Shown here one piece after another: positions 1 through 64,000 of a DNA stretch of 64,000 nucleotides (the first letter of the stretch is position 1; each line of letters starts with the position of its first letter). Under the pieces are notes generated by a model that was not told the origin of the DNA, made no database searches, and worked only from the letters and a program-made list of their open reading frames with translations. This DNA comes from Fidelibacterota bacterium (lineage in GTDB: Bacteria; Fidelibacterota; UBA8477; JABMPR01): NCBI GenBank assembly GCA_018650795.1, contig JABIFG010000282.1, positions 1 to 64,000 of the forward strand, written 5' to 3'. The position numbers were made by a program, and so were the translations under genes.

Positions 1-21
1 ACTCCTAACTCCTAACTCAAT

Positions 22-1056
22 TTAATTCCAGCCTTCCAGAACCACCTTGCCAAAGGCATGTTCAAATTCAAGGTGATCATGTGCTCCACGAATATTCTTA
101 AAAGAGAAGACCTGGTCTATTACCGGAATCAGGGCTTTTTGCTCGGCAAGTTGGAGACACTCGTAGAAGTCAGAAACCGAGCCCATAGTGGATCCCATTA
201 TGGTCTGACGCTTGTAAAATAAGTGTCTGAGGTTTACCTCGCCCCTTACACCTGTTGTGGCACCACAGGTCACGATCCGACCACCCACAGCCAGGGCTTT
301 CATTGAGTCCGCCCAGGTGCTTGCTCCAACATGCTCAAAAACTACATCGGCACCTCGGCCTTTGGTCAAGGCCTTGACCTGTTTGGAAAAACCCTCCTGA
401 CGATGATTCAAGACTTCATCAGCGCCCAGAGAAAAGGCCAGTTTCTGTTTTTCGTCTGATCCACCCGTGGCAATAACCCGAGCACCCAGATAGCGACCCA
501 TTTGGACTGCCATGCTGCCCACACCAGAACCAGCCCCTAAAACCAGGAGTGTTTCGCCGGCTTTGAGTTGAGCTCTATTTTTCAACATGTTCCACGCAGT
601 AAGAGAGGCCAGGGGCAGGGCTGCGGCTTCAACAAAACTGAGGTTCTTGGGCTTGGGTCCAATATTCACAGGAGCAAGACACATGTATTGTCGCTGAACA
701 CCGCCTTGTGTTTCACCCAGTATCCCATAGGAGGCACACATATCTTCTCGACCAGATTTACACTGATCGCAATCACCGCAGAAGGTCCCGGGTTGAATAA
801 CCACTTCATCCCCGATGTTCCAGTCCTTCACTTCAGAGCCCACTTCAGCAATCACACCAGAGGCATCGCTCCCGGGGATATGGGGTAGAGGTATACTTAA
901 TCCCGGCAATCCTCGCCGTAGCCATAGGTCAAGATGATTGAGGCTGGCTGCTTTTATTTCAACCAACACCTGACTATCATCGGGACTCGGCTTGTTCATC
1001 GTTGAAACATCTAGTACGTCGCTGAGTCCGTGCTTTGAAAACTGGATTCCAATCAT
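22..1056 (-). CDS. Zinc-type MDR alcohol dehydrogenase / quinone oxidoreductase-like protein
   Basis: A 344-residue medium-chain dehydrogenase/reductase. The N-terminal GroES-like half carries a structural-zinc lobe with four cysteines (GTFCGDCDQCKSGREDMC, near residues 92-108). The C-terminal half has the NAD(P) Rossmann loop VLGAGSGVGSMA. The Cys and His-Glu ligands of a catalytic zinc are not seen: the usual GHE region reads PGSDASG. It therefore looks like the quinone-oxidoreductase/crotonyl-reductase side of the family that kept only the structural zinc. The ATG is preceded by a good ribosome site (GAGGAAA). It probably reduces an enone or quinone with NAD(P)H in the cytoplasm, but the substrate cannot be told from sequence. 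It is transcribed away from the lipoprotein gene to its right and forms no clear operon within the window. Confidence 0.85.
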   Translation of the reverse strand: MIGIQFSKHGLSDVLDVSTMNKPSPDDSQVLVEIKAASLNHLDLWLRRGLPGLSIPLPHIPGSDASGVIAEVGSEVKDWNIGDEVVIQPGTFCGDCDQCKSGREDMCASYGILGETQGGVQRQYMCLAPVNIGPKPKNLSFVEAAALPLASLTAWNMLKNRAQLKAGETLLVLGAGSGVGSMAVQMGRYLGARVIATGGSDEKQKLAFSLGADEVLNHRQEGFSKQVKALTKGRGADVVFEHVGASTWADSMKALAVGGRIVTCGATTGVRGEVNLRHLFYKRQTIMGSTMGSVSDFYECLQLAEQKALIPVIDQVFSFKNIRGAHDHLEFEHAFGKVVLEGWN

Positions 1057-1157
1057 TGTTTTTCCTCATCCGGTTGGATAATTACTCACTCCTGCTGAGT
1101 TTTCCGTTTCATCTGAATCATGAAAAAATAACTTTATCCATCTAATACGGGGATAAA

Positions 1158-1787
1158 ATGTTTAAAAAATCAGTCTTTCTTCTATTTTCAGTCTTGTTGC
1201 TTATATCGTGTTATCCGCTGGGAACCTTTCAGGGTCCTGAAGTTCTGCCTGTGGGAGCTGAAACCATGGGTATCGGATTGAGTTGGATGACCAACATCAC
1301 CTCCCTGCAAGACTCCAGCTCAGGTAATGAAACAGCTTTTGTAGCAGACGGCAGCTTGCTCTTTCGCAGAGGCTTTGCACATCATACAGAAATCGGTATT
1401 AAGTTTGTCGGGCGACCCTGGACCCGTGGAGCACTTTTAACTGATGTAAAATGGCAAGTGGTTCAAGAGCCCCTTATGGTCGCCGTGGACTTTGGTCTGT
1501 CATATTGGACCAATATTGATATTCTGGCTTCTGTGGGATACCACCCTGCTCTTATTGTGGGAAACGAGCAGCTTTTTAGTGTGTTCCAGTATAATTATGT
1601 TCGCTCAAGCGCCCGCATTTTAAAAACTCAAGATCTGCTGTTGGGTTATCATATTCCAATGTCAGATAATGATTATATCTTTACACCACTCTTTGGCCTA
1701 CACCAGGATAAGTCTGATCCAGGCAATATCTTTTACTCGCTTGGTTTTGGCTTTGCTGGTCCCGTAGACGACTGGTGGCGACCTTAA
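1158..1787 (+). CDS. Uncharacterised outer-membrane lipoprotein
   Basis: A 209-residue protein starting with a lipoprotein signal: charged FKK, a hydrophobic run, then LLISC with the lipid-bearing Cys at residue 18. The mature part is rich in alternating aromatic and Gly residues and holds short beta-prone segments (HTEIGIKFVGRPW, FGLSYWTNIDI). This would fit a small beta structure at the outer membrane. I do not recognise a family. The gene is monocistronic, and its stop lies 3 bases from the stop of the convergent symporter gene. Confidence 0.7.
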   Translation: MFKKSVFLLFSVLLLISCYPLGTFQGPEVLPVGAETMGIGLSWMTNITSLQDSSSGNETAFVADGSLLFRRGFAHHTEIGIKFVGRPWTRGALLTDVKWQVVQEPLMVAVDFGLSYWTNIDILASVGYHPALIVGNEQLFSVFQYNYVRSSARILKTQDLLLGYHIPMSDNDYIFTPLFGLHQDKSDPGNIFYSLGFGFAGPVDDWWRP

Positions 1788-1790
1788 ATT

Positions 1791-3215
1791 TTACTTCTCA
1801 TACCATAATGATGTGATCTTGGAAAACGCCCGTTTGCCACCGATCAAGCGTTGGGAAACTATGGAAAATAGCAAATATGCCAGGGCAACTCCCACTGCTG
1901 CCCAAAAGTACATTGGGTTCCCTTTTGTAACGCTGTAGGCCGGCAAATTGATAGCTAAAATGAATGGGATCACCAGAAAAAAAGTGAAAGCGGCAGCATA
2001 CATATAGTCTGTAGCCACCGGGGTTTCAAAATCAGGATCAATCACACGTAACAGGGCCAGGCCGGTGGGCATGGTTCCTGTACAGGCTCCGTAGATGATC
2101 AGGGCTCTATGGAATTGGTAATCTTCAAAAATGCGTGAGCTGATCCAGATTACAGTTATAAAAGTAACAAACCCACCCGTGACAGAAATAACCAGTATTG
2201 GCAACCAGTATTGGACGACAACAGTCAAAGAAATTGCACCCACTGCTGCTGCAACCATAATATCAACACTGTTGCCAGCAATGCGTGTCAAGGCACCATT
2301 ATCCAGAGTGTGTTCCAGTTTGAGCTTTATCATGATCGTTTTTACGATAAGAGCTACCATCGCTGCGAAAACAAAACTGATGCCCCACAGATTCAAGGCT
2401 AGATCATTCCCCAAATTTCCAGCAAACGAAAGCAGACCACCCAGGCCCTTGAGCATTAAAAAACTAAAGAGATAGACCATAAGCACCACAGCCATATTGT
2501 AACTGGCTGAATCAATGGCTTCAGATTCCGTCGTAAGCCTGGAACCTACCTGGAGCTTCTCACCACGACCCATGACGCCAGATCGAAAACGTCTGGCCTG
2601 AATTTTTTCCACTTGATCTTTTCCCAGCCAGCCACGCCTGATGCCCATATTGATCAGGATAACCCCACCAAAACAAGCCCACATATAGCCTACGGCGGCA
2701 AAGGTGAGACCCACATCGGGAGCTCCTTCAAATCCCATTTTGACCCAGCCCTCACCGATGGCATAAGCCTGGCCTGGTCCTAAGGCAAAACCCAGTGGCA
2801 TAAAGAAACCAAAGGCCGGGTAAAGCTCTTTCATGACTGTGCTCATAAAGAAGAAGGTCAGGAGTAAACCAATCAGAGATTGGAAAGAGTATTGTGAAAT
2901 AATCGAAATGGATGTACCAAAAACACTCTTATCACCCTTACGCTTGGTATAGGCTGGTTTCCGGAGACTCATTGATATAAAGGATATGCTTAAAAGATGG
3001 TAAACTATTGCTCCCAAGCCGATTTCAGACATACCAACAGTTGGGGCGAGAAAGTTATAGAAGGGTAGCAGTATGAATCCAGCTGTCAGAGCATTGGGAA
3101 TAAGATATTTTTGAAAGAAATTAATGCGGGCCCTGAGAAAGGTTGCCATAAGTAAGGCTATTGAAATAACGCCAAGATCCAGAAACATATTCCATGGAAA
3201 GTTCATATATACCAT
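1791..3215 (-). CDS. GltS-type sodium/glutamate symporter family protein
   Basis: A 474-residue integral membrane protein with about 10-12 hydrophobic segments. The N-terminal half (FLRARINFFQKYLIPNALTAG) and the inverted second half match the layout of sodium/glutamate symporters of the GltS/ESS family, including Gly-rich re-entrant stretches such as GPGQAYAIGEGW and YGACTGTMPTGLALL. It probably imports an acidic amino acid or similar anion with Na+. It is somewhat longer than E. coli GltS (about 400 aa), with a charged central cytoplasmic loop near residues 190-230. Specificity for glutamate is not proven. It stands alone, with 235 bases of unremarkable DNA upstream. Confidence 0.75.
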   Translation of the reverse strand: MVYMNFPWNMFLDLGVISIALLMATFLRARINFFQKYLIPNALTAGFILLPFYNFLAPTVGMSEIGLGAIVYHLLSISFISMSLRKPAYTKRKGDKSVFGTSISIISQYSFQSLIGLLLTFFFMSTVMKELYPAFGFFMPLGFALGPGQAYAIGEGWVKMGFEGAPDVGLTFAAVGYMWACFGGVILINMGIRRGWLGKDQVEKIQARRFRSGVMGRGEKLQVGSRLTTESEAIDSASYNMAVVLMVYLFSFLMLKGLGGLLSFAGNLGNDLALNLWGISFVFAAMVALIVKTIMIKLKLEHTLDNGALTRIAGNSVDIMVAAAVGAISLTVVVQYWLPILVISVTGGFVTFITVIWISSRIFEDYQFHRALIIYGACTGTMPTGLALLRVIDPDFETPVATDYMYAAAFTFFLVIPFILAINLPAYSVTKGNPMYFWAAVGVALAYLLFSIVSQRLIGGKRAFSKITSLWYEK

Positions 3216-3450
3216 CCTGTTTTTAGCTGCGGTTGACTAAAGGGTAACCTAAAGCGGGTTCAGTTTACCTGTCTGAATCATTAATTACAACGCTAAAACA
3301 CTTCTGGCTGACATGGGGTTCAATGTGTTGAGGTAATTTTGAGCGTGTCTAACTACCTGTCATGTCGTATCAAAATAAAGTGAGGGGATGCTCGTTCTCA
3401 AGAAAACGTGCTGGTGGTCTTTTCCAAACCATGCAATTTGAGATACTCAA

Positions 3451-3876
3451 CTAAAAGGTGTAGGAGGCCATGGTCAGTTCGACCCGCTCGACCCAGCCTT
3501 TGTTTGTCCAGAATTTGTTACCGCCTGGATTGTCTTTATTGATAAAGATGTGAACCTTCTCAATTCCAGCAGACTCAATTCTTGCCAGACTAAGCTCAAC
3601 AAGATGATTACCAATACCTTGTTTTCTGAATTCCGGCAATACCACAAGGTGATGAATAGAGCCAAAGCGACCGTCATGCCCACCCAGTATTCCACCGACA
3701 ATCTGACCCTGGTTTTCAACCACAAAACTCAGGCCCGGGTTTCGCTTCAGAAAAGAAACAAAGCCCTCAAAAGTATCAGCATTTCTGATGGTTATTCCCG
3801 GTGTTGCTTGCCACATTTCATAAAGCGCGGGATGATCATTGGAGACCGTTTCACGATATTTAAATGATGTTTGCAT
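3451..3876 (-). CDS. GNAT family N-acetyltransferase
   Basis: A 141-residue GCN5-related acetyltransferase. The acetyl-CoA loop is visible as LPEFRKQGIGNHLVE (R/Q-x-x-G-x-G/A type), preceded by the beta-4 strand IHHLVVL. The C-terminal NPGGNKFWTNKGW is the usual N-x-x-a-x-x-f-Y/W-x-x-G-F/W motif. Short single-domain enzymes of this YpeA-like type acetylate small amines or protein N-termini, and the substrate here is unknown. It lies 15 bases upstream of lipA on the same strand and may be co-transcribed with a housekeeping gene without a functional link. Confidence 0.8.
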   Translation of the reverse strand: MQTSFKYRETVSNDHPALYEMWQATPGITIRNADTFEGFVSFLKRNPGLSFVVENQGQIVGGILGGHDGRFGSIHHLVVLPEFRKQGIGNHLVELSLARIESAGIEKVHIFINKDNPGGNKFWTNKGWVERVELTMASYTF

Positions 3877-3891
3877 GCACTCGGAAGTCGC

Positions 3892-4767
3892 TTACGATTC
3901 GACTGGGTGAAGAATCTTATTTTTAAGTACCTGCTCATCCGCATGATAGGATGATCTTACAAGCGGTCCTGATTCTACATAATTGAAGCCAATTTTGAGC
4001 CCATAGACTTTGTATTCTTCAAATTCATCGGGATGAACATATCTGTGAACAGGTTCGTGTGCTTTGGTGGGTTGTAAGTATTGACCCAGTGAGAATATCT
4101 GACAACCCGTCGCCCTAACAGCGTCCATGAGAGCAAAAACTTCTTCCTTGGCTTCGCCAATTCCAACCATAATGGAGGTCTTGGTTTGCAAGCCTTCGGC
4201 TACTGACTGTCTGAGTACATCCAGAGATCGTTGATACTGGGCCTGAGGTCGAATTCTACGATGAAGTCGCTCTACCGTTTCCATATTGTGGCTCATGATC
4301 TCCGGTTTGGCATCCAGTACCGTTTTAATGCTTTCAGGATTGCCTTGAAAATCTGGTGTGAGCACTTCAATGGAACAGCCCGGAACTTCAGTATGAATTT
4401 GACGAATGGTTTCGGCCCAGATAGCGGCACCATCATCATCCAATTCATCACGATCAACAGAAGTGATGACACAGTGATGTAAACCCATCTTTTTAACGGC
4501 CTCTGCGGTCCGTCTAGGCTCATCCAGGTCAACAGCTGATGGTCGGCCCGTTTTGACCGCGCAAAAGCCACAGGAGCGCGTACAGGTGTCACCCAGAATC
4601 ATGATGGTGGCAGCACGTCGCTCCCAGCATTCGCTGATATTGGGACACATGGCTTCCTGACATACTGTATGAACCTGATTGCTTGAGACAATGCTCTTCA
4701 GGTCCTGAAAATTTGGGCCGCTACGTAATTTTGTTTTAAGCCAGGCGGGTTTGGTCTTCGTCTTCAT
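3892..4767 (-). CDS. lipA: Lipoyl synthase
   Basis: A radical-SAM enzyme that inserts two sulfur atoms into protein-bound octanoyl groups to make lipoate. Both clusters are visible: the auxiliary cluster CQEAMCPNISEC (C-x4-C-x5-C) and the radical-SAM cluster CTRSCGFC (C-x3-C-x2-C). The family's C-terminal RSSY serine ligand motif is present as VRSSYHADEQ. I start at the ATG giving MKTKTKPAWLKTKL, because the reading frame upstream (to 4842) has no family similarity and LipA usually begins with a short basic stretch before the first cysteines. Its products are needed by the E2 protein at 6.3-7.6 kb. LipB lies about 5 kb away on the same strand, so the two lipoylation genes are near each other but not adjacent. 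Confidence 0.95.
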   Translation of the reverse strand: MKTKTKPAWLKTKLRSGPNFQDLKSIVSSNQVHTVCQEAMCPNISECWERRAATIMILGDTCTRSCGFCAVKTGRPSAVDLDEPRRTAEAVKKMGLHHCVITSVDRDELDDDGAAIWAETIRQIHTEVPGCSIEVLTPDFQGNPESIKTVLDAKPEIMSHNMETVERLHRRIRPQAQYQRSLDVLRQSVAEGLQTKTSIMVGIGEAKEEVFALMDAVRATGCQIFSLGQYLQPTKAHEPVHRYVHPDEFEEYKVYGLKIGFNYVESGPLVRSSYHADEQVLKNKILHPVES

Positions 4768-4980
4768 CGTGGTGTGAATATAGAAAGCTTGGAGTGTTTC
4801 CCTAAAAATCCTTTTGGGTCGTATCCCTTGACAAACTCTCACTGGTTTGAGTCAAGTAAAACACTGAACTCGATTATTAAGACCAGGGCCACAGGGCTAT
4901 GAATTCAGGGTCAGGCATCATTCAATTCACACCTCCTGAAACACTTAGCAAAAGGCCATTGGCGATACTTAAATAAGGTC

Positions 4981-5014
4981 TTGCTTTTCAAATGATTAAT
5001 CGTATAATTACGAT
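4981..5014 (+). promoter_or_regulatory. arsR promoter with overlapping ArsR-type operator
   Basis: A perfect -10 box TATAAT (5003-5008) lies 16 bases downstream of a TTGCTT -35-like box (4981-4986). A perfect inverted repeat ATCGTA-taat-TACGAT (4999-5014) covers the -10 box, as is typical of ArsR/SmtB repressor operators. Repression by steric block and autoregulation of arsR-arsM are inferred. The arsR ribosome site TAGGAGG follows at 5021-5027. Confidence 0.65.
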
Positions 5015-5032
5015 ATACGATAGGAGGCGCTC

Positions 5033-5350
5033 GTGGCTCACGCAAAAACAGACATTTTTGAATTACAGGACAACCAGGTTGCGGATATCGCAAAGGCGCT
5101 GGGGCATCCGGCTCGAGTGAAGATCCTCAGAATTTTGAATGAGTCAAGTCGCTGCATTGTCGGGGATCTGGTCGAGGTACTGCCGCTCTCACAATCAACC
5201 GTCTCACAACACTTAAAAGAGCTAAAACGAGTCGGTCTGATCAAGGGGGAAATTGAAGGTCCCCGGGTTTGCTACTGTCTCAATGAAGAGATGGTCGCCA
5301 AAACAAAGGCTGCCTTTAGCGGGCTGTTCTCAGAGTTTAAATGTTGCTGA
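5033..5350 (+). CDS. arsR: ArsR/SmtB family transcriptional repressor
   Basis: A 105-residue winged-helix regulator starting at GTG with a strong TAGGAGG ribosome site 5 bases upstream. The helix-turn-helix is DLVEVLPLSQSTVSQHLKEL (about 45-64) and the wing follows around GEIEGPRVCYCLN. The classic ELCVCDL metal site is reduced to a single Cys (RCIVGDL, Cys41). Further cysteines occur at 80, 82 and, as a vicinal pair, at the very C-terminus (Cys104-Cys105). As(III) sensing could use Cys41 with this distal set, as in other variant ArsR proteins; this is inferred. It is followed after 36 bases by arsM, so arsenic is the likely inducer. Confidence 0.88.
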   Translation: MAHAKTDIFELQDNQVADIAKALGHPARVKILRILNESSRCIVGDLVEVLPLSQSTVSQHLKELKRVGLIKGEIEGPRVCYCLNEEMVAKTKAAFSGLFSEFKCC

Positions 5351-5386
5351 CCAGCCCAACATCACACATTAAAAGAAAGCAGTAAA

Positions 5387-6187
5387 ATGGAAAAAACTAT
5401 TGATCCAAAATCAGTTGTAAAAAAGAAGTACTCCGAAGTCGTAAACGAAAGTTGTGGTTGCTGCGCACCCACCGCCAGGAGCAAAATGGATACATCCTTT
5501 AGCATGGCTGAAGATTACTCCAACCTCGCAGGCTACAACCCTGATGCTGATTACAGCCTGGGTTGTGGTGTTCCAACCAAACATGCTGAAATTAACTCTG
5601 GAGATACCGTTGTAGATCTTGGGTCCGGTGCCGGAAATGATGTTTTTATCGTGCAGAATATTGTTGGCTCAAGTGGTCTGGTAATCGGTCTGGATATGAC
5701 CCAGGATATGGTTGATAAGGCCAATTTGAATAAGCAGAAACTGGGTCTTGAAAATGTGGACTTCATATTGGGCGATATCGAAGCCATGCCAATTGATGAC
5801 AACCAGGCTGATGTTGTGATCAGTAATTGTGTCCTAAACCTGGTACCCGACAAACAAAAAGCCTTTGCTGAAATCTATCGCACAACAAAGCGAGGCGGTC
5901 ATTTTTGCATCTCCGATATTGTTTCTGAGGGCAGGATTCCGGAATCATTGAAAGCGTCCGCCGAACTCTATGCTGGATGTGTGGCTGGAGCTCTACCAAA
6001 AGAAGAGTATCTGGATTTTGTCCGGCAGGCTGGTTTTGTGAACCTGCAGATTCGCCAGGAGCGGAATATTGATGTTCCCGAACAAGTCGTGCGGGAAGTT
6101 CTAACTGAAGAGGAGTGGAAAACCTGGGAGAAAAGCGGTACGGGTCTGGTTAGCATCACCCTTTATGCGGAGAAACCCGCCAGCTAG
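5387..6187 (+). CDS. arsM: Arsenite S-adenosylmethionine methyltransferase
   Basis: A 266-residue class I SAM methyltransferase that converts As(III) to methylated arsenicals. The SAM motif I is VVDLGSGAGNDVF (about 75-87). The three arsenic-binding cysteines of characterised ArsM proteins have clear counterparts: Cys60 (SLGCGVP), Cys148 (ISNCVLN) and Cys198 (AGCVAGAL). An extra N-terminal cluster CGCC (23-26) is common in bacterial ArsM. It forms a two-gene unit with arsR. No arsenate reductase or efflux pump lies in the window, so this locus methylates rather than extrudes arsenic. The palindrome at 6217-6249 probably ends the transcript. Confidence 0.93.
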   Translation: MEKTIDPKSVVKKKYSEVVNESCGCCAPTARSKMDTSFSMAEDYSNLAGYNPDADYSLGCGVPTKHAEINSGDTVVDLGSGAGNDVFIVQNIVGSSGLVIGLDMTQDMVDKANLNKQKLGLENVDFILGDIEAMPIDDNQADVVISNCVLNLVPDKQKAFAEIYRTTKRGGHFCISDIVSEGRIPESLKASAELYAGCVAGALPKEEYLDFVRQAGFVNLQIRQERNIDVPEQVVREVLTEEEWKTWEKSGTGLVSITLYAEKPAS

Positions 6188-6216
6188 TCGTTCTTTAATT
6201 TCAAATCATGTTCTAT

Positions 6217-6249
6217 CCAGGCGGGGATTTAAATCCCCGCTTGGTTTTT
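6217..6249 (+). terminator. Palindromic repeat acting as probable arsM terminator
   Basis: A near-perfect 28-base palindrome (core GCGGGGATTT/AAATCCCCGC at 6221-6240, flanked by CCAG/TTGG) is followed by TTTTT. It can terminate arsM transcription. The same GGGATTNAATCCC-type core recurs at 12624, 36052 and 41271, so it also belongs to a dispersed repeat family. Confidence 0.65.
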
Positions 6250-6268
6250 CAGAGATGTCCAGCCCCAA

Positions 6269-7558
6269 TTAGGAAAATATATCTTCAAGACTGCTGTTGT
6301 TAACAGCCCCTTCAAGGTTTGAGGCCACCTCCTGAATAAACTGTCCACCCATTGCACCATCGACCAGGCGATGATCAAAGCCCAGGGTGAAGACACACAT
6401 CTGGCGGATGGCAATCTCATCACCCCCCTCAGTTTCAAGCACAACAGGTCTCTTTTTTATTGCGCCAACACCGAGTATCGCCACGTTGGGTTGATTGATG
6501 ATGGGATAACCTGCCAGATTACCAAAAACTCCAAAATTGGTAATGGAAAAGGTGGCTCCTTCCAGGTCTTCAAGAGTGAGTTTCTTTTTCCGTGCCTTGC
6601 CAACAATCTCTGAGATCGCATCTGAAATCTCTAATAATGATTTTTCCTCGGCATTTCTGACAGGGGGAACCACCAAGCCTTCTCCAACTGCCACAGCGAT
6701 ACCAATATTCAGATGTTTGTGTTTAATAATTTTTGCGCCATCAAGCGAAGCATTGATTATTGGAAAATTCAACAAAGCGTCTCGTACTGCCATAGCTATA
6801 AAGTGGGTCACAGTCAAGGAATGACCGACCTTGGCTTTGAACGCTGTATTGTGGTCAGCAATAAAGGTCATAATTGGAGTCATGTCAGCTTCACTGGTCA
6901 CATACACATGGGCTGATGTATCAATGCTGTTGCGCATATGTTTGGCAATACTCTTGCGCATACTGTCCATCTCGATGATTTCCACATCTTCAGGAGAAAC
7001 TCTATCGGCCAGACCCGTTTCTTCCAGTCCTTTAATCGTGTTGGGTTGTTTGGCATCAGTACCACGAGTTTGAAGATAGAAAAGCACATCCTTTTTTGAG
7101 ACACGACCGCGGAATCCGCTACCGGGAATCTGTTGCAGCTCTACCGGGGTAATGCCTTCCTGGGCAGCAATGCTTCTCACCAGGGGAGAATACACGCGAC
7201 TATCATCAAAAGTTGCTGGCGCCTGAATGGCAATAGCTGGTCTGGAGCTGGCTTGTGATTTTGAAGGGGCTTGGCCTTCTGGTGCAGGGCTTGATTTTCC
7301 TGCGGGAACTTCAACAGAATCTGAGGTTTCTACGCGAGCAATAATAGTATCAATGTCATAGGTCTGGTTGACTTCACCGATGATCTCAACCAGGATACCT
7401 GATACGGGACTGGGAATTTCTGCATCGACTTTATCCGTGGCGATTTCCAGTAGAGTCTCATCCTTATCGATGGTTTCCCCAATAGCTTTTTTCCACTCGA
7501 GAACGGTTCCCTCGGTTAAGGATTCACCCATTTTGGGCATGACGATATCGAATATCAT
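6269..7558 (-). CDS. 2-oxoacid dehydrogenase E2, lipoyl acyltransferase
   Basis: A 429-residue acyltransferase core subunit of a 2-oxoacid dehydrogenase complex. In order: one lipoyl domain (1-75) with the lipoylated Lys in EIATDKVDAEI; a Pro/Ala/Ser-rich linker; the peripheral subunit-binding domain (VYSPLVRSIAAQEGI to VSKKDVLFYL, about 120-160); and the catalytic domain ending in the active-site FDHRLVDGA (H-x-x-x-D-G). The acyl group moves from E1 through the lipoyl arm to CoA. The fused E1 gene lies directly upstream, after 134 bases holding a hairpin. A single lipoyl domain and a fused E1 are most like branched-chain or mixed-specificity complexes, but pyruvate cannot be excluded. Confidence 0.9.
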   Translation of the reverse strand: MIFDIVMPKMGESLTEGTVLEWKKAIGETIDKDETLLEIATDKVDAEIPSPVSGILVEIIGEVNQTYDIDTIIARVETSDSVEVPAGKSSPAPEGQAPSKSQASSRPAIAIQAPATFDDSRVYSPLVRSIAAQEGITPVELQQIPGSGFRGRVSKKDVLFYLQTRGTDAKQPNTIKGLEETGLADRVSPEDVEIIEMDSMRKSIAKHMRNSIDTSAHVYVTSEADMTPIMTFIADHNTAFKAKVGHSLTVTHFIAMAVRDALLNFPIINASLDGAKIIKHKHLNIGIAVAVGEGLVVPPVRNAEEKSLLEISDAISEIVGKARKKKLTLEDLEGATFSITNFGVFGNLAGYPIINQPNVAILGVGAIKKRPVVLETEGGDEIAIRQMCVFTLGFDHRLVDGAMGGQFIQEVASNLEGAVNNSSLEDIFS

Positions 7559-7640
7559 AGAGTCACCTTTTTACATGTTCCTTCAAACAGCGCTGTCTTC
7601 CTGAGCCTGTTGAAGGATAAGCGATGTCCATTAATGCAAT

Positions 7641-7675
7641 GAGTGTTACACTTCGACGCGCTCAGTGTGACACTC
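7641..7675. repeat. Inverted repeat between E1 and E2 genes
   Basis: Arms GAGTGTTACACT (7641-7652) and AGTGTGACACTC (7664-7675) pair with a single T-G position and enclose TCGACGCGCTC. The loop resembles a diverged copy of the CGACTCCGCTC repeat seen elsewhere. It may act as a processing or attenuation hairpin between the E1 and E2 cistrons. Confidence 0.5.
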
Positions 7676-7692
7676 AAAAATTTTAGACTCAT

Positions 7693-9708
7693 TTAATACC
7701 CCAAAAGTCTTTCTGCGGCCAGGCGGATATCTTCGGTCTGGGGTAATATTTCGTCTTCCATATCCCAGTTGAAGGGTACGGGTGCATCTTTGGCAGCAAC
7801 ACGCAGCACTGGACCATCCAGATACTCAAAATACTCCTCGGCAATAATAGCTGCTATTTCAGCACCGGGACCGGCAGTCAAAGTGTCTTCATATACAACC
7901 AGAGCTTTACTGGTCTTCTGCAATGATTGCCCGATGGTAATTTTGTCCAATGGACTCAAGGTCCGTAAATCGATTACTTCGATGGAGGCACCCATGCTTT
8001 TTTCCAGATACCTAGCTGCCTCTATAGCCTTATAAACCATTAAGCCGTAGGTGACGATCGTGAGATCTAGACCCTCGCGAACCACGGCAGCCTGACCAAA
8101 GGGCAAGAGGTAGTCCTCATCTGGTTCTGGTCGCTTGGCAAAGCCCTGGCGATACATACCCTTGTGCTCCAGGAATAAAACGGGGTCATCGATACGACAG
8201 GCATATTTGAGTAATCCTTTTGCATCGGCCGCATTGGATGGATAAACAATATGGATACCTGGCAGGTGCATGAAAAAGCCCTCAATACTCTGGCTATGGC
8301 ATAAACCACCATGAATGTAGCCGCCTACGGGAGTTCGAATAACTATGGGGCAGGAAAAGGTATTATTGCTGCGATATCGAATGGTGGCGACTTCATTTCT
8401 AATCTGCATCATCGCAGTCCAGATATAATCCCCGAATTGAATTTCAACCACAGGCTTCAGGCCAGCAACTGCAGCACCAACAGCGGTTCCGACAATTGAC
8501 GCTTCAGCCAGGGGTGAATTAAAGACACGCTTATCACCAAATTTGGTTGAGAGACCTTTTGTGGCAGTAAACACACCACCTTTCCCATCAGCCACATCCT
8601 GCCCGTAGAGGATTATTTTATCATTACGCTGCATCTCTTCATGCAGGGCGTGGTTGACTGCATCAACGATGACGATGTCAGATCCCGTCGTTACAGGAGC
8701 TGAATGGGGGATGGAAACGGAAGCTTCATCAACAACATGGGTTGAGGCATCCGTTTTTTCAGGATTGGGAGCCAGGAGTGCTTTTTCAGCCACTTGATCT
8801 ACTTCGAGTAAAATCTCATCCCAGACCTTTTGAAATTCTTCAGAGCTGATAATGCCATCCTGCTCACACTGGGCTCTGAATTTTTCAATGGGATCCCGCT
8901 TTTGTTCTTCTGAAAGTTCGTCAGCATCTCTGTATTTGCGGTGATCATCAGAAGAGGAGTGGGGTAAAAGTCGGACTACATTTGAAACCACAATGGCCGG
9001 ACCTTTACCAGCACGAATACTTGATATGGCTTCTTTAAAAGTGTTGTAGGATTCGAAAAAATCGGTTCCATCTGTTTCAAACCTATTCAGGTTTCCATAG
9101 CCACCGACCATATCATAGACAGAGCCTTCGGCTGTTTGAGATGATTTTGGTACTGAGATGGCAAAGCCATTGTCTTCGATATGAAAGAGAACCGGTAACT
9201 TCTCTCTGCCAGCCCAGTTGAGGGCTTCATGGAATTCCCCCTGACTTGTGGTTCCTTCTCCAGATGACACATATACCAGAGACTTTTTGTTAGTCTGTCG
9301 AACCGCCATTGCTGTTCCAACAGCCTGCAGATACTGGGTACCCGTTGGACTGGATTGGGAAACAATATTCAAATCTTTTTGGCCATAATGTTGAGGTAAT
9401 TGACGACCACCAGAACCGGGATCATCTGCCTTGGCCAGGAATCCCAGAAAGAGCTCTTCTGTGGTCATTCCCAGACCCATGACCATGGTCTGATCTCGAT
9501 AGTAGGGATATGACCAATCCAGATCCGAGTTCATTTGCATAGCACAGGCAAGCTGGGCTCCTTCGTGTCCAGAGGCACCGATATGGAAGAAAGATTTACC
9601 CTGTCGCAGAAGTGTGAGCATTTTTTCATCAGTACGACGCGAGGTCGCCATGGTTTTAAAAATGTTGAGTAACGCTTCCTTTTGAAATCCTTTAAGGCTT
9701 GCTGACAC
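7693..9708 (-). CDS. 2-oxoacid dehydrogenase E1, fused alpha-beta (thiamine diphosphate)
   Basis: A 671-residue E1 with alpha and beta halves in one chain. The alpha part (about 1-330) holds the thiamine diphosphate motif GEGTTSQGEFHEALN through EDNGFAISVP and the YRDQ segment. The beta part (about 340-671) starts IVIVDAVNHALHEEM and holds FNSPLAEASIVGTAVGAA and the RTPVGG region. Separate subunits of about 330-400 and 325 aa are usual for branched-chain/pyruvate E1; fused forms occur in Bacteroidota and relatives. It decarboxylates a 2-oxoacid and acylates E2 lipoate. Branched-chain 2-oxoacids are a likely substrate but unproven. lipB begins 15 bases beyond its start, so transcription probably runs lipB-E1-E2. 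Confidence 0.9.
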   Translation of the reverse strand: MSASLKGFQKEALLNIFKTMATSRRTDEKMLTLLRQGKSFFHIGASGHEGAQLACAMQMNSDLDWSYPYYRDQTMVMGLGMTTEELFLGFLAKADDPGSGGRQLPQHYGQKDLNIVSQSSPTGTQYLQAVGTAMAVRQTNKKSLVYVSSGEGTTSQGEFHEALNWAGREKLPVLFHIEDNGFAISVPKSSQTAEGSVYDMVGGYGNLNRFETDGTDFFESYNTFKEAISSIRAGKGPAIVVSNVVRLLPHSSSDDHRKYRDADELSEEQKRDPIEKFRAQCEQDGIISSEEFQKVWDEILLEVDQVAEKALLAPNPEKTDASTHVVDEASVSIPHSAPVTTGSDIVIVDAVNHALHEEMQRNDKIILYGQDVADGKGGVFTATKGLSTKFGDKRVFNSPLAEASIVGTAVGAAVAGLKPVVEIQFGDYIWTAMMQIRNEVATIRYRSNNTFSCPIVIRTPVGGYIHGGLCHSQSIEGFFMHLPGIHIVYPSNAADAKGLLKYACRIDDPVLFLEHKGMYRQGFAKRPEPDEDYLLPFGQAAVVREGLDLTIVTYGLMVYKAIEAARYLEKSMGASIEVIDLRTLSPLDKITIGQSLQKTSKALVVYEDTLTAGPGAEIAAIIAEEYFEYLDGPVLRVAAKDAPVPFNWDMEDEILPQTEDIRLAAERLLGY

Positions 9709-9723
9709 GCAAAGACTCCACTC

Positions 9724-10356
9724 TTATTCTATAACTTTATCGAATTCAAATACCGCCTGGAAGGCTTGAATCAATGGCTGAGAGACCTCTTCTATCGTAA
9801 TCTCAGCGCCAAGCAATTCCTGCATGCTCACAACCCCCTTACCCTTGATACCACAGGGGATCATGCCGTTGAAATATGACATATCCGGTCTCACATTCAA
9901 GGCAAATCCATGCATGGTAACCCAGCGGGATAGCCGCACACCCATGGCACAGACTTTCTGGTTTTTCACCCACACACCGGTCATCCCGGAGATACGTTCT
10001 CCTTTGATATCATAGTGTAGAAGCGTTTTGATAATCACTTCTTCTAGATTCCGCATATACCAACTCACGCTCTTCTTGTGGTCTTCCAAATTGATAATTG
10101 GATATCCCACGAGTTGACCGGGACCATGCCAGGTGATATCTCCTCCTCGATCACTTTGGATGATTTGGGCATCACGAGCATCAATTAGATTTGATTGATC
10201 TGAGTTTTTTCCAAAGGTGTAAACTGGGGGATGCTCAAGAAGAACAAGGGTGTCCAATATCTCACCGGCCAGCCTGCTGGCATGTGTCTGACGTTGATAT
10301 TCCCAGGCCTCTTCGTAGGGGACCAGGCCCTTTTTTATAATTTGAAGTGAGCGCAT
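9724..10356 (-). CDS. lipB: Octanoyl-[ACP]:protein N-octanoyltransferase
   Basis: This enzyme moves octanoate from acyl carrier protein to the target lysine of lipoyl domains, the step before LipA. Family signatures are present: RGGDITWHGPGQLVGYPI, the catalytic Lys/Cys region PCGIKGKGVVSMQELLG, and GVWVKNQKVCAMGVR. I start at the ATG giving MRSLQIIKKG (210 aa, normal size). The frame stays open to 10626, but those 90 codons run through a palindromic repeat pair and into the next gene. The close spacing to E1 downstream places a lipoylation gene in the operon of the enzyme it modifies. Confidence 0.93.
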   Translation of the reverse strand: MRSLQIIKKGLVPYEEAWEYQRQTHASRLAGEILDTLVLLEHPPVYTFGKNSDQSNLIDARDAQIIQSDRGGDITWHGPGQLVGYPIINLEDHKKSVSWYMRNLEEVIIKTLLHYDIKGERISGMTGVWVKNQKVCAMGVRLSRWVTMHGFALNVRPDMSYFNGMIPCGIKGKGVVSMQELLGAEITIEEVSQPLIQAFQAVFEFDKVIE

Positions 10357-10388
10357 TTGAGTTACTCGTTTGGCTTGATCAGGTGCAC

Positions 10389-10488
10389 CTCGACTCCGCT
10401 CGGTGTGTCGAACTCGGGTTGAGACCAGCTCGAAGCGTGTCTTCTGATACTGCAAAAACTCCAGACTGTCACCTCGAGCGGAGTCGAG
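10389..10488. repeat. Inverted pair of the 14-base CGAGCGGAGTCGAG repeat
   Basis: CTCGACTCCGCTCG (10389-10402) and its exact reverse complement CGAGCGGAGTCGAG (10475-10488) flank a 72-base spacer. They would form a hairpin upstream of lipB. The same 14-mer recurs at 48920 and 48965, with variants at 13513, 15025 and 15082. The layout resembles REP/REPIN elements. Confidence 0.75.
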
Positions 10489-10522
10489 AGGTCTTGACAT
10501 CTCTTTTTTATTTTTCTTTGAA

Positions 10523-10990
10523 TCAAAACAACACCGCCAGCTTTTTGCAGATTGCCTCCAGCAGTTCTGTATCCTGGTCAGTAAAGGGTGATTTGGCATG
10601 GGAGTCAATATCCAGTTCGGCGACAAACTTACCTGCTTTCATAATGGGAAAGACTACCTCAGACTGAACATTTGAGCTACAGGATAAATAATTGTCCTCC
10701 AGGGATACATCTTGAATGATGCGACTCATTTCAGAGACAGCAACCTGGCCACAAATCCCTTTACCAAAACCAATTTTTACATGATCTGTAGGTGCCCCTA
10801 CATATGGACCCAGTATGAGGTTGACACCAGAATCATCAACGACATAAAAACCGACCCAGTGGTAGTGGTCAACATTATTGGACAAGTATTCAGAGATCTT
10901 CTGTAGAATCTCATCCCTGGTTTCCAGGTTATTGATGATGGAATCTATAGAGTTAAGAAATGGTTTTATGTGGGGAAGTGAAGTCGTCAT
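10523..10990 (-). CDS. GAF domain protein, free methionine-R-sulfoxide reductase-like
   Basis: A 155-residue single GAF domain. The stretch HWVGFYVVDDSG, LILGPYVGAPTDHVKIGFGKGICGQVA and QSEVVFPI follows the fRMsr (YebR/MsrC) pattern. Cysteines at GKGICG and YLSCSS correspond to two of the three family cysteines; the middle one is not evident. The family reduces free Met-R-sulfoxide. With two cysteines kept, catalysis is plausible, but a small-molecule-sensing GAF role is also possible. It lies upstream of lipB on the same strand, separated by the repeat pair. Confidence 0.7.
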   Translation of the reverse strand: MTTSLPHIKPFLNSIDSIINNLETRDEILQKISEYLSNNVDHYHWVGFYVVDDSGVNLILGPYVGAPTDHVKIGFGKGICGQVAVSEMSRIIQDVSLEDNYLSCSSNVQSEVVFPIMKAGKFVAELDIDSHAKSPFTDQDTELLEAICKKLAVLF

Positions 10991-11175
10991 GATATCCTAT
11001 TTGTTCAGCACTCATTCTAAGCGATTTGAGTTCTCATACCAAGGAGCTTCCTTTTAAATCCTGACAGACTTTGTTTTACAAAATCAATTATCCCAATTAT
11101 TTGGGAAGCAGTCATGACACCATTATTATAGGGAAACGCTTGATTATTATCGGCCTGTTGGAGTCGTCCCAGTTT

Positions 11176-11198
11176 AATGGGATAACCCCTATCCCATT
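11176..11198 (-). terminator. Stem-loop directly after lpdA
   Basis: A perfect 9-base inverted repeat AATGGGATA (11176-11184) / TATCCCATT (11190-11198) with a 5-base loop abuts the lpdA stop codon. There is no long U-tract on the lpdA strand, so it may protect the 3' end of the mRNA or act as a weak terminator. Confidence 0.45.
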
Positions 11199-12587
11199 TT
11201 AGAGGTGGATACCACGATCCAGAGCTAGTCCGGAAGCCTCCATAATCATTTCTGATAAAGTGGGGTGAGCGTGAATGGTTTCAAGGATGGCTTCATGTGT
11301 TGCCTCCAGAGAACGGGCAATTCCTATTTCTGCGATAAGTTCGGTCGCTTCGGCTCCAATGATGTGTGCGCCCAGGAGTTCTCCGAATTTGGCATCATAG
11401 ATGAGCTTGGTAAATCCATCAGTCTCTCCAGCAGCCATGGCTTTTCCCGAAACACGATATGGAAACTTACCAATCTTCACTTCGTAGCCGGCTTCTCGAG
11501 CCGCCCTTTCGGTGAGTCCAATGGAAGCCACCTGGGGAGTGCAGTAAGTACAGCCTGGTACATTGTCATAGTGCATGGGCTTCACATTTAAACCAGCAAT
11601 GTGTTCCACGGCGGTGATGCCCTCATGTGAGGCTACGTGGGCTAACCAGGGTGGACCAGCCACATCGCCAATGGCATAGATGCCTGCTGCGCTGGTTTGC
11701 ATATAGGCGTTGGTCTTAATCCAGCCTTTTTCCAGCTGTACACCGGCTTCTTCCAGTCCCAATGCTTCTATGTTACCCTGAACACCAATGGCTATCAGGA
11801 CCTTGTCAGCGTCCAGCTCCAGAATATCATCTGATTTTGTTTTTACTTTGACGAGTGCTCTTCCTGCGTTGACAGAAATCGATTTCACCATGGACTCTGT
11901 ATGTGCTTTGATTTTTTTGCGTTTGAACATTTTTTCCAGCTCTACAGAAACTTCCTCGTCTTCGATGGGGAGCAAGTGCGGTAGCATTTCAACGATGGTA
12001 ACCTGGCTACCCATGGCGGCATAAAAATCAGCGAATTCAATGCCGATGGCCCCTGCGCCAACCACCACCAATTTTTCCGGGATATTTTCCAGGTTCATAG
12101 CTTCTTTGGACGAAATAATGGTTTCACCATCATATGCAGCACCGGGCATGGGTCGGGGACGAGCACCAGTAGCCACTATAATCTGATCCGCACTAATCTG
12201 CTGATCTTCGTTGATGCTAATCTGATTGCTACCCAGAAGCCTGGCCGATCCATTGATTACATCTATTTCATTTTTTTTCATAAGGAAAGCCACCCCTTTT
12301 GAAAGGGAGCCGGCAACCTGTCTTGACCGTTTAATCACTGATGTGAAATCCACATCAACATCACTAACCATCACACCAAATTTCTTGGCTTTCTGGGCTG
12401 AACGTAATACTTCGGCACTCTTCAAAAGGGCTTTTGTAGGAATACAGCCCCAATTCAGACAGATTCCACCGAGCTCAGAACGTTCTACGACCACTGCTTT
12501 TTTGCCAAGCTGGGCAGCTCGGATCGCAGCGACATATCCGCCTGGTCCACCACCGATGATTGCGATATCATAATGTGTTGAGTTCAT
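11199..12587 (-). CDS. lpdA: Dihydrolipoyl dehydrogenase (E3)
   Basis: A 462-residue FAD disulfide oxidoreductase that reoxidises dihydrolipoamide of E2 with NAD+. Visible: the FAD loop IIGGGPGGYVAAIRAAQLG; the redox disulfide GGICLNWGCIPTKALL; the NAD loop VVGAGAIGIEFADFYAAMG; the FAD-binding YAIGDVAGPPWLAHVA; and the C-terminal catalytic His-Glu HAHPTLSEMIMEAS. It is full length. It is the natural partner of the E1/E2 genes about 1.5 kb downstream on the same strand, interrupted only by the GAF and lipB genes. It could also serve other lipoyl complexes such as 2-oxoglutarate dehydrogenase or glycine cleavage. Confidence 0.96.
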   Translation of the reverse strand: MNSTHYDIAIIGGGPGGYVAAIRAAQLGKKAVVVERSELGGICLNWGCIPTKALLKSAEVLRSAQKAKKFGVMVSDVDVDFTSVIKRSRQVAGSLSKGVAFLMKKNEIDVINGSARLLGSNQISINEDQQISADQIIVATGARPRPMPGAAYDGETIISSKEAMNLENIPEKLVVVGAGAIGIEFADFYAAMGSQVTIVEMLPHLLPIEDEEVSVELEKMFKRKKIKAHTESMVKSISVNAGRALVKVKTKSDDILELDADKVLIAIGVQGNIEALGLEEAGVQLEKGWIKTNAYMQTSAAGIYAIGDVAGPPWLAHVASHEGITAVEHIAGLNVKPMHYDNVPGCTYCTPQVASIGLTERAAREAGYEVKIGKFPYRVSGKAMAAGETDGFTKLIYDAKFGELLGAHIIGAEATELIAEIGIARSLEATHEAILETIHAHPTLSEMIMEASGLALDRGIHL

Positions 12588-12614
12588 ATATAACCTTATT
12601 TCGTGAACATTCGA

Positions 12615-13361
12615 TTATCCCTTCAGGGATTCGAATCCCCGCCTGGTTGAATATAAATATTCTCTCAATGATTCCAGCTTTTCAATCGTTCCAATGTCAA
12701 TCCAGTAGGCTTTATCCATGGGATATGCATTTATTGCTTCACCCGCCTCGGCTGCTTTCAAGTAGGCCGGGATGGTAGAAAACGATGCTCCCAAATCATC
12801 CATATAATCAAAAATTCCAGGGGAAATAACCTGGACCCCATTAAAAGCCCATGTTTTAAAACTGGCGGCGCCCCATGAGATGGACTCATTGGTTTTTCGG
12901 TTTTCCCAACCACACAAATTCTGGTTTTCGTCAAACCTTAAATAGCGTGAGGTTTCGCGTTCGGCTACCGCCAAAGTGGCCAGGCTTTTTGTGTCTTTGT
13001 GCCAGGAAACAAGTGCTTTCAAATCCAGATCGGTATAGATATCGCTATTGCAGACCAGAAAGGCTTCTTCGTTCTTAAAATGCTCTGAGGCATATAGCAA
13101 CCCACCGCCCTGGCCCAAGAGGTCTTTTTCTTCTGAAATATGGATCGCTAGTCCAAAGTTTTTGGATTGGACAAAATCGATCACCTGCTCAGCAAAGTGA
13201 TGAACATTGATTACCACCGCATCAACACCAGCGACTTTAAGTTTGAGAATATTGTGTTCTAAAAGGGTCTTGTTGCCGGCACTGACCAGACATTTGGGAT
13301 GTCTATTAGTCAGGGGAGCAAGCCGCGTACCCCGACCGGCAGCAAAAAGCATGGCCTTCAA
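12615..13361 (-). CDS. Sugar-1-phosphate nucleotidyltransferase (MurU-like)
   Basis: A cytoplasmic enzyme of the NTP-transferase fold. The N-terminal signature LFAAGRGTRLAPLTNRHPKCL is the G-x-G-T-R-x-x-P-x-T...P-K nucleotide loop. VCNSDIYTDLDL gives the metal Asp and YWIDIGTIEKL the C-terminal dimer segment. I prefer a TTG start at 13361 (LKAMLFAAG): it has a GGAG site (13368-13371) 6 bases upstream and gives the usual MurU-like N-terminus. The open frame extends upstream to 13412 without family similarity. About 250 residues without a beta-helix tail match MurU (MurNAc-1-P uridylyltransferase) or mannose-1-P guanylyltransferases. The AmgK-like kinase fusion directly upstream favours an amino-sugar substrate. 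The last codons run through a palindromic repeat. Confidence 0.78.
   Translation of the reverse strand: MKAMLFAAGRGTRLAPLTNRHPKCLVSAGNKTLLEHNILKLKVAGVDAVVINVHHFAEQVIDFVQSKNFGLAIHISEEKDLLGQGGGLLYASEHFKNEEAFLVCNSDIYTDLDLKALVSWHKDTKSLATLAVAERETSRYLRFDENQNLCGWENRKTNESISWGAASFKTWAFNGVQVISPGIFDYMDDLGASFSTIPAYLKAAEAGEAINAYPMDKAYWIDIGTIEKLESLREYLYSTRRGFESLKG
12624..12646. repeat. GGGATTCGAATCCC palindromic repeat at the 3' end of the nucleotidyltransferase gene
   Basis: CAGGGATTCGAATCCCCGCCTGG holds the perfect core GGGATTCGAATCCC (12626-12639). It lies inside the last codons of the nucleotidyltransferase. It is related to the copies at 6217, 36052 and 41271. Confidence 0.6.
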
Positions 13362-13512
13362 GTAAGACTCCAGGAAATCATCGCTTTTGCCTGGTGTTTT
13401 GAGTCTCGGCATGTGTCATGCAGCCCGCCAGGTCGTAGCTAGTAAGCGCAGGTTGGTCGAAGTATAGACCCGTGTAGTCCATAATAGCTTCCATCAATAA
13501 ATACCTGGACAT

Positions 13513-13526
13513 TTCGACTCCGCTCA
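13513..13526. repeat. Single diverged copy of the CTCGACTCCGCTCG repeat
   Basis: TTCGACTCCGCTCA lies in the 158-base gap between the nucleotidyltransferase and the kinase-RapZ gene. Eleven central bases match the repeat at 10389. I see no inverted partner nearby. Confidence 0.55.
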
Positions 13527-13571
13527 ATGTGACGATCTGTGAAACCGTGCTAATTGTGGAAGACTCACTCG

Positions 13572-14987
13572 TTATTCCAGTTCACGGTGATGAAGCACCA
13601 CATCAATATCGTGAGTCTCCTTCAGGTGGGCAGCCAGCCTATTTGCTGAATGCACGGACCTGTGTTGACCACCAGTGCAGCCGAATGAAATCATCAAATC
13701 GGTAAAGTTTTGCTCTTCATAACTGGTAACGGCAGCATCTACCATGGTAAACATGCGCTTTAGCCAACGATCCATGTCTGGCTTATCGGCAAACCATTCA
13801 ATTACTTCCTTATCATTGGCTGATAGTTTTTTGTAGGCAATTTCTCGTCCTGGATTGGGCAAAAATCGACAGTCGAAGACAAAGCCACCGCCATGACCGC
13901 GTTCATCAACTGGAACTCCATGCTTATATGAAAAACTGGAGATGCGAACTTTGAGCCGCAGGTTTGCCTTACCAAACTCCCTTAATGCGGAGGATTGAAT
14001 CAGCTGTTGAAAAACATCCATCATAACCGGAATATCAATGGGTAGATCGACCTTACGAACAAGGTATTCGAGATTCCTTATGGCATAAGGAATGCTCTGG
14101 AGAAAGTGGGTTTTCCGTTCATAAAAACCTCTATATCCATAGGCGCCCATGGCCTGCATGATGCGAATAATGACAAAGGCATAGTAATGCTTGGTAAAGG
14201 CTTCGCGATCAATTGGAATTATCTCTGCCACAGCGTTCAAATAGTGATCAAGCAGATGCTCTCTCACTTCAAAAGGCAGATCGGCCTTAGCATCGAAGAG
14301 TAGGGACGCGATATCATATTGCAGAGCGCCTTTGCGACCTCCCTGATAGTCAATAAACCAGGGCTTGCCGTCCTTGAGCATGATGTTTCTGGATTGGAAA
14401 TCACGATATAAAAAGTGGTTCCCGTCGGCTTGAAGTAGAAAATCAGTGAAGGTTTGAAAATCCTGTTCCAACTTCTGTTCGTTAAAGCGGATATGGGCCA
14501 GCTTGAGAAAATAGTACTTAAAATAATTAAGATCCCACATCATGGACTGTCGGTCAAAACTGTGATGCGGGTAGGATTTACTATAATCTAAGCCCTGACC
14601 ACCTTTGATCTGAAACTGAGGCAACAGTTCTACGATTTGCTCATAGGTCTTGAGCAAGCGGTCGGGAAAGTCTTTGCGTCCCTCGCGTACTTCCAGTAGG
14701 TAGTCAAAGAGTGTTAGATCACCGAGATCTTGCTGGAGATAAATATCCTGATCCAGATCTTCGGTATAAATTTCCGGTACGCTAAGCGCTTTGGAGCGGA
14801 AATGCCTGGAGAACGTTACAAAGGCATCATTTTCCAGGCGATCCAGATTTTTTGCACCGATCACAGAGCGCTTAGCATTACTCAAGCGGAAGTATTCGCG
14901 ATTGGATCCGTGTGCTGGCAAGGGGCTCAGATCAACAACATCTTCCTTAAAATGATCTTCAAACAGCTTTTTTAGTTGGTCGGGCAT
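13572..14987 (-). CDS. AmgK-like sugar phosphotransferase fused to RapZ C-terminal domain
   Basis: A 471-residue two-domain protein. Residues 1 to about 340 are an aminoglycoside-phosphotransferase-like kinase: GSNREYFRL nucleotide region, catalytic loop FLYRDFQSRNIML (H/R-D-x-x-x-x-N) and metal motif PWFIDYQGGRKG. Residues about 345-471 are the RapZ/YvcJ C-terminal domain: FSYKHGVPVDERGHGGGFVFDCRFLPNPG and SFGCTGGQHRSV. AmgK phosphorylates MurNAc/GlcNAc at the anomeric position, and RapZ-C binds glucosamine-6-phosphate in E. coli. A kinase that senses amino-sugar levels through its RapZ part is therefore plausible (inference). The catalytic loop reads YRD where HxD is usual. The P-loop N-terminal part of RapZ is absent. 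The MurU-like gene follows on the same strand, giving a recycling pair. Confidence 0.85.
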   Translation of the reverse strand: MPDQLKKLFEDHFKEDVVDLSPLPAHGSNREYFRLSNAKRSVIGAKNLDRLENDAFVTFSRHFRSKALSVPEIYTEDLDQDIYLQQDLGDLTLFDYLLEVREGRKDFPDRLLKTYEQIVELLPQFQIKGGQGLDYSKSYPHHSFDRQSMMWDLNYFKYYFLKLAHIRFNEQKLEQDFQTFTDFLLQADGNHFLYRDFQSRNIMLKDGKPWFIDYQGGRKGALQYDIASLLFDAKADLPFEVREHLLDHYLNAVAEIIPIDREAFTKHYYAFVIIRIMQAMGAYGYRGFYERKTHFLQSIPYAIRNLEYLVRKVDLPIDIPVMMDVFQQLIQSSALREFGKANLRLKVRISSFSYKHGVPVDERGHGGGFVFDCRFLPNPGREIAYKKLSANDKEVIEWFADKPDMDRWLKRMFTMVDAAVTSYEEQNFTDLMISFGCTGGQHRSVHSANRLAAHLKETHDIDVVLHHRELE

Positions 14988-15024
14988 TTTATCTCTCTTT
15001 AAATGGCATCCGTTTTTGTCATCC

Positions 15025-15095
15025 CGAGCGGTGTCGAGGGATATAAATATAACTTCACTTTTTATCAGTAGTTTCTCGCACCTTGACTCCGCTCG
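15025..15095. repeat. Inverted pair of the CGAGCGGAGTCGAG-type repeat
   Basis: CGAGCGGTGTCGAG (15025-15038) and CTTGACTCCGCTCG (15082-15095) are one-mismatch copies of the 14-mer in opposite orientation. They occupy most of the gap between folE and the kinase-RapZ gene. Confidence 0.65.
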
Positions 15096-15119
15096 GCGTG
15101 TAGAGACTATTTTTACAAT

Positions 15120-15689
15120 CTAAAGGTTTCTCAGACTGATAATACTCAAAAACTCGGCCCTTGTTTCAGCTTCGTCATGAAATTCACCCAACATGGCTGA
15201 CGTTGTAGCAAATGAATTCTGCTTCTCCACGCCGCGCATCTGCATACACAGGTGACGACCTTCCAGGACCACAGCCACTCCAGCAGGGTCTAACAGCTCA
15301 TTCAGGGCTTCGGCCACCTGGTGGGTTATACGCTCCTGAATCTGAAGTCGACGGGAATACATTTCAATTATTCTGGGGATTTTTGACAGACCAATTACTT
15401 TTCCCCGTGGAATATAGGCGACATGTGCTTTTCCAAAAAAGGGCAGCATGTGGTGTTCACACATGCTAAAAAACTCGATGTCCCTCACCACCACCATTTC
15501 AGAACATTCATCCTCAAAGATGGCATCATTCAACACATCCTTAAGGTTTTGATCATAACCTCTGGCGATAAATTTCCAGGCCTTGGCCACCCGGTGGGGT
15601 GTACGAACCAGACCTTCTCTTTGTGGGTCTTCACCGATTTCGGTTAAGAGCTGGTGAGTCAGGTTTTCAATTTTCTGTAAGTCTACCAT
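15120..15689 (-). CDS. folE: GTP cyclohydrolase I
   Basis: A 189-residue type IA GTP cyclohydrolase that makes 7,8-dihydroneopterin triphosphate, the entry to folate, pterin and 7-deazaguanine synthesis. Zinc-binding residues are visible: MCEHHMLPF (Cys and His ligands) and [14 protein letters not shown] (second Cys). [20 protein letters not shown] is the family core. Length is normal. Its start lies next to the stop of the upstream transporter gene (no gap), and the COG0720 gene lies further upstream, so the three form one operon for pterin or queuosine precursors. Confidence 0.96.
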
Positions 15690-16496
15690 TTATTTCTCCT
15701 GTCCAGTGGACAATGCTTCGGTTTCAAAATCTGCTAGAGGATCGATCTCCAGATAGCGTGAAAGATAGTGTACGCCAAGGTAAAAGGGACCGGTATCCAC
15801 CAGGGCGACAATCAATTTAAAGGTATATCCTGACACGATAAAAATGAGCAATTGGTTGAAAATGGGTTTTGCCATATCTACAGGTAAAGCTTTCGCGTAA
15901 TAATGTGTCACCAGAATCACAGCCACCGTATCTACCAGTTGACTCACCAGAGTCGATCCATTGTTTCTCAACCAGAGGTGCTTCCCTTTCGTGAGAGTCT
16001 TCCAGAAATGAAACATATAGACATCCACAAACTGAGCTGCCAGATAGGCAATCATGGAGGCCGTAACCGCACCAAAAGTTAAGGCTCTAACCTCATAAAA
16101 AACAGGCAAACGCCCTGCTGCATCCCTGGCGATTTCTCCTGTTGCTGTCAGGGTTTCAAAACCGGGCATCACACCGCCCAGCCACATGATAAACATGACC
16201 CACAGATTGAGTATCAAGCCTACAAAGACGACAAAATTTGCTCTTTTACGACCGTAGAGTTCACTTATCAGATCCGTTGCTAAAAAGGTTAGTGGATAAG
16301 GCAGGACGCCTATCGCCACAGCAAAAACGACATCACCATAGTTTTCAAAACTCAGTGTGAACAACTTGATAAAACGACTAATCCCCAAAATATTGAGCAT
16401 GGCCAGGGTTCCCAGAAAGAGCCCCGCCAGAACGAGAAAGACCCGCTCTCTCCTTTGAACAATTTCAGGAGATGGGTTGGTATGTGATGCCGTCAT
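15690..16496 (-). CDS. Queuosine precursor transporter (YhhQ/VUT family)
   Basis: A 268-residue membrane protein with about six to seven helices. YPLTFLATDLISELYGRKRAN is the diagnostic stretch of the YhhQ/QPTR family, and QFVDVYMFHFWKTLTKGKHLWLRNNGSTLVSQLVDT is the conserved C-terminal half (shown here only as family landmarks). The family imports preQ0/preQ1, the precursors of the tRNA base queuosine. Its position between folE and a COG0720 gene supports a deazapurine role. Whether import or de novo synthesis dominates is unclear: queC, queE and queF are not in the window. Confidence 0.85.
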   Translation of the reverse strand: MTASHTNPSPEIVQRRERVFLVLAGLFLGTLAMLNILGISRFIKLFTLSFENYGDVVFAVAIGVLPYPLTFLATDLISELYGRKRANFVVFVGLILNLWVMFIMWLGGVMPGFETLTATGEIARDAAGRLPVFYEVRALTFGAVTASMIAYLAAQFVDVYMFHFWKTLTKGKHLWLRNNGSTLVSQLVDTVAVILVTHYYAKALPVDMAKPIFNQLLIFIVSGYTFKLIVALVDTGPFYLGVHYLSRYLEIDPLADFETEALSTGQEK

Positions 16497-16551
16497 ATAT
16501 CATCCTTTTGAGGAGTAAAAAGTACAGACCATAAAGCAACTTAACTGATGT

Positions 16552-16956
16552 TTAATCAGGACCGAAATAGTCTGTGTAAATGGTTGGTGTTTCCTGGAGT
16601 CGAATGCGATGCAGTGTTCCACCTTTAAGTTGACTTGCTATCTGCTCCCACATCCAGACCACCATATTCTCTGTTGAGGGTTGCTTACCCTTAAACCAAG
16701 GGACATCTATCTCTATTTGAGAGTGATCGACCTGCTTGATGACATGTTCCTTCACCACCTGTTTGAGGTGCCCAAGGTCCAAAAGAAATCCTGTAGCAGG
16801 ATTAACCGCTCCTGTCACCGAGACTGTCAGTTCATAATTATGTCCGTGGATATTGAGGTCTTCACCAAAAGCTGCCAGATTTTCTGCTTCACTCAGGGCG
16901 GGATTACCATAGCGGTGGGCGGCACAGAAGTGAAAAACTTTATTCAAAACAATCAT
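16552..16956 (-). CDS. 6-pyruvoyltetrahydropterin synthase / QueD family protein (COG0720)
   Basis: A 134-residue T-fold enzyme acting on dihydroneopterin triphosphate, the FolE product. Zinc histidines are visible in FHFCAAHR and HGHNYEL. The catalytic Cys expected before HGH (C-x3-HGH in QueD, C-x5-HGH in animal-type PTPS) is missing: the loop reads AAFGEDLNIHGH, with Glu/Asp in its place. The long N-terminal loop (NPALSEAENLAAFGE) resembles animal-type PTPS more than E. coli QueD. It may be a PTPS-III-like enzyme feeding folate synthesis in place of FolB, or a divergent QueD. A promoter lies just upstream (16982-17009). Confidence 0.78.
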   Translation of the reverse strand: MIVLNKVFHFCAAHRYGNPALSEAENLAAFGEDLNIHGHNYELTVSVTGAVNPATGFLLDLGHLKQVVKEHVIKQVDHSQIEIDVPWFKGKQPSTENMVVWMWEQIASQLKGGTLHRIRLQETPTIYTDYFGPD

Positions 16957-16981
16957 TATAATTCCTTTATCCTATGCTTTG

Positions 16982-17009
16982 AATTTATTGTTGTGTGACC
17001 CAATGTCAA
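16982..17009 (-). promoter_or_regulatory. Probable sigma-70 promoter of the COG0720-yhhQ-folE operon
   Basis: On the minus strand a perfect TTGACA (17004-17009) is followed after 16 bases by TAAATT (16982-16987), upstream of the pterin gene start at 16956. A ribosome site (AAAGGA) follows. I saw no preQ1 riboswitch in the leader. Confidence 0.5.
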
Positions 17010-17055
17010 ATCAACAGGCGAGTAGCTTCCCAGATTCTCCGGGCCGTGACCTTTT

Positions 17056-17571
17056 TTAATAAAAAGACTCGTCTTCCCAACGTGTGATACGCCAGGTGCC
17101 ACCAGGATCGCTTACAAAATCAAAAATGGCATTCCCGGAAATGAAAAACTCTCCACCGATGGATAGATCGAAGGTTTTGGTCAGGCTGATTCCCCCGCTC
17201 CCAGATGTATCGGTAGCAATGGTGGCGTTCCAGACCAGGGTGAAATGATCAAACCCTCTAAATAGCCGCCCCGTAGTTCGTAATTCGGTATCTCTGCCCC
17301 AGTAATCATAACCACCTGCGCCACCTATATCAGGATCGAAATAGATAAACACAAAACTGGTATCAAAGAGCTCGCTGTATACCAAACTGTCACGGTAGAT
17401 ATAAGCATAGCGGAAGTTTTGCAGGACCTCATCAGGAGATCTTTGTTCTGTGAGGAAAAGAGAACTCTCTCCTTCCAGAATACCTTCAGTGGGCGCAAAT
17501 GGATTCCAGCAGCCCGAGAGATATATTGAGCTGAGCAAAATAAACAGAAGCGTTAGCTTGGATGGCTTCAC
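17056..17571 (-). CDS. Uncharacterised lipoprotein, paralogue of its upstream neighbour
   Basis: A 171-residue exported lipoprotein: the signal ends in IYLSGC, with lipid Cys at residue 21. The mature part contains SPDEVLQNFRYAYIYRDSL, then FVFIYFDPD and YDYWGRDTELRTTGRLF, which looks like an NTF2-like or SnoaL-like alpha+beta cone domain. The upstream gene begins the same way (SPEIVLQNLSNAF), so the two are likely paralogues from a tandem duplication. They are separated by 3 bases and surely co-transcribed. Function unknown. Confidence 0.7.
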   Translation of the reverse strand: MKPSKLTLLFILLSSIYLSGCWNPFAPTEGILEGESSLFLTEQRSPDEVLQNFRYAYIYRDSLVYSELFDTSFVFIYFDPDIGGAGGYDYWGRDTELRTTGRLFRGFDHFTLVWNATIATDTSGSGGISLTKTFDLSIGGEFFISGNAIFDFVSDPGGTWRITRWEDESFY

Positions 17572-17574
17572 AAT

Positions 17575-18180
17575 CTAATGTACCAGCGTTTTGAGGTCGC
17601 TCCAGCAGGGCAGTGTGTCAGATTTCAAGTCCTGCCAGACAGATATTTCATAAAGCAGATCAACATTTTGTACCAGCGTTAACGTTGCTTGACCCTTGAA
17701 CTGTTCCGGCAGAAGGGGCTCCGCTTCCCCATAGAACAAAGTCAAGTGATAGTCCGTGATAATTTCATAGCGATCATCAATGGGTGATAACTGTTCGACT
17801 TCCCATTCAAGACGTGGAAGACCTTCTTCATTGAGCATTTCGAAAAGTTGGGTGATGAAATTTTCTTCTTCCACATAACCCCAGTTATCAAAAACACCTG
17901 GCTGGGAGCTGGCCACACCCTGGTCTGGAAAAAAAGCAAAGGACGCTCCTGTTTCGCCGGAGCTCCCCAAAACATCCAGATGATAATTTGGTTTATGGGC
18001 GGGAAATGCATTGGAAAGATTTTGCAGCACGATTTCAGGTGAGGTGGGTGGAATCCAGGCATAGGGATCCTGAACATCGGTGGGGGGCTCAGAATCACGT
18101 GGGGTGAAAAGCTCACAACCCGAGAACAAGAGTATACCTAGCAATGTAATCGTGGACCATATCATTAGCTGAAAGTACAC
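17575..18180 (-). CDS. Uncharacterised lipoprotein, first of a tandem pair
   Basis: A 201-residue protein with lipoprotein signal ending ILLFSGC (Cys at residue 22). It shares with the next gene the segment SPEIVLQNLSNAFPAHKPNYHLDVL, followed by FAFFPDQG and VFDNWGYVEEENFITQLFEML. The order aromatic strand, Asp/Gly turn, W-G-[RY], then a helix is the same in both. It ends with a beta strand pair YEISVWQDLK. No known family is recognised with confidence. It is divergent from the RibD-like gene across a 79-base gap. Confidence 0.68.
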   Translation of the reverse strand: MYFQLMIWSTITLLGILLFSGCELFTPRDSEPPTDVQDPYAWIPPTSPEIVLQNLSNAFPAHKPNYHLDVLGSSGETGASFAFFPDQGVASSQPGVFDNWGYVEEENFITQLFEMLNEEGLPRLEWEVEQLSPIDDRYEIITDYHLTLFYGEAEPLLPEQFKGQATLTLVQNVDLLYEISVWQDLKSDTLPCWSDLKTLVH

Positions 18181-18259
18181 GATGTGACACTAAAAACAAA
18201 TCACATGTTGTGCTTTTCCTGTTTAGCGGTCTATTTTCCACCATGGAGCGTATTAAGAC

Positions 18260-18892
18260 ATGAGAGTTTTCGCCTGTATGGCCACCTCTCTGGATGGCAA
18301 GATCGGACCGGCCGGTGTTGACCATTTTGTGCCTATTGGTTCGCGCTATGACATGAAAAATCTGATCTCACTCAGGGATGAAGCCGACGGGATACTGTTT
18401 GGCGCGAGCACCTTCAGAACCTGGCCAAAGGTCCACCATGGGAACGACCCCAACCGGAGCGCACATCATTTTATAATGAGTCGTAGCCTTGATCTGGATT
18501 TTCAGGCCGATCTTTTTCAGCACCCAGAAATCCCCATCACTATTTTCTCCGGCTCAGAAAACACCGTCCCAAGCCAAACGATACCAGAACATGTCGACAT
18601 TGTATCCGCTCCTGATCATCCCAGCCAAATTGATTTCATTCTGAGGTATGTTACCAAATGTGGTGTGAAATCATTAATGGTCGAAGGTGGCGGTCATATT
18701 ATTCACTCTTTCATAGCCGCCCAAGCCCTGGATGAGCTATACCTAACTCTAGTTCCTGTTGTTATTGGCGACAAGAGGGCTCCCGCTTTGCTTGGTGGAC
18801 AAAGCCTGGCCGCACCACCCCATATTAAAATCCTGGAGAGTAGGCAGATCGGGAACGAAACCTTTCTTCACCTCGAGTTCAGCTACAGTTAA
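18260..18892 (+). CDS. RibD C-terminal / dihydrofolate-reductase-like NAD(P)H reductase
   Basis: A 210-residue protein of the RibD reductase-domain family. The start MRVFACMATSLDGKIGPAG is the usual N-terminal strand and substrate loop. LRDEADGILFGASTFRTW and GVKSLMVEGGGHIIHSF (the G-G nucleotide motif) follow. The RibD deaminase domain is absent, so this is a stand-alone reductase, as in many pyrimidine- or pterin-reductase paralogues. It might reduce a riboflavin or folate intermediate, but the substrate is not known. The gene appears to be monocistronic. Confidence 0.8.
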   Translation: MRVFACMATSLDGKIGPAGVDHFVPIGSRYDMKNLISLRDEADGILFGASTFRTWPKVHHGNDPNRSAHHFIMSRSLDLDFQADLFQHPEIPITIFSGSENTVPSQTIPEHVDIVSAPDHPSQIDFILRYVTKCGVKSLMVEGGGHIIHSFIAAQALDELYLTLVPVVIGDKRAPALLGGQSLAAPPHIKILESRQIGNETFLHLEFSYS

Positions 18893-18994
18893 AATCCTTG
18901 TAGTAAAGCTGCGGTTATCACATATGTTCTCTCCCATGATGATCAGACAGCCACAAACACCCCTCGTGAATTCCCGTCAAACAGGCTTTATGCT

Positions 18995-20335
18995 ATGAAA
19001 AAAAGCCTCCTTGTTTTTCTACTTTTTACTGCTGTGGTCTGGGCTGATTATCCCGATCAATCCAGGGTTGTCAGAACTGCTGAAATGTGGGGGGGCATCA
19101 GCAGTAATAGTAATGTTGTGCTTAGTGATGATGGAGAATCATTACAGCTAGCCGACGGGTCAGTTACAGGTTTCTTCACTTTAATTCCCGATACTCTGCC
19201 GGCTCCTTTTGACCGTGGCCTGCCGTCGTGGAACGGGACGGCATTTCATGAGGATTCGGGCTTCAAGGTTTCTGTGCGTTTTAAATATTCTACCACCTGG
19301 TCACCCTGGTTAACTGTAGGCTATTGGAAAAATTATATCTGGCCATTCTACGGAGAGACGTCCTACGCAGCTGGAGAAATTGACTATGACTATGTCGTTC
19401 TGGACGACTTTCACACGATCTGGCAATGGCGAGTAGAGTTTAAGAGGCAGTTAGCAACACATCCTTCGCCGTCCATCAACAAGCTTAGTTTTTTTGTAAG
19501 CGACCAGAGAACCACTGACAACCAGAATATGTCAGCGATTATAAACGATGATCCACCAGAAATATACATTCCCACAAATTTTGTCTGTCAGTACAATGTT
19601 GATCCTGAAATTGGTGGAAGTATCTGCTCACCCACGTCTACAGTGCTGGCTATCCGAAGTTATGATATCGAGGTAGATCCCTATGGTTTTGCCCTTGATA
19701 ATTATGATGATTACTGGAACCTCTTTGGGATCTGGCCGCGGGCAGTCCAGAATGCTGCGGGATATCATCTTGATGGCGCCGTAACCCGCTATCGCACCTG
19801 GAGTCAGGCTTATGATACACTGGCGGCTGGCGGACGGGTCATCATGTCAGTTGGACCCCCGCTTTATGCAGGACACCTTATGATGTTGGCGGGCTTTGAT
19901 AGCCAGGGTGACCCCCTGGTTCATGATCCAGCACAACAAAATGGCGAGGGTTACGAATTCAGTAAGTCTTCTATATCCCAATCCTGGTTCACCAAGGGTG
20001 GCGTGGGCTACACTTTCTTCTCCGATGAAACTATTGTTGCTCTGGATGATGGGCAGCAAAACACCCGGCCCGACCAATTAGAGCTATACGAAAACTTTCC
20101 CAATCCATTTAACCCCTCTACCAGTCTGAGATTTACACTGTCTTTTGCTTCTCACATTAAGCTGAGTGTTTTTGATCTCGCTGGTAAACAGATCGATGTG
20201 TTAATCAGCGATTATCTACCGGCTGGAAATCATCAGATTGTCTGGAATGCTCAGAATCAGGTAAGCGGGGTTTATCTCGTACGCCTGGAGTCTGGTACGG
20301 AAACACAGATTCGTCGCATGACCCTGCTGAAGTAA
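18995..20335 (+). CDS. Secreted C39-like cysteine peptidase with type IX-like C-terminal sorting domain
   Basis: A 446-residue exported protein. Signal peptide 1-18 (cut near VWA-DY). A beta-rich N-terminal region runs to about 185. A papain-like peptidase_C39_2 domain spans about 190-350, with candidate catalytic Cys211 (GGSICSPTS), His294 (YAGHLMMLAGF) and Asp311 (LVHDPA). The C-terminal 80 residues are a Por-secretion/FlgD-like sorting domain starting YENFPNPFNPSTSLRF and ending SGVYLVRLESG...RRMTLLK. Such domains direct export across the outer membrane by a type IX-like system in FCB bacteria. The peptide target is unknown. The stop is 21 bases from the convergent SLC13 gene. Confidence 0.85.
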   Translation: MKKSLLVFLLFTAVVWADYPDQSRVVRTAEMWGGISSNSNVVLSDDGESLQLADGSVTGFFTLIPDTLPAPFDRGLPSWNGTAFHEDSGFKVSVRFKYSTTWSPWLTVGYWKNYIWPFYGETSYAAGEIDYDYVVLDDFHTIWQWRVEFKRQLATHPSPSINKLSFFVSDQRTTDNQNMSAIINDDPPEIYIPTNFVCQYNVDPEIGGSICSPTSTVLAIRSYDIEVDPYGFALDNYDDYWNLFGIWPRAVQNAAGYHLDGAVTRYRTWSQAYDTLAAGGRVIMSVGPPLYAGHLMMLAGFDSQGDPLVHDPAQQNGEGYEFSKSSISQSWFTKGGVGYTFFSDETIVALDDGQQNTRPDQLELYENFPNPFNPSTSLRFTLSFASHIKLSVFDLAGKQIDVLISDYLPAGNHQIVWNAQNQVSGVYLVRLESGTETQIRRMTLLK

Positions 20336-20356
20336 GCCTCACCTCTTTATACTAGC

Positions 20357-22147
20357 CTAAAAAGGCCAGAAAATTGGCGCCATGACAGAAGCAATTACCC
20401 AAAAAATCAAATTCAAGGGCACACCGGCTTTCACATAATCCATAAACTGGTATTTACCTGGACCATAGACCATAAGATTAGTTTGATAGCCAATCGGGGT
20501 CATAAAGCTGGCTGATGCGGCATAGCAAATAGTGAATATTAGCGGTCGGGAGTCAATACCCATATTATTGGCTGCTGCAATGGCAATGGGGGTCAGCACG
20601 ATGGCTGCTGCATTATTAGAAACCACCGATGTGATTATGGCCGTGATAAAATAGAGGCTGGAAAGCAGCACATAGGGCGCTAGATCTGCCGAGAATGTTT
20701 TTGCCAGGGAAGTCACGCTCTCACCAATCAGGTGCGCTGCACCACTGGTTTCCATGGCCGTTCCAAAAGGAATAAAGGCGGCAATAAAGATGATGACTGG
20801 CCAATTAATGGCACTGTAAGCTTCTCTCGTTGAAATGTGCTTGGTAACCAGCAGCAGGAAGGCACCTGCCAGAGCGGCCGCCAGAATATCAACAAGTCCT
20901 GTTGCTGCCGAGAGCATGATAATGGGAATAATGATGACCGCCAGCCAACGGATTCTTTTTTTGCGCATATTGATTTCATGATGCTGCAGAATGATCAAGT
21001 CTGGATCATTACGCATTTCTGATATCTGGTCAGCTGGCATGAGCATAAGCAGGGTATCAGCAAAGTGGAGGCGAATATGGGCGATCTTTTGTTTGATGGT
21101 AACGCCTCTGCGGCCAATGGCCAGAACAAAAGCCTTGTATTTCTTGCGGAAATTCAGATCGCTCAGGGATTTACCATAGAGTGTTGAATCGGGACCAACC
21201 AAGCCTTCAACCAACACATTGTCTCCAGCCTGAAGTTCTTTTTCACCCAACTTGACCTCTGAGAGCGCTAAAACTTTTTCCTGCTGAAGAAATTTTAAAA
21301 AATTCTCCAGAGCCCCCTTTGTTAACAGAATGTCACCTTGAAGCAGAATGAGGTTTCCAATATTGCTGGTAAGTTGAATACCATCTCGAATTACAGCCAG
21401 AACGGTAATGTCATAGCGCTCATTCACCTGGCGGTCTCGACAATTTGACCCAATCAGGGGTGAATCATTATCTACTTTGAATTCAGTGAGATAGGTAGAC
21501 ATATGATATTTACCTACCAGGGTACTCACGGGAGCACGAGAGGGTAAAAGCTTAGGTAAAACAACCAGGCTATAGATGGATCCGACTACAAGAAAAATGA
21601 TCCCCATGGGTAAAAACTCAAACATTCCCAGAGCCTGGAGACCGTGCGCTTCACCTACAGAACTGACCAACAGATTGGTTGAGGTCCCGATGAGGGTGAT
21701 GGTGCCGCCATAAATAGCCGCATAGGAGAGCGGTAAAAGTAGTTTTGAGGGTGAGATTCTAAATTTTGAAGCCATGTGCATGGCTACCGGGATAAAGATT
21801 GCCACGGCTGCAACATTGTTGATAAATCCCGAGAAAATGCTTACTGTAACGAAGAAGAGACCTATCCCCAGCCACTTTACCTTCTTTTCCATGTTGATGA
21901 AATATTGGGCGAAATTTTCAAGGATACCGGTTTTTACCAGGGCGTGACTAAGTACAAACATCACGGCAACAGTAAGCACAGCCTTGTTGCTAAACCCTGC
22001 AATGGCCTGATCACTATCTACGTATCCCGTAAACCAGAGTACCAGCAAGAGACCCAGGCCCAAAACATCGATAGGGAGGACTTCCAAAACCAGAAGCACT
22101 AGCAAGAGAATCATCAAGACGAATATTCCCGCTATCTCAAATCCCAT
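20357..22147 (-). CDS. SLC13 / CitT-type permease with RCK_C domains
   Basis: A 596-residue transporter. N-terminal membrane helices (about 1-200) and C-terminal helices (about 400-596) flank a soluble centre with two TrkA-C (RCK_C) domains near 205-370 (DNDSPLIGSNCRDRQVNERY and GPDSTLYGKSLSDLNFRKKY). Family repeats AGFSNKAVLTVA and VVSNNAAAIVLTPIAIA are the re-entrant SNN/T-type substrate loops. Members move sulfate, di- or tricarboxylates or other anions, usually with Na+; RCK_C domains suggest ligand gating. The substrate is unknown. Transcribed alone; the 313-base upstream gap is described separately. Confidence 0.83.
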   Translation of the reverse strand: MGFEIAGIFVLMILLLVLLVLEVLPIDVLGLGLLLVLWFTGYVDSDQAIAGFSNKAVLTVAVMFVLSHALVKTGILENFAQYFINMEKKVKWLGIGLFFVTVSIFSGFINNVAAVAIFIPVAMHMASKFRISPSKLLLPLSYAAIYGGTITLIGTSTNLLVSSVGEAHGLQALGMFEFLPMGIIFLVVGSIYSLVVLPKLLPSRAPVSTLVGKYHMSTYLTEFKVDNDSPLIGSNCRDRQVNERYDITVLAVIRDGIQLTSNIGNLILLQGDILLTKGALENFLKFLQQEKVLALSEVKLGEKELQAGDNVLVEGLVGPDSTLYGKSLSDLNFRKKYKAFVLAIGRRGVTIKQKIAHIRLHFADTLLMLMPADQISEMRNDPDLIILQHHEINMRKKRIRWLAVIIIPIIMLSAATGLVDILAAALAGAFLLLVTKHISTREAYSAINWPVIIFIAAFIPFGTAMETSGAAHLIGESVTSLAKTFSADLAPYVLLSSLYFITAIITSVVSNNAAAIVLTPIAIAAANNMGIDSRPLIFTICYAASASFMTPIGYQTNLMVYGPGKYQFMDYVKAGVPLNLIFWVIASVMAPIFWPF

Positions 22148-22460
22148 ATTTCTCCTTATTTTCCAGTCTTAACGCTTTCAAAGACGTCACTCCAGAGCGC
22201 CATATTTTACATTGGACGAGCTGGTCTCCATTATAACAAAAGTTATTGTGTTTAAATAATTTGTGCAAGCAATAAGCGTTTATAGTATGGAACGAATCTT
22301 TGGGTGAGAAATCTCTTGATAATATATTTGATGACCCCTTCCAGTAGAAAAAAATGAAGCCTCGATCCTTAAGGAAAAGGCTTGGTGGGTCAAGCCTGTT
22401 TGTTAAATTCCGCACTGATATCAAAAGGATATAACTATATACAAAATGAGGAAGTGACTC
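22148..22460. other. Intergenic region between divergent SLC13 and FecR-domain genes
   Basis: These 313 bases hold the two divergent start regions. I see no convincing gene, RNA or strong promoter pair. An AT-rich stretch with TATAAC at 22430-22435 sits before the FecR-gene ribosome site (GAGGAAG, 22447-22453). A short open frame on the minus strand shows no family similarity or ribosome site. Confidence 0.4.
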
Positions 22461-24716
22461 ATGAAAAAATTTGTTACCCTGTTAGTCTTTGCGCTGATTT
22501 TAATCGGTGGAGTATACGCCGATAAGGTCGCTGTGATCTCCAAGGTACAAGGTGAAGTCCTGATACAAAAGGCAGAAGATTTTGATTATAACACACCGGT
22601 TACCATGGGTATGATCCTGGACAACAACGATCAGATCAAAGTAAATGATGGTTTTGCTGTGATGTTGCTTCTGGATGATAAAAGCCAGGTGAAGCTTCGT
22701 GAAAATACAGAAGTAGCTGTTACCATGGTAGAAGATATTGGTGGTCCTGGATACCATGTTCGTCTTGAATATGGTCAAGCCCTGACAAAGTATGCCAAAG
22801 GGGCCGAGTTTGGTTTTCAGCTACACACGCCAACCTCTGTGGCTTCCATCAAAGGAACCGAGTTCTGGACCGTTACGGATCCTGAAACTGGTGATCAAGT
22901 GATTGTTGTCGAGGGCCAGGTTGATGTGATGAACAACCTCACAGGCATGATCAGCACCGCTGGTCCTGGTGAAACCGTAAGCTCAACAACAGACGGATAT
23001 ATCCAGACGGGTGAAACTGAAGAGGGGACCATCCCACAAGATCCTGAAGATGATACTATTGATGCGGAAGAAGATACTGGAGACGCTGGGTCAGACTCTA
23101 CAGAAGTAGACACCGAACTGGTTGATGAAGAAGAGCCAGAAACCGATGACGCTGCGGGCGACATGCCACCCCCCCCTCCCTCTACAGCAGGCGAAACAGC
23201 TCCTGAAGCTGAGGATGAAGAAGCTGGAGACGACGAAGAAGGCGGTGGACTCTTTGGTGATGCTCTCGCCATGGATGCCGCACTGGGTGCTGTAACCATT
23301 GATGGTCAGCTCTATAACCAAATTGCACTACGTCCCGATATTTCTATTGGAAAACTGGGCGTCGGACTGGATATCGTTCTCTATATGGATCAAAATGGTG
23401 ACATTAGGAGCGATGACTGGGATGACTATACTGACATTATAGACAAGATCATGTATGTCCGCTGGGGTCAGCCTCAAGATCCTCTCTATGTCAGGGTTGG
23501 AACTCTTGAAAATGTCGTTCTGGGTTATGGTCTATTTGTGAATGGCTATAACAACATGATGGAATACCCCTCCGTCCGTAAAATTGGAACCCACATTGGT
23601 TTCACCCTTGGTAATTTTGGTGTTGAAACCATGGTCGCCAATGTAAAAGAGTTGGTTGGCCTGGCCTCATTTCGTGGTACTTATAGTCTCGGGAAATTGA
23701 AGTTTGGTGCTACCGTTGCTTCGGACTTCAACCAGTATCTGGGCTTTAAAGATACCGATGATGATGGCCGTCCCGATCTTGTGGATGACTTCCCAGACAA
23801 TGATACCTACTGGCTGGATTCAGATGGTGATGGTTATGCCGATAGAGATCCAGAGGAATACGATATCGATGGTGACAATAAAACCGATAGCCACCCCAAC
23901 CCTATTTACAATTTTGATGATGCCATTGAAGGTCTCAAGCCAGAGCCCTTTAACCTGGCTGAGAATAAAGCCACGCTCACAGGTGTAAGTTTTGATGTGG
24001 GATATCCTGTATTTAGTTCAGGTTTTCTGGATGTCATGCTCTTCGCTGAAGCCGGACAGTACATCGGAAATCACTACAATTATACCGATGGTGCCGCAGG
24101 ACTGGATTCTGTAGAAGTAACCCATGGTTGGGGTTTAACTGCTCCCGGTATCCGTGCGACAGTCATGAAAATTGTTAATATCGGGCTGGAATATCGAATG
24201 ACCGGCGAAAATTTCGTCTTCTCCATGTTCGATCAGAACTATGACATTGATCGTGTGAGTATGCAGTCCTTTCCGCTGGCAGATGTAATGAAGCCTATCA
24301 CACGCGACATGAGACTCATGAACACAACACCCATGCAGGGTGTTTTTGGAAGCGTGGGTGTAGACATCCTAAGTTTGGTAACGGTTACTGGTGCATATCA
24401 GCACATGATACAGGATGGATCTGACCCGGTTAAGGGTGTATATGGATCCATTAACCTGGCTGAAAACCTCATTCCAAAACTGGCTGGTGCATCTGCATAC
24501 CTCAATCGTATGAATGTCGATGATCCCTGGGATATTTATAGCGAAGGGACATTGCTGGGTTATAAAGCAGTCTTTGCTCTGGGTGGTGGAGCTACATTAA
24601 CCTGGGATTTCCGTCAGACTTTCCGTGACCTGGATGGTGATGGAGAAATCAACATGGATAGTGGCTCAGATGAAGTAATCAGGACCACAGTTATTGAAAC
24701 TGGGTTTTCTTTCTAA
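22461..24716 (+). CDS. FecR-domain envelope protein with acidic linker, beta-rich C-terminal part and Ca-binding-like repeats
   Basis: A 751-residue exported protein. Signal peptide 1-20 (GVYA-DK). A FecR-type beta domain spans about 25-160 (KVQGEVLIQ..., NDQIKVNDGFAVMLLLDD, GTEFWTV). A very acidic, proline-containing linker covers 185-263. From about 265 to the end comes a beta-rich region resembling an outer-membrane barrel or porin-like domain (VYVRVGTLENVVLGYGLF, FTLGNFGVETMVANV), ending in an aromatic strand (VIETGFSF). Around 430-480 lie Asp-rich loops DTDDDGRPDLVDD and DSDGDGYADRDPEEYDIDG like thrombospondin type-3 Ca repeats. It is monocistronic, with a good ribosome site and a strong terminator. 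It may bind the cell surface or anchor polymers; function not known. Confidence 0.75.
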   Translation: MKKFVTLLVFALILIGGVYADKVAVISKVQGEVLIQKAEDFDYNTPVTMGMILDNNDQIKVNDGFAVMLLLDDKSQVKLRENTEVAVTMVEDIGGPGYHVRLEYGQALTKYAKGAEFGFQLHTPTSVASIKGTEFWTVTDPETGDQVIVVEGQVDVMNNLTGMISTAGPGETVSSTTDGYIQTGETEEGTIPQDPEDDTIDAEEDTGDAGSDSTEVDTELVDEEEPETDDAAGDMPPPPPSTAGETAPEAEDEEAGDDEEGGGLFGDALAMDAALGAVTIDGQLYNQIALRPDISIGKLGVGLDIVLYMDQNGDIRSDDWDDYTDIIDKIMYVRWGQPQDPLYVRVGTLENVVLGYGLFVNGYNNMMEYPSVRKIGTHIGFTLGNFGVETMVANVKELVGLASFRGTYSLGKLKFGATVASDFNQYLGFKDTDDDGRPDLVDDFPDNDTYWLDSDGDGYADRDPEEYDIDGDNKTDSHPNPIYNFDDAIEGLKPEPFNLAENKATLTGVSFDVGYPVFSSGFLDVMLFAEAGQYIGNHYNYTDGAAGLDSVEVTHGWGLTAPGIRATVMKIVNIGLEYRMTGENFVFSMFDQNYDIDRVSMQSFPLADVMKPITRDMRLMNTTPMQGVFGSVGVDILSLVTVTGAYQHMIQDGSDPVKGVYGSINLAENLIPKLAGASAYLNRMNVDDPWDIYSEGTLLGYKAVFALGGGATLTWDFRQTFRDLDGDGEINMDSGSDEVIRTTVIETGFSF

Positions 24717-24735
24717 ACACAACACTATAGATGAC

Positions 24736-24769
24736 AAAAAACGCCCTGCCTTTGCGGGGCGTTTTTTTT
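24736..24769 (+). terminator. Rho-independent terminator after the FecR-domain gene
   Basis: Stem AAAACGCCCTGC / GCGGGGCGTTTT with a 6-base loop, followed by a run of eight T (24762-24769). It lies 20 bases after the stop codon. Confidence 0.9.
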
Positions 24770-24882
24770 GACATCTCTTTTCAACCGAACAGCGAGCCTT
24801 GTGACCCTTCAGCGAAAATGAGCCTGTCTTCCTAATCCTTTTAGTACCTTCCCCTTATGACAACATCTGAGGAGGGCGTCTC

Positions 24883-26130
24883 GTGAAATCAAACAAATCG
24901 ATTATTTATAAGCTGGTGTTGTTGGCGATCTCAACAATACTCTTAGCCCAGCCACAGACCACCATTGAAACGACCAAGATGTCGGAGACCCTGTATCATT
25001 TTAAGGTCACAACTTTTTATCCTGTAAGCACGCTTGCCTCCATCGGTCCTGATGGTATTCTGTTGGTAGATCCCGGCATGGAGCAGTCACACACAGAGCT
25101 CATGAAAGTTTTGTCTGAACTGAGTGACATGAAGGTGACCAAAGTAATCAACACCCACTCCCATGATCACCATACCAGCATGAATAAGTACCTCGGTGAA
25201 TCAGCTGAAATTATCGCACATGCCGCCAGTACAGAGCTCATGCGGGGTGATCTAGATGTCTTGGTTGAATGGCCCAAAAAAGCCTTCCCCTCAACATCCA
25301 TTGACAGCGAAACCAGCTTTACCTTTAACGGTGAGGAAATTCGATTGATTCCTGTCGACGGGGGACACTGCAAAGATGACCTCTTGGTATATTTTCCCGA
25401 ATCAAAAGTAGCCTGTACCGGTGGTGTCCTAAAATCGGGCTCGTACCCCATGGTTGATTTTGCCCGTGGAGGTGATTTTAGAAACTTTGCCGTTCTGGCT
25501 CGGAACGCGCTTACCCTTTTCCCTCAAGATGTCACTTTTGTTCAATCCCATGGCGACAACTTCAATTATACCCAGGCCAATGAATATGTTGAACGACTTG
25601 ACAGAAGCATTCCATTGATCAAAAAAGCCGTGGCAGCTGGAGACACTCCCAAAAAAATGATTGATGAAAACATTCTTTCGGTAGTAGCTGATAGCGATCA
25701 TGCTTATCCAAACCGAAACTTTTGGATCCAAACAATCCACCGGGGATTGTCCATGGAAAATAATGGGGTGAAAAAATCTTTAACCGCTCCTCTTTACCAC
25801 GCCCTGGAAAAAGGCAACGGGAATGATGCCAGTAAAGTTTACAGGGAACTCAAAAAGTCGAATCCTGATGAATATGGTTTTAATGAAAATGTTCTCAACA
25901 CGCTGGGCTATTATCTACTTGGGAAAAACCGCCTGGAAGATGCTGTTACGATTTTTAAACTAAATGTTAAAGAATATCCCAAGTCTTTCAATGTCTATGA
26001 TAGTCTTGGAGAAGCGTATATGAATAAGGGTAGTCTCTGGCGGGCCAGGCGGAACTATAAAAAATCCATTCGGATCAACCCCAAAAACCAAAATGGCCTA
26101 GACATGCTGGAGAAACTCTCCTCGCAATAA
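24883..26130 (+). CDS. Secreted metallo-beta-lactamase-fold hydrolase with C-terminal TPR repeats
   Basis: A 415-residue protein starting at GTG with a strong GGAGGG site 6 bases upstream. The signal peptide spans about 1-22 (TILLAQ). The metallo-beta-lactamase core (about 40-240) has the metal loop NTHSHDHHTSMN, then GGHCKDD and VQSHGDNFNY histidines. The canonical H-x-H-x-D-H reads H-S-H-D-H-H: the Asp that ligates the second zinc is replaced by His, so the site may be mononuclear or altered. Residues about 330-415 hold tetratricopeptide-like helices (LGYYLLGKNRLEDAVTIF, YDSLGEAYMNKGSLWRARRNY). It looks like periplasmic hydrolases of the QDE/SdsA-like or lactonase kind; the substrate is unknown. 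It converges on the selenoprotein candidate gene. Confidence 0.8.
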   Translation: MKSNKSIIYKLVLLAISTILLAQPQTTIETTKMSETLYHFKVTTFYPVSTLASIGPDGILLVDPGMEQSHTELMKVLSELSDMKVTKVINTHSHDHHTSMNKYLGESAEIIAHAASTELMRGDLDVLVEWPKKAFPSTSIDSETSFTFNGEEIRLIPVDGGHCKDDLLVYFPESKVACTGGVLKSGSYPMVDFARGGDFRNFAVLARNALTLFPQDVTFVQSHGDNFNYTQANEYVERLDRSIPLIKKAVAAGDTPKKMIDENILSVVADSDHAYPNRNFWIQTIHRGLSMENNGVKKSLTAPLYHALEKGNGNDASKVYRELKKSNPDEYGFNENVLNTLGYYLLGKNRLEDAVTIFKLNVKEYPKSFNVYDSLGEAYMNKGSLWRARRNYKKSIRINPKNQNGLDMLEKLSSQ

Positions 26131-26157
26131 CACCACTCCGCAACACGTAACATAAAA

Positions 26158-26186
26158 GAAGAGGCCTCGAAATTCGAGGCCTCTTT
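26158..26186. terminator. Bidirectional terminator between convergent genes
   Basis: Perfect 10-base stem GAGGCCTCGA (26161-26170) / TCGAGGCCTC (26174-26183) with a 3-base loop, AA on the left and TTT on the right. It sits between the two convergent stop codons and can serve both strands. Confidence 0.85.
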
Positions 26187-26208
26187 GATTTCTCAATTTA
26201 AGAATAGT

Positions 26209-27264
26209 TTAGCTTGGTGTCTGGAACTTTGTTTTCTGTTCCTGATAGTAGCTGTCTTCTGGCTGAAGCACGATACATTCATCCATCACAGCAACAGCTT
26301 CATCGATACGACCAAGCTTCCAGAGAACCTCACCTTTGGTATCCATGATTTGTGCCTTATCTCTAGCGCCCTCGTCTTCAGCCAACAGGGCGATACCCTG
26401 ATTTATACGCTCCAGGGCGTTCTCAAGATTTAAGTCAAGCTCGGTCATGCGCCAGGCATAACCATTCAAAAGACCTGATGTTTCTTTCTGAACGCCAGAC
26501 ATAAAGTCAACATAACGACGATAGGTATCTGCTTCAGCAGCATTGTCTTTCATCCCACGATAAAAGTTACGTAAAGCATCATAAGCCTTTGGAAGCACTT
26601 CAGTATTAGTTTCGTTGTTGATAAATGAAACCAGTGTCTCAGGGTCTTGATTCTCTTTGGCGTGATACAGTGCCATTTTAAGGGCCGCCGTTGAGTGTAA
26701 CAAGGGCTCTACAGATTCGAGCCCAAAGAGTATTTCCCAGTAGGTCATGGCAGCCTGGAGGCCACTCATAGTTTCTACCTTACCCGCCAAAGAAACTAGC
26801 AGGTCAGCATTGTCTGGATCTTCCTGAAGCTGTCGCACAAGATCAGGAACCGTGTTGATTCCATTGCGAATGCGGGTCATTTCTGCCAGATATTCAGCTG
26901 GTGGTCTGTAACCTACAATACGATCAATTTCGTTGCCCTCTTCGTCAACAAAGACATAGGAGGGAATAGAGTGAATATTGAAGCGTTTTGACAAATCGTC
27001 GTTTTGGGAAGAATCAACATTTAAATGATAGGAAACAAAATTTTCAGATGTATATGCTATGAGAGCGGGGTCAATAAATGTTTCGGCGTCCAGCCGATTA
27101 CAGGAGCCTCACCATTTTGCCCAGAACTCGTAGCCAACTATTTTTCCGTTAGCCTCTACTTGAACACTAGCATCAGTAATCCATGGGTAAACCGGTTCTT
27201 TTTCTGCACAGGCCAGGATCATCATTCCGGCTATCGCGACGAACCACACTTTTCTTATTTTCAT
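26209..27264 (-). CDS. Thioredoxin-like lipoprotein with TPR region; candidate selenoprotein (in-frame TGA at the redox site)
   Basis: Read from the ATG at 27264, the frame gives a 351-residue product if TGA at 27109-27111 (codon 52) is decoded. The N-terminus MKIRKVWFVAIAGMMILAC is a lipoprotein signal (Cys19). The frame then reads YEFWAKW-TGA-GSCNRLD, exactly where thioredoxins have W-C-x-x-C, so the residue would be Sec in a U-G-S-C motif. After it come FVSYHLNVD, LSKRFNIHSIPSYVFVDEEG (cis-Pro loop) and from about 140 on TPR-like helices. The 299 codons after TGA contain no stop. Starting the gene after the TGA (near 26994) would leave half a thioredoxin fold without signal or active site. 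A GC-rich hairpin follows the TGA at the right distance (27083-27097). Alternatives are a fresh nonsense mutation or a base error. Selenocysteine machinery is not in the window. Likely role: periplasmic thiol redox. Confidence 0.75.
27083..27097 (-). promoter_or_regulatory. bSECIS-like stem-loop directly downstream of the in-frame TGA
   Basis: In the mRNA, UCGGC-UGGAC-GCCGA forms a perfect 5-bp stem with a 5-base loop whose second and third bases are GG. The loop guanines lie 18-19 bases after the UGA. Bacterial SECIS elements need a short apical stem with a G in the first two loop bases, roughly 16-37 bases from UGA. A lower UGU/ACA helix could extend it. No experimental support. Confidence 0.6.
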
Positions 27265-27400
27265 AACAATCCTTTCAAACTCTCAAATCAAAAATATAGT
27301 CATGTGAAACTATTGTCAGTGGCAGGAGATTGCAACGCTCATTCCGGCTCAAATCATCTTTGCACCTGGCAAAAGCTAAGCGCTATCATGGATTGAAGAT

Positions 27401-27426
27401 AAAAAGCCAACTGAAGGTGGCTTTTT
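27401..27426 (-). terminator. Rho-independent terminator downstream of the act operon
   Basis: Stem AAAAAGCCA (27401-27409) / TGGCTTTTT (27418-27426) with an 8-base loop. Read on the minus strand it ends in TTTTT after the stem. It separates the act operon from the selenoprotein candidate gene. Confidence 0.8.
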
Positions 27427-27455
27427 TATTTATCTGTGTGGATTCGGTGGGCTCT

Positions 27456-27479
27456 AACGCCCGACTTAAGTCGGGCGTT
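27456..27479. terminator. Perfect 24-base palindrome after actF
   Basis: AACGCCCGACTT/AAGTCGGGCGTT is perfectly self-complementary and lies 10 bases after the actF stop. It probably forms a first 3'-end hairpin ahead of the terminator at 27401-27426. The T-run is on the plus strand. Confidence 0.6.
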
Positions 27480-27489
27480 TTAGAAAAGT

Positions 27490-28674
27490 CTAGTGAACAG
27501 TGTGCTCAATGGATTTCTGTAGCTTGGGATCACCCATGGCAATGATGGGATCTTTGCCCGACTTCATGGACACCCACCACAGAAAGATACCACCAATCCC
27601 AAGGAGTGTAGTAAAATGCATCCACGAAAGCTGGAGGTGGTTGTCATTAAACGTAGGGTTGATCATCCAGAAGTGATCAACATAGTGCATAAACAGAGCC
27701 AGGCTGGAAATAGATACGATTAACACCGGAATCCTTTTTACAGCCCTGAAAGCCAGAACTATAAATGGCACAATAAAATGAAACATGATCAAAAAGAGGC
27801 TGACGTACTTCCAGCCATGCTCCCAGCGGTGGAGAAACCAGATGGTTTCCTCGGGAATGTTGCCATACCAGATCAGGAAGTACTGGGCGCCACCGATATA
27901 GGCCCACCAGGCCGTAAAGGCGAAAAGGAATTTTCCCAGATCATGGGTGTGTTCCGCGGTTACGATTTCACCTGCTCCATTATTTCGTAATCTTATCGCC
28001 ATTATGGATAACAAAGCAAGAGAAGCCAAAAAGCCCCCTGACCACACATACACACCAAAAATGGTTGAGTACCAGTGGGGATCAAGACTCATGAGCCAGT
28101 CAAAAGCGAAGACTGTTACCGTAATGGCGTACAGAACTGTGCCGCCGGCAGCCAGACGGCGCATTTTTCCAAGACTTGCCGCATCACCACCATCTTGAGC
28201 TATAGACAGCTTTCTCAAGCCGTGAGCCAGCCATGACCAAATTGCAAAAATGACGATACCGCGGATAAAAAAGAAGGTTGTATTAAGATAAGGTGCTTTC
28301 CACTGCAGGATCTTATCATGCATGACATGGGGATCGTCCACGTGTGACCAATGAAATAGATCGTGCATTCCAAAGAAAAGCGGGATCATCAGCAAACCCA
28401 TAATGGGCAGGGCGCAAGCCAGGTTTTCAGCGACGCGTCGCATGACCACACCCCAATAGGCTCCAGTAATGTGATGAATGAGGACAAAGAATAGTCCCCC
28501 CAGTCCTATTGTGGTAAAAAAGGTGAAGGCGGTGAGATAGGCCTGGAAGAATTGTGCATGATCCATAAATGCACCTATCACCGAAAGCAGCAAGCCGACA
28601 CCACCAGCAATCAAAGCCTTCTGGGTGAATGAGCTAGTCTCTAATAACATGTATGTGTTTTTGTCGAATTTCAT
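27490..28674 (-). CDS. actF: Alternative complex III membrane subunit ActF
   Basis: A 394-residue inner-membrane protein with about ten helices, last gene of the alternative complex III operon. Family features include FFTTIGLGGLFFVLIHHITGAYWGVVMRR, MSLDPHWYSTIFGVYVWSGG and the His-rich FHFIVPFIVLAFRAVKR, typical of the NrfD/PsrC-like ActF subunit. With ActC it forms the membrane quinol-binding part that passes electrons to the heme and iron-sulfur subunits. It begins 16 bases after the actE stop. Two hairpins follow its stop. Confidence 0.92.
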   Translation of the reverse strand: MKFDKNTYMLLETSSFTQKALIAGGVGLLLSVIGAFMDHAQFFQAYLTAFTFFTTIGLGGLFFVLIHHITGAYWGVVMRRVAENLACALPIMGLLMIPLFFGMHDLFHWSHVDDPHVMHDKILQWKAPYLNTTFFFIRGIVIFAIWSWLAHGLRKLSIAQDGGDAASLGKMRRLAAGGTVLYAITVTVFAFDWLMSLDPHWYSTIFGVYVWSGGFLASLALLSIMAIRLRNNGAGEIVTAEHTHDLGKFLFAFTAWWAYIGGAQYFLIWYGNIPEETIWFLHRWEHGWKYVSLFLIMFHFIVPFIVLAFRAVKRIPVLIVSISSLALFMHYVDHFWMINPTFNDNHLQLSWMHFTTLLGIGGIFLWWVSMKSGKDPIIAMGDPKLQKSIEHTVH

Positions 28675-28690
28675 AGTGCGCTCAAGACCT

Positions 28691-29254
28691 TTAATTCTTT
28701 TGTAGTGATCGGAGGTAGCCGATTATAGCCCAGCGATCTTCTACGGATACTTGCGCTTTGAGTGATGGCATGTTGAGCCAACCAGCTGTGATAGCGTTGA
28801 ACATGTGTCCATCGCTCAAATTTATGATGCGCTCATCATAAAAATTGGCTGGTGGTATAGGGTATTTATAGAACAGTATTTTACCCTGGCCGTCGGCGTT
28901 TATGCCGTGACAGGCAGAACAGTAGATATCATAGCGTTCTTCACCACGCTTAAGCATGTTTGCAGTAAATACCATGGGGGCCGAGGCTATAAGTTCACCG
29001 GCAGCATTTTTACCGTGGTAGTAAGCATCATCAGCGCGTAATTCATCGCGAGCCACCGTTCCTTCTACGGGTGTCCGCATGGTTGCGCCATCCACAAAAA
29101 AGTTACTCTCAGACTGAGCCTTATACTTTTTTTGTGAATCCATATTGGGGTTCAGATGAACCGGGGGCTTGTCGGAATAATTTCCGCGACCACAAGTGAC
29201 AATCATTAAAATTGAAACGGTCAATAACATCAATCGAGTAAGTCGTTTTTTCAT
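28691..29254 (-). CDS. actE: Alternative complex III monoheme cytochrome c subunit ActE
   Basis: I start at the ATG giving MKKRLTRLMLL (187 aa), because it opens a lipoprotein signal (IVTCGRG) and lies 11 bases after actD. The frame runs open further upstream into actD without similarity. One heme c site, YCSACHGINADGQG, is followed by a distal Met in the NMPSLK segment of a class I cytochrome c. The N-terminal part DKPPVHLNPNMDSQKKYKAQ is typical of ActE. It hands electrons towards soluble cytochrome c or the oxidase on the periplasmic side. Confidence 0.92.
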   Translation of the reverse strand: MKKRLTRLMLLTVSILMIVTCGRGNYSDKPPVHLNPNMDSQKKYKAQSESNFFVDGATMRTPVEGTVARDELRADDAYYHGKNAAGELIASAPMVFTANMLKRGEERYDIYCSACHGINADGQGKILFYKYPIPPANFYDERIINLSDGHMFNAITAGWLNMPSLKAQVSVEDRWAIIGYLRSLQKN

Positions 29255-29264
29255 GATTATCTCC

Positions 29265-29798
29265 TTACTCGCCAGCCACCAGCTCAACATCGGTACCACC
29301 AATTGAGCTGAGAAATTCTTGAATTTTCTGGTCGTCAAACTGTTCATCGTCTGACTCAATGCTGACATAGAAAGCATCGTCGGTCACTTTTGCAAATTTG
29401 TCTGAATAGAATACCGGATGATGCAAACGGGGAAGCCTGTTTAGGTGGAACATACCAAAGACAGCCCCAAAAGCGCCAAAAAGCACAAAGAGTGCAAAGG
29501 TAACGATGACGAAAGCCTGCCAACTGAAGAATGGCTTGCCTGATATCACCAGGGGATATTCAACAGCTGCAACCCAATACTGCAGCCCCATACCAATTGT
29601 CGCACCGGCGAGAGTCATTCCACCAACAATATAGCCGAGAGGGGAACGCTTGAGACCCATGGCATCATCCATCCCATGGATCGGGAAGGGAGAGTGACAA
29701 TCAAAACTTTTATAGCCAGCATCACGAATTTTCTTGGCTGCCTCAATAAGTTCAGCAGGATTCGCAAAGCGGGCGAGAGCACCTAATGTTTGACTCAT
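29265..29798 (-). CDS. actD: Alternative complex III subunit ActD (DUF3341)
   Basis: A 177-residue protein with two membrane helices (about 55-80 and 90-115). The DUF3341 signature is present: [39 protein letters not shown] and the proline-rich [16 protein letters not shown]. ActD is a structural subunit of the quinol:cytochrome c oxidoreductase. The start overlaps the actC stop by 4 bases (translational coupling). Confidence 0.92.
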
Positions 29799-31210
29799 TT
29801 GGCACCTCCATCGTGTGGATAGTTATGGGGATCGGCTTCCGGCAGCACGCCTTTAACTTCTGAGAGCGCTACCATGGGTAAAAATCTCAGGAAAAGCAGG
29901 AAGAAAGTAAAGAAAAGTCCAAAGCTTCCTACAAAGGTCAAGATATCCCAGATAGACGGCGAGTAATAATCCCAACTGGAAGGGAGAAAATCACGCGATA
30001 ATGAGGTTACTGTAATCACAAAACGTTCAAACCACATGCCGATATTTACAAAAATAGATGCGACAAACATAACCGGGATACTGCGGCGTAATTTCTTAAA
30101 CCAAAAAATTTGGGGCGTGATCACATTACAGGTAAACATAATCCAATAAGCCCAGGCATAAGGTCCCAGGGCGCGATTGATAAACGCAAAGACCTCGAAT
30201 TCATTCCCCGAATACCAGGCAATAAAAAATTCTGTCATATAGGCATAGCCCACCATGGAGCCGGTAACCAGGATGATCTTGTTCATTTTCTCAAGATGGT
30301 TAACTGTGATTATATCTTCGAGGCCATAGATCTTTCTGGCAATAATGGCCAGGGTCATAACCATACCAAAACCCGAGAATACTGCACCCGCTACAAAGTA
30401 TGGCGGGAAGATAGTGGTATGCCATCCAGGCACCATGCTGGTTGCAAAGTCTGTTGCCACAACGGAGTGAACAGATAAAACCAACGGTGTCGCCAGCCCA
30501 GCTAACATGAGATAAGCTTTTTCATAATGTTGCCATTGACGATTTCCACCTCTCCAACCGAGAGCAAAGAAGCCTAATACCTTTTTGCGTACTTTTGTGG
30601 CGCGGTCTCTCAGGGTGGCCAGATCGGGAATAAGACCAACATACCAGAAGAGAGTAGAAACTGTGAAATAAGTTCCAACGGCGAAGATATCCCATAGAAG
30701 CGGGCTTCTAAAGTTGGGCCAGATCAACATCTGGTTGGGAATTGGAAACATGTAGTAGGCCAACCAGATTCTGCCAACGTGAATACCTGGAAAAACCAGA
30801 GCTGTAATCACAGCAAAAATTGTCATTGCCTCAGCAAAGCGGTTAATGGCCGTCCTCCACTGTTGTCTCAATAAAAACAGAATGGCTGAAATCAGGGTTC
30901 CGGCATGACCAATACCCACCCAGAACACAAAGTTTACAATGGCCCAACCCCATCCAACGGGGTTGTTCAGGCCCCAGATGCCAGTGCCTTCCCAGGCCAA
31001 CCAGCCAATGGCTCCCAACAGAACCATCATACCGGAAACGGCCATAGCAAACAACAGATACCATTTCGGTGGAGCTGGTGTTTCTACGATTCCGCTGACT
31101 TTATCCGTCAGGGTGCTGAAGGTATGGCCACCAGTAACTAGCAATTCCTCGCCCCCGATTGCTTCAGTGGCAGCGGAATCTCTTTGGGGATGTTTATTTA
31201 ATATACTCAC
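29795..31210 (-). CDS. actC: Alternative complex III membrane subunit ActC (NrfD-like)
   Basis: A 471-residue NrfD/PsrC-type protein with about ten helices. [20 protein letters not shown] is the diagnostic quinol-site segment (conserved His). The family stretch [24 protein letters not shown] follows, then the conserved [19 protein letters not shown]. It is the major quinol-oxidising membrane subunit. It follows actB after 34 bases and overlaps actD. Confidence 0.94.
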
Positions 31211-31244
31211 TTTTGAGTCCCATATAATTTCATTGGTTCAAGAC

Positions 31245-34200
31245 CTACGCCGTATGCTCAACTGCAGCATGTCCAGATTCCAATTCAGGATTCGGATTGC
31301 GCAGCTTGGCACCATAGCTGGTTCGTGGTTTCAAGTTCAATTCACCTAACAATGAATAGTCCCTGTTCTGTGCTTTTATTTTGGAAACTTCGCTATTGGG
31401 GTCGTTAATGTTTCCAAAAGCAATGGCATCGGTGGGACAGGCCTGCTGACAAGCAACTACGATATCGCTTTCTTCCAATTCCCGGCCTTCGTTCTTAACT
31501 TCGATCTTGGCAACATTGATTCGCTGTACACAAAAAGTACATTTCTCCATGACACCGCGGAAACGGATGGAGACATCAGGATTCATAGCCATTTGTACAA
31601 TCTCTGGCATATCCTTGGTGAAGTTGAAGAAGTTGAAGCGTCGAACTTTATAGGGACAGTTGTTGGCGCAATAACGAGTTCCAATACAGCGATTATAGGC
31701 CATTTCGTTCAGACCTTCTTCGCTATGGGTTGTGGCTGCTACAGGACAAACACCCTCACAAGGCGCCAGCTCACAATGCTGACAGGCAATGGGCTGAAAG
31801 ACCATTTCGGGATCTTCAACATCACCTGTATAATAGCGGTCCAGACGAATCCAGCTCATATCACGACCGTTATTCACTTCTTCCTTGCCAATAACGGGAA
31901 TATTGTTTTCGCTCTGACAGGCAATCGTACATGCGCTACAGCCGGTACAGCTGGTCAGGTCAATGGACATGCCCCATTGGTTTCCTTCCGAATAATCATG
32001 CTCTTTCCACATGGATTTGAGCTCATTATTTTCTGCGAAGGCCATGGCAAATTCTGGGTCTTTCTGGTAATCAGCCAGTGTGCTCTCGCGGACGATGGTC
32101 GGCAAGCGCTCCTGAATGGCTTCTGCAGCCAGTTTTTCTTCATCAAAACCATGATTATCCTGAACACAGGCCAGGGTATGAGTGCCGAAAGCTTTTTCAG
32201 CTGAAAAGCCGGAGGCAATACTCATCCCGGAGGCATTGCGCAAGACACTTACGTTGGCACCAACACCAGTAGAAACACGACCAATTTCACGGCCATAACC
32301 CAACTCAAGAGCAAGAGTATTGTCAGCCATGCCTGGTTGTATCCAAACAGGCAGCACTACATCAACACCACCGCTTGAGATCTTCAGGCGGTCTTCATTT
32401 TTTACACCAAGATTCATGGCCGTATTGGCTGAAATCAGTGCAACATTATCCCAGGTCAGCTTAGTTACGGGATCGGGCAGTTCCTGCATCCAACCATTGT
32501 TGGCATATCGACCATCATGGTTGGAGAAGGAGCTTGTAAAAATGACTTCCATATCACCCGCAGAAGCCGTCGATGAATAATACCGACTCATGGAAACAGC
32601 GCCTTGAGCTCGAGTCTTGTTTACTGCTACAGAGGATTCTCTGCTGGAGGCAAGAAAACCATCATGAACGACTTTGCGCCAGGCTTTTTCAAAATTAGAT
32701 GAACCTATAATATCTTTCCAGGTTTCTTGAACCACGCCGTAAGCCCAAACTTCTTCATCGGCTACCAGGTCAGCCAGGACATCAACATTGCTTTTACCAT
32801 CAAATAGTGGAGCGATGAGAGGTTGAATGACTCCAACACCACCATACCCAGAGACATCTCCCCAGCTTTCCAGGAAATGTGCTTCAGGAATATGCCAGGT
32901 TGTCTTTGCTGAGGTTTCATCTACATGTGAAGATAAATGTACAGAATATTTAACCTTTGTAAGGCCTGTTAAAAAGTCAACATCGGCGGGTGCTTGATAA
33001 ACTGGATTACCACCCAGAATTATCAGTGATTCCACCTTGCCGGCATTCATTGCTTGGCCCAGCTCAACAAAAGACTTCAGGCTGGAAGCCTGCATGTCAG
33101 GGTTTAAAGTGTAGCTTACTGTTTTATTGGTGTTGCTTAACACATCATTTATCAGAGCAATCAGTGTGTGCACTTCAGCGGGCTGGCGACGGCCACCCAG
33201 CACCAGCGAGTTACCCTTGTTGTGAATCAAGTCTTTGGCAACAGCGCTAATCCACTTTTTATCAAAATTGGCGTTGACGCGTGGAGCACGAATATTCAAT
33301 CCTTGTGCGCTAAGTTCGTGTGCCAGGGCTGCAGCAAACATACCGACCTGTCCACTCTGAACTCTCAGGCGATGATCTGCCATGCCGCCAGTAATGGTAT
33401 AAGTTCCCTCAACCACATAGAGACGATTCATGCTGTCTTTTTCAGAACGGACCTTTCGACGAGAGGCAAAATCCCGTGCATGGGGAATGTCATTGCTATC
33501 CATTTGGAGAAAATCAGAATCCAAAGACAATACGACATTAGCGTCTTTAAAATTATATCTGGGTTGAGCCGGGGTCCCTGTTGCAGCCCCAACGCCAGCA
33601 AAAACATTCTCATCACTGACACTGTCATAGGTAACCCATTGCGCCTGTGGGAACTTCTTCTTGAAGGCCTTACTGAGGCGCATCATTGTGGGAGAGGTGA
33701 AACTTTCAGAGAGGATGGCCAGTCCTTCGCCACCATTTTCGGTATATTGATCCGTCTGTTTTTTCCAGGCTGCCCGATAGGAGCTCCAGGTGGAGTTTTT
33801 GCCTTTATTTAATACCATTTGCGAGCGGTCTGGATCGTACAGGTTGAGCATTTCAGCCTGCATAAAAACATTTGAAGAGCCGCCAGAAGCTGGATGGAGC
33901 TTATTGCCCTCTATCTTAGTGGGACGACCTTCGTGACTTTCGACCAACAAACCAAAGGATTCATTTCCAAAAGGCATGCTGGTGGCGTAATACTGTGGTT
34001 TTCCAGGAATAATCTCTTCTGGTTTAACCACGTAGGGGATGATTTTCTCGACAGGTCGTCGACAGCTGGTTAAACCAGCCAGCGCCATGGAAGCACCCAT
34101 CAAGCCTAAAAATTTTCTGCGTGAAACAGGGTTTTTCAACTCATCGGCACCCTCTGGAAATTCTTTTTCAACCAATTCCTTGAATTCTGGAGTTTCGGCG

Positions 34201-34262
34201 AGATGATCCAGGCTACGCCAGTATTTTTTACCCTGTGTGCTGGGGTTTATTGCGTTACTCAT
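31245..34262 (-). CDS. actB: Alternative complex III iron-sulfur / molybdopterin-fold subunit ActB
   Basis: A 1005-residue periplasmic subunit. I choose the ATG giving MSNAINPSTQG, because it overlaps the actA stop as ATGA; another Met lies three codons upstream. A Tat signal VSRRKFLGLMGASMALAG ends in LTSC, so it is exported folded and possibly lipid-anchored. The first about 750 residues resemble a molybdopterin oxidoreductase without cofactor ligands. The C-terminal ferredoxin part has four cysteine clusters: CTGCSACTIAC, CQHCELAPCEGVC, CIGTRYCANNC and CTFCVQ...CQQACPTDAI. It carries electrons within the complex from the membrane to the heme subunits. Confidence 0.95.
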   Translation of the reverse strand: MSNAINPSTQGKKYWRSLDHLAETPEFKELVEKEFPEGADELKNPVSRRKFLGLMGASMALAGLTSCRRPVEKIIPYVVKPEEIIPGKPQYYATSMPFGNESFGLLVESHEGRPTKIEGNKLHPASGGSSNVFMQAEMLNLYDPDRSQMVLNKGKNSTWSSYRAAWKKQTDQYTENGGEGLAILSESFTSPTMMRLSKAFKKKFPQAQWVTYDSVSDENVFAGVGAATGTPAQPRYNFKDANVVLSLDSDFLQMDSNDIPHARDFASRRKVRSEKDSMNRLYVVEGTYTITGGMADHRLRVQSGQVGMFAAALAHELSAQGLNIRAPRVNANFDKKWISAVAKDLIHNKGNSLVLGGRRQPAEVHTLIALINDVLSNTNKTVSYTLNPDMQASSLKSFVELGQAMNAGKVESLIILGGNPVYQAPADVDFLTGLTKVKYSVHLSSHVDETSAKTTWHIPEAHFLESWGDVSGYGGVGVIQPLIAPLFDGKSNVDVLADLVADEEVWAYGVVQETWKDIIGSSNFEKAWRKVVHDGFLASSRESSVAVNKTRAQGAVSMSRYYSSTASAGDMEVIFTSSFSNHDGRYANNGWMQELPDPVTKLTWDNVALISANTAMNLGVKNEDRLKISSGGVDVVLPVWIQPGMADNTLALELGYGREIGRVSTGVGANVSVLRNASGMSIASGFSAEKAFGTHTLACVQDNHGFDEEKLAAEAIQERLPTIVRESTLADYQKDPEFAMAFAENNELKSMWKEHDYSEGNQWGMSIDLTSCTGCSACTIACQSENNIPVIGKEEVNNGRDMSWIRLDRYYTGDVEDPEMVFQPIACQHCELAPCEGVCPVAATTHSEEGLNEMAYNRCIGTRYCANNCPYKVRRFNFFNFTKDMPEIVQMAMNPDVSIRFRGVMEKCTFCVQRINVAKIEVKNEGRELEESDIVVACQQACPTDAIAFGNINDPNSEVSKIKAQNRDYSLLGELNLKPRTSYGAKLRNPNPELESGHAAVEHTA

Positions 34263-34909
34263 CGGTGACATCCTGTACAGTCAGTGATCGGAGCCTTGAT
34301 ATCCAAGAGCTCCTTCTGTTTGGCGGCAAATTCAGCCTGGTTTGCCGGTGGCGTCCAGGTCATGTTGGTAACTTCGTTAGCGGGGCGCAAGTGATCGTCC
34401 GGGTTGCGATGACAGTCCAGACACCAGCCCATACTTAAGGGTTTATGCTGGGCGACCACATCCATTTCGGCAATGTTGCCATGACAGCTAGCACAACCCA
34501 CACCTACTGTGATATGCGCGGAATGATCAAAGTAGACATAATCCGGAGATTTATGAACTCGGATCCATTCCAGGGGAGTCCCAGTTTTAAAGCTTTCTCG
34601 GACCAGGGACAGTTTATCACTATCGGCCTTGATCATGTTGTGACAATTCATACAGGTTTTTGTCGGAGGCAAGCCGGCAACGGGAGAGGTCTCCACGCCA
34701 GTGTGACAGAACCGACAATCTAAGCCAAGGTCCCGTACATGCACTTTGTGGCTGTAGGAGACGGGCTGTGCAGGACGATAACCAACATCAGTATACCACG
34801 GTGAAGCATAGTACCAGATCAGACCCACAATTACAACCGTGGTTAGACCGGCACCAACAGCAGCATACAACGGGGCTTTATTCGTCCATTTGGGGAATAT
34901 CTGAGCCAA
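34259..34909 (-). CDS. actA: Alternative complex III pentaheme cytochrome c subunit ActA
   Basis: A 216-residue protein, first gene of the operon. One N-terminal membrane helix (about 14-33) anchors a periplasmic domain with five CxxCH heme sites: CRFCH, CMNCH, CASCH, CLDCH and CTGCH. This number is standard for ActA. It accepts electrons from ActB and passes them to ActE or soluble cytochromes. The last site lies at the very C-terminus and its stop overlaps actB. A hairpin precedes it at 34965-34981. Confidence 0.95.
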   Translation of the reverse strand: MAQIFPKWTNKAPLYAAVGAGLTTVVIVGLIWYYASPWYTDVGYRPAQPVSYSHKVHVRDLGLDCRFCHTGVETSPVAGLPPTKTCMNCHNMIKADSDKLSLVRESFKTGTPLEWIRVHKSPDYVYFDHSAHITVGVGCASCHGNIAEMDVVAQHKPLSMGWCLDCHRNPDDHLRPANEVTNMTWTPPANQAEFAAKQKELLDIKAPITDCTGCHR

Positions 34910-34964
34910 GATTTATCCCTTTATTTCTTTTCCAGAGTTTGGGTTTTGAGGGGTTCTAATGGCC

Positions 34965-34981
34965 GCCGGTAATTCACCGGC
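34965..34981. repeat. Small GC-rich hairpin upstream of actA
   Basis: GCCGGT (34965-34970) / ACCGGC (34976-34981) with loop AATTC lies in the 248-base gap before actA. It could be part of the leader or the remains of a repeat. No T-run follows. Confidence 0.35.
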
Positions 34982-35157
34982 TGCCTTACGTTTTTCCCCA
35001 CCTTCTAACGGCCAGCATGATACATTCCTGTCAAAATAATGACAAGTAGTTTATCATTTTCAATACATTAGAAATCAGGATAAATAATATCACCTAAAAG
35101 CTTCTAAAGTCACTTTCTCTTGTACCTGTGAAAGCGGGAAACAAGAATATCCTTAAG

Positions 35158-36015
35158 CTACCTTCCACGACCCCGCATGGTTGGATCCAGGGCGTCTCTC
35201 AGACCCTCTCCAAAGAGGTTGAAGCCAATTACCATAACCGCTACAGCCAGGCCAGGGAAAACAGATATCCACCATTCTCCGCGTAGGTGCATTCTACCAA
35301 AAGCAATCATAGAGCCCCAGCTAGGCTCTGGTGGTTGAGCTCCCAGACCGATAAAGGATAGTGATGCTTCAGCCATGACGGCTCCGGCGATACTCATGGT
35401 AAAGGCCACAATCACAGGCGCCAGGCTGTTCGGTAGAACATGCCGCATGATGATTCGCCACTGTGAATACCCTAGCGATCGGGCTGCAACAACATATTCC
35501 TGTTCAATAATGGTCAATACTTGAGATCTCATAATTCTAGCCATGCCTGGCCAACTCACCAGACCAATAGCCAACATGGCCACTTCAATACTGGGACGTG
35601 GCACAGCGGCTGTAATTCCAATCATAAACAGGAGGGCCGGAAACCCGAACATCACATCAGTAAAACGCATGATAATGGTTTCAACCCACCCTCGAAAGAA
35701 TCCGGCAATAAGTCCAAGAATCGCCCCGATAAACATAGAAATCGAACTTGCAATAATGCCTACTTTGAGAGAGATGCGCGCACCATAAATAATTCGAGAA
35801 AGTACATCACGCCCCTCTTCATCTGTCCCCAACCAATGTTGTGTTGACGGCGGCTGAAGACTGATATCCAGGTCTGCATCGTAAGGATCATAGGGTGCTA
35901 CCCAGTGGGCAAAGACTCCTACAAAAACCAACAAAGCCACCAGGAAAAGGCCGAACAGAGCAACCTTATTCTTGCGAATCTGTCTGATGGTTTCTGATGT
36001 GATGCTACCGCGCAT
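35158..36015 (-). CDS. Peptide/nickel-type ABC transporter permease (DppC/OppC family)
   Basis: An inner-membrane permease of the binding-protein-dependent peptide/nickel family, with six helices. The N-terminal DppC/OppC segment (RQIRKNKVALFGLFLVALL) and the loop HWLGTDEEGRDVLSRIIYGARISL are characteristic. The EAA-type motif is AARSLGYSQWRIIMRHVLPNS. I start at the ATG at 36015 (MRGSITSETI), which has GAAGAAG 5 bases upstream; the longer frame to 36051 begins inside a palindromic repeat. It forms an operon with the DppB-like gene. No ATPase or binding protein lies next to the pair. Confidence 0.88.
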   Translation of the reverse strand: MRGSITSETIRQIRKNKVALFGLFLVALLVFVGVFAHWVAPYDPYDADLDISLQPPSTQHWLGTDEEGRDVLSRIIYGARISLKVGIIASSISMFIGAILGLIAGFFRGWVETIIMRFTDVMFGFPALLFMIGITAAVPRPSIEVAMLAIGLVSWPGMARIMRSQVLTIIEQEYVVAARSLGYSQWRIIMRHVLPNSLAPVIVAFTMSIAGAVMAEASLSFIGLGAQPPEPSWGSMIAFGRMHLRGEWWISVFPGLAVAVMVIGFNLFGEGLRDALDPTMRGRGR

Positions 36016-36051
36016 ACACTTCTTCCATGAGATGATTTGTTTCATCCACAT

Positions 36052-36075
36052 GCGGCGATTCGAATCGCCGCCTAG
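36052..36075. repeat. GCGGCGATTCGAATCGCCGC palindromic repeat between the two permease genes
   Basis: A perfect 20-base palindrome at 36052-36071, followed by CTAG. It is a variant of the GGGATTCGAATCCC element found at 6217, 12624 and 41271. It occupies nearly the whole gap between the two permease genes. Confidence 0.65.
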
Positions 36076-36084
36076 ATAGCCACA

Positions 36085-37011
36085 TCATTTTTTATTCTCC
36101 AAGCGGATGCGCGGATCAATGACGCCATACAGTATGTCCACGATAAAATTGGCTGTTACAAAAATCAAAGCCGTAACCAGAACTGCACCTTGGATGACGG
36201 GAAAATCACGTTTCAAAATGGCGGTCAGGGCGAGACGTCCAATACCGGGCCAGTTGAAAATGGATTCTGTGAGCACCGCACCAGACAGATAGGATCCGAA
36301 ATCAACACCAATGATGGTCACAACAGGAATGAGGGTGTTTTTCAAGGCGTGCTTGGCTACAACCATAAAATTAGACAAGCCTTTGGCCTTCGCGGTACGG
36401 ACATAGTCCTGGGATAACACTTCCAGCATATTCGCCCGGGTAACTCGCGCCAGAAATGCAGCGCTACGCGTTCCCAGGGTGATGGCTGGCAGAATGAGAT
36501 AAGGCAGACAACCATAGCCGGTGAGATAAGGCCACCCCACGGCTCGAGCTCCAATCACCAGGAGTAACCCTACCCAGAAAACCGGTGCTGATATCCCCAG
36601 CAAGGCGATTCCCATGGTTGTACGATCCAGCCAGGAATGTGGTTTTATGGCTGACACCACCCCCACAGAAATTCCCAGTAAAATCGAAACGGACATGGCT
36701 CCTACAGCCAACAACATGGTGGCAGGAAAGCGTTCCATGATCATTTGGGTTACAGGTTTTTGAGAAATAAATGATACCCCTAAATCTCCGTGGAGTAGAC
36801 CCCAGAGATAGTGACCGAATTGTTTCCAGAGAGGGTCGTTTAGATGGAACTGCTCTCGCAATCGCTCCAGTGTTTCCTCTTCATAGCGTTCGCCCACCAT
36901 GGACAATACAGGATCTCCGGGAACGATATACATCAGTATAAAAGTCAACAGGATGATTCCTAAAATCACAGGGACGAGCTGCGCAAAGCGATTAATAATG
37001 TATTGAAGCAT
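36085..37011 (-). CDS. Peptide/nickel-type ABC transporter permease (DppB/OppB family)
   Basis: A 308-residue permease with six helices. The start MLQYIINRFAQLVPVILGIILL and the stretch YIVPGDPVLSMVGERYEEETLERL are typical DppB/OppB features. The ATPase-contact EAA motif is YVRTAKAKGLSNFMVVAKHALKNTL. It would pair with the DppC-like protein to import oligopeptides, nickel or other small peptide-like ligands. The partner ATPases and substrate-binding protein must be encoded elsewhere. Immediately upstream is a large inverted repeat (37049-37131). Confidence 0.9.
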   Translation of the reverse strand: MLQYIINRFAQLVPVILGIILLTFILMYIVPGDPVLSMVGERYEEETLERLREQFHLNDPLWKQFGHYLWGLLHGDLGVSFISQKPVTQMIMERFPATMLLAVGAMSVSILLGISVGVVSAIKPHSWLDRTTMGIALLGISAPVFWVGLLLVIGARAVGWPYLTGYGCLPYLILPAITLGTRSAAFLARVTRANMLEVLSQDYVRTAKAKGLSNFMVVAKHALKNTLIPVVTIIGVDFGSYLSGAVLTESIFNWPGIGRLALTAILKRDFPVIQGAVLVTALIFVTANFIVDILYGVIDPRIRLENKK

Positions 37012-37048
37012 TGAAGTGTATTATAAGCGAATGTCTAGAGGTTACAAA

Positions 37049-37131
37049 GGGCGGGTTTTCTGGGAAGCAGGTCGCATTGCAATACGACCTGCTTCCTGGA
37101 ACACAAAATGAAATCCGTGGCAAACCCGCCC
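37049..37131. repeat. Nested inverted repeats in the divergent gap
   Basis: Outer arms GGGCGGGTTT (37049-37058) / AAACCCGCCC (37122-37131) enclose an inner perfect 12-base stem GGAAGCAGGTCG (37063-37074) / CGACCTGCTTCC (37085-37096). The inner 10-base loop holds the self-complementary ATTGCAAT. The element fills most of the 140 bases between the DppB-like gene and the divergent membrane protein gene, so it must overlap both promoter regions. Confidence 0.8.
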
Positions 37132-37151
37132 ATCTTCATTAATCTGTTCCC

Positions 37152-37958
37152 ATGTCTACTCTGGATCAAACATTTCTGATTAATCTGGCGCTCAGTTTCC
37201 TGGTTGGCTCGGTCTGGGTTACAACGGTGACCGTTATTGCTGAACGATTCGGAAGTAAAATCGGAGGGTTTATCGGCGGTTTACCCTCTACGATTGTGAT
37301 TGCCCTGCTTTTTATTGGCCTCTCACAATCCACTGCTGCTGCCTCTCAAGCCGCGGTGATGATTCCTTTGGTAATGGGGGTAAATGGTCTCTTTATCCTG
37401 ATCTATCTGTCTCGGGTTCATCGGGGTTTGGTTAAAGCCCTGCTCACTGCGCTTTTCTTCTGGTTTATTGTCAATGGAGCGATCGTACTGGCGGGTCTTG
37501 ATGGGCTCTGGTTTTCAATCGCAGGTTGGTTGATCATACTTGGTGTCAGTTATTACACAACAGAACATGTTATGGAAATAGCCTCGAAGGGGGGTATTCG
37601 GGTACCCTATACCCTTCAACAAATGCTTATCAGGGGAACCGTGAGCGGATTTATCATTTCCATGGCTGTGTTGGTGAGTCGCCTCGCCGGTCCGATCATT
37701 GGTGGTATCTTTTCGACTTTTCCAGTCATTTTTATGTCAACTCTCTACATTACCTATCGTACGGGAGGGCCTGAATTTTCAAGGGCTGTTGCCAAGACAC
37801 TTATGTTGAGCGGAATGATCAATGTTGGGGTTTATGCCATAACAGCTCATTATGCTTATCAAAACGCTGGCTTGTTAGTTGGAACGCTTATCTCTATAGG
37901 CATATCTGGAGTCTCTGCTTCGTTTACATATCGGGTGATACGTCGCCTGACTCAATAA
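37152..37958 (+). CDS. Uncharacterised inner-membrane protein with internal duplication
   Basis: A 268-residue, very hydrophobic protein with about eight to ten helices. Two halves look alike: ERFGSKIGGFIGGLPSTIVIALLF in the first and SRLAGPIIGGIFSTFPVIFMSTLY in the second. Each has a Gly-Gly-[FI]-x-[GS]-x-[FL]-P core. This suggests an ancient duplication, as in many small-molecule transporters. It somewhat recalls DUF3147-type or other unnamed membrane proteins, but I cannot name the family safely. It is followed 50 bases later by an AI-2E-type transporter gene and may share a transcript with it. Confidence 0.65.
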   Translation: MSTLDQTFLINLALSFLVGSVWVTTVTVIAERFGSKIGGFIGGLPSTIVIALLFIGLSQSTAAASQAAVMIPLVMGVNGLFILIYLSRVHRGLVKALLTALFFWFIVNGAIVLAGLDGLWFSIAGWLIILGVSYYTTEHVMEIASKGGIRVPYTLQQMLIRGTVSGFIISMAVLVSRLAGPIIGGIFSTFPVIFMSTLYITYRTGGPEFSRAVAKTLMLSGMINVGVYAITAHYAYQNAGLLVGTLISIGISGVSASFTYRVIRRLTQ

Positions 37959-38008
37959 AACAGTTTTACTCTCTTTTTAAACCGAATTTCTCCGGCTAGA
38001 TTCCAACC

Positions 38009-39058
38009 ATGCAAGAAAATGGTCAGATAGGTTTTAACCGAGTACAGCAATTCATGTTAACCATGGCAGCTTTTGTGGTTGTCGTGGCTGGAATGCGCGC
38101 TGCACAAGACATCCTGATTCCTTTTCTGCTTTCTCTTTTTATAGCTATCATCGTGACGCCCCTCTTGAACTGGTTGCGAAGCAAGGGCATGCCTACCTGG
38201 GCAGCCATTTTGATGATTATTCTGGCTATTCTCGTGGTTGGTTTTCTCATTGCTGTCCTGGTTGGATCGTCTCTGACAGATTTTTCCAACTCACTTCCGT
38301 CCTACCAACAAAGCCTACAGAACAAAACAACCGATCTACTCACTTTCTTTGAGGAAAAGGGTTTTAAAGTCATTGACCAAACGTTTATGGAGTTTATTGA
38401 TCCCGGTGCTGCCATGCGTCTGACCTCCAAGATTCTCACCGGTATGGGAAACTTGCTGGGTGATACCTTTTTGATTCTTCTTGTTGTGGTCTTCATGCTT
38501 CTGGAGGCAGCCACTTTTAGCCAAAAAATTGAGAGAGCCTTTCCTGCAAAATCCCCACAGATGGATCGTTTGAACACCTTTCTCCAGAACATTAATCGCT
38601 ACATGGTGATAAAAACCTGGACCAGTCTCGGGACTGGAACCATCGTCACGGTCTGGTTAAGCATTTGGCGAGTGGATTACGCACTCCTCTGGGGCCTACT
38701 GACCTTTCTCTTAAACTATATCCCCAACATTGGATCCATTATGGCTGCGGTTCCACCGGTACTCCTGGCTTTGGTGCTGCTGGGTCCCTGGACAGCTCTT
38801 GCTGTCGCCCTTGGCTATCTGGCTGTCAATATGGGTATTGGTAGTTTTTTAGAGCCTCGACTCATGGGTAGGGGTCTCGGTCTTTCTACCCTTGTTGTTT
38901 TTCTGTCGCTCTTGTTTTGGGGGTGGGTCCTCGGTCCTGTAGGAATGATTCTTTCTGTGCCTTTGACCATGACAATGAAAATTGGTCTCTCCAGTTTTGA
39001 TGAAACCCAATGGCTTTCTGCTCTATTGGATGGTGGGGCCAGCGTTAAACAAGACTAA
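38009..39058 (+). CDS. AI-2E family transporter (PerM/TqsA-like)
   Basis: A 349-residue membrane protein of the AI-2E transporter family. N-terminal helices include MRAAQDILIPFLLSLFIAII. The central soluble amphipathic region (about 90-145) and the second helical part follow. The signature LTFLLNYIPNIGSIMAAVPPVLL and LEPRLMGRGLGLSTLVVFLSLLFWGWVLGPVG is that of the C-terminal half (family landmarks quoted from two places). Members export autoinducer-2 or act as Na+/H+ antiporters; neither can be chosen here. A terminator follows. Confidence 0.88.
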   Translation: MQENGQIGFNRVQQFMLTMAAFVVVVAGMRAAQDILIPFLLSLFIAIIVTPLLNWLRSKGMPTWAAILMIILAILVVGFLIAVLVGSSLTDFSNSLPSYQQSLQNKTTDLLTFFEEKGFKVIDQTFMEFIDPGAAMRLTSKILTGMGNLLGDTFLILLVVVFMLLEAATFSQKIERAFPAKSPQMDRLNTFLQNINRYMVIKTWTSLGTGTIVTVWLSIWRVDYALLWGLLTFLLNYIPNIGSIMAAVPPVLLALVLLGPWTALAVALGYLAVNMGIGSFLEPRLMGRGLGLSTLVVFLSLLFWGWVLGPVGMILSVPLTMTMKIGLSSFDETQWLSALLDGGASVKQD

Positions 39059-39096
39059 ATCCTTTTTTTACATCTTTATTTATTGAGTGTGTTTAG

Positions 39097-39117
39097 CCTG
39101 GCTTGTCCAGGTTTTTT
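39097..39117 (+). terminator. Rho-independent terminator after the AI-2E-type gene
   Basis: Stem CCTGG (39097-39101) / CCAGG (39107-39111), 5-base loop, then TTTTTT. Short but well formed. It lies just before the convergent recO stop. Confidence 0.7.
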
Positions 39118-39121
39118 ATCG

Positions 39122-39877
39122 TTAGCCGTAGAGTTGGCGTAATACCTTAAGGGACTTCATCCCTCTGACAGATTCAATATGATGAAAAGTAAATTGCCAG
39201 AGAAAATCCCATAGAGACCGTCTCTCTCTTGCGTTGAGTGTGGTTTTCTCTCGTTCACTCCAGTTGATATCAAGCAGGCCTTGAATGGCTTGAAGCACCA
39301 CTCCACTTACAAAAACAGAGCCCTGGCCGGGTTGATGACATTTCACGCATTCAAGTTGTGAAGTTCCATTCCCCAGTGAACCACCTTCGACCAGCGCTTC
39401 GCGGCACACTGAACAATGTCCCACATGGGGACGAAAACCCAGCTCGCGGAGTAAGTGGGTGTGAAAAAACCAATATGCCTCTGCAGGGCTAATTTCCTGA
39501 TTACTGAGCCGTGACAAACTATCAACAAGCAATTGAAACAAGCGGGGATGACTCTCGTCATCTTCAACAGAACGATCCTGCAACTCAACCATAACCTGAG
39601 CTAAAGTCAGACGGTCAAAGTCCTCTTCAAGTCCAAAAAAACCGTCGATTAGTTCTCCGGATTTAAACAACTGTAGATCAGATGTCGCTTTCGCATAATA
39701 GATCACCTGGATGTGACGTGTCGGCTGAAACAAGCCCATGGCCTTGCTTTTGGGAGAGCGAACCCCTTTGGCAATAAGCTTTAATCGTCCAGCCTCACGA
39801 GAGTATAGCGTAATAATCTTGCTGGTGTCCCCGTGGTTCAGCGTTTTGAGAACAATAGCCTCTGCCTTTTCTATCAT
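39122..39877 (-). CDS. recO: DNA repair protein RecO
   Basis: A 251-residue recombination mediator that helps RecR load RecA onto SSB-coated single strands. The N-terminal OB fold starts EAIVLKTLNHGDTSKIITLYSREAG (about 5-30), the classical RecO start. A helical domain follows, and a zinc site CSVC...CVKC (about 157-185) sits in the C-terminal half. Length is normal. It is transcribed alone between two terminator-like and repeat-free gaps. Confidence 0.92.
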   Translation of the reverse strand: MIEKAEAIVLKTLNHGDTSKIITLYSREAGRLKLIAKGVRSPKSKAMGLFQPTRHIQVIYYAKATSDLQLFKSGELIDGFFGLEEDFDRLTLAQVMVELQDRSVEDDESHPRLFQLLVDSLSRLSNQEISPAEAYWFFHTHLLRELGFRPHVGHCSVCREALVEGGSLGNGTSQLECVKCHQPGQGSVFVSGVVLQAIQGLLDINWSEREKTTLNARERRSLWDFLWQFTFHHIESVRGMKSLKVLRQLYG

Positions 39878-40020
39878 GAATTAGTACAATCTCTTTTTAA
39901 CAGCCTGCCCGCACGTAGCCTTTTCGGTGAAGGCTGGTGAATCAAATGAGGGTAGCGAATTTATAACGCTTACTGGGTTGTTATTTATTCGTGGGTTTCG
40001 TTGAGCTCGTTCTATGGAGT

Positions 40021-41256
40021 TCATGGGCTTGACATTTCACAATTGAGTCGGCGTACGAAGATTGTTGCCGACAACATCGCGATAGAACCAACAATAAAGA
40101 CCGGGGTATACCCCACCCAGGCGATTACAAAGCCAGAGATCAGGGGAAACAGGGCGATGGTAAGGTTAAACGCGCCATTTATACCAGAATATAGTGCCCT
40201 ATTGTCATTTTCAGATATCTCGATCAAGACACCTTCTTGGGCAATTTTACGGGCGCTCATGGCTACCCCACTTAAAAAGAACACAATTAGAAAAACGGGT
40301 TTGGCTGCAAAAGCGGAAAATACCAGCGCCAGGACTGGCAAGCTAGCACCAATGAGTATCCAGATCAACAACACGCCCTTGAAATGATATTCTTTTACAA
40401 TCCTAGACCATAAGAAATTAGAGAGGATCATCCCAGCAATTTGAACCAGCAAGAAATTACCTACATCAGCAAGCGCCAATGAATAAGTATCTCGTGCCAA
40501 TACCACATAAAAGGGCAGTAGTGTGGTGGCGAAACCGGTCAGGTTATTCATTATGATATAATTTCTCAGATTGGAATCACCTTTCAAGTATTTTGGGATA
40601 AACTTGATGATATCAAAAAAGGAACTACTCTCAAAGCGGTTAGCGATTGGCTTTTCCCGCAGGGCGATGAATCCCAACGCAGCCAGAAAGAGTGCTCCGG
40701 CAGCAGCGGCAAACAAGACTTGATAGTTCTCTGGATATTCAAACCGCTTTAACAACTCTCGTGTAATAAGCGCCGAGGCCAAGATTCCCAGGCTTGATAA
40801 AAATTGACGAACCACAAAGAACCTTTTGCGAACATTACCGGCAATGCTTTTACCGAGAATATCTGTGTAGGAGACTCCAGCAAAGGCACCACTGGTGGTA
40901 AACATTAACATCCAGCCATATACCAAAAAGATCACCACAAGCGGGTCAATATCAGTGATGCTGGATAGTGTCCACGCTACACCTCCCAGTGCGATGACCC
41001 GAAGATATATACCCAACAACAGATATGGTTTTTTACGCGGCTTGGGTGTGAGAAATCCAGCGAAAACCAATTGTGTCAACATTGGAACGCCCACCATGAT
41101 CGCTGTGAGTATTCCGACATGGATTTGATTCCCCCCAACCCTGAGGATCATCCCGGGCAGTACCGTATTGATTTCTGTAAAGGTGGAAGTAAATGCCAGC
41201 CAGGTGGCGTGCCACACAAAAGCTTTAAAATTATGCTGGGTATGGTCTTGATTCAT
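40021..41256 (-). CDS. Major facilitator superfamily transporter
   Basis: A 411-residue membrane protein with 12 predicted helices in two bundles of six, and a cytoplasmic loop near 195-215. The stretch LTPKPRKKPYLLLGIYLR matches the loop 2-3 motif region with basic residues, and ISENDNRALYSGINGAFNL lies in the second bundle. This pattern fits uncharacterised MFS proteins without clear substrate. The start is preceded by no strong ribosome site. It lies alone between recO and a NUDIX gene, with a palindromic repeat just upstream. Confidence 0.82.
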   Translation of the reverse strand: MNQDHTQHNFKAFVWHATWLAFTSTFTEINTVLPGMILRVGGNQIHVGILTAIMVGVPMLTQLVFAGFLTPKPRKKPYLLLGIYLRVIALGGVAWTLSSITDIDPLVVIFLVYGWMLMFTTSGAFAGVSYTDILGKSIAGNVRKRFFVVRQFLSSLGILASALITRELLKRFEYPENYQVLFAAAAGALFLAALGFIALREKPIANRFESSSFFDIIKFIPKYLKGDSNLRNYIIMNNLTGFATTLLPFYVVLARDTYSLALADVGNFLLVQIAGMILSNFLWSRIVKEYHFKGVLLIWILIGASLPVLALVFSAFAAKPVFLIVFFLSGVAMSARKIAQEGVLIEISENDNRALYSGINGAFNLTIALFPLISGFVIAWVGYTPVFIVGSIAMLSATIFVRRLNCEMSSP

Positions 41257-41270
41257 GCCGGCAAGATACT

Positions 41271-41291
41271 AGGCAGGGTTTCGAATCCCAG
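41271..41291. repeat. Diverged GGGATTCGAATCCC repeat
   Basis: GGCAGGGTTTCGAATCCCAGC holds GGGTTTCGAATCCC (41276-41289), one base off the palindrome seen at 12626. It lies in the short gap between the MFS and NUDIX genes. Confidence 0.5.
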
Positions 41292-41323
41292 CTCTGAGAT
41301 TGAACTCAACTGACATCATGGAT

Positions 41324-41776
41324 TCAATCGTCTGCCTTTGATATTACACCAAGAGCCTCTTTTCCAAGCAGTCGGATATCATTTTCAATCTCTTCGCCTT
41401 CCAGTTCTTCAATGGTGAACCATCTCAACTCAACAGATTCTCCGGCATCAGGCGTAACATCAAAGGAGGATGCCCTCGCAAAATAAATCATATCAATATG
41501 CTGGTGGAAGGGGTTGATATTTTCCAGAAGTAAATGTCGGGGGCCGGGGATTTCCTGGGCGTTTTCTGAATGTATGGTCGGCGCAGTATGGATAAGCTCA
41601 ACATCGAGACCTGTTTCTTCTTTGACTTCACGTATGGCCGCTACATGGGGAAGTTCATCTCTATCGATGTGTCCACCTGGTGGTAACCACATTTTTAAGC
41701 TGCGGTGCAAGTGTAGTAGCGTTTTTTGTTTATATACAACAAATGTGGTGGCAGTAAAGTGTCTCGTGATCTCCAT
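41324..41776 (-). CDS. NUDIX hydrolase
   Basis: A 150-residue pyrophosphohydrolase. The complete NUDIX box is present, from GHIDRDELPHVAAIREVKEE to TGL (G-x5-E-x7-R-E-x-x-E-E-x-G). It probably cleaves a nucleoside diphosphate linked to another group; the start ITRHFTATTFVVYKQKTLLHLHR is common in the MutT/ADP-ribose-pyrophosphatase-like group. The substrate is not identifiable. It is followed by the MFS gene on the same strand. Confidence 0.88.
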   Translation of the reverse strand: MEITRHFTATTFVVYKQKTLLHLHRSLKMWLPPGGHIDRDELPHVAAIREVKEETGLDVELIHTAPTIHSENAQEIPGPRHLLLENINPFHQHIDMIYFARASSFDVTPDAGESVELRWFTIEELEGEEIENDIRLLGKEALGVISKADD

Positions 41777-41871
41777 GAAGTCTCCTGTCTTATGTGCTTC
41801 GTAACATTAAAATGGGTGTGTTTGATGCGGTTTACAAGCCTCTTCAATCTTGCCACTTCGAGTTATTGGCA

Positions 41872-41900
41872 TTGACGTATGGGTGGCTCTTCTTTATAAT
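41872..41900 (+). promoter_or_regulatory. Strong sigma-70-type promoter upstream of hypD
   Basis: TTGACG (41872-41877), a 17-base spacer and a perfect TATAAT (41895-41900). Transcription would start near 41907, leaving a leader of about 150 bases before the preferred hypD start. Confidence 0.7.
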
Positions 41901-42055
41901 GCAACTTCGCTGTGGTTTTGTCTTGGAGGATGTTAGAACTGAAATCAATAAAAGAGTTAAACGGTCATTTGGAATCCAATCAGACCCCTGGGCGTCCCGC
42001 CTCAACGGAGGGAAATTTTTATAACAAACTGGGGCCAGATGTCATAGGTCCCGGC

Positions 42056-44416
42056 ATGAATCCCAGGATTCAACGTCTTCGGAAATTGAGTTTTGAAGCC
42101 GAGCCCTGTTTGTCTATTGAGCGAGCTCTCCACCAGACAGCCTTTTATAAAAAGCATTTCGGAAAACACTCTATTCCTGTTTTTCGAGCCTTAACCTTTC
42201 TGGACCATTGTGAAAAAAAGACTCTTTTTCTTGGTGATGATGAACTCATCGTTGGCGAACGCGGACCATTTCCCAAAGCCGTTCCAACCTTTCCCGAATT
42301 AACCTGTCACAGCGTGGAAGATTTTCATGTATTAAACACCCGTGATCAACAACGCTATACTATCAGCCAGGTGGATATCGATACATATGAAAAAGAGGTT
42401 ATCCCATATTGGCAGGGCAGGACTCAGCGAGAGCGAATTTTTAAGCATGTCCCTAAACCGTGGCTCCAGGCATACGAAGCAGGGCTATTTACAGAGTTTA
42501 TGGAGCAGCGGGCTCCGGGGCATACAGCCCTGGATGGGAAAATTTATCAAAAGGGCATGCTTGATTTTAAGCGTGATATCCAGACCCACATAGATTCGCT
42601 AGATTTCCTGAACGACCCTGAAGCAACAGACAAGCTTGAACAGCTAAAGGCGATGGACATCTCCTGTGACGCTGTCATTTTGTTTGCCAACCGCCACGCG
42701 GCCCTAGCCGAGGAAAAGGCCGAAAAAGAGACTAGCTCACAACGTAAATCGGAATTGCTGAAAATTGCTCAAGTTTGCCGTCGGGTTCCTGCCCATGCTC
42801 CCCGGACATTTTGGGAAGCGCTGCAGATGTACTGGTTTGTTCACCTCGGGACTATTACTGAGTTGAATGGATGGGATGCCATGAACCCTGGTCACTTTGA
42901 TCAACACCTCACCCCTTTTTATGAGCAGGAAGTCGCTGAGGGCAGCTTGACCCGCGAGGAAGCAAAAGAGCTACTCTGTTGTTCCTGGATCAAAGTGAAT
43001 AATCAGACAGCTCCACCCAAAGTGGGTATTACAGCGAAAGAAAGCGGTACCTATAACGATTTTACAAATATCAATATCGGTGGTTTGACCAAGGATGGTA
43101 GCGATGGCGTCAGTGAGGTGTCCTACATCATGTTGGAAGTCATCGAAGATCTTCACTTGTTGCAACCTGGCACTTCGGTTCACATCAGCCCCAAAACACC
43201 AGATAGTTTTCTACATTCTGCAGCAAAGGTAATCCGGCAAGGACATGGCTACCCATCTGTCTTTAACCCTGAAACTTATATCCAGGAAATGGTGGGTATG
43301 GGTAAATCTCTCAGTGATGCCCGGGAGGGTGGCTGTAGTGGTTGTATTGAGGTGGGTGCTTTTGGCAAAGAAGCTTTTCTGTTAACAGGATATCTAAATG
43401 TACCCAAAATTCTTGAAGTAACACTCAACAATGGTCGCGATCCACTTACTGGTAAAATAGCAGGTCTTGAGACCGGCGAGCCTGAATCTTTCCGTTCGTT
43501 TGAAGTGCTCTATAGTGCCTTTCTTGAGCAGCTCAATTATATCGTGGATCAGAAAATTCGGGTGAGTAATTATATCGATACCATGTTTGCGAAATATGCA
43601 CCAGCTCCTTTTCTTTCCGTTTTAATCGATGACTGTATTTCCAAGGGTCGTGACTATTACAATGGCGGTCCCCGTTATAACACGAACTATATCCAGTGTA
43701 CAGGTCTGGGAACGGTAACCGATAGCCTTTCAGCTATTAAAACACATGTTTTCGAAAAACAGAGCATTGACTTGATGGCGCTCCTGGATGCTGTATCAAA
43801 AAACTTCGTGGGCGAGGAGAAGCTGCGACAGACGATTGTAAATTGGACCCCATTTTTTGGCAATGACGATGATAACGCGGACCGTATCGCAGTACGGGTT
43901 TATGAGGATCTTCTTAAGGCCATCGATGGGAAACCCAACACCAAAAGTGATGTCTTCCATCTCAACATGCTTTCAACAACCTGCCACATCTATTTTGGTA
44001 AAGTTCTGGGGGCCACACCCAACGGGCGTCTCGCCGGAAAATCTATATCTGATGGAACGTCGCCTTCTCATGGATGTGACATCAACGGACCCAGTGCGGT
44101 TATTCGGTCCTTAACCAAACTGGACCACACCCGTTCGGGGGGCACACTCTTGAATCAGAGATTCTTGCCCAGCTTGTTAAAGAGAGATACTGATATAAAA
44201 AAACTTGGTAGTTTGATTCGGAACTATTTCAAGCGCGGGGGACACCATATTCAATTCAATGTGGTTGACACAGCCACCCTGAAAGCTGCACAAAAAAACC
44301 CCGAGGATTATAAAGACCTGTTGGTCCGCATGGCTGGGTACAGCGATTATTTCAATGACATGAATGCTGATCTACAGCAAGAAGTGATTGAACGTACAGA
44401 AAACGAATCTTTTTAA
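42056..44416 (+). CDS. hypD: Glycyl radical enzyme, trans-4-hydroxy-L-proline dehydratase
   Basis: A 786-residue glycyl radical enzyme. It has the active-site loop GGCSGCIEVG (Cys and Glu two apart) and a C-terminal radical loop VRMAGYSDYF, with Met where most enzymes have Val. Against Clostridioides difficile HypD (numbering from memory) the known active-site residues line up at one constant offset: Phe152, His160, Asp278, Ser334, Phe340, Cys434, Glu436 and Tyr450 match GLFTEF, APGH, NGWD, AKES, YNDF, GCIE and LTGY here. This enzyme turns hydroxyproline into pyrroline-5-carboxylate. The start MNPRIQRLRKLSFEAEP matches family N-termini. The frame is open to 41912, and the ribosome site at 42056 is weak, so a start near 41930 remains possible. 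hypE follows. Confidence 0.85.
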   Translation: MNPRIQRLRKLSFEAEPCLSIERALHQTAFYKKHFGKHSIPVFRALTFLDHCEKKTLFLGDDELIVGERGPFPKAVPTFPELTCHSVEDFHVLNTRDQQRYTISQVDIDTYEKEVIPYWQGRTQRERIFKHVPKPWLQAYEAGLFTEFMEQRAPGHTALDGKIYQKGMLDFKRDIQTHIDSLDFLNDPEATDKLEQLKAMDISCDAVILFANRHAALAEEKAEKETSSQRKSELLKIAQVCRRVPAHAPRTFWEALQMYWFVHLGTITELNGWDAMNPGHFDQHLTPFYEQEVAEGSLTREEAKELLCCSWIKVNNQTAPPKVGITAKESGTYNDFTNINIGGLTKDGSDGVSEVSYIMLEVIEDLHLLQPGTSVHISPKTPDSFLHSAAKVIRQGHGYPSVFNPETYIQEMVGMGKSLSDAREGGCSGCIEVGAFGKEAFLLTGYLNVPKILEVTLNNGRDPLTGKIAGLETGEPESFRSFEVLYSAFLEQLNYIVDQKIRVSNYIDTMFAKYAPAPFLSVLIDDCISKGRDYYNGGPRYNTNYIQCTGLGTVTDSLSAIKTHVFEKQSIDLMALLDAVSKNFVGEEKLRQTIVNWTPFFGNDDDNADRIAVRVYEDLLKAIDGKPNTKSDVFHLNMLSTTCHIYFGKVLGATPNGRLAGKSISDGTSPSHGCDINGPSAVIRSLTKLDHTRSGGTLLNQRFLPSLLKRDTDIKKLGSLIRNYFKRGGHHIQFNVVDTATLKAAQKNPEDYKDLLVRMAGYSDYFNDMNADLQQEVIERTENESF

Positions 44417-44427
44417 CGCGATTCCTC

Positions 44428-45369
44428 TTGATAACTCCCACCCCTAAACCCAACGACAAAACGAGCTCCAGCCTCATTTTTGACATCAAGCGCTATGCTA
44501 TTAATGATGGACCTGGTATTCGAGTTACTATCTTTTTCAAGGGTTGTCCCTTGTCCTGTGTGTGGTGTCACAATCCAGAAAGCCACTCCTCATCGATACA
44601 AAAAATGTATAGCCGCGAGAAGTGTATTGGGTGCGAAGCTTGCATAGAGGCTTGTGAACAAATGGCCTGCAGACTTACGGCCGATGGTGTTGTCACAAAT
44701 CAGGACCTCTGTATCCTGTGTGGTAAGTGTGCAGAAGTTTGCCCGACCAAGGCCACAGAGATGTCGGGAGAGCAACTCATGATAAAAGATATCATGGAAG
44801 TTATTTCCCGAGAAAAATCACTTATGGATGACTCTGGGGGTGGGGTGACTTTTTCGGGAGGCGAACCGCTTATGCACCCCAACCTCTTGATTCCACTGCT
44901 GGATGAATGCGGAAGTGAGGGTATTCATCGATGCGTCGATACAACTGGATTGGCCAGCGCTGAGTTGTTGAGGCAGGTTGCAAGCAAGGCTGAGTTGTTT
45001 TTGTTCGACTTGAAATTGATGGATCCTGAAAGACACCGCACGTATACAGGAGTCAGCAACAAGAACATCTTGAGCAATCTGAAATTCCTGGCTAAAACGA
45101 ATATAGAAATCATCATCCGGATACCACTTATCAGAGGTATCAATGATGATGATCAAAATATTCAAGACACTGCTGAATTTATTGCCTCACTGCCAGGGCG
45201 GGTAAGAGAGGTCAATTTATTGCCCTTTCACAATTCTGCTGCTAAAAAGCACGAAAGGCTGGGTCAAAGCTTTGATTCAGAACTTTTGGGTGAGCCTGAC
45301 CAAAAGCGACAGCTGGAAATTGTCGATATTTTCAAGGGGTTTGGGATCTCTTCCCGTATTGGTGGATAG
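44428..45369 (+). CDS. hypE: Glycyl radical enzyme activase (radical SAM)
   Basis: A 313-residue activase that abstracts a hydrogen from the radical Gly of the neighbouring dehydratase. The radical-SAM cluster is CPLSCVWC (C-x3-C-x2-C) after YAINDGPGIRVTIFFKG. An inserted ferredoxin-like part has two cysteine sets (CIGCEACIEAC and CILCGKCAEVC), as in activases of PFL-like and HypD enzymes. GGGVTFSGGEPLMHP is the SAM-binding GGE motif. The start used is TTG, 11 bases after hypD; no ribosome site is obvious, so translation may be coupled to hypD. Oxygen-sensitive by nature. Confidence 0.93.
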   Translation: MITPTPKPNDKTSSSLIFDIKRYAINDGPGIRVTIFFKGCPLSCVWCHNPESHSSSIQKMYSREKCIGCEACIEACEQMACRLTADGVVTNQDLCILCGKCAEVCPTKATEMSGEQLMIKDIMEVISREKSLMDDSGGGVTFSGGEPLMHPNLLIPLLDECGSEGIHRCVDTTGLASAELLRQVASKAELFLFDLKLMDPERHRTYTGVSNKNILSNLKFLAKTNIEIIIRIPLIRGINDDDQNIQDTAEFIASLPGRVREVNLLPFHNSAAKKHERLGQSFDSELLGEPDQKRQLEIVDIFKGFGISSRIGG

Positions 45370-45544
45370 CATTTAATCGCTTCATCTCTAACCTGTTTTC
45401 CAGAGAAATACCACCCTTAAAAAACGCTGTTTTTCCATATGTTAACTTTATCACAACGACACTAAAGCGCTCTCTTCCTTTTTGGAAACAACCAGCTCTT
45501 CACTTACTTTGTATGCTAATCTTGAGGAGCATGTTATAACACAA

Positions 45545-46117
45545 ATGTTTAAACGGTTTATTCTTTTGCGACCCCTTTTTTTTCGAGGAATTATTTTACT
45601 CCTGCTACCACTGCTTTCTCTTCAAGCCCAGAGAGTTCGAGTGAATCCCGATACTCGAATGAAGGCTGTTTTTTTAATTAATTTCACCAAATACATCAGC
45701 TGGACAACCCTGGACACTGTTAAAAACTTTACTATCGGTGTCTATGGGTTAGACGATATTCTGGTTCCCTTGAGACAAATGTCAAAAGAGCGCGCTTCAG
45801 AAGGTCAAAAAATTATGGTTGAACGCGTTTCAAGTATCAAGGAAATCGAGGTCTGTGACATCCTGTTCGTCCCTATTGATCAAAGCCAAGCTTTTCACGA
45901 ATTGCGTCCAGATATCCCGCCTCAAAACATTCTACTGGTTGGTGAGTCCCTTGGTTTTGCCACGAGCGATGGTGCTATAAATTTTATTAAACGGGATGGT
46001 AAAATTAAACTGGAGATTAACCGTAAAGCGCTTCAGGCTGCAAATCTGACAGCGAGTTCGCACCTGTTGAAGCTGGCAGTTCTGGTTGGCGAAGAGGAAA
46101 TCCCCTTTCGTGATTAA
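45545..46117 (+). CDS. YfiR-family periplasmic protein (DUF4154)
   Basis: A 190-residue exported protein (signal FKRFILLRPLFFRG...LLSLQAQ). The mature part follows the YfiR/DUF4154 pattern: MKAVFLINFTKYISWT, IGVYGLDDILVPLRQM, CDILFVPIDQSQ and NILLVGESLGFATSDGAINFI. In Pseudomonas, YfiR sits in the periplasm and inhibits the diguanylate cyclase YfiN in response to redox or envelope stress. I use the Met at 45545, because the frame further upstream has no signal. The next gene overlaps its stop and encodes a sensor kinase, so YfiR-like control probably acts on that kinase. Confidence 0.82.
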   Translation: MFKRFILLRPLFFRGIILLLLPLLSLQAQRVRVNPDTRMKAVFLINFTKYISWTTLDTVKNFTIGVYGLDDILVPLRQMSKERASEGQKIMVERVSSIKEIEVCDILFVPIDQSQAFHELRPDIPPQNILLVGESLGFATSDGAINFIKRDGKIKLEINRKALQAANLTASSHLLKLAVLVGEEEIPFRD

Positions 46118-47573
46118 ATTTCAAGATCTCTCCATCAAATTAAAGCTGATCACTATTCAGCTGTTTACCACGCTTTTTATTCTGGTCTTCTTTGTCGGGA
46201 TTTATCTCTTTAGTCAGTATCATCAATATGAGTCCCGGGCTTTTACACGTCTATCTACCCTGGCAGAGGTTTTGGGCTCAAACAGTATTTCCGCACTACT
46301 CTTTTTTGACAATGACGCCGCCGATGATGTTTTAGAGTCTCTTAAGACCCAGCCGGACATCCTCAATGCGGTTGTTTATGATCACAATGGAACTGTTTTT
46401 GCCCGCTATAACCATCCCAGTCATCCCCGTTTCACTTTTGGAGTCGTAGATGTCGAACAAAGAGCCACTGGTGATGATGGTTTTATTCTTACCAAGAGAA
46501 TAATTTTTGATGATCTCAAGGTTGGTTGGATAGCCTTGCGGTTAGATTCAAGTGGTCGAAGGGTAGAGCTTCTTGAGGCTGTCCGGCAGTCCTTTTTGCT
46601 TTTTATTGCCGGCATTATACTCGCCGGCCTCCTATCTATACGTGCTCAAAAACCCATTTCAAACTCCATCGGAACGTTGGCTGAAACAGCCAAAAAGATT
46701 AGCGATTCTGGGGACTACACCATCCGGGTAAAATCAAGTGCTCGGGATGAGATTGGACAGCTCGTTGGCAGTTTTAACGACATGCTTGAAAAGATTCTTA
46801 ATCATGAGCAACATCTTGAACAATTGGTCGCCGAGAGAACTGTCGAGCTGGAGGCAGCCAAAACAAAGGCAGAAGAGTCTGACCACCTGAAATCTGCCTT
46901 TCTGGCATCCATGTCACATGAGCTAAGAACACCCTTAAACTCTATTATCGGATTTACTGGTATTCTGTTACAGGGTATGGCGGGTCCTCTTTCAGAAGAA
47001 CAAGCCAAGCAGCTTGGCATGGTGAAGGGGAGCGCTTCACATCTTTTGGAGTTGATTAATGATATTCTTGATATATCAAAAATTGAATCCGGTAGAGTAC
47101 AGGTATACGACGAAGCCTTTAAGATAGACCTGTTACTGGTTATGGCTGTAAGCTCCCTGCGACCCTTTGCTGAGAAAAAGAGCTTGCGGCTCAGACACAA
47201 TATTGAAACTGACTTGCCCAAACTCTACAGCGACAAACGCAGGCTGGAGCAGGTGCTGATTAATTTGATCAATAACGCCATCAAGTTTACCGAAGAGGGT
47301 GAAATCATGGTTAGTTGTTACCTAAAGGAAGACTTTTTAAACATCGATGTCTTCGATACAGGTATTGGTATCAGCGAAAAAGATTTGGAAACTGTTTTTG
47401 AAACCTTCCGGCAGATTGATACTGGGCTTGATCGTGTTAAAGAGGGTTCGGGTCTTGGGCTGGCAATCAGTAAAAAATTGGTTGAGCTGTTGGGTGGTAC
47501 TATAAGCGTTGTAAGCGAACCTGGCGTTGGCAGTACTTTTTCGATACTTTTACCAATCAAGCAAGAGAATTAG
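46110..47573 (+). CDS. Membrane sensor histidine kinase paired with YfiR-like protein
   Basis: A 487-residue kinase. TM1 is about 13-37, then a periplasmic domain of some 115 residues like that of YfiN (CHASE8-type: SRAFTRLSTLAEVLGSNSISALLFF). TM2 follows near 160-180, a HAMP region, a coiled coil, HisKA with phospho-acceptor His270 (SHELRTPLNSI) and a full HATPase (N box NLINNAIKFT, G1 DTGIGI, G2 GSGLGLAI). I prefer the GTG at 46110 (GAGGAAA 9 bases upstream), which overlaps the yfiR-like stop by 8 bases. The longer frame adds 8 residues. Together with the next gene it forms a two-component system. Confidence 0.88.
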   Translation: MIKFQDLSIKLKLITIQLFTTLFILVFFVGIYLFSQYHQYESRAFTRLSTLAEVLGSNSISALLFFDNDAADDVLESLKTQPDILNAVVYDHNGTVFARYNHPSHPRFTFGVVDVEQRATGDDGFILTKRIIFDDLKVGWIALRLDSSGRRVELLEAVRQSFLLFIAGIILAGLLSIRAQKPISNSIGTLAETAKKISDSGDYTIRVKSSARDEIGQLVGSFNDMLEKILNHEQHLEQLVAERTVELEAAKTKAEESDHLKSAFLASMSHELRTPLNSIIGFTGILLQGMAGPLSEEQAKQLGMVKGSASHLLELINDILDISKIESGRVQVYDEAFKIDLLLVMAVSSLRPFAEKKSLRLRHNIETDLPKLYSDKRRLEQVLINLINNAIKFTEEGEIMVSCYLKEDFLNIDVFDTGIGISEKDLETVFETFRQIDTGLDRVKEGSGLGLAISKKLVELLGGTISVVSEPGVGSTFSILLPIKQEN

Positions 47574-47576
47574 ATC

Positions 47577-47948
47577 ATGAAAATTAATACACTTATTATT
47601 GAAGATAATGAAAATAACATGTACCTGATCACCTTTTTGCTTGAAAATAATAATCACGAAGTCTCTCAAGCCTATGATGGAAAAGATGGTGTGGCACTCG
47701 CCAAAACCGTGGAGCCAGATTTAATCTTGCTTGATATTCAGCTCCCCAAGATGAACGGTTATGAAGTTGCTAAAGCGCTTCGAAAAGACGCCTCTCTTAA
47801 TGCCGTTCCTATTATAGCTATTACTTCTTATGCCATGCCTGGGGATCAAGAGAAGGCGCTCGCCGCTGGTTGCACCGGGTATATAAAAAAGCCTATCAAT
47901 CCAGACACCTTCTTAAGGGAAGTCGAAGGCTATCTGGATAACAAGTAA
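47577..47948 (+). CDS. Single-domain response regulator
   Basis: A 123-residue CheY-like receiver without an output domain. Acidic pocket IIEDNENN, phospho-acceptor Asp53 (LILLDIQLP), Thr83 (AITSY) and the conserved Lys (YIKKPINP) are in place. The YAM/KPI features resemble DivK-type regulators. It starts 3 bases after the kinase gene and surely receives phosphate from it. The output is unknown: it may act on another protein through binding or through a phosphorelay. Confidence 0.92.
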   Translation: MKINTLIIEDNENNMYLITFLLENNNHEVSQAYDGKDGVALAKTVEPDLILLDIQLPKMNGYEVAKALRKDASLNAVPIIAITSYAMPGDQEKALAAGCTGYIKKPINPDTFLREVEGYLDNK

Positions 47949-48031
47949 GAGGAAACAATACCGTTGTTGGCAATAACGGTGGTGGCATTAAAATGTTTGC
48001 CGGCCTGACTCCAGGCTGGATTCTTTTCTCC

Positions 48032-48904
48032 CTAAGGATTTACTCTATCAAGGGCCATGCTCACAAACAACACGGGTAGATACATCAACATATAGCGAAA
48101 GAATTGTCTCGCGCTATTCCCTTCACGTCGGTTGTAAAATCGGGAAACCATTACAAGAGCACCCAGCGTTACAATTGTGGCGATAATAAGGTACACTCCT
48201 CCAGAAATCCTGAACATAAATGGTACAAAAATCAGGGGTACGTTGATCAGGGTATACCAAACACTTTGACGGAAGGACGCGTCCTCCCCAGCCACGAAAG
48301 GAAGTTGTTTTCCACCGGCTGCCTGGTATTGGTCTTTATAGCGATGGCAAATCACAAAGGTATGGGGAATCTGCCATAAAAAGATCATGAGGGACATCCA
48401 CAAAATCATCAAGTCAACACCCTGGGTTACAGAATACCAGCCAATAAATGGAAGTAGTGCGCCTGGAAGTGATCCAAACAGGGTACTCGTGGTATATCTT
48501 GATTTTAGGGGTGTATATGTCCAGACATAAAGCCCACCGCAGAGAAATGTCGCCAGCGCAGTCATGGGGTTGATCAAGACGTATTGCAGGGCAAGACCCA
48601 GGGCAAATACGACTAATCCAGCCACCAGTGCCTTCCGGGGTGAAATTTGACCTGCTGGAATCGGACGGCTCTGGGTTCGTTCCATTTTCGCATCACCGTG
48701 GCGCTCGTAATATTGGTTAAGCGCAAATGTGGCAGCATTTGCCAGACCTGTAGTGAGGACTAAAACCAAGAGGGGGATCCATTGAAAAGATAGACCCGTT
48801 TCATTCAAGGCATACAAATGCGCAAAAACCACCATGAGCATAATCATGGGGATGGGTTTCAAGCGAAAAAGTTGGATATAGACTTTAAACATTAATTGTA
48901 GCAA
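48032..48904 (-). CDS. ctaB: Protoheme IX farnesyltransferase
   Basis: A 290-residue UbiA-family prenyltransferase with about eight to nine helices, making heme O for the terminal oxidase. The first aspartate-rich loop reads NQYYERHGDAKMERTQSRP (N-x3-E-x3-D-x-x-M-x-R-T-x-x-R-P), which is the CtaB/CyoE signature with Glu at the first acidic site. A second loop, CHRYKDQYQAAGGKQLP, follows. Located at the end of the cox gene group, separated from coxB by a repeat pair. Confidence 0.93.
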   Translation of the reverse strand: MLQLMFKVYIQLFRLKPIPMIMLMVVFAHLYALNETGLSFQWIPLLVLVLTTGLANAATFALNQYYERHGDAKMERTQSRPIPAGQISPRKALVAGLVVFALGLALQYVLINPMTALATFLCGGLYVWTYTPLKSRYTTSTLFGSLPGALLPFIGWYSVTQGVDLMILWMSLMIFLWQIPHTFVICHRYKDQYQAAGGKQLPFVAGEDASFRQSVWYTLINVPLIFVPFMFRISGGVYLIIATIVTLGALVMVSRFYNRREGNSARQFFRYMLMYLPVLFVSMALDRVNP

Positions 48905-48919
48905 TAAATACTGTCGTCC

Positions 48920-48978
48920 CGAGCGGAGTCGAGGGATAACTATTTAACATTTTTATCGTCGCCTCTCGACTCCGCTCG
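48920..48978. repeat. Inverted pair of the 14-base CGAGCGGAGTCGAG repeat
   Basis: CGAGCGGAGTCGAG (48920-48933) and CTCGACTCCGCTCG (48965-48978) are exact copies of the pair at 10389/10475 with a 31-base spacer. They could form a 14-bp hairpin between coxB and ctaB. Confidence 0.8.
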
Positions 48979-49012
48979 AGTTGACGATTTCCGTGTCCTG
49001 TTTCCGAAAACA

Positions 49013-49960
49013 CTATTCAGACAGCTCCTTGATGTGATCAATAATGGCCTGGACTTCATCAGCTGTCATTGGTAGTGGCGGCATCAGGGGTTGGTAACCC
49101 TTAACAATATCCTTGCTCGGTTCCATAATGGATGTTTTGAGATAGGCTTCATCAACGGTAATTTCTCGTTCTTCGCCATTGGTGACAACTATTTCCGCTT
49201 TGCCATAAAGGTCTTTAAATGAGGGCCCAATAAGCTTGGTGCCATCGCTACTGTGACAGGCAAAACAACCCTTTGATGTTATGAGAGCTTGCCCGGGATT
49301 CTCTGCTTGCTTTTTCAGGTGTTCTGCTGATTGCTCTTCAAGCCAGGCTTGATAGTCCGGTTTGGTCAGGACGTGAACCTTGGTAATCATTTGGGCGTGA
49401 TTTAAGCCGCAATATTCTGCGCAGAAGAGATCAAAATCGCCGATCTGGCTGGCTTCAAACCAGGTATAATTATCTTTTGCTCCAGCCGCTTTTGGGACCA
49501 CATCCATTTTCACACGGAAGGCGGGAACATAAAAGGAATGCACCACGTCATTTGAATGCAGGGGCAGATAAATCGGTGTGTCCGCTGGAACCGTAAGACC
49601 TTGAGCTGTGTTTTGCTCAAGACCGTTAGGGTAAGTGAATTTCCACCACCACATGCCCGCATCTACTTTAATTTCCATGGCATCTTCCGGTACATTTCTC
49701 ATCTTTAGAAAACCCTGAAGGCCAAAGTAGAAGAAAAGCATGACTAGAATTGTGGGGACAATCGTCCAAACAATCTCTAGGCCGGTGTGACCATGCAGGT
49801 TTGATGGAACCGGATTATTCTTTCGGTTATACTTAATAATACTGAATATTATGAAGCCGGTAATAAAGACCAGGAAGAACATGCTCACCCACAGAATGAA
49901 CCAAAAAGCAAAGTCTACATCTTGTGCAAAAACCGAGGCTGGGTTGTAATTTACGTTCAT
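49013..49960 (-). CDS. coxB: Cytochrome c oxidase subunit II with fused cytochrome c (caa3-type)
   Basis: A 315-residue subunit. Two N-terminal membrane helices (about 14-42 and 60-82), then a cupredoxin domain with the CuA site FCAEYCGLNHAQM, then a C-terminal class I cytochrome c domain with heme site KGCFACHSSDGTKLIGPSF (Met in PLMPPLPM). The fusion defines a caa3-type oxidase that can take electrons from cytochrome c or directly from a cytochrome-bearing partner such as alternative complex III. It overlaps the subunit IV gene by 4 bases. Confidence 0.95.
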   Translation of the reverse strand: MNVNYNPASVFAQDVDFAFWFILWVSMFFLVFITGFIIFSIIKYNRKNNPVPSNLHGHTGLEIVWTIVPTILVMLFFYFGLQGFLKMRNVPEDAMEIKVDAGMWWWKFTYPNGLEQNTAQGLTVPADTPIYLPLHSNDVVHSFYVPAFRVKMDVVPKAAGAKDNYTWFEASQIGDFDLFCAEYCGLNHAQMITKVHVLTKPDYQAWLEEQSAEHLKKQAENPGQALITSKGCFACHSSDGTKLIGPSFKDLYGKAEIVVTNGEEREITVDEAYLKTSIMEPSKDIVKGYQPLMPPLPMTADEVQAIIDHIKELSE

Positions 49961-50256
49961 GCTATCCCCCTGAATGCATAGTCTGAAAAGGTGAGCAAAA
50001 ACAAGGTTGCCAGGGTTACAAAAGCCAGGGCGACAAAGAGTTTAAATATCAGTGGTTCATGATTCAGGTGCATAAAGAAGTAAAGCACCAGTCCTGCTTT
50101 CACAGATGCAACTGACATGGCTATCAACAAAGCCCCGGTATTTCCAACATCAAGACCGGACAACAGCACGGTGGCAAGCGTCAGGACAATGAGTGCAGAA
50201 AAAACAAGGACGGGACCGCGAGGACTAAAAGACTGCTCTTTTGTATTCATATTCAT
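49957..50256 (-). CDS. coxD: Cytochrome c oxidase subunit IV-like protein
   Basis: A 99-residue membrane protein with three helices. LIAMSVASVKAGLVLYFFMHL is the hallmark of the small COX4 pro/CyoD-like subunit. It stabilises the oxidase core. It lies 5 bases after coxC and overlaps coxB. Confidence 0.88.
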   Translation of the reverse strand: MNMNTKEQSFSPRGPVLVFSALIVLTLATVLLSGLDVGNTGALLIAMSVASVKAGLVLYFFMHLNHEPLIFKLFVALAFVTLATLFLLTFSDYAFRGIA

Positions 50257-50261
50257 ACCCC

Positions 50262-50927
50262 CTATGCTACCAGGTAGTAAAGTGGAAAGAGGAAAATCCA
50301 GATCACATCAACCAAATGCCAATAAAGACCACAACGTTCGAGAACTCCAGCATTGTCCGGGTTAATGCTTCCTTTGGAGATCCAAAAGTAGACAATGCCC
50401 ATCCATACAACACCAATGATGATATGCAATGCATGCGTGCCTGTCATAATGAAGTAAAGACCATAAAAGAGGACTTGTCCATCGGGCAACATATCAGGTC
50501 CAGGTGTTAAAAGTGGTGATCCCTTGCCCTCTGCAATTGCAGCGCTGGTCTGTAAAAATAGATGATGGGCAAATTTAGCATTCCACTCAAAGCCCTTGAT
50601 AACTAAGAATGTCGTTCCTAGAGCCATGGTGAATAGAAGCATGGATTTGGCCAATTTGACCCGTCCAGCCTTCATGGCATTTAAAGACAACACCATGGTA
50701 AGGCTACTGGCCAGAAGGATAATCGTATTTGTAGTACCAATACCCGTGTTCAAGCTTTCGGCTGCAATTTTAAAATCATTCAAGTGGGCCGTCCGGTACA
50801 CACCATAAACGATGAAAAAGGCTCCAAAAAGAAGGAGCTCTGTAAAGAGAAATAACCAGAACCCTAAACGGGTCCCCTCTTCATCGTGATGATGAAAAGC
50901 TTCTACCTTCACGGCTGGCTCACTCAT
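50262..50927 (-). CDS. coxC: Cytochrome c oxidase subunit III
   Basis: A 221-residue membrane protein with five to seven helices. RLGFWLFLFTELLLFGAFF, GTHALHIIIGVVWMG and CGLYWHLVDVIWIFLFPLYYL are the typical CoxC/CyoC segments, including the conserved Glu in the first quoted helix. It overlaps coxA by 8 bases. Confidence 0.94.
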   Translation of the reverse strand: MSEPAVKVEAFHHHDEEGTRLGFWLFLFTELLLFGAFFIVYGVYRTAHLNDFKIAAESLNTGIGTTNTIILLASSLTMVLSLNAMKAGRVKLAKSMLLFTMALGTTFLVIKGFEWNAKFAHHLFLQTSAAIAEGKGSPLLTPGPDMLPDGQVLFYGLYFIMTGTHALHIIIGVVWMGIVYFWISKGSINPDNAGVLERCGLYWHLVDVIWIFLFPLYYLVA

Positions 50928-52617
50928 CTCTAGCCCCTTTAGACGTTCCCGCTTTCACTTCAGTCCTGAAAGCATCATAATCATAGGGGTGTCTGGTGAT
51001 AACGGGGTCTTTTTCAAAATTATAGAGTGTCGGGGGTGAAGCCGTCTGCCATTCCAGGGTTGATGAGTTCCAGGGATTTTCCTCGCTGCTTTGCTTTCCT
51101 TTAAGCAGGCCGTGAATCCAAGTGATAAACATTAGCATGACGCCCGTAACCAGTATCCAGGATCCAATCGTTGATGCCTGTTGCAGGTTGGTAAATAGGG
51201 GTATGTCTGGATAGGTGTGATAGCGCCTGGGCATACCATAAAAGCCCAAAATAAACATGGGAATAAACAGGGCATTGAAGCCCGTAAACATGAACCCAAA
51301 AGTCGCATTGGCCAGTTTGTGAGAATACATTTTCCCAAACATTTTGGGGAAATAGTGGAAGATACCACCAATAATTCCAAAAGCAGCTCCGCCAAACATT
51401 GTATAGTGGAAGTGAGCCACAATAAAATCGGTATCATGAAGATGGATGTCAGTGGACAATGATCCCAGGAACATGCCAGTGAGGCCGCCAATGCTAAAAT
51501 TAAATACAAAACCAAGTGCAAAGAGCATGGGCGGTGTCAACGAAATAGATGCCTTGTAAAGAGTGGCTATCCAGTTAAAGACCTTAATGGCAGTAGGAAT
51601 GGCCACAAAGAAAGTCAAAAAAGAAAAGATAATCGAAGCCACATCAGACATTCCTGAGGCAAACATATGGTGAGCCCAAATTAAATAACCAACGCCAGCA
51701 ATACTGCAAGATGCGATGGCAATGCTTTTGTATCCAAAAATTGGTTTCTGGCTGTTGGTGGGGATAATCTCACTGACCAGCCCCATTGAGGGCAGTATCA
51801 TCACATAAACGGCAGGGTGGGAATAAATCCAGAAGAGATGTTGAAACAATATGGGATCGCCCCCCTTGTTGGGGTCAAAAAATCCAACCGGCATCATCCT
51901 TTCAAGAACAATCATCAATAATGAAATACCTACTACCGGGGTAGCCAAAACCTGTATCCAGGAGGCGGCATAGATTGACCAGGAGAACAGTGGCATTTTA
52001 AAATAGCCCATGCCCTTGGTTCGCATTCTGTGGATGGTAATAATAAAGTTGATGCCTGTGAGAATGGTTCCCCATCCCAAAATGAAGGCTGCTGTCAACA
52101 TCCAGGAAACAGAATCAAACTGTGTCCCAAACATGGAAATGGTTCTGGTTGTCACAGAATAGGGTGGTGTAAAGGTCCAGCCCGTGTCAGCCCCACCCAA
52201 AAGGATTCCCACAACTGCCATAATTGCACCAAATAAGTACAACCAGTACGAGAGCAGGTTGACACGGGGAAAGGCAACATCCTTGGCTCCGATCTGTAGA
52301 GGCAGAAAGAAATTACCGAGAACGGCCGGTGCGCCTGGAACGATAAAGAGAAAGATCATAATCACCGAGTGAAGCGTGAAATAGGAACCATACCACTCTA
52401 CAGGTATTATCTCCCAACCGCTGGCGGCTGGATAAAATTTTTGGAGTTTGATTATGAAGCCAATCCATACGGCCAAAAAGAAAAATGAGAACATTGTGAA
52501 GCCGTACATAATACCAATTCGTTTATGGTCCGTCGATGTTATCCAGCTCATAAACCCACTGGTCCACCGACTACCGGTGTGACTGTTCAAGTAGTTGGTG
52601 CTGTTAGCTGTTTCCAT
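50920..52617 (-). CDS. coxA: Cytochrome c oxidase subunit I
   Basis: A 565-residue heme-copper oxidase core with 12 or more helices. Heme ligand His appears in WYGSYFTLHSVIMIF, the CuB/Tyr region in WIYSHPAVYVMILPSMG (H-P-x-x-Y: the cross-linked His-Tyr of A-type oxidases), the His pair in WAHHMFASGM, and the second heme site in HDTDFIVAHFHYTMFGG. The HPAVYV motif with Tyr identifies an A-type (aa3/caa3) enzyme rather than cbb3. It reduces oxygen to water and pumps protons. Confidence 0.96.
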   Translation of the reverse strand: METANSTNYLNSHTGSRWTSGFMSWITSTDHKRIGIMYGFTMFSFFFLAVWIGFIIKLQKFYPAASGWEIIPVEWYGSYFTLHSVIMIFLFIVPGAPAVLGNFFLPLQIGAKDVAFPRVNLLSYWLYLFGAIMAVVGILLGGADTGWTFTPPYSVTTRTISMFGTQFDSVSWMLTAAFILGWGTILTGINFIITIHRMRTKGMGYFKMPLFSWSIYAASWIQVLATPVVGISLLMIVLERMMPVGFFDPNKGGDPILFQHLFWIYSHPAVYVMILPSMGLVSEIIPTNSQKPIFGYKSIAIASCSIAGVGYLIWAHHMFASGMSDVASIIFSFLTFFVAIPTAIKVFNWIATLYKASISLTPPMLFALGFVFNFSIGGLTGMFLGSLSTDIHLHDTDFIVAHFHYTMFGGAAFGIIGGIFHYFPKMFGKMYSHKLANATFGFMFTGFNALFIPMFILGFYGMPRRYHTYPDIPLFTNLQQASTIGSWILVTGVMLMFITWIHGLLKGKQSSEENPWNSSTLEWQTASPPTLYNFEKDPVITRHPYDYDAFRTEVKAGTSKGARDE

Positions 52618-52619
52618 AA

Positions 52620-53432
52620 TTAGCTGTCCTCGTTTTCATTTGATATGGCAGGTTTTTTGTGTAAGGCTGTAGTTAAAACCAGTATGGTTATCATGATTGA
52701 TGCAAGGATCAAGACCCCGGTGACTTTTAGGAAGTTAAAATAGTAACCTCGGCCTTCTGGCTCTTCAACAAAACAAAAGTTTACGATTTTACGGAGTGTG
52801 GGTGCCCACTTGCCTTCCATGGCATTGGTTACCGAAACCATGACTTCGACTGGTAGGAAATATAGGCCGCGGATATAGCGGGAGATAATGCCACTTGGCG
52901 ACAAAATGATCAGCGAAGAGGCATGCATAAAGCCCTCGGCTTCATCTGGAGCATACTTAAACCCAACCGATTCAGTTAAGGTTCGGATCGTGGAGGAGTC
53001 GGCTGTCAAGAACCTAAAAGAAGATTCGGGTATATTTGTTTTACCTTCGAACAGATTGAGGTAGGACTGCTTTTTAAGGGCTGCGATCTCATGACCCTCA
53101 TTGGGATCAAAACTAACTGCCACCACATTGTATTTATCTCCAGGCAGAAATGCTGAGGGGGATTGATTTATCACATCTACAATGGCGTTGAGAAAGGGAT
53201 TGCAGATAGAGGTACAGTTGTAATAAACTAGCGCCAGAACAATGGGACGACCTTCACTGGCCGCTGACAGAGTAATGGGTTGGCCACTCTCATCAAAAAA
53301 GCTCAAATCCAAATCAACTTTTTGCCCCAAAAAGCTGTCATCGATACCAATTTCAGGTCGTGTTTCTATTTCTTCTGAGAACACCGAAGTGCTCAGGATA
53401 AGGCTTATAATTATTAAGTGTTTGAATAGCAT
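52620..53432 (-). CDS. SCO1/SenC-type copper chaperone
   Basis: A 270-residue thioredoxin-fold protein anchored by an N-terminal signal (LFKHLIIISLILSTSVFSEE) and a C-terminal membrane helix (about 235-258). The copper site is YYNCTSICNPFLNAI (C-x3-C) with the distal His in GFMHASSLIIL. SCO proteins load the CuA site of subunit II. I start at the ATG at 53432, which opens a clean signal after a GGGGTG site; the frame upstream to 53507 has no similarity. It precedes coxA by 2 bases, first gene of the cox operon. Confidence 0.92.
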   Translation of the reverse strand: MLFKHLIIISLILSTSVFSEEIETRPEIGIDDSFLGQKVDLDLSFFDESGQPITLSAASEGRPIVLALVYYNCTSICNPFLNAIVDVINQSPSAFLPGDKYNVVAVSFDPNEGHEIAALKKQSYLNLFEGKTNIPESSFRFLTADSSTIRTLTESVGFKYAPDEAEGFMHASSLIILSPSGIISRYIRGLYFLPVEVMVSVTNAMEGKWAPTLRKIVNFCFVEEPEGRGYYFNFLKVTGVLILASIMITILVLTTALHKKPAISNENEDS

Positions 53433-53611
53433 GTTCACCCCAGTCAAAATAAACTCATACTTACTACATAGACCATTGATGATAGTTTTGGTCACCATCC
53501 ATTGCAAGCAGGAAATTTGCGTCTGGAAATATTTGTTTCTATTTAAAGTCGAGGATGACTTAAGGTTGTTTGCGAGGCTATTCGATACTCAAGCATTGTT
53601 AATCGTAGATA

Positions 53612-54103
53612 CTATTTCTGAGGGGCTTGTCCCATGTCTTGGTCTGTTTGGCGATATTTCAACTGCATTCCATTAAGGAAATTGCGCAGGATCTGGTCTC
53701 TTAGGGGACGGTAGTGTTTATGGTCTGGTTTGCGAAAAAAAGCGCTTAACTCATATTTACTTACTTTTAAATCAACCAGCATCAACACATCAAGCACTTC
53801 TTCGGCTCGCAAATTCAAAGCGATTTGTAATTTTTTCAAGATTACATTATTGGTAAGTTTGTGTTCTGGTTTTGGGATAGGACCATCTTTTCTGCCGCGC
53901 TTTTCAACAATAAGGCCATTCAGAAACATAGCCAACTCATCATCATAGAGGGTTTTATAAGCAGGATCTTCTTCTCTCTTCATCCAGTCGCTAATTTCTG
54001 TCCGAGTGACCTTGTGCCCAGCCAGGGCAAAAATTGCTATCATCTTATCATCATTAAAATCAAAGGTGTACCTGATTCTTCTCAAAACATCATTTTTGGT
54101 CAT
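53612..54103 (-). CDS. DUF1456 family protein (YehS-like)
   Basis: A 163-residue cytoplasmic protein made of two similar halves: NDVLRRIRYTFDFNDDKMIAIF with LAMFLNGLIVEKRG, then NNVILKKLQIALNLRAEEVLDVL with LRNFLNGMQLKYR. This tandem repeat is the DUF1456/YehS pattern. Function unknown. Its start overlaps the upstream GNAT stop by 4 bases, so it ends a three-gene unit with the GNAT and Ni-SOD genes. Confidence 0.85.
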   Translation of the reverse strand: MTKNDVLRRIRYTFDFNDDKMIAIFALAGHKVTRTEISDWMKREEDPAYKTLYDDELAMFLNGLIVEKRGRKDGPIPKPEHKLTNNVILKKLQIALNLRAEEVLDVLMLVDLKVSKYELSAFFRKPDHKHYRPLRDQILRNFLNGMQLKYRQTDQDMGQAPQK

Positions 54104-54591
54104 ATCACATCCTTAATGAGCACTGCAGCATCTCCAGGACAATTCAAAACGATCCCTGTTTCTGGTGTGAAGCCATAGTTCTGATAAAAGTTCATTGCAC
54201 CTGCATTGCCAGCCATTATTCCGGCGGCAATCGCACGAAAATTATTTTTGGTTGCCCAGATAAAAATATTGTCCATCAGGGCAACTGCCACGCCTTGTCT
54301 TCTAAATTCTGGAGGTACCCATACTTGCACTAATTCCCCGACATCCGCAGGTGAATCAAGCCGATAAAGTGCCGCCAGCCCCGCAGGTCGATCATCCACA
54401 AACGCGAGAAGTGTTGCTCGATCAGACCCCCGGCTGCTTCCATCGGCCTGTTCAGTCCAGCTTTCCGGGATACGTTTCAAGGCTGATTCGTAAGTAGAAC
54501 CAAACGCTCCTGGCGAATCCCGGAGCGACTTGAGGCGTAGTTTTTTATAAAGCTTGCTCTCCCCCTGCCTGATGCGCCTGACAGTCAACAC
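54100..54591 (-). CDS. GNAT family N-acetyltransferase
   Basis: A 163-residue GNAT protein. The N-terminal LYKKLRLKSLRDSPGAFGSTYESA is common in the Acetyltransf_1 group with a hydrophobic substrate helix. The acetyl-CoA loop is PPEFRRQGVAVALMD and the C-terminal motif NAGAMNFYQNYGF. The substrate is unknown. It sits 5 bases after the Ni-SOD gene and overlaps the DUF1456 gene, so it is likely co-transcribed with both. Confidence 0.85.
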   Translation of the reverse strand: MLTVRRIRQGESKLYKKLRLKSLRDSPGAFGSTYESALKRIPESWTEQADGSSRGSDRATLLAFVDDRPAGLAALYRLDSPADVGELVQVWVPPEFRRQGVAVALMDNIFIWATKNNFRAIAAGIMAGNAGAMNFYQNYGFTPETGIVLNCPGDAAVLIKDVI

Positions 54592-54596
54592 GAAGC

Positions 54597-55061
54597 TTAG
54601 TGTTTATGCTCAGGGTAATATTGGGCCAATAAACTTATGCTCTTTTTCAGTGTTTTTACACTCGCTAAATCAGCGTTTTGCTTGGCCTTCATGGCGGCCA
54701 GAATCACAGCATGGTGATGTTTCAGTCGTTCTGAATAATCTTTTTGGGACGGCATAATTCGTTGTGTTAAAAAATAATCGCTGATTGTGTCAATAATTTT
54801 TTGAGCATGATCTTCTTTATTCATGACCCAGCGGACCATCTGGTTTTGCGATTGAATATCTGTTTTACCAGTCAGTTTGATCATCGTTTTGACCGACTTT
54901 TCTACTGTGGCAGCATCTTCCAACATGAATTGAAGTCTGGCATAATCATCATAGATGCCACAGGGAATCTGACAGTGAGCCTGTGCTGATTGTGGTAGAA
55001 TTAAGCCAACACTAAATAGGATGGCCAGGCTGAGAAATGTTGTTCTGTATATATGCTTCAT
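54597..55061 (-). CDS. sodN: Exported nickel superoxide dismutase
   Basis: A 154-residue Ni-SOD. The Ni hook HCQIPCGIYDD (H-C-x-x-P-C-G-x-Y) is present, with Cys2 and Cys6 thiolates, the His1 imidazole and N-terminal amine as the Ni ligands. The helical bundle follows (MVRWVMNKEDHAQKIIDTIS, DYFLTQRI, LKHHHAVILAAMKA). In place of the short propeptide removed by SodX, it has a 28-residue Sec signal (MKHIYRTTFLSLAILFSVG... to AQA). Signal peptidase cleavage after AQA would leave His29 as residue 1, exactly the Ni ligand. The mature enzyme is thus probably periplasmic or secreted. No sodX-like gene is seen nearby. First gene of a three-gene unit. Confidence 0.93.
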   Translation of the reverse strand: MKHIYRTTFLSLAILFSVGLILPQSAQAHCQIPCGIYDDYARLQFMLEDAATVEKSVKTMIKLTGKTDIQSQNQMVRWVMNKEDHAQKIIDTISDYFLTQRIMPSQKDYSERLKHHHAVILAAMKAKQNADLASVKTLKKSISLLAQYYPEHKH

Positions 55062-55120
55062 GGTGGTTTCCTTTGGTTTGAGTGTTTTACAATAGTTTCT
55101 GGTTTTTCGGTGTAACTGGA

Positions 55121-55933
55121 TCAGCCAATTCGCTTTTCTGTTTGGGTAAGATAGTCTTTGACGTGTTTTTCTAGTATTTCATTTCCCATAACATGTCTGA
55201 TCGTCTCGTAAAGTATAACGCTTTCGCGGAGAGCTCGAAGACAATCTCCGGCATCATACTTCGTCAGAGTAGCTCTCAATTGTTTTAGATCGCCCTGGCT
55301 GGCATGTGTTTCAAGTTTTCTTAGCCCCTGGGGTCGGGCGCCATGTTTCTCCAAAATTATAGGACCCAACACGTGACCACGCAGAAAGGCAATGGCTTCG
55401 ATGGCTTCGAATAGCTCGCCGCGCGCTATTTTTGTAGCGGTATAGTGAACCCATACCCAGAATCGCTTTTCGATCCATTCGTGATTTGGCCGTGGAAAGT
55501 CAGCCGGTTCCAGGTAGACCTGGCTACTTACAAAAGCTTCACGCTCCCATAAGACGATTGGATTCTCAACCTTCTCCTTGATATCATCCATGGAAACGAA
55601 TTTAAGGTCAATGTGTAGTAGGGGTGGACCAAACAGGCAAATGAGCAGTCGCGGTTCTCCCACATGTTCTCCTGTGAAACTTTCTAACAGGGAATCCATG
55701 TTTTTAACGATGCTTTCACGTTCTTTTAAAACCTGTGCATAATGCTTTGGGTCTACATAGACAACAAGATCCAAATCGCTATATTCATCCAGTTCGTTTA
55801 GCAGGAATGAACCGCCAACGGCCACACCGAGGATCCGTGGATCTTTTTTCAGTCGGGGAACTGAGTTTTCAATAAATTTCTGATGTGGTTCAGGAAGTTT
55901 CGATTTTTGTGAGGTGTCTTGTGGTATGTCCAC
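55121..55933 (-). CDS. Nucleotidyltransferase-fold protein (aminoglycoside adenylyltransferase-like)
   Basis: A 270-residue protein with a Pol-beta-type nucleotidyltransferase motif, AVGGSFLLNELDEYSDLDLVVYVD (G-S-x9-S-D-x-D; quoted across the motif), and a third acidic position in LLHIDLKFVS. The C-terminal half is helical with KIARGELFEAIEAIAFLRGH, like ANT(6)/KNTase-related enzymes. The family transfers AMP to drugs or other small molecules, and resistance activity cannot be claimed. It starts 14 bases before the stop of the small basic protein gene upstream. Confidence 0.75.
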   Translation of the reverse strand: MDIPQDTSQKSKLPEPHQKFIENSVPRLKKDPRILGVAVGGSFLLNELDEYSDLDLVVYVDPKHYAQVLKERESIVKNMDSLLESFTGEHVGEPRLLICLFGPPLLHIDLKFVSMDDIKEKVENPIVLWEREAFVSSQVYLEPADFPRPNHEWIEKRFWVWVHYTATKIARGELFEAIEAIAFLRGHVLGPIILEKHGARPQGLRKLETHASQGDLKQLRATLTKYDAGDCLRALRESVILYETIRHVMGNEILEKHVKDYLTQTEKRIG

Positions 55934-55947
55934 GGCGGATTATTTGT

Positions 55948-56121
55948 TTAACTCTCTAGATCTTCTTCTTCTGGGGGGGATTGCTCTGAGGTTTCCCCGT
56001 TTTCATTTTCGAGCTTTTGCTGTAGCTTTGCCTCTTCTTTGAGTCTTTTTTTCTCTTCTTTCTTCTTCTTTTTCGCAAGGTCTCTCTGGTGTTTTGCAAA
56101 AGCGTAATTTGGCTTAGCCAT
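55948..56121 (-). CDS. Small highly charged protein
   Basis: A 57-residue protein with a clear AAGGAGAG ribosome site. It begins MAKPNYAFAKHQRDLAKKKK, a start recurring in small uncharacterised proteins of many bacteria (MAKPNYxFxKRQKELAKKKKKEEK type). A Lys-rich middle is followed by an acidic tail ending EEEDLES. Probably nucleic-acid or ribosome associated, but no function is known. Too short for routine gene finding, supported by the ribosome site and family resemblance. Confidence 0.75.
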   Translation of the reverse strand: MAKPNYAFAKHQRDLAKKKKKEEKKRLKEEAKLQQKLENENGETSEQSPPEEEDLES

Positions 56122-56262
56122 TAACTCTCCTTTTAATAATGTTTACTGAATATTAATTCATTTCTGTTGCGCGTCTTAACCTAAGGGCATGTTGATCTCT
56201 GGCAAAACACAAAGCTTCAGAATAATAACCTTCTTTTTCGGTCAAGAGGATAAAAAAAATAG

Positions 56263-58611
<2,349 letters not shown>

Positions 58612-58978
58612 AGTTTTCTTTTAGCTCTCAACTTCAAAACTTTTTCCCTCACCAAACGACGTTAAACTGTTTCGCCGTATATTACTGCCGGTTTAGATTA
58701 TCAATTATTCCTGTGCATTTACTCATCTGACCAAACGTCTGGCCTGTCGCGAATTACTTCCATTATTCTACTTCCTGGAACCCTTTAAATTATCTTTTCG
58801 ATATACCACAACATTCAAAAACAACTCGTGTGGGCGTATTTGCACTGCATTTAATTGCATTGAGGTGCAATTTGACGGCTAGGGTAGCTCCGCTAATCTC
58901 TTAGTTCAAAAATGATAAATAAAATGCTTTTGTGGATCTGATGTTTAACGACAAAGATTTCTGGCGTTTTGAAATATT
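58612..58978. other. Intergenic region after icd with a nested inverted repeat
   Basis: These 367 bases hold no gene I can support. A nested inverted repeat, TTGCAC (58840-58845) / GTGCAA (58865-58870) with inner TGCA/TGCA around TTTAAT, lies in the middle. No T-run follows, so it is not a standard terminator. The DNA becomes AT-rich from here on. Confidence 0.5.
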
Positions 58979-59449
58979 TTACTTTTTCCCTTTTAGCTTA
59001 TTGTACTCGAAAAGCTGATAGTTTGATTTTGTCATTCCGAGCTTTGTATAAACATTTTGCGCTTTGGTATTATCGTGGTCTACGTATAATCTTATTCCCA
59101 CAACATTTTTACTTCTGTCTGTTAGAGTTTTAACAAACTCATACATTTGTTTATATAGACCCAGTTCTCTATATTCTTTTTGAACATACACGCTTTGAAT
59201 CCACCAGAATAATCCATTACGCCAATCGCTCCATTCATATGTGATCATGAGACAGGCTCTGACTGTTTCTTCTACTTCACAAACTATATAGAAACCATGC
59301 GTAGGATCTTTGAATATTTCCTCAACTCCTGGAGCCAGGATTTTTGAATCCAGTGAAATAATTTCTGTCTCAAGAGCCATGGCCTTATTGAAGTCTACTA
59401 TATCTCCAATATCCTTACGTGTTGCTCTTCTGACCACAGGTGGCGGCAT
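58979..59449 (-). CDS. GNAT family N-acetyltransferase
   Basis: A 156-residue GNAT protein. The strand-loop IQSVYVQKEYRELGLYKQMY matches the acetyl-CoA motif in a slightly altered form (R-x-L-G-L), and HDNTKAQNVYTKLGM is the C-terminal motif. The start VVRRATRKDIGDIVDFNKAMALETEI is common in this group. It overlaps the PhoU-like gene by 1 base and is the last gene of an AT-rich three-gene unit with a phosphate carrier. Its role there is unknown. Confidence 0.82.
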   Translation of the reverse strand: MPPPVVRRATRKDIGDIVDFNKAMALETEIISLDSKILAPGVEEIFKDPTHGFYIVCEVEETVRACLMITYEWSDWRNGLFWWIQSVYVQKEYRELGLYKQMYEFVKTLTDRSKNVVGIRLYVDHDNTKAQNVYTKLGMTKSNYQLFEYNKLKGKK

Positions 59450-60123
59450 TAGCTTTTCTTTTTTGGTTTGAAACCAATCCGGTCATATGGATTTATAACG
59501 CTGGATATAATGTTACGTAGATGAGCATTAATTCGTTTAAGATAACGAAAATACAAGACCAGTACTGCTACGATAGATGTATTCAAATTTTCTTCGTTCG
59601 TTTCGATCAACATCTTAATGTTTTTATCACAGGTTCTACCGATTTCTTTTGTTTTTGAATATATGTCAAGTGCCACGTCTTCGTCACCGGACTCAATACA
59701 TTCTGGTGCTTTTTTAAACATGGTCTTTATTGAGGACTCAATTCCTTGAAGTTTTATTTTACTGTTTTTTCCCTCGAGTACTGCTGGATGCATTTCCGTT
59801 AGATCTACTATGTTTTTTATATAGTCACCTATTCGCTCTACATCAACTATTACTGTAGATAAAACTAATCCGGCTGCAATACTTTCATTACCTTGAACTG
59901 TTAAGTGAGTTATAACTTTGCGTCTTATATCTCTTTCATATTTATTGATGAGTTTGTCTTTCTTAAAAATCAGTTTTTGTATTTTCTTTCGATTATCTCC
60001 CCACAAGGCATCAGTGGCATCATTAAACATTTCAGCATCAATGTTTATTGCCTCATAAGTAAGATCCCAGGCTTCGTTTAACAAGTTGTCACTTGTCCAC
60101 AAATTTCGTATTTCTTTCCACAT
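59449..60123 (-). CDS. PhoU-like protein
   Basis: A 224-residue all-helical protein with PhoU-like three-helix repeats: IRRKVITHLTVQGNESIAAGLVLSTVIVDVERIGDYIKNIVDL (conserved E/R-IGD metal-site motif, D/ER-I-G-D) and a second helical stretch ending YFRYLKRINAHLRNIISSV. PhoU-like proteins often accompany Na+/phosphate cotransporters of the NptA type and modulate them. Here it starts 17 bases after the NptA-like gene, supporting that role. The gene is clearly AT-richer than most of the window. Confidence 0.85.
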   Translation of the reverse strand: MWKEIRNLWTSDNLLNEAWDLTYEAINIDAEMFNDATDALWGDNRKKIQKLIFKKDKLINKYERDIRRKVITHLTVQGNESIAAGLVLSTVIVDVERIGDYIKNIVDLTEMHPAVLEGKNSKIKLQGIESSIKTMFKKAPECIESGDEDVALDIYSKTKEIGRTCDKNIKMLIETNEENLNTSIVAVLVLYFRYLKRINAHLRNIISSVINPYDRIGFKPKKKS

Positions 60124-60140
60124 ATGTTTACCTTTAGTTT

Positions 60141-61238
60141 TTAACCTAACATTATAAATAGGATGGGTACAAAATATATCATCGAATACAAGACCAAGAA
60201 TATTATTAAATTCTTTCTAGATATAGAAACGTAAGAGCTGACCTTCTCTGCTAAACTTATTGGAATAAACTTTAATGGATAAAAGATGATAATTCCAAAT
60301 ATGTTAAAAGCAAGATGTGCAAAAGATGCTGTAACTGCTACTGGATTTCCTGTGGCCAGTGCAGCAAGTAGTGCTGTACCTGTAGTACCTATGTTCGCAC
60401 CCATAGTATACGGAAAAATCTTTCTCAGACTAACTATACCGGCTCCAGCGAGTGGTACAATGAGGGAAGTTGTTACTGAGCTACTTTGTACAATGAATGT
60501 CATACCCATACCCCAGGTCATACCCATTAAATCATTCTTAAATAAATATTTATTAATCACAACTTCTATTTTATCAACTACCAGGGATCTTATTGTTTTT
60601 ATCAATAACCCTAAGGCTGCAAACATTCCTATAATTGATATGATCATTAGAACTATCTCATTATATGGTATGCTAACCATAATTGAATCTACAAAGTGTA
60701 TTACTGGGTTTAAAATTGCTTTAAGAGGGTTAAACATCTTCATCCCTCCGACCCCCTCAAAACTTTTATTCAAAAAGATTGCTGTCCTTTGAATAAAATG
60801 AAATTTCATTTCCAGAGGAAATATAACTATCACAGCACTGATATTAAAAAAGTCATGAACGACTCCTGCTGCGAAAGCTCTTTTAAACTCGGCCTTCCTG
60901 CCAACATGTCCAAGAGATACAAGGGTGTTCGTTACAGTGGTTCCAATATTAGCGCCCATGATGATAGGAATAGAATTCTCTAAATTAACAACACCTCCAG
61001 CAACTAAACCGACAACAATAGAGGTAGTTGTTGATGAGCTTTGAATTAAGGATGTTGCAACTATCCCAATAATTAAGCCTGTAAATGGATTAGAAGTTGT
61101 TTGAAGCATTGCTTCTGCGAACTCCTTACCAAAGAGTTTAAAACTGTGTCCAAGAAGTTTTATGCTGAGCAGAAAAAGATATATCGTTACAATTACTGTT
61201 AATATCTTGATAATCTTTTGGCGTGTTTCCGAGTTCAC
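60141..61238 (-). CDS. Na+/phosphate cotransporter (NptA/PNaS family)
   Basis: A 365-residue membrane protein with two inverted repeats of the PNaS family. The QSS motifs SLIQSSSTTTSIVVGLVAGG and FIVQSSSVTTSLIVPLAGAG, each followed by MGANIGTT, are the substrate and Na+ sites. It imports phosphate with sodium. It is first of the AT-rich unit NptA-PhoU-GNAT. Upstream lies the 839-base gene-free region holding the candidate origin. Confidence 0.92.
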   Translation of the reverse strand: MNSETRQKIIKILTVIVTIYLFLLSIKLLGHSFKLFGKEFAEAMLQTTSNPFTGLIIGIVATSLIQSSSTTTSIVVGLVAGGVVNLENSIPIIMGANIGTTVTNTLVSLGHVGRKAEFKRAFAAGVVHDFFNISAVIVIFPLEMKFHFIQRTAIFLNKSFEGVGGMKMFNPLKAILNPVIHFVDSIMVSIPYNEIVLMIISIIGMFAALGLLIKTIRSLVVDKIEVVINKYLFKNDLMGMTWGMGMTFIVQSSSVTTSLIVPLAGAGIVSLRKIFPYTMGANIGTTGTALLAALATGNPVAVTASFAHLAFNIFGIIIFYPLKFIPISLAEKVSSYVSISRKNLIIFLVLYSMIYFVPILFIMLG

Positions 61239-61500
61239 AATATTCCTTCTGAAGCTATGAATATTTAATGGATCAAGTCAAAGATGATGACAAATTCTAA
61301 TAGAATCACTATGAGGAAGGTAATTTCGGGTTTCATCAATCCAATTAAATTTTGCTTTCTTAAACCCTGTAGAAAAAATATTCATACAAGTGATTATCAA
61401 ATACTGACAAATAGTATTTCACAGTTAAGCATTATGGTCAAAACCCGCAATTCATCGGTTAAAACGATTAAAAAGTAGTCACGACCCTAGACCACAAATT

Positions 61501-61990
61501 ATTGACTGGCGAGCTTAAGCAAGCAATAGTTAGTGCATAGATATGCACACATTGATATCAAATGAGATGTCCTATATACGACCATTTGGTCGGTAATATA
61601 CTATAGTAGTATTATTTTAATATATAAAGTAGTGGTAGTATAGGCTCATATTAATGTGGATAACATTGCGAATGACCACATGTAAAGCATTATAAAACCT
61701 AAGCTAAAGCCAAGATATATTATCATAAATATGCGTTAGTAAGTTGAAGTAAGGTGTGGATAGGTGTTGAGTCGATGGTAGACAAGCAACCCTTATAAAC
61801 AACTCTGATGTATCTATTACAAAAAGGGTCTATGTGGATAACTTGATTGTTAATAGAATGAATAACTAAAAAACATCTTACTAAGTCATTAAAAAACAAA
61901 TCACTTTTGGCGAATCTCTTTGATAGGGGGTGTTTATAACCCACAGCAGAGAAATCAAAAAAAGAATAATTTGCAGTAATATGAGAATCA
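61501..61990. other. Candidate chromosomal replication origin (oriC)
   Basis: The 839 bases between 61239 and 62077 hold no supportable gene and are very AT-rich. Two perfect DnaA boxes TGTGGATAA (61655-61663 and 61833-61841) and one near-perfect TGTGGATAG (61755-61763) lie within 190 bases in the same orientation; two TTATAAACA-type near-boxes occur at about 61794 and 61933 (reverse). To the left is a candidate unwinding element with TAG-type triplets (TAGTAGTATTATTTT and AGTAGTGGTAGTATAGG, about 61603-61643), like DnaA-trio repeats. Two palindromes, GTGCATA-ga-TATGCAC (61533-61548) and CGACCA-tt-TGGTCG (61579-61592), lie beside it. dnaA is not in the window. Confidence 0.6.
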
Positions 61991-62077
61991 CAACAAATTA
62001 GTCAATGCAAGAAAAAGTAATTTCAACCAAACAAGGATGTGTGTTTGAAAGATCAGAAAATGCTGGAAAAAAAGGAA

Positions 62078-63349
62078 CTATTTTAGCTGGATATACATTC
62101 GATCGCGTTGATCATCGATCCAGGATTGATATCTATCACGTTTTTTGTATTCCAGCGACATATTTTCAACCTCGGCCCAATGGTCAACCAAATTTATTTT
62201 ACCGCCGGCAAGTCTACGATGGACAATAATCAGATGAAACTGGTCCCCACTAAACACTGGCATTGAAAGACTCTCAAGAGGGATGTTCAGAAGCAAATCA
62301 TGGATGTCTTCAGGCAAAAGTGAGATATCTGTCATACCCATTTGCCCTTTACGCGATTTTATATATTCATCCGTGACATAAATTTCAACCTGTTCAGCGA
62401 TAGTCGTACTGTCAGACAATATCTCATCTCTAATTCCCAGGAGCTTGTCCGATGTTGTCTGTCTGTCTTGATCATCGGCTACAGGCATGAGCAGAATGTG
62501 TGAAATATTGACCTGATCACCCTGTTTGTCATCGAGACGTAAGAGGTGTAGTCCAAACTGGGTTTCAACGATAGCACTCATCTCTCCTACCTTCAAAGCG
62601 TAGGCGGCCTCCTCAAAGGGTTTTACAAACACACCACGACCAACGAGGCCAAGGCTTCCACCATTGGCTGCGGAGCCAGGATCTTTAGAATATTGGGTGG
62701 CTGCATCAACAAAAGTGATTTTACCAGATTCAATATCCTGCTTTATGCCCAGGAGCTGAGAGCGCAGCTGATCCAGCTTATCAGGCCCCAATTCAACGGA
62801 CAAGGAAAGGATGGAAAAGTCAACCTGAGGATTTTTTGCAGGGAAACTATCTTGCCAGACCTCATAGAAGTCTTCAACCTCACGACGGCTTACCCTAACT
62901 CCATTAAAAAGCTCCATTTTAACCTGCTCGACAAGCAGGTTTGTGCGTATCTGATCTTCATAATAGGATTTAATTTTGTAATGATCTACGCCAAAAGCCT
63001 CAGCAGCTTTTCTCAAACTACCATACTGCAGCTCTATATTTTGAAGAGATTGTTCAAGCTGCATTTGAACACTTCTGTCCTCGACCTCTATGGTCTCCTG
63101 GCGGGCATACTCAAGCAGGACTTGCTGGTTAAGCAATTCATCCAAAGCACGTATGCGAAGTTGTTGAATAACGTCCGGTGAGGAATAAGAGGGAAGCTTA
63201 GCTTGCATGGCAAAAAGCTGAGTTACCTGATCAACCTCAGAATAGAGAATAGCCTTCTCTCCAACGATAGCAGCGACACCATCAATCAACTGTTGAGCGC
63301 TGGCATTTAAAGCGAAAAGGGTGGTTAAAACGATAACTAAATGACGCAT
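62078..63349 (-). CDS. SurA-like periplasmic peptidyl-prolyl isomerase
   Basis: A 423-residue chaperone. Signal peptide 1-18 (ALNASA-QQL). The SurA N-terminal domain starts LIDGVAAIVGEKAILYSEVDQ and LLNQQVLLEYARQETIEVED. A parvulin domain (about 175-275) has YSKDPGSAANGGSLGLVGRG and VETQFGLHLLRLDD. A second, degenerate parvulin-like part may follow. It helps fold outer-membrane proteins, fitting the many exported proteins here. The gene begins 10 bases after the stop of a similar PPIase gene and is co-transcribed with it. Confidence 0.9.
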   Translation of the reverse strand: MRHLVIVLTTLFALNASAQQLIDGVAAIVGEKAILYSEVDQVTQLFAMQAKLPSYSSPDVIQQLRIRALDELLNQQVLLEYARQETIEVEDRSVQMQLEQSLQNIELQYGSLRKAAEAFGVDHYKIKSYYEDQIRTNLLVEQVKMELFNGVRVSRREVEDFYEVWQDSFPAKNPQVDFSILSLSVELGPDKLDQLRSQLLGIKQDIESGKITFVDAATQYSKDPGSAANGGSLGLVGRGVFVKPFEEAAYALKVGEMSAIVETQFGLHLLRLDDKQGDQVNISHILLMPVADDQDRQTTSDKLLGIRDEILSDSTTIAEQVEIYVTDEYIKSRKGQMGMTDISLLPEDIHDLLLNIPLESLSMPVFSGDQFHLIIVHRRLAGGKINLVDHWAEVENMSLEYKKRDRYQSWIDDQRDRMYIQLK

Positions 63350-63359
63350 TTATTATTAC

Positions 63360-64000
63360 CTATTCTGTAGAGCTTTTATATAGAACACTCTTGTTAAAAA
63401 GAATACTTCCGGACTGTCTAAGGCTATCCACAAGCTGTGTTTCAATATGGCGTTGTTGGTTAATTGAGAGGCGGGCAGCTATTTCTTCCCAGACCTCATC
63501 AAGGCTCTTTACAGAGCCTCGGTCATACCAGGTTTTGACCTCCACCAGGTGATAGCCAAGATCCGTTTTGATGGGTCCAAAAATCCCTGGGCGTTTCTTT
63601 TTAAGCAGATATTCTTTTACTTCAGGAAAAAGGTTTTCAACCTTAAACAAGCCGGTTTCCTTGGGGTGCATAGCCACAAGAGACTGCTTTTTCTCAAGGT
63701 CACCCTTCTCGATGGCACGTTCAAGTTCTCGAGCATCATTTCTGGAGGGTAGCAAGACATGAAAACCAAAGAACTCATTGCTCTGGCGCTTAAAGGACGT
63801 CAGATTCTTCTGGTAGTAGGCCTCAATTTCATCACGGGCAACGCCACCCTGGTTCTTCAGGGTCACATCCAGCTGTTTATCTGCCAGCAGCCTGCGGCGA
63901 TAGGTTTCCACCCTGTAATTGAACATAGGATCCCGGTGAATTAAATTCTTCTCAGCCTCTTGAGCTAAAAGGGTTTCCCGAATCCAATTCTCTACCAACA
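63360..64000 (-). CDS. Parvulin-type peptidyl-prolyl isomerase, partial at window end
   Basis: The C-terminal 212 residues of a parvulin-like protein whose start lies beyond the window. It has a helical SurA/PrsA-like stretch (NWIRETLLAQEAEKNLIHRD, QGGVARDEIEAYYQKN) and a parvulin fold remnant (HPKETGLFKVENLFPEV, GPIKTDLGYHLVEVKTWYD). It lies directly upstream of the SurA-like gene. Two such genes in tandem are common in FCB bacteria. Confidence 0.8.
   Translation of the reverse strand, partial: LVENWIRETLLAQEAEKNLIHRDPMFNYRVETYRRRLLADKQLDVTLKNQGGVARDEIEAYYQKNLTSFKRQSNEFFGFHVLLPSRNDARELERAIEKGDLEKKQSLVAMHPKETGLFKVENLFPEVKEYLLKKKRPGIFGPIKTDLGYHLVEVKTWYDRGSVKSLDEVWEEIAARLSINQQRHIETQLVDSLRQSGSILFNKSVLYKSSTE

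What the first reader, a model, noticed from the sequence alone, without database searches (positions are those of the whole stretch)
26209..27264. Candidate selenoprotein: TGA replaces the first Cys of a thioredoxin redox motif and is followed by a bSECIS-like hairpin
Seen: the frame from ATG 27264 has one TGA (27109-27111) at the exact first-Cys position of W-C-x-x-C (reads WAKW-TGA-GSCNRLD), with 51 coherent codons before it (lipoprotein signal) and 299 open codons after it (thioredoxin fold, TPR). A stem UCGGC/GCCGA with loop UGGAC begins 11 bases after the TGA and puts the loop guanines 18-19 bases downstream. Known: many selenoproteins are thioredoxin-fold proteins with UxxC, and bacterial SECIS elements follow this geometry. 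Inferred: codon 52 is selenocysteine, giving a periplasmic U-G-S-C lipoprotein. Ordinary gene callers would truncate it to the part after about 26994.
Basis: partly seen in the sequence, partly recalled or inferred. Interest (0 to 1): 0.88.

Follow-up and report, generated by a model that had tools for sequence, protein, structure and literature searches.

The report
Selenocysteine thioredoxin-TPR lipoprotein family
A gene that looks cut in two by a stop codon is very probably one gene for a selenium-containing, membrane-anchored redox protein, found in many lineages of a phylum of uncultured marine bacteria and apparently not described before.

Summary
The minus-strand frame 27264-26209 is one 351-residue gene with TGA at codon 52. 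I aligned that codon in 74 of 245 held genomes of the same phylum (Candidatus Neomarinimicrobiota). It is TGA in 61 and TGT/TGC in 13, with no other codon. The frame is under purifying selection on both sides of the TGA. The hairpin after it shows compensatory changes and a sharp dip in synonymous variation. In the most divergent group a different hairpin replaces it. Two Cys versions keep an intact hairpin as a relic. The window's own genome has tRNA-Sec, SelA, SelB and a SelD that itself has an in-frame TGA. Codon 52 is therefore very probably selenocysteine.

The protein is a predicted lipoprotein with a DsbD-gamma-like thioredoxin domain (U-x-x-C) fused to a TPR superhelix. Its whole-length architecture is closest to CnoX/YbbN, but it carries an export signal. 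I propose that it reduces or protects thiols of envelope client proteins held by the TPR part. That function is inferred, at about even odds. I found no Trx-TPR selenoprotein in the 2026 inventory of 119 families (two of three parts read) or in my searches. I rate it a new variant of a known kind. Selenium has not been measured.

The parts
26209..27264 (-). Whole selenoprotein gene, 351 residues plus TAA stop
   Evidence: homologues
27109..27111 (-). TGA, codon 52, read as selenocysteine
   Evidence: TGA in 61 and TGT/TGC in 13 of 74 aligned genomes
27083..27097 (-). SECIS-like hairpin UCGGC-UGGAC-GCCGA inside the coding sequence
   Evidence: covariation, synonymous constraint, synonymous-redraw control
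27100..27102 (-). Codon 55, second Cys of the U-G-S-C motif (resolving role inferred)
   Evidence: invariant in the 45 rows of A1
27208..27264 (-). Lipoprotein signal peptide ending at Cys19 (MMILAC), predicted
   Evidence: sequence; C19 is 90% or more conserved in A1
26884..27156 (-). Thioredoxin_2 domain PF13098, residues 37-127
   Evidence: E 1.2e-14, 54.9 bits over cut-off 27
26962..26964 (-). Codon 101, invariant Pro at the place of the thioredoxin cis-proline (role inferred)
26221..26850 (-). All-helical TPR-like superhelix, residues 139-348
   Evidence: AlphaFold2, profile match to TPR chains
27270..27275 (-). Probable ribosome-binding site AAAGGA, 5 bases before ATG
   Evidence: read from the sequence; inferred
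26159..26185 (-). Intrinsic-terminator-like hairpin after the gene, 12-pair stem
27401..27426 (.). Palindromic terminator-like hairpin between the gene and the Alternative Complex III operon, so the gene is probably its own transcript (inferred)
   Evidence: one search lists it on +; the T run on - is visible

Best explanation
This is a genuine bacterial selenoprotein gene. Ribosomes reading UGA codon 52 are directed by the in-frame hairpin, SelB and tRNA-Sec to insert selenocysteine, making a 351-residue lipoprotein with a U-G-S-C active site on a DsbD-gamma-like thioredoxin domain followed by a TPR superhelix. Supported by sequence evidence: the Sec codon, the SECIS-like element, the decoding genes, the export signal and the fold. 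Inferred: the protein sits in the envelope. Its TPR part holds client proteins while the selenol reduces or protects their cysteines. It is recharged by a membrane thiol reductase such as DsbD; two proteins with the DsbD membrane domain are encoded in the same genome. When selenium is short, translation would stop at codon 52 and yield only a 51-residue peptide. The confidence given is for the selenoprotein identity; the client-holding role alone I put at about 0.5.
For: Codon 52 is TGA in 61, TGT in 9 and TGC in 4 of 74 genomes. Of five stem pairs, 4 show changes on both sides, 94% of cells pair, and 0/500 shuffles reach the covariation score. A replacement hairpin lies in 8 divergent members. 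Synonymous difference is 0 at codons +3 to +6, +8 and +9 among 12 same-genus genes against 0.46 over +1..+99; the lowest of 110 windows starts at +2. tRNA-Sec, SelA, SelB, SelD. Median dN/dS 0.06-0.11 in all three parts, before and after the TGA. Cys rows L034 and L038 keep a 5/5 hairpin beside Sec sisters. Fold: mean pLDDT 93.1; first Foldseek hit YbbN/CnoX, then DsbD-gamma. DsbD_TM proteins in the genome. In 5 loci the gene lies beside a double-FKBP peptidyl-prolyl isomerase gene.
Against: No selenium has been measured and no protein seen. The hairpin of the window sequence alone is not outstanding (z -0.80). With a loose 4-of-5 criterion, 27.8 of 60 rows would pass by chance. The second hairpin rests on 8 rows: its count of pairs changed on both sides is reached by 93 of 500 shuffles, its covariation score by 7. 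Of the 61 TGA genomes, 10 have no SelB match over the cut-off, some of them incomplete or with SelB in pieces. The gene is not universal: 5 of 19 same-genus genomes, one of them 95% complete, have no such match, and many genomes of the phylum with SelB lack it. Neighbour genes differ between families, so context does not fix the function. The match to CnoX is poor as a rigid whole (TM 0.25-0.31, rmsd 22). Export and partners are predicted only.
Confidence: 0.9

Rival explanations
1. The selenoprotein reading is right but the role is narrower: a dedicated thiol reductase for one envelope assembly path (for example haem-protein maturation beside the respiratory complex in this genus), or a peroxide or methionine-sulfoxide reductase, not a client-holding redox protein.
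For: In this genus the gene follows the Alternative Complex III operon with its c-type cytochromes. A CcmH-type TPR profile matches two members below its cut-off.
Against: None of 6 loci from outside the genus that were tested carries those neighbours, and in some genus members several kilobases separate the two. Other families have different neighbours.
Confidence: 0.3
2. TGA 52 is decoded as cysteine or tryptophan by an altered tRNA or code, not as selenocysteine.
For: Homologues have Cys here, and a frame open under a changed code is not evidence of Sec.
Against: Full selABCD set. TGA ends 5 of 36 long ORFs of the window and 9 of the 72 family genes whose stop is in the data. A local hairpin is under selection, which a reassigned codon would not need.
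Confidence: 0.03
3. TGA is a true stop: the gene is a pseudogene or assembly error, or only the downstream 261-codon ORF is made.
For: The mechanical ORF list gives only the 261-aa ORF.
Against: The same TGA in 61 genomes; dN/dS about 0.1 upstream and downstream; the downstream ORF would lack the signal peptide, the first thioredoxin strand and the active site.
Confidence: 0.02

Closest known systems
CnoX / YbbN (chaperedoxin; PDB 3QOU, E. coli)
   Same: Thioredoxin domain followed by a TPR domain; best Foldseek hit, aligned over 339 columns. Caulobacter CnoX functions as a reductase (PMC6282202, passages).
   Different: CnoX hands clients to GroEL/ES, which is cytosolic (location recalled), and the E. 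coli form has SxxC and no oxidoreductase activity (PMC8129009, PMC6282202, passages). This protein has a lipoprotein signal and UxxC. Sequence identity 15%; rigid superposition poor.
DsbD C-terminal (gamma) domain
   Same: Among the closest thioredoxin domains of known structure by profile (E about 3e-19, after the putative disulfide isomerase 2kuc at 1e-27) and by fold (TM to target 0.66-0.73); periplasmic reductase with CxxC (recalled).
   Different: DsbD-gamma is part of a membrane protein, has no TPR, and uses Cys (recalled).
Thiol:disulfide interchange selenoprotein, PF13098, UxxC (row of Table 1, PMC13188914)
   Same: Same Pfam domain and UxxC motif.
   Different: No lipoprotein-Trx-TPR architecture is named in that table; the words TPR and lipoprotein do not occur in the paper's main text. 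The listed protein itself was not compared.
Selenoprotein TsoB (NF045694)
   Same: Its C-terminal DsbD-like domain is the top NCBIfam match (53.8 bits).
   Different: Cut-off is 805 bits; TsoB is a rhodanese/DsbD fusion-like protein with two Sec.
UGSC-containing protein (NF041046) and GOS_C (NF045500)
   Same: UGSC or UxxC motif, thioredoxin-like fold, marine metagenomes (PMC2398784, passages).
   Different: Neither model matches the window protein at E up to 10. The UGSC motif is not fixed in this family: 15 of 61 TGA rows have it.

Membership tests
Bacterial selenoprotein | In-frame UGA aligned with Cys or UGA in homologues | tested here: met
   61 TGA, 13 Cys, 0 other of 74
Bacterial selenoprotein | SECIS-like hairpin directly after the UGA with a guanine in the apical loop | tested here: met
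   covariation; G in the loop in 61 of 61; 5/5 pairs in 43 of 60 vs 5.0 expected. The published bSECIS program was not run.
Bacterial selenoprotein | selA, selB, selC, selD in the genome | tested here: met
Bacterial selenoprotein | Selenium found in the protein | not testable with these tools
   needs 75Se labelling or mass spectrometry
CnoX / YbbN | N-terminal Trx domain fused to C-terminal TPR domain | tested here: met
CnoX / YbbN | Cytosolic protein without signal peptide (recalled feature) | tested here: not met
   lipoprotein signal, C19 conserved in 90% or more of A1; prediction, not localisation
CnoX / YbbN | Holdase that hands clients to GroEL/ES | not testable with these tools
   needs biochemistry
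PF13098 thioredoxin-like domain | Score over the Pfam gathering cut-off | tested here: met
   54.9 bits, cut-off 27
TsoB NF045694 | Score over the NCBIfam cut-off | tested here: not met
   53.8 against 805 bits
UGSC-containing NF041046 / GOS_C NF045500 | Match to the family model | tested here: not met
   no match of the window protein up to E 10 (HMMER's filters drop most matches above about 0.1)

The most novel reading that the evidence does not exclude
A previously undescribed selenoprotein family, widespread in one phylum: an envelope-anchored, selenium-dependent counterpart of the CnoX chaperedoxin that combines a client-binding TPR superhelix with a Sec redox centre. In several lineages Sec and Cys have been exchanged, and in some the hairpin survives beside Cys as a molecular fossil.
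Probability: 0.45. Interest if true: 0.75.

Novelty: new variant of a known kind. Interest (0 to 1): 0.63.

Why it matters
A caller that treats TGA as stop cuts this gene after codon 51 or starts it behind the active site (for the window; expected, not checked, for the other 60 TGA genomes). The family makes Sec/Cys exchange directly testable: the same predicted-exported protein exists with Sec and with Cys in close relatives, two Cys forms still carry an intact SECIS-like hairpin, and two unrelated hairpins serve the same codon. Three SAR406 (the same phylum, recalled synonym) genomes were listed in 2016 as having an 'orphan' SelD without any selenoprotein gene (PMC5029168, Table 1 passage); missed families of this kind may explain such cases, which I did not test. 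A client-binding TPR domain joined to a selenol would be a new setting for selenium chemistry in the cell envelope.

Tried and rejected
Single-sequence folding of the hairpin region: not decisive (z -0.80). A loose '4 of 5 pairs' criterion looked perfect (61 of 61 TGA rows, 5 of 13 Cys rows), but the synonymous-redraw control gives 27.8 of 60 by chance, so only the 5/5 count is used (row L130 was dropped there because it contains N). Gene neighbourhood as a guide to function: context differs by family. Rooting Sec against Cys with homologues from the phylum of a Saprospiraceae record: 5 of 395 sampled genomes have long homologues reaching into the TPR part, all with Cys, but they do not form one group and two sit on very long branches, so the ancestral state stays open (only 5 candidates per genome were scored there). 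Other in-frame TGAs of the window (29 besides 27111): several have a Cys close by and one, 20997, reads U-S-F-C, but that one lies in a wrong frame inside the citrate-transporter-type gene 20357-22147; none was tested by homology. UGSC family membership, suggested by the motif, was rejected.

Rows left out of the 74: L044/G123 starts after codon 52; L071/G097 and L072/G039 lack the N-terminus; G194 (positions 1-87, one TGA), G238 (8-135, one TGA) and G119 (thioredoxin part only) were not fetched or counted; shorter matches that cover only the thioredoxin domain were not counted; the C-terminal fragments G011:C219 and G145:C146 belong to genomes already counted. Of the 74, L029 and L060 are cut by contig ends (left out of alignment A1, kept in codon and hairpin counts), and the profile match of L132 is split. 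A1 holds 45 of the 47 rows then at hand; the 27 later rows are not in it. In the dN/dS work 11 same-genus genes were used (L025, L029 and L030 left out) and pairs with saturated dS were dropped: 23, 48 and 32 of 55 pairs remained for the three parts.

Full report
OBSERVATION. The minus strand from ATG 27264 to TAA 26211-26209 reads 51 codons, TGA (27111-27109), then 299 codons. The TGA stands where W-C-x-x-C thioredoxins have their first Cys (FWAKW-U-GSCNRLD). A mechanical ORF finder reports only 26209-26994 (261 aa from a TTG). Openness alone would not convince: 30 in-frame TGAs of the window, this one included, pass a mechanical filter, and single-sequence folding gives z = -0.80.

DECODING MACHINERY. 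The window lies in a 4.42-Mb draft genome (355 contigs, 91.5% complete). The genome holds tRNA-Sec (72 bits against a cut-off of 47; ARAGORN tRNA-SeC, anticodon tca) and SelB (346 bits against 242). SelA lies about 1.4 kb from SelB on the same contig (507 bits). SelD scores 371 bits with one in-frame TGA, which reads AAG-U-AGKI and is followed by its own GGTCC-AGG-GGACC hairpin. So the genome appears to decode UGA as Sec in at least one other, well-known selenoprotein family.

CONSERVATION OF THE CODON. A search of 149 genomes (own included) and then a profile search of the 245 held genomes of the phylum gave 74 genomes, from 16 family codes, whose match covers codon 52 and at least part of the region after the thioredoxin domain. 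I read all 74 (loci). Codon 52 is TGA in 61, TGT in 9, TGC in 4, nothing else. Rows left out are listed under Tried and rejected. The gene is not universal: 14 of 19 same-genus genomes have it. Median dN/dS among 11 same-genus genes is 0.09 before the TGA, 0.11 over the next 80 codons and 0.06 in the TPR part (23, 48 and 32 of 55 pairs; the others were saturated). TGA is an ordinary stop elsewhere: it ends 5 of 36 ORFs of 250 aa or more in the window and 9 of the 72 family genes whose stop is in the data.

HAIRPIN. In 30 distinct TGA sequences with the window's type of hairpin (31 of the 39 TGA rows then at hand), 94% of cells pair, 4 of 5 pairs show changes on both sides, and no shuffle of 500 reaches the covariation score; slid registers pair in 16-64% of cells. 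The other eight rows have another hairpin, AGACC-AGUU-GGUCU and variants, shifted by 6 bases, with 100% pairing and 2 pairs changed on both sides; support is moderate (covariation score reached by 7 of 500 shuffles, pairs changed on both sides by 93 of 500). Among 12 same-genus genes synonymous differences vanish at codons +3 to +6, +8 and +9 while codon +7, in the loop, varies; the mean over +1..+99 is 0.46, and of 110 five-codon windows the lowest starts at +2. Redrawing synonymous codons gives 5.0 expected against 43 observed perfect hairpins in 60 TGA rows. For the 13 Cys rows it is 0.3 expected and 2 observed. For the looser 4-of-5 criterion chance is high, 27.8 of 60. The first eight Cys rows pair in 52.5% of cells.

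SEC AND CYS. On a quick protein tree of the 74 with codon 52 masked, Sec and Cys exchange 7 times, at least 6 forced by starred branches. Cys rows L034 (G143) and L038 (G138) sit beside Sec sisters L039 and L110 and keep a perfect hairpin with the usual loop. Such relics are expected after a recent Sec-to-Cys change. Long homologues in 5 of 395 sampled genomes of the phylum of a Saprospiraceae record (recalled: Bacteroidota) all have Cys, but they do not root the tree cleanly, so the ancestral state is open.

CO-OCCURRENCE WITH THE MACHINERY (my count by hand). Of the 39 TGA genomes in the 149-genome set, 36 have SelB over the cut-off, 32 have tRNA-Sec over the cut-off, and all 39 have at least one. 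Of the 22 further TGA genomes, 15 have SelB over the cut-off; of the other 7 some are incomplete or show SelB in pieces (tRNA-Sec was not searched there). The 31 genomes of families f6 and f7 in the 149 fall below both cut-offs and none has a full-length homologue. Cys forms also occur in genomes with SelB, so Cys does not simply mark loss of the machinery, and many genomes with SelB lack the gene altogether.

PROTEIN. Residues 37-127 match Thioredoxin_2 (54.9 bits, cut-off 27) and the C-terminus matches TPR models below their cut-offs. Across 45 aligned members the active-site pair 52/55, Pro101 and residues of the TPR part (N267, W271, D308, T309, A323) are among the invariant columns, and Cys19 is nearly so. 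A Cys lies in residues 13-30 in 70 of 74; of the other four, L034 and L043 have one at residue 6 and 12 of the start my script chose, L041 and L116 have none there. AlphaFold2 on this alignment gives mean pLDDT 93.1, pTM 0.81: a thioredoxin-like part, then helices only. Against the PDB by profile the best are engineered TPR chains, a putative disulfide isomerase (2kuc) and DsbD-gamma. By fold the first hit is E. coli YbbN/CnoX (E 3.2e-6 over 339 columns, but TM 0.25-0.31 and rmsd 22, so the whole does not superpose), then DsbD-gamma (TM to target 0.66-0.73).

CONTEXT. In the window the gene lies between two terminator-like hairpins (and the T runs), so it is probably its own transcript. It follows an Alternative Complex III operon (27490-34909; ActD 208 bits, NrfD-type subunit, cytochromes). 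None of six loci from other genera or families carried those neighbours. Other neighbours: pntA downstream in G019, G020-G022, G028 and G033, with pntB behind it in the three examined further, G019, G020 and G028; a 4HBT thioesterase gene upstream in G087 and G143, with an accA-type gene before it in G087, and similarly sized upstream genes in G096, G101, G144, G151 and G150 that I did not annotate; an M3 peptidase downstream in G117, G084 and G122; and a double-FKBP peptidyl-prolyl isomerase upstream in G054, G106, G057, G225 and G231. The last fits a role in protein folding, but context as a whole does not fix the function.

MECHANISM. Supported by sequence: a conserved UGA at a redox-active position, a selected hairpin, complete decoding genes, an export/lipidation signal, a Trx-TPR fold. 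Inferred: Sec insertion, envelope location, re-reduction through DsbD-type proteins (two DsbD_TM matches over the cut-off in the genome), and a client-holding thiol-selenol reductase role by likeness to CnoX, which combines holdase and redox functions (PMC8129009 and PMC6282202, passages read). I hold Sec at about 0.95 and the CnoX-like role at about 0.5.

KNOWN OR NEW. The 2026 inventory of 119 prokaryotic selenoprotein families (PMC13188914: passages, and section 7 parts 1 and 2 of 3) has PF13098 and other thioredoxin-like UxxC families, but names no Trx-TPR protein; TPR, Marinimicrobi-, SAR406 and lipoprotein do not occur in its main text. The new families of the deep-Sep paper do not appear to include one (PMC12013277, passages; thioredoxin and TPR do not occur). 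NCBIfam release 20 has no family whose cut-off the window protein reaches; for the 45 members of A1 one search shows 25 of 33 matched families and, beyond the first member, no cut-offs. Library searches for Marinimicrobia/Neomarinimicrobi-/SAR406 with selenocysteine, selenoprotein or selenium, for selenoprotein with tetratricopeptide, thioredoxin and UxxC, for selenoprotein with groundwater genomes, and for chaperedoxin with selenocysteine listed no paper whose title or abstract start describes it; subscription papers are not held. The domain fusions described for GOS selenoproteins name no TPR, though several partners are called unknown (PMC2398784 section 9), and short 'Trx-like' reads of this family may lie unrecognised in that data set. 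I therefore file it as a new variant of a known kind.

Noticed in passing
L074 (G000:C120:52678-53601): SelD of the same genome has an in-frame TGA in AAG-U-AGKI, followed by a GGTCC-AGG-GGACC hairpin, so it is itself a likely selenoprotein.
   Followed up: partly
window 27490-34909, minus strand: Alternative Complex III-like operon: multihaem cytochrome, fused Fe-S/molybdopterin-like subunit, NrfD-type subunit, ActD, cytochrome c, and a 394-aa protein without a Pfam match at E 1e-4.
   Followed up: partly
L034 and L038 (G143, G138): Cys-encoding homologues that keep an intact SECIS-like hairpin after the Cys codon, beside TGA sisters: probable relics of recent Sec-to-Cys change.
   Followed up: yes
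L061-L067, L069 (families f9, f12, f13): A second hairpin, unrelated in sequence and shifted by 6 bases, serves the same Sec codon in the most divergent group.
   Followed up: partly
window 35158-37011, minus strand: Two binding-protein-dependent permease genes in one frame separated by a TGA at 36087 and an 8-pair hairpin; read as an ordinary stop between two complete genes, not a Sec codon.
   Followed up: partly
L132 (G209:C17): Cys form in a genus of TGA forms whose hairpin is decayed to 4 of 5 pairs; its profile match is split in two overlapping pieces although the frame is open.
   Followed up: no
G238:C33:1908-2288 and G194:C100:7-264: Two further matches with one TGA, covering only the first 87-135 positions; one may be a short thioredoxin-only relative with Sec, the other is cut near a contig end.
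   Followed up: no
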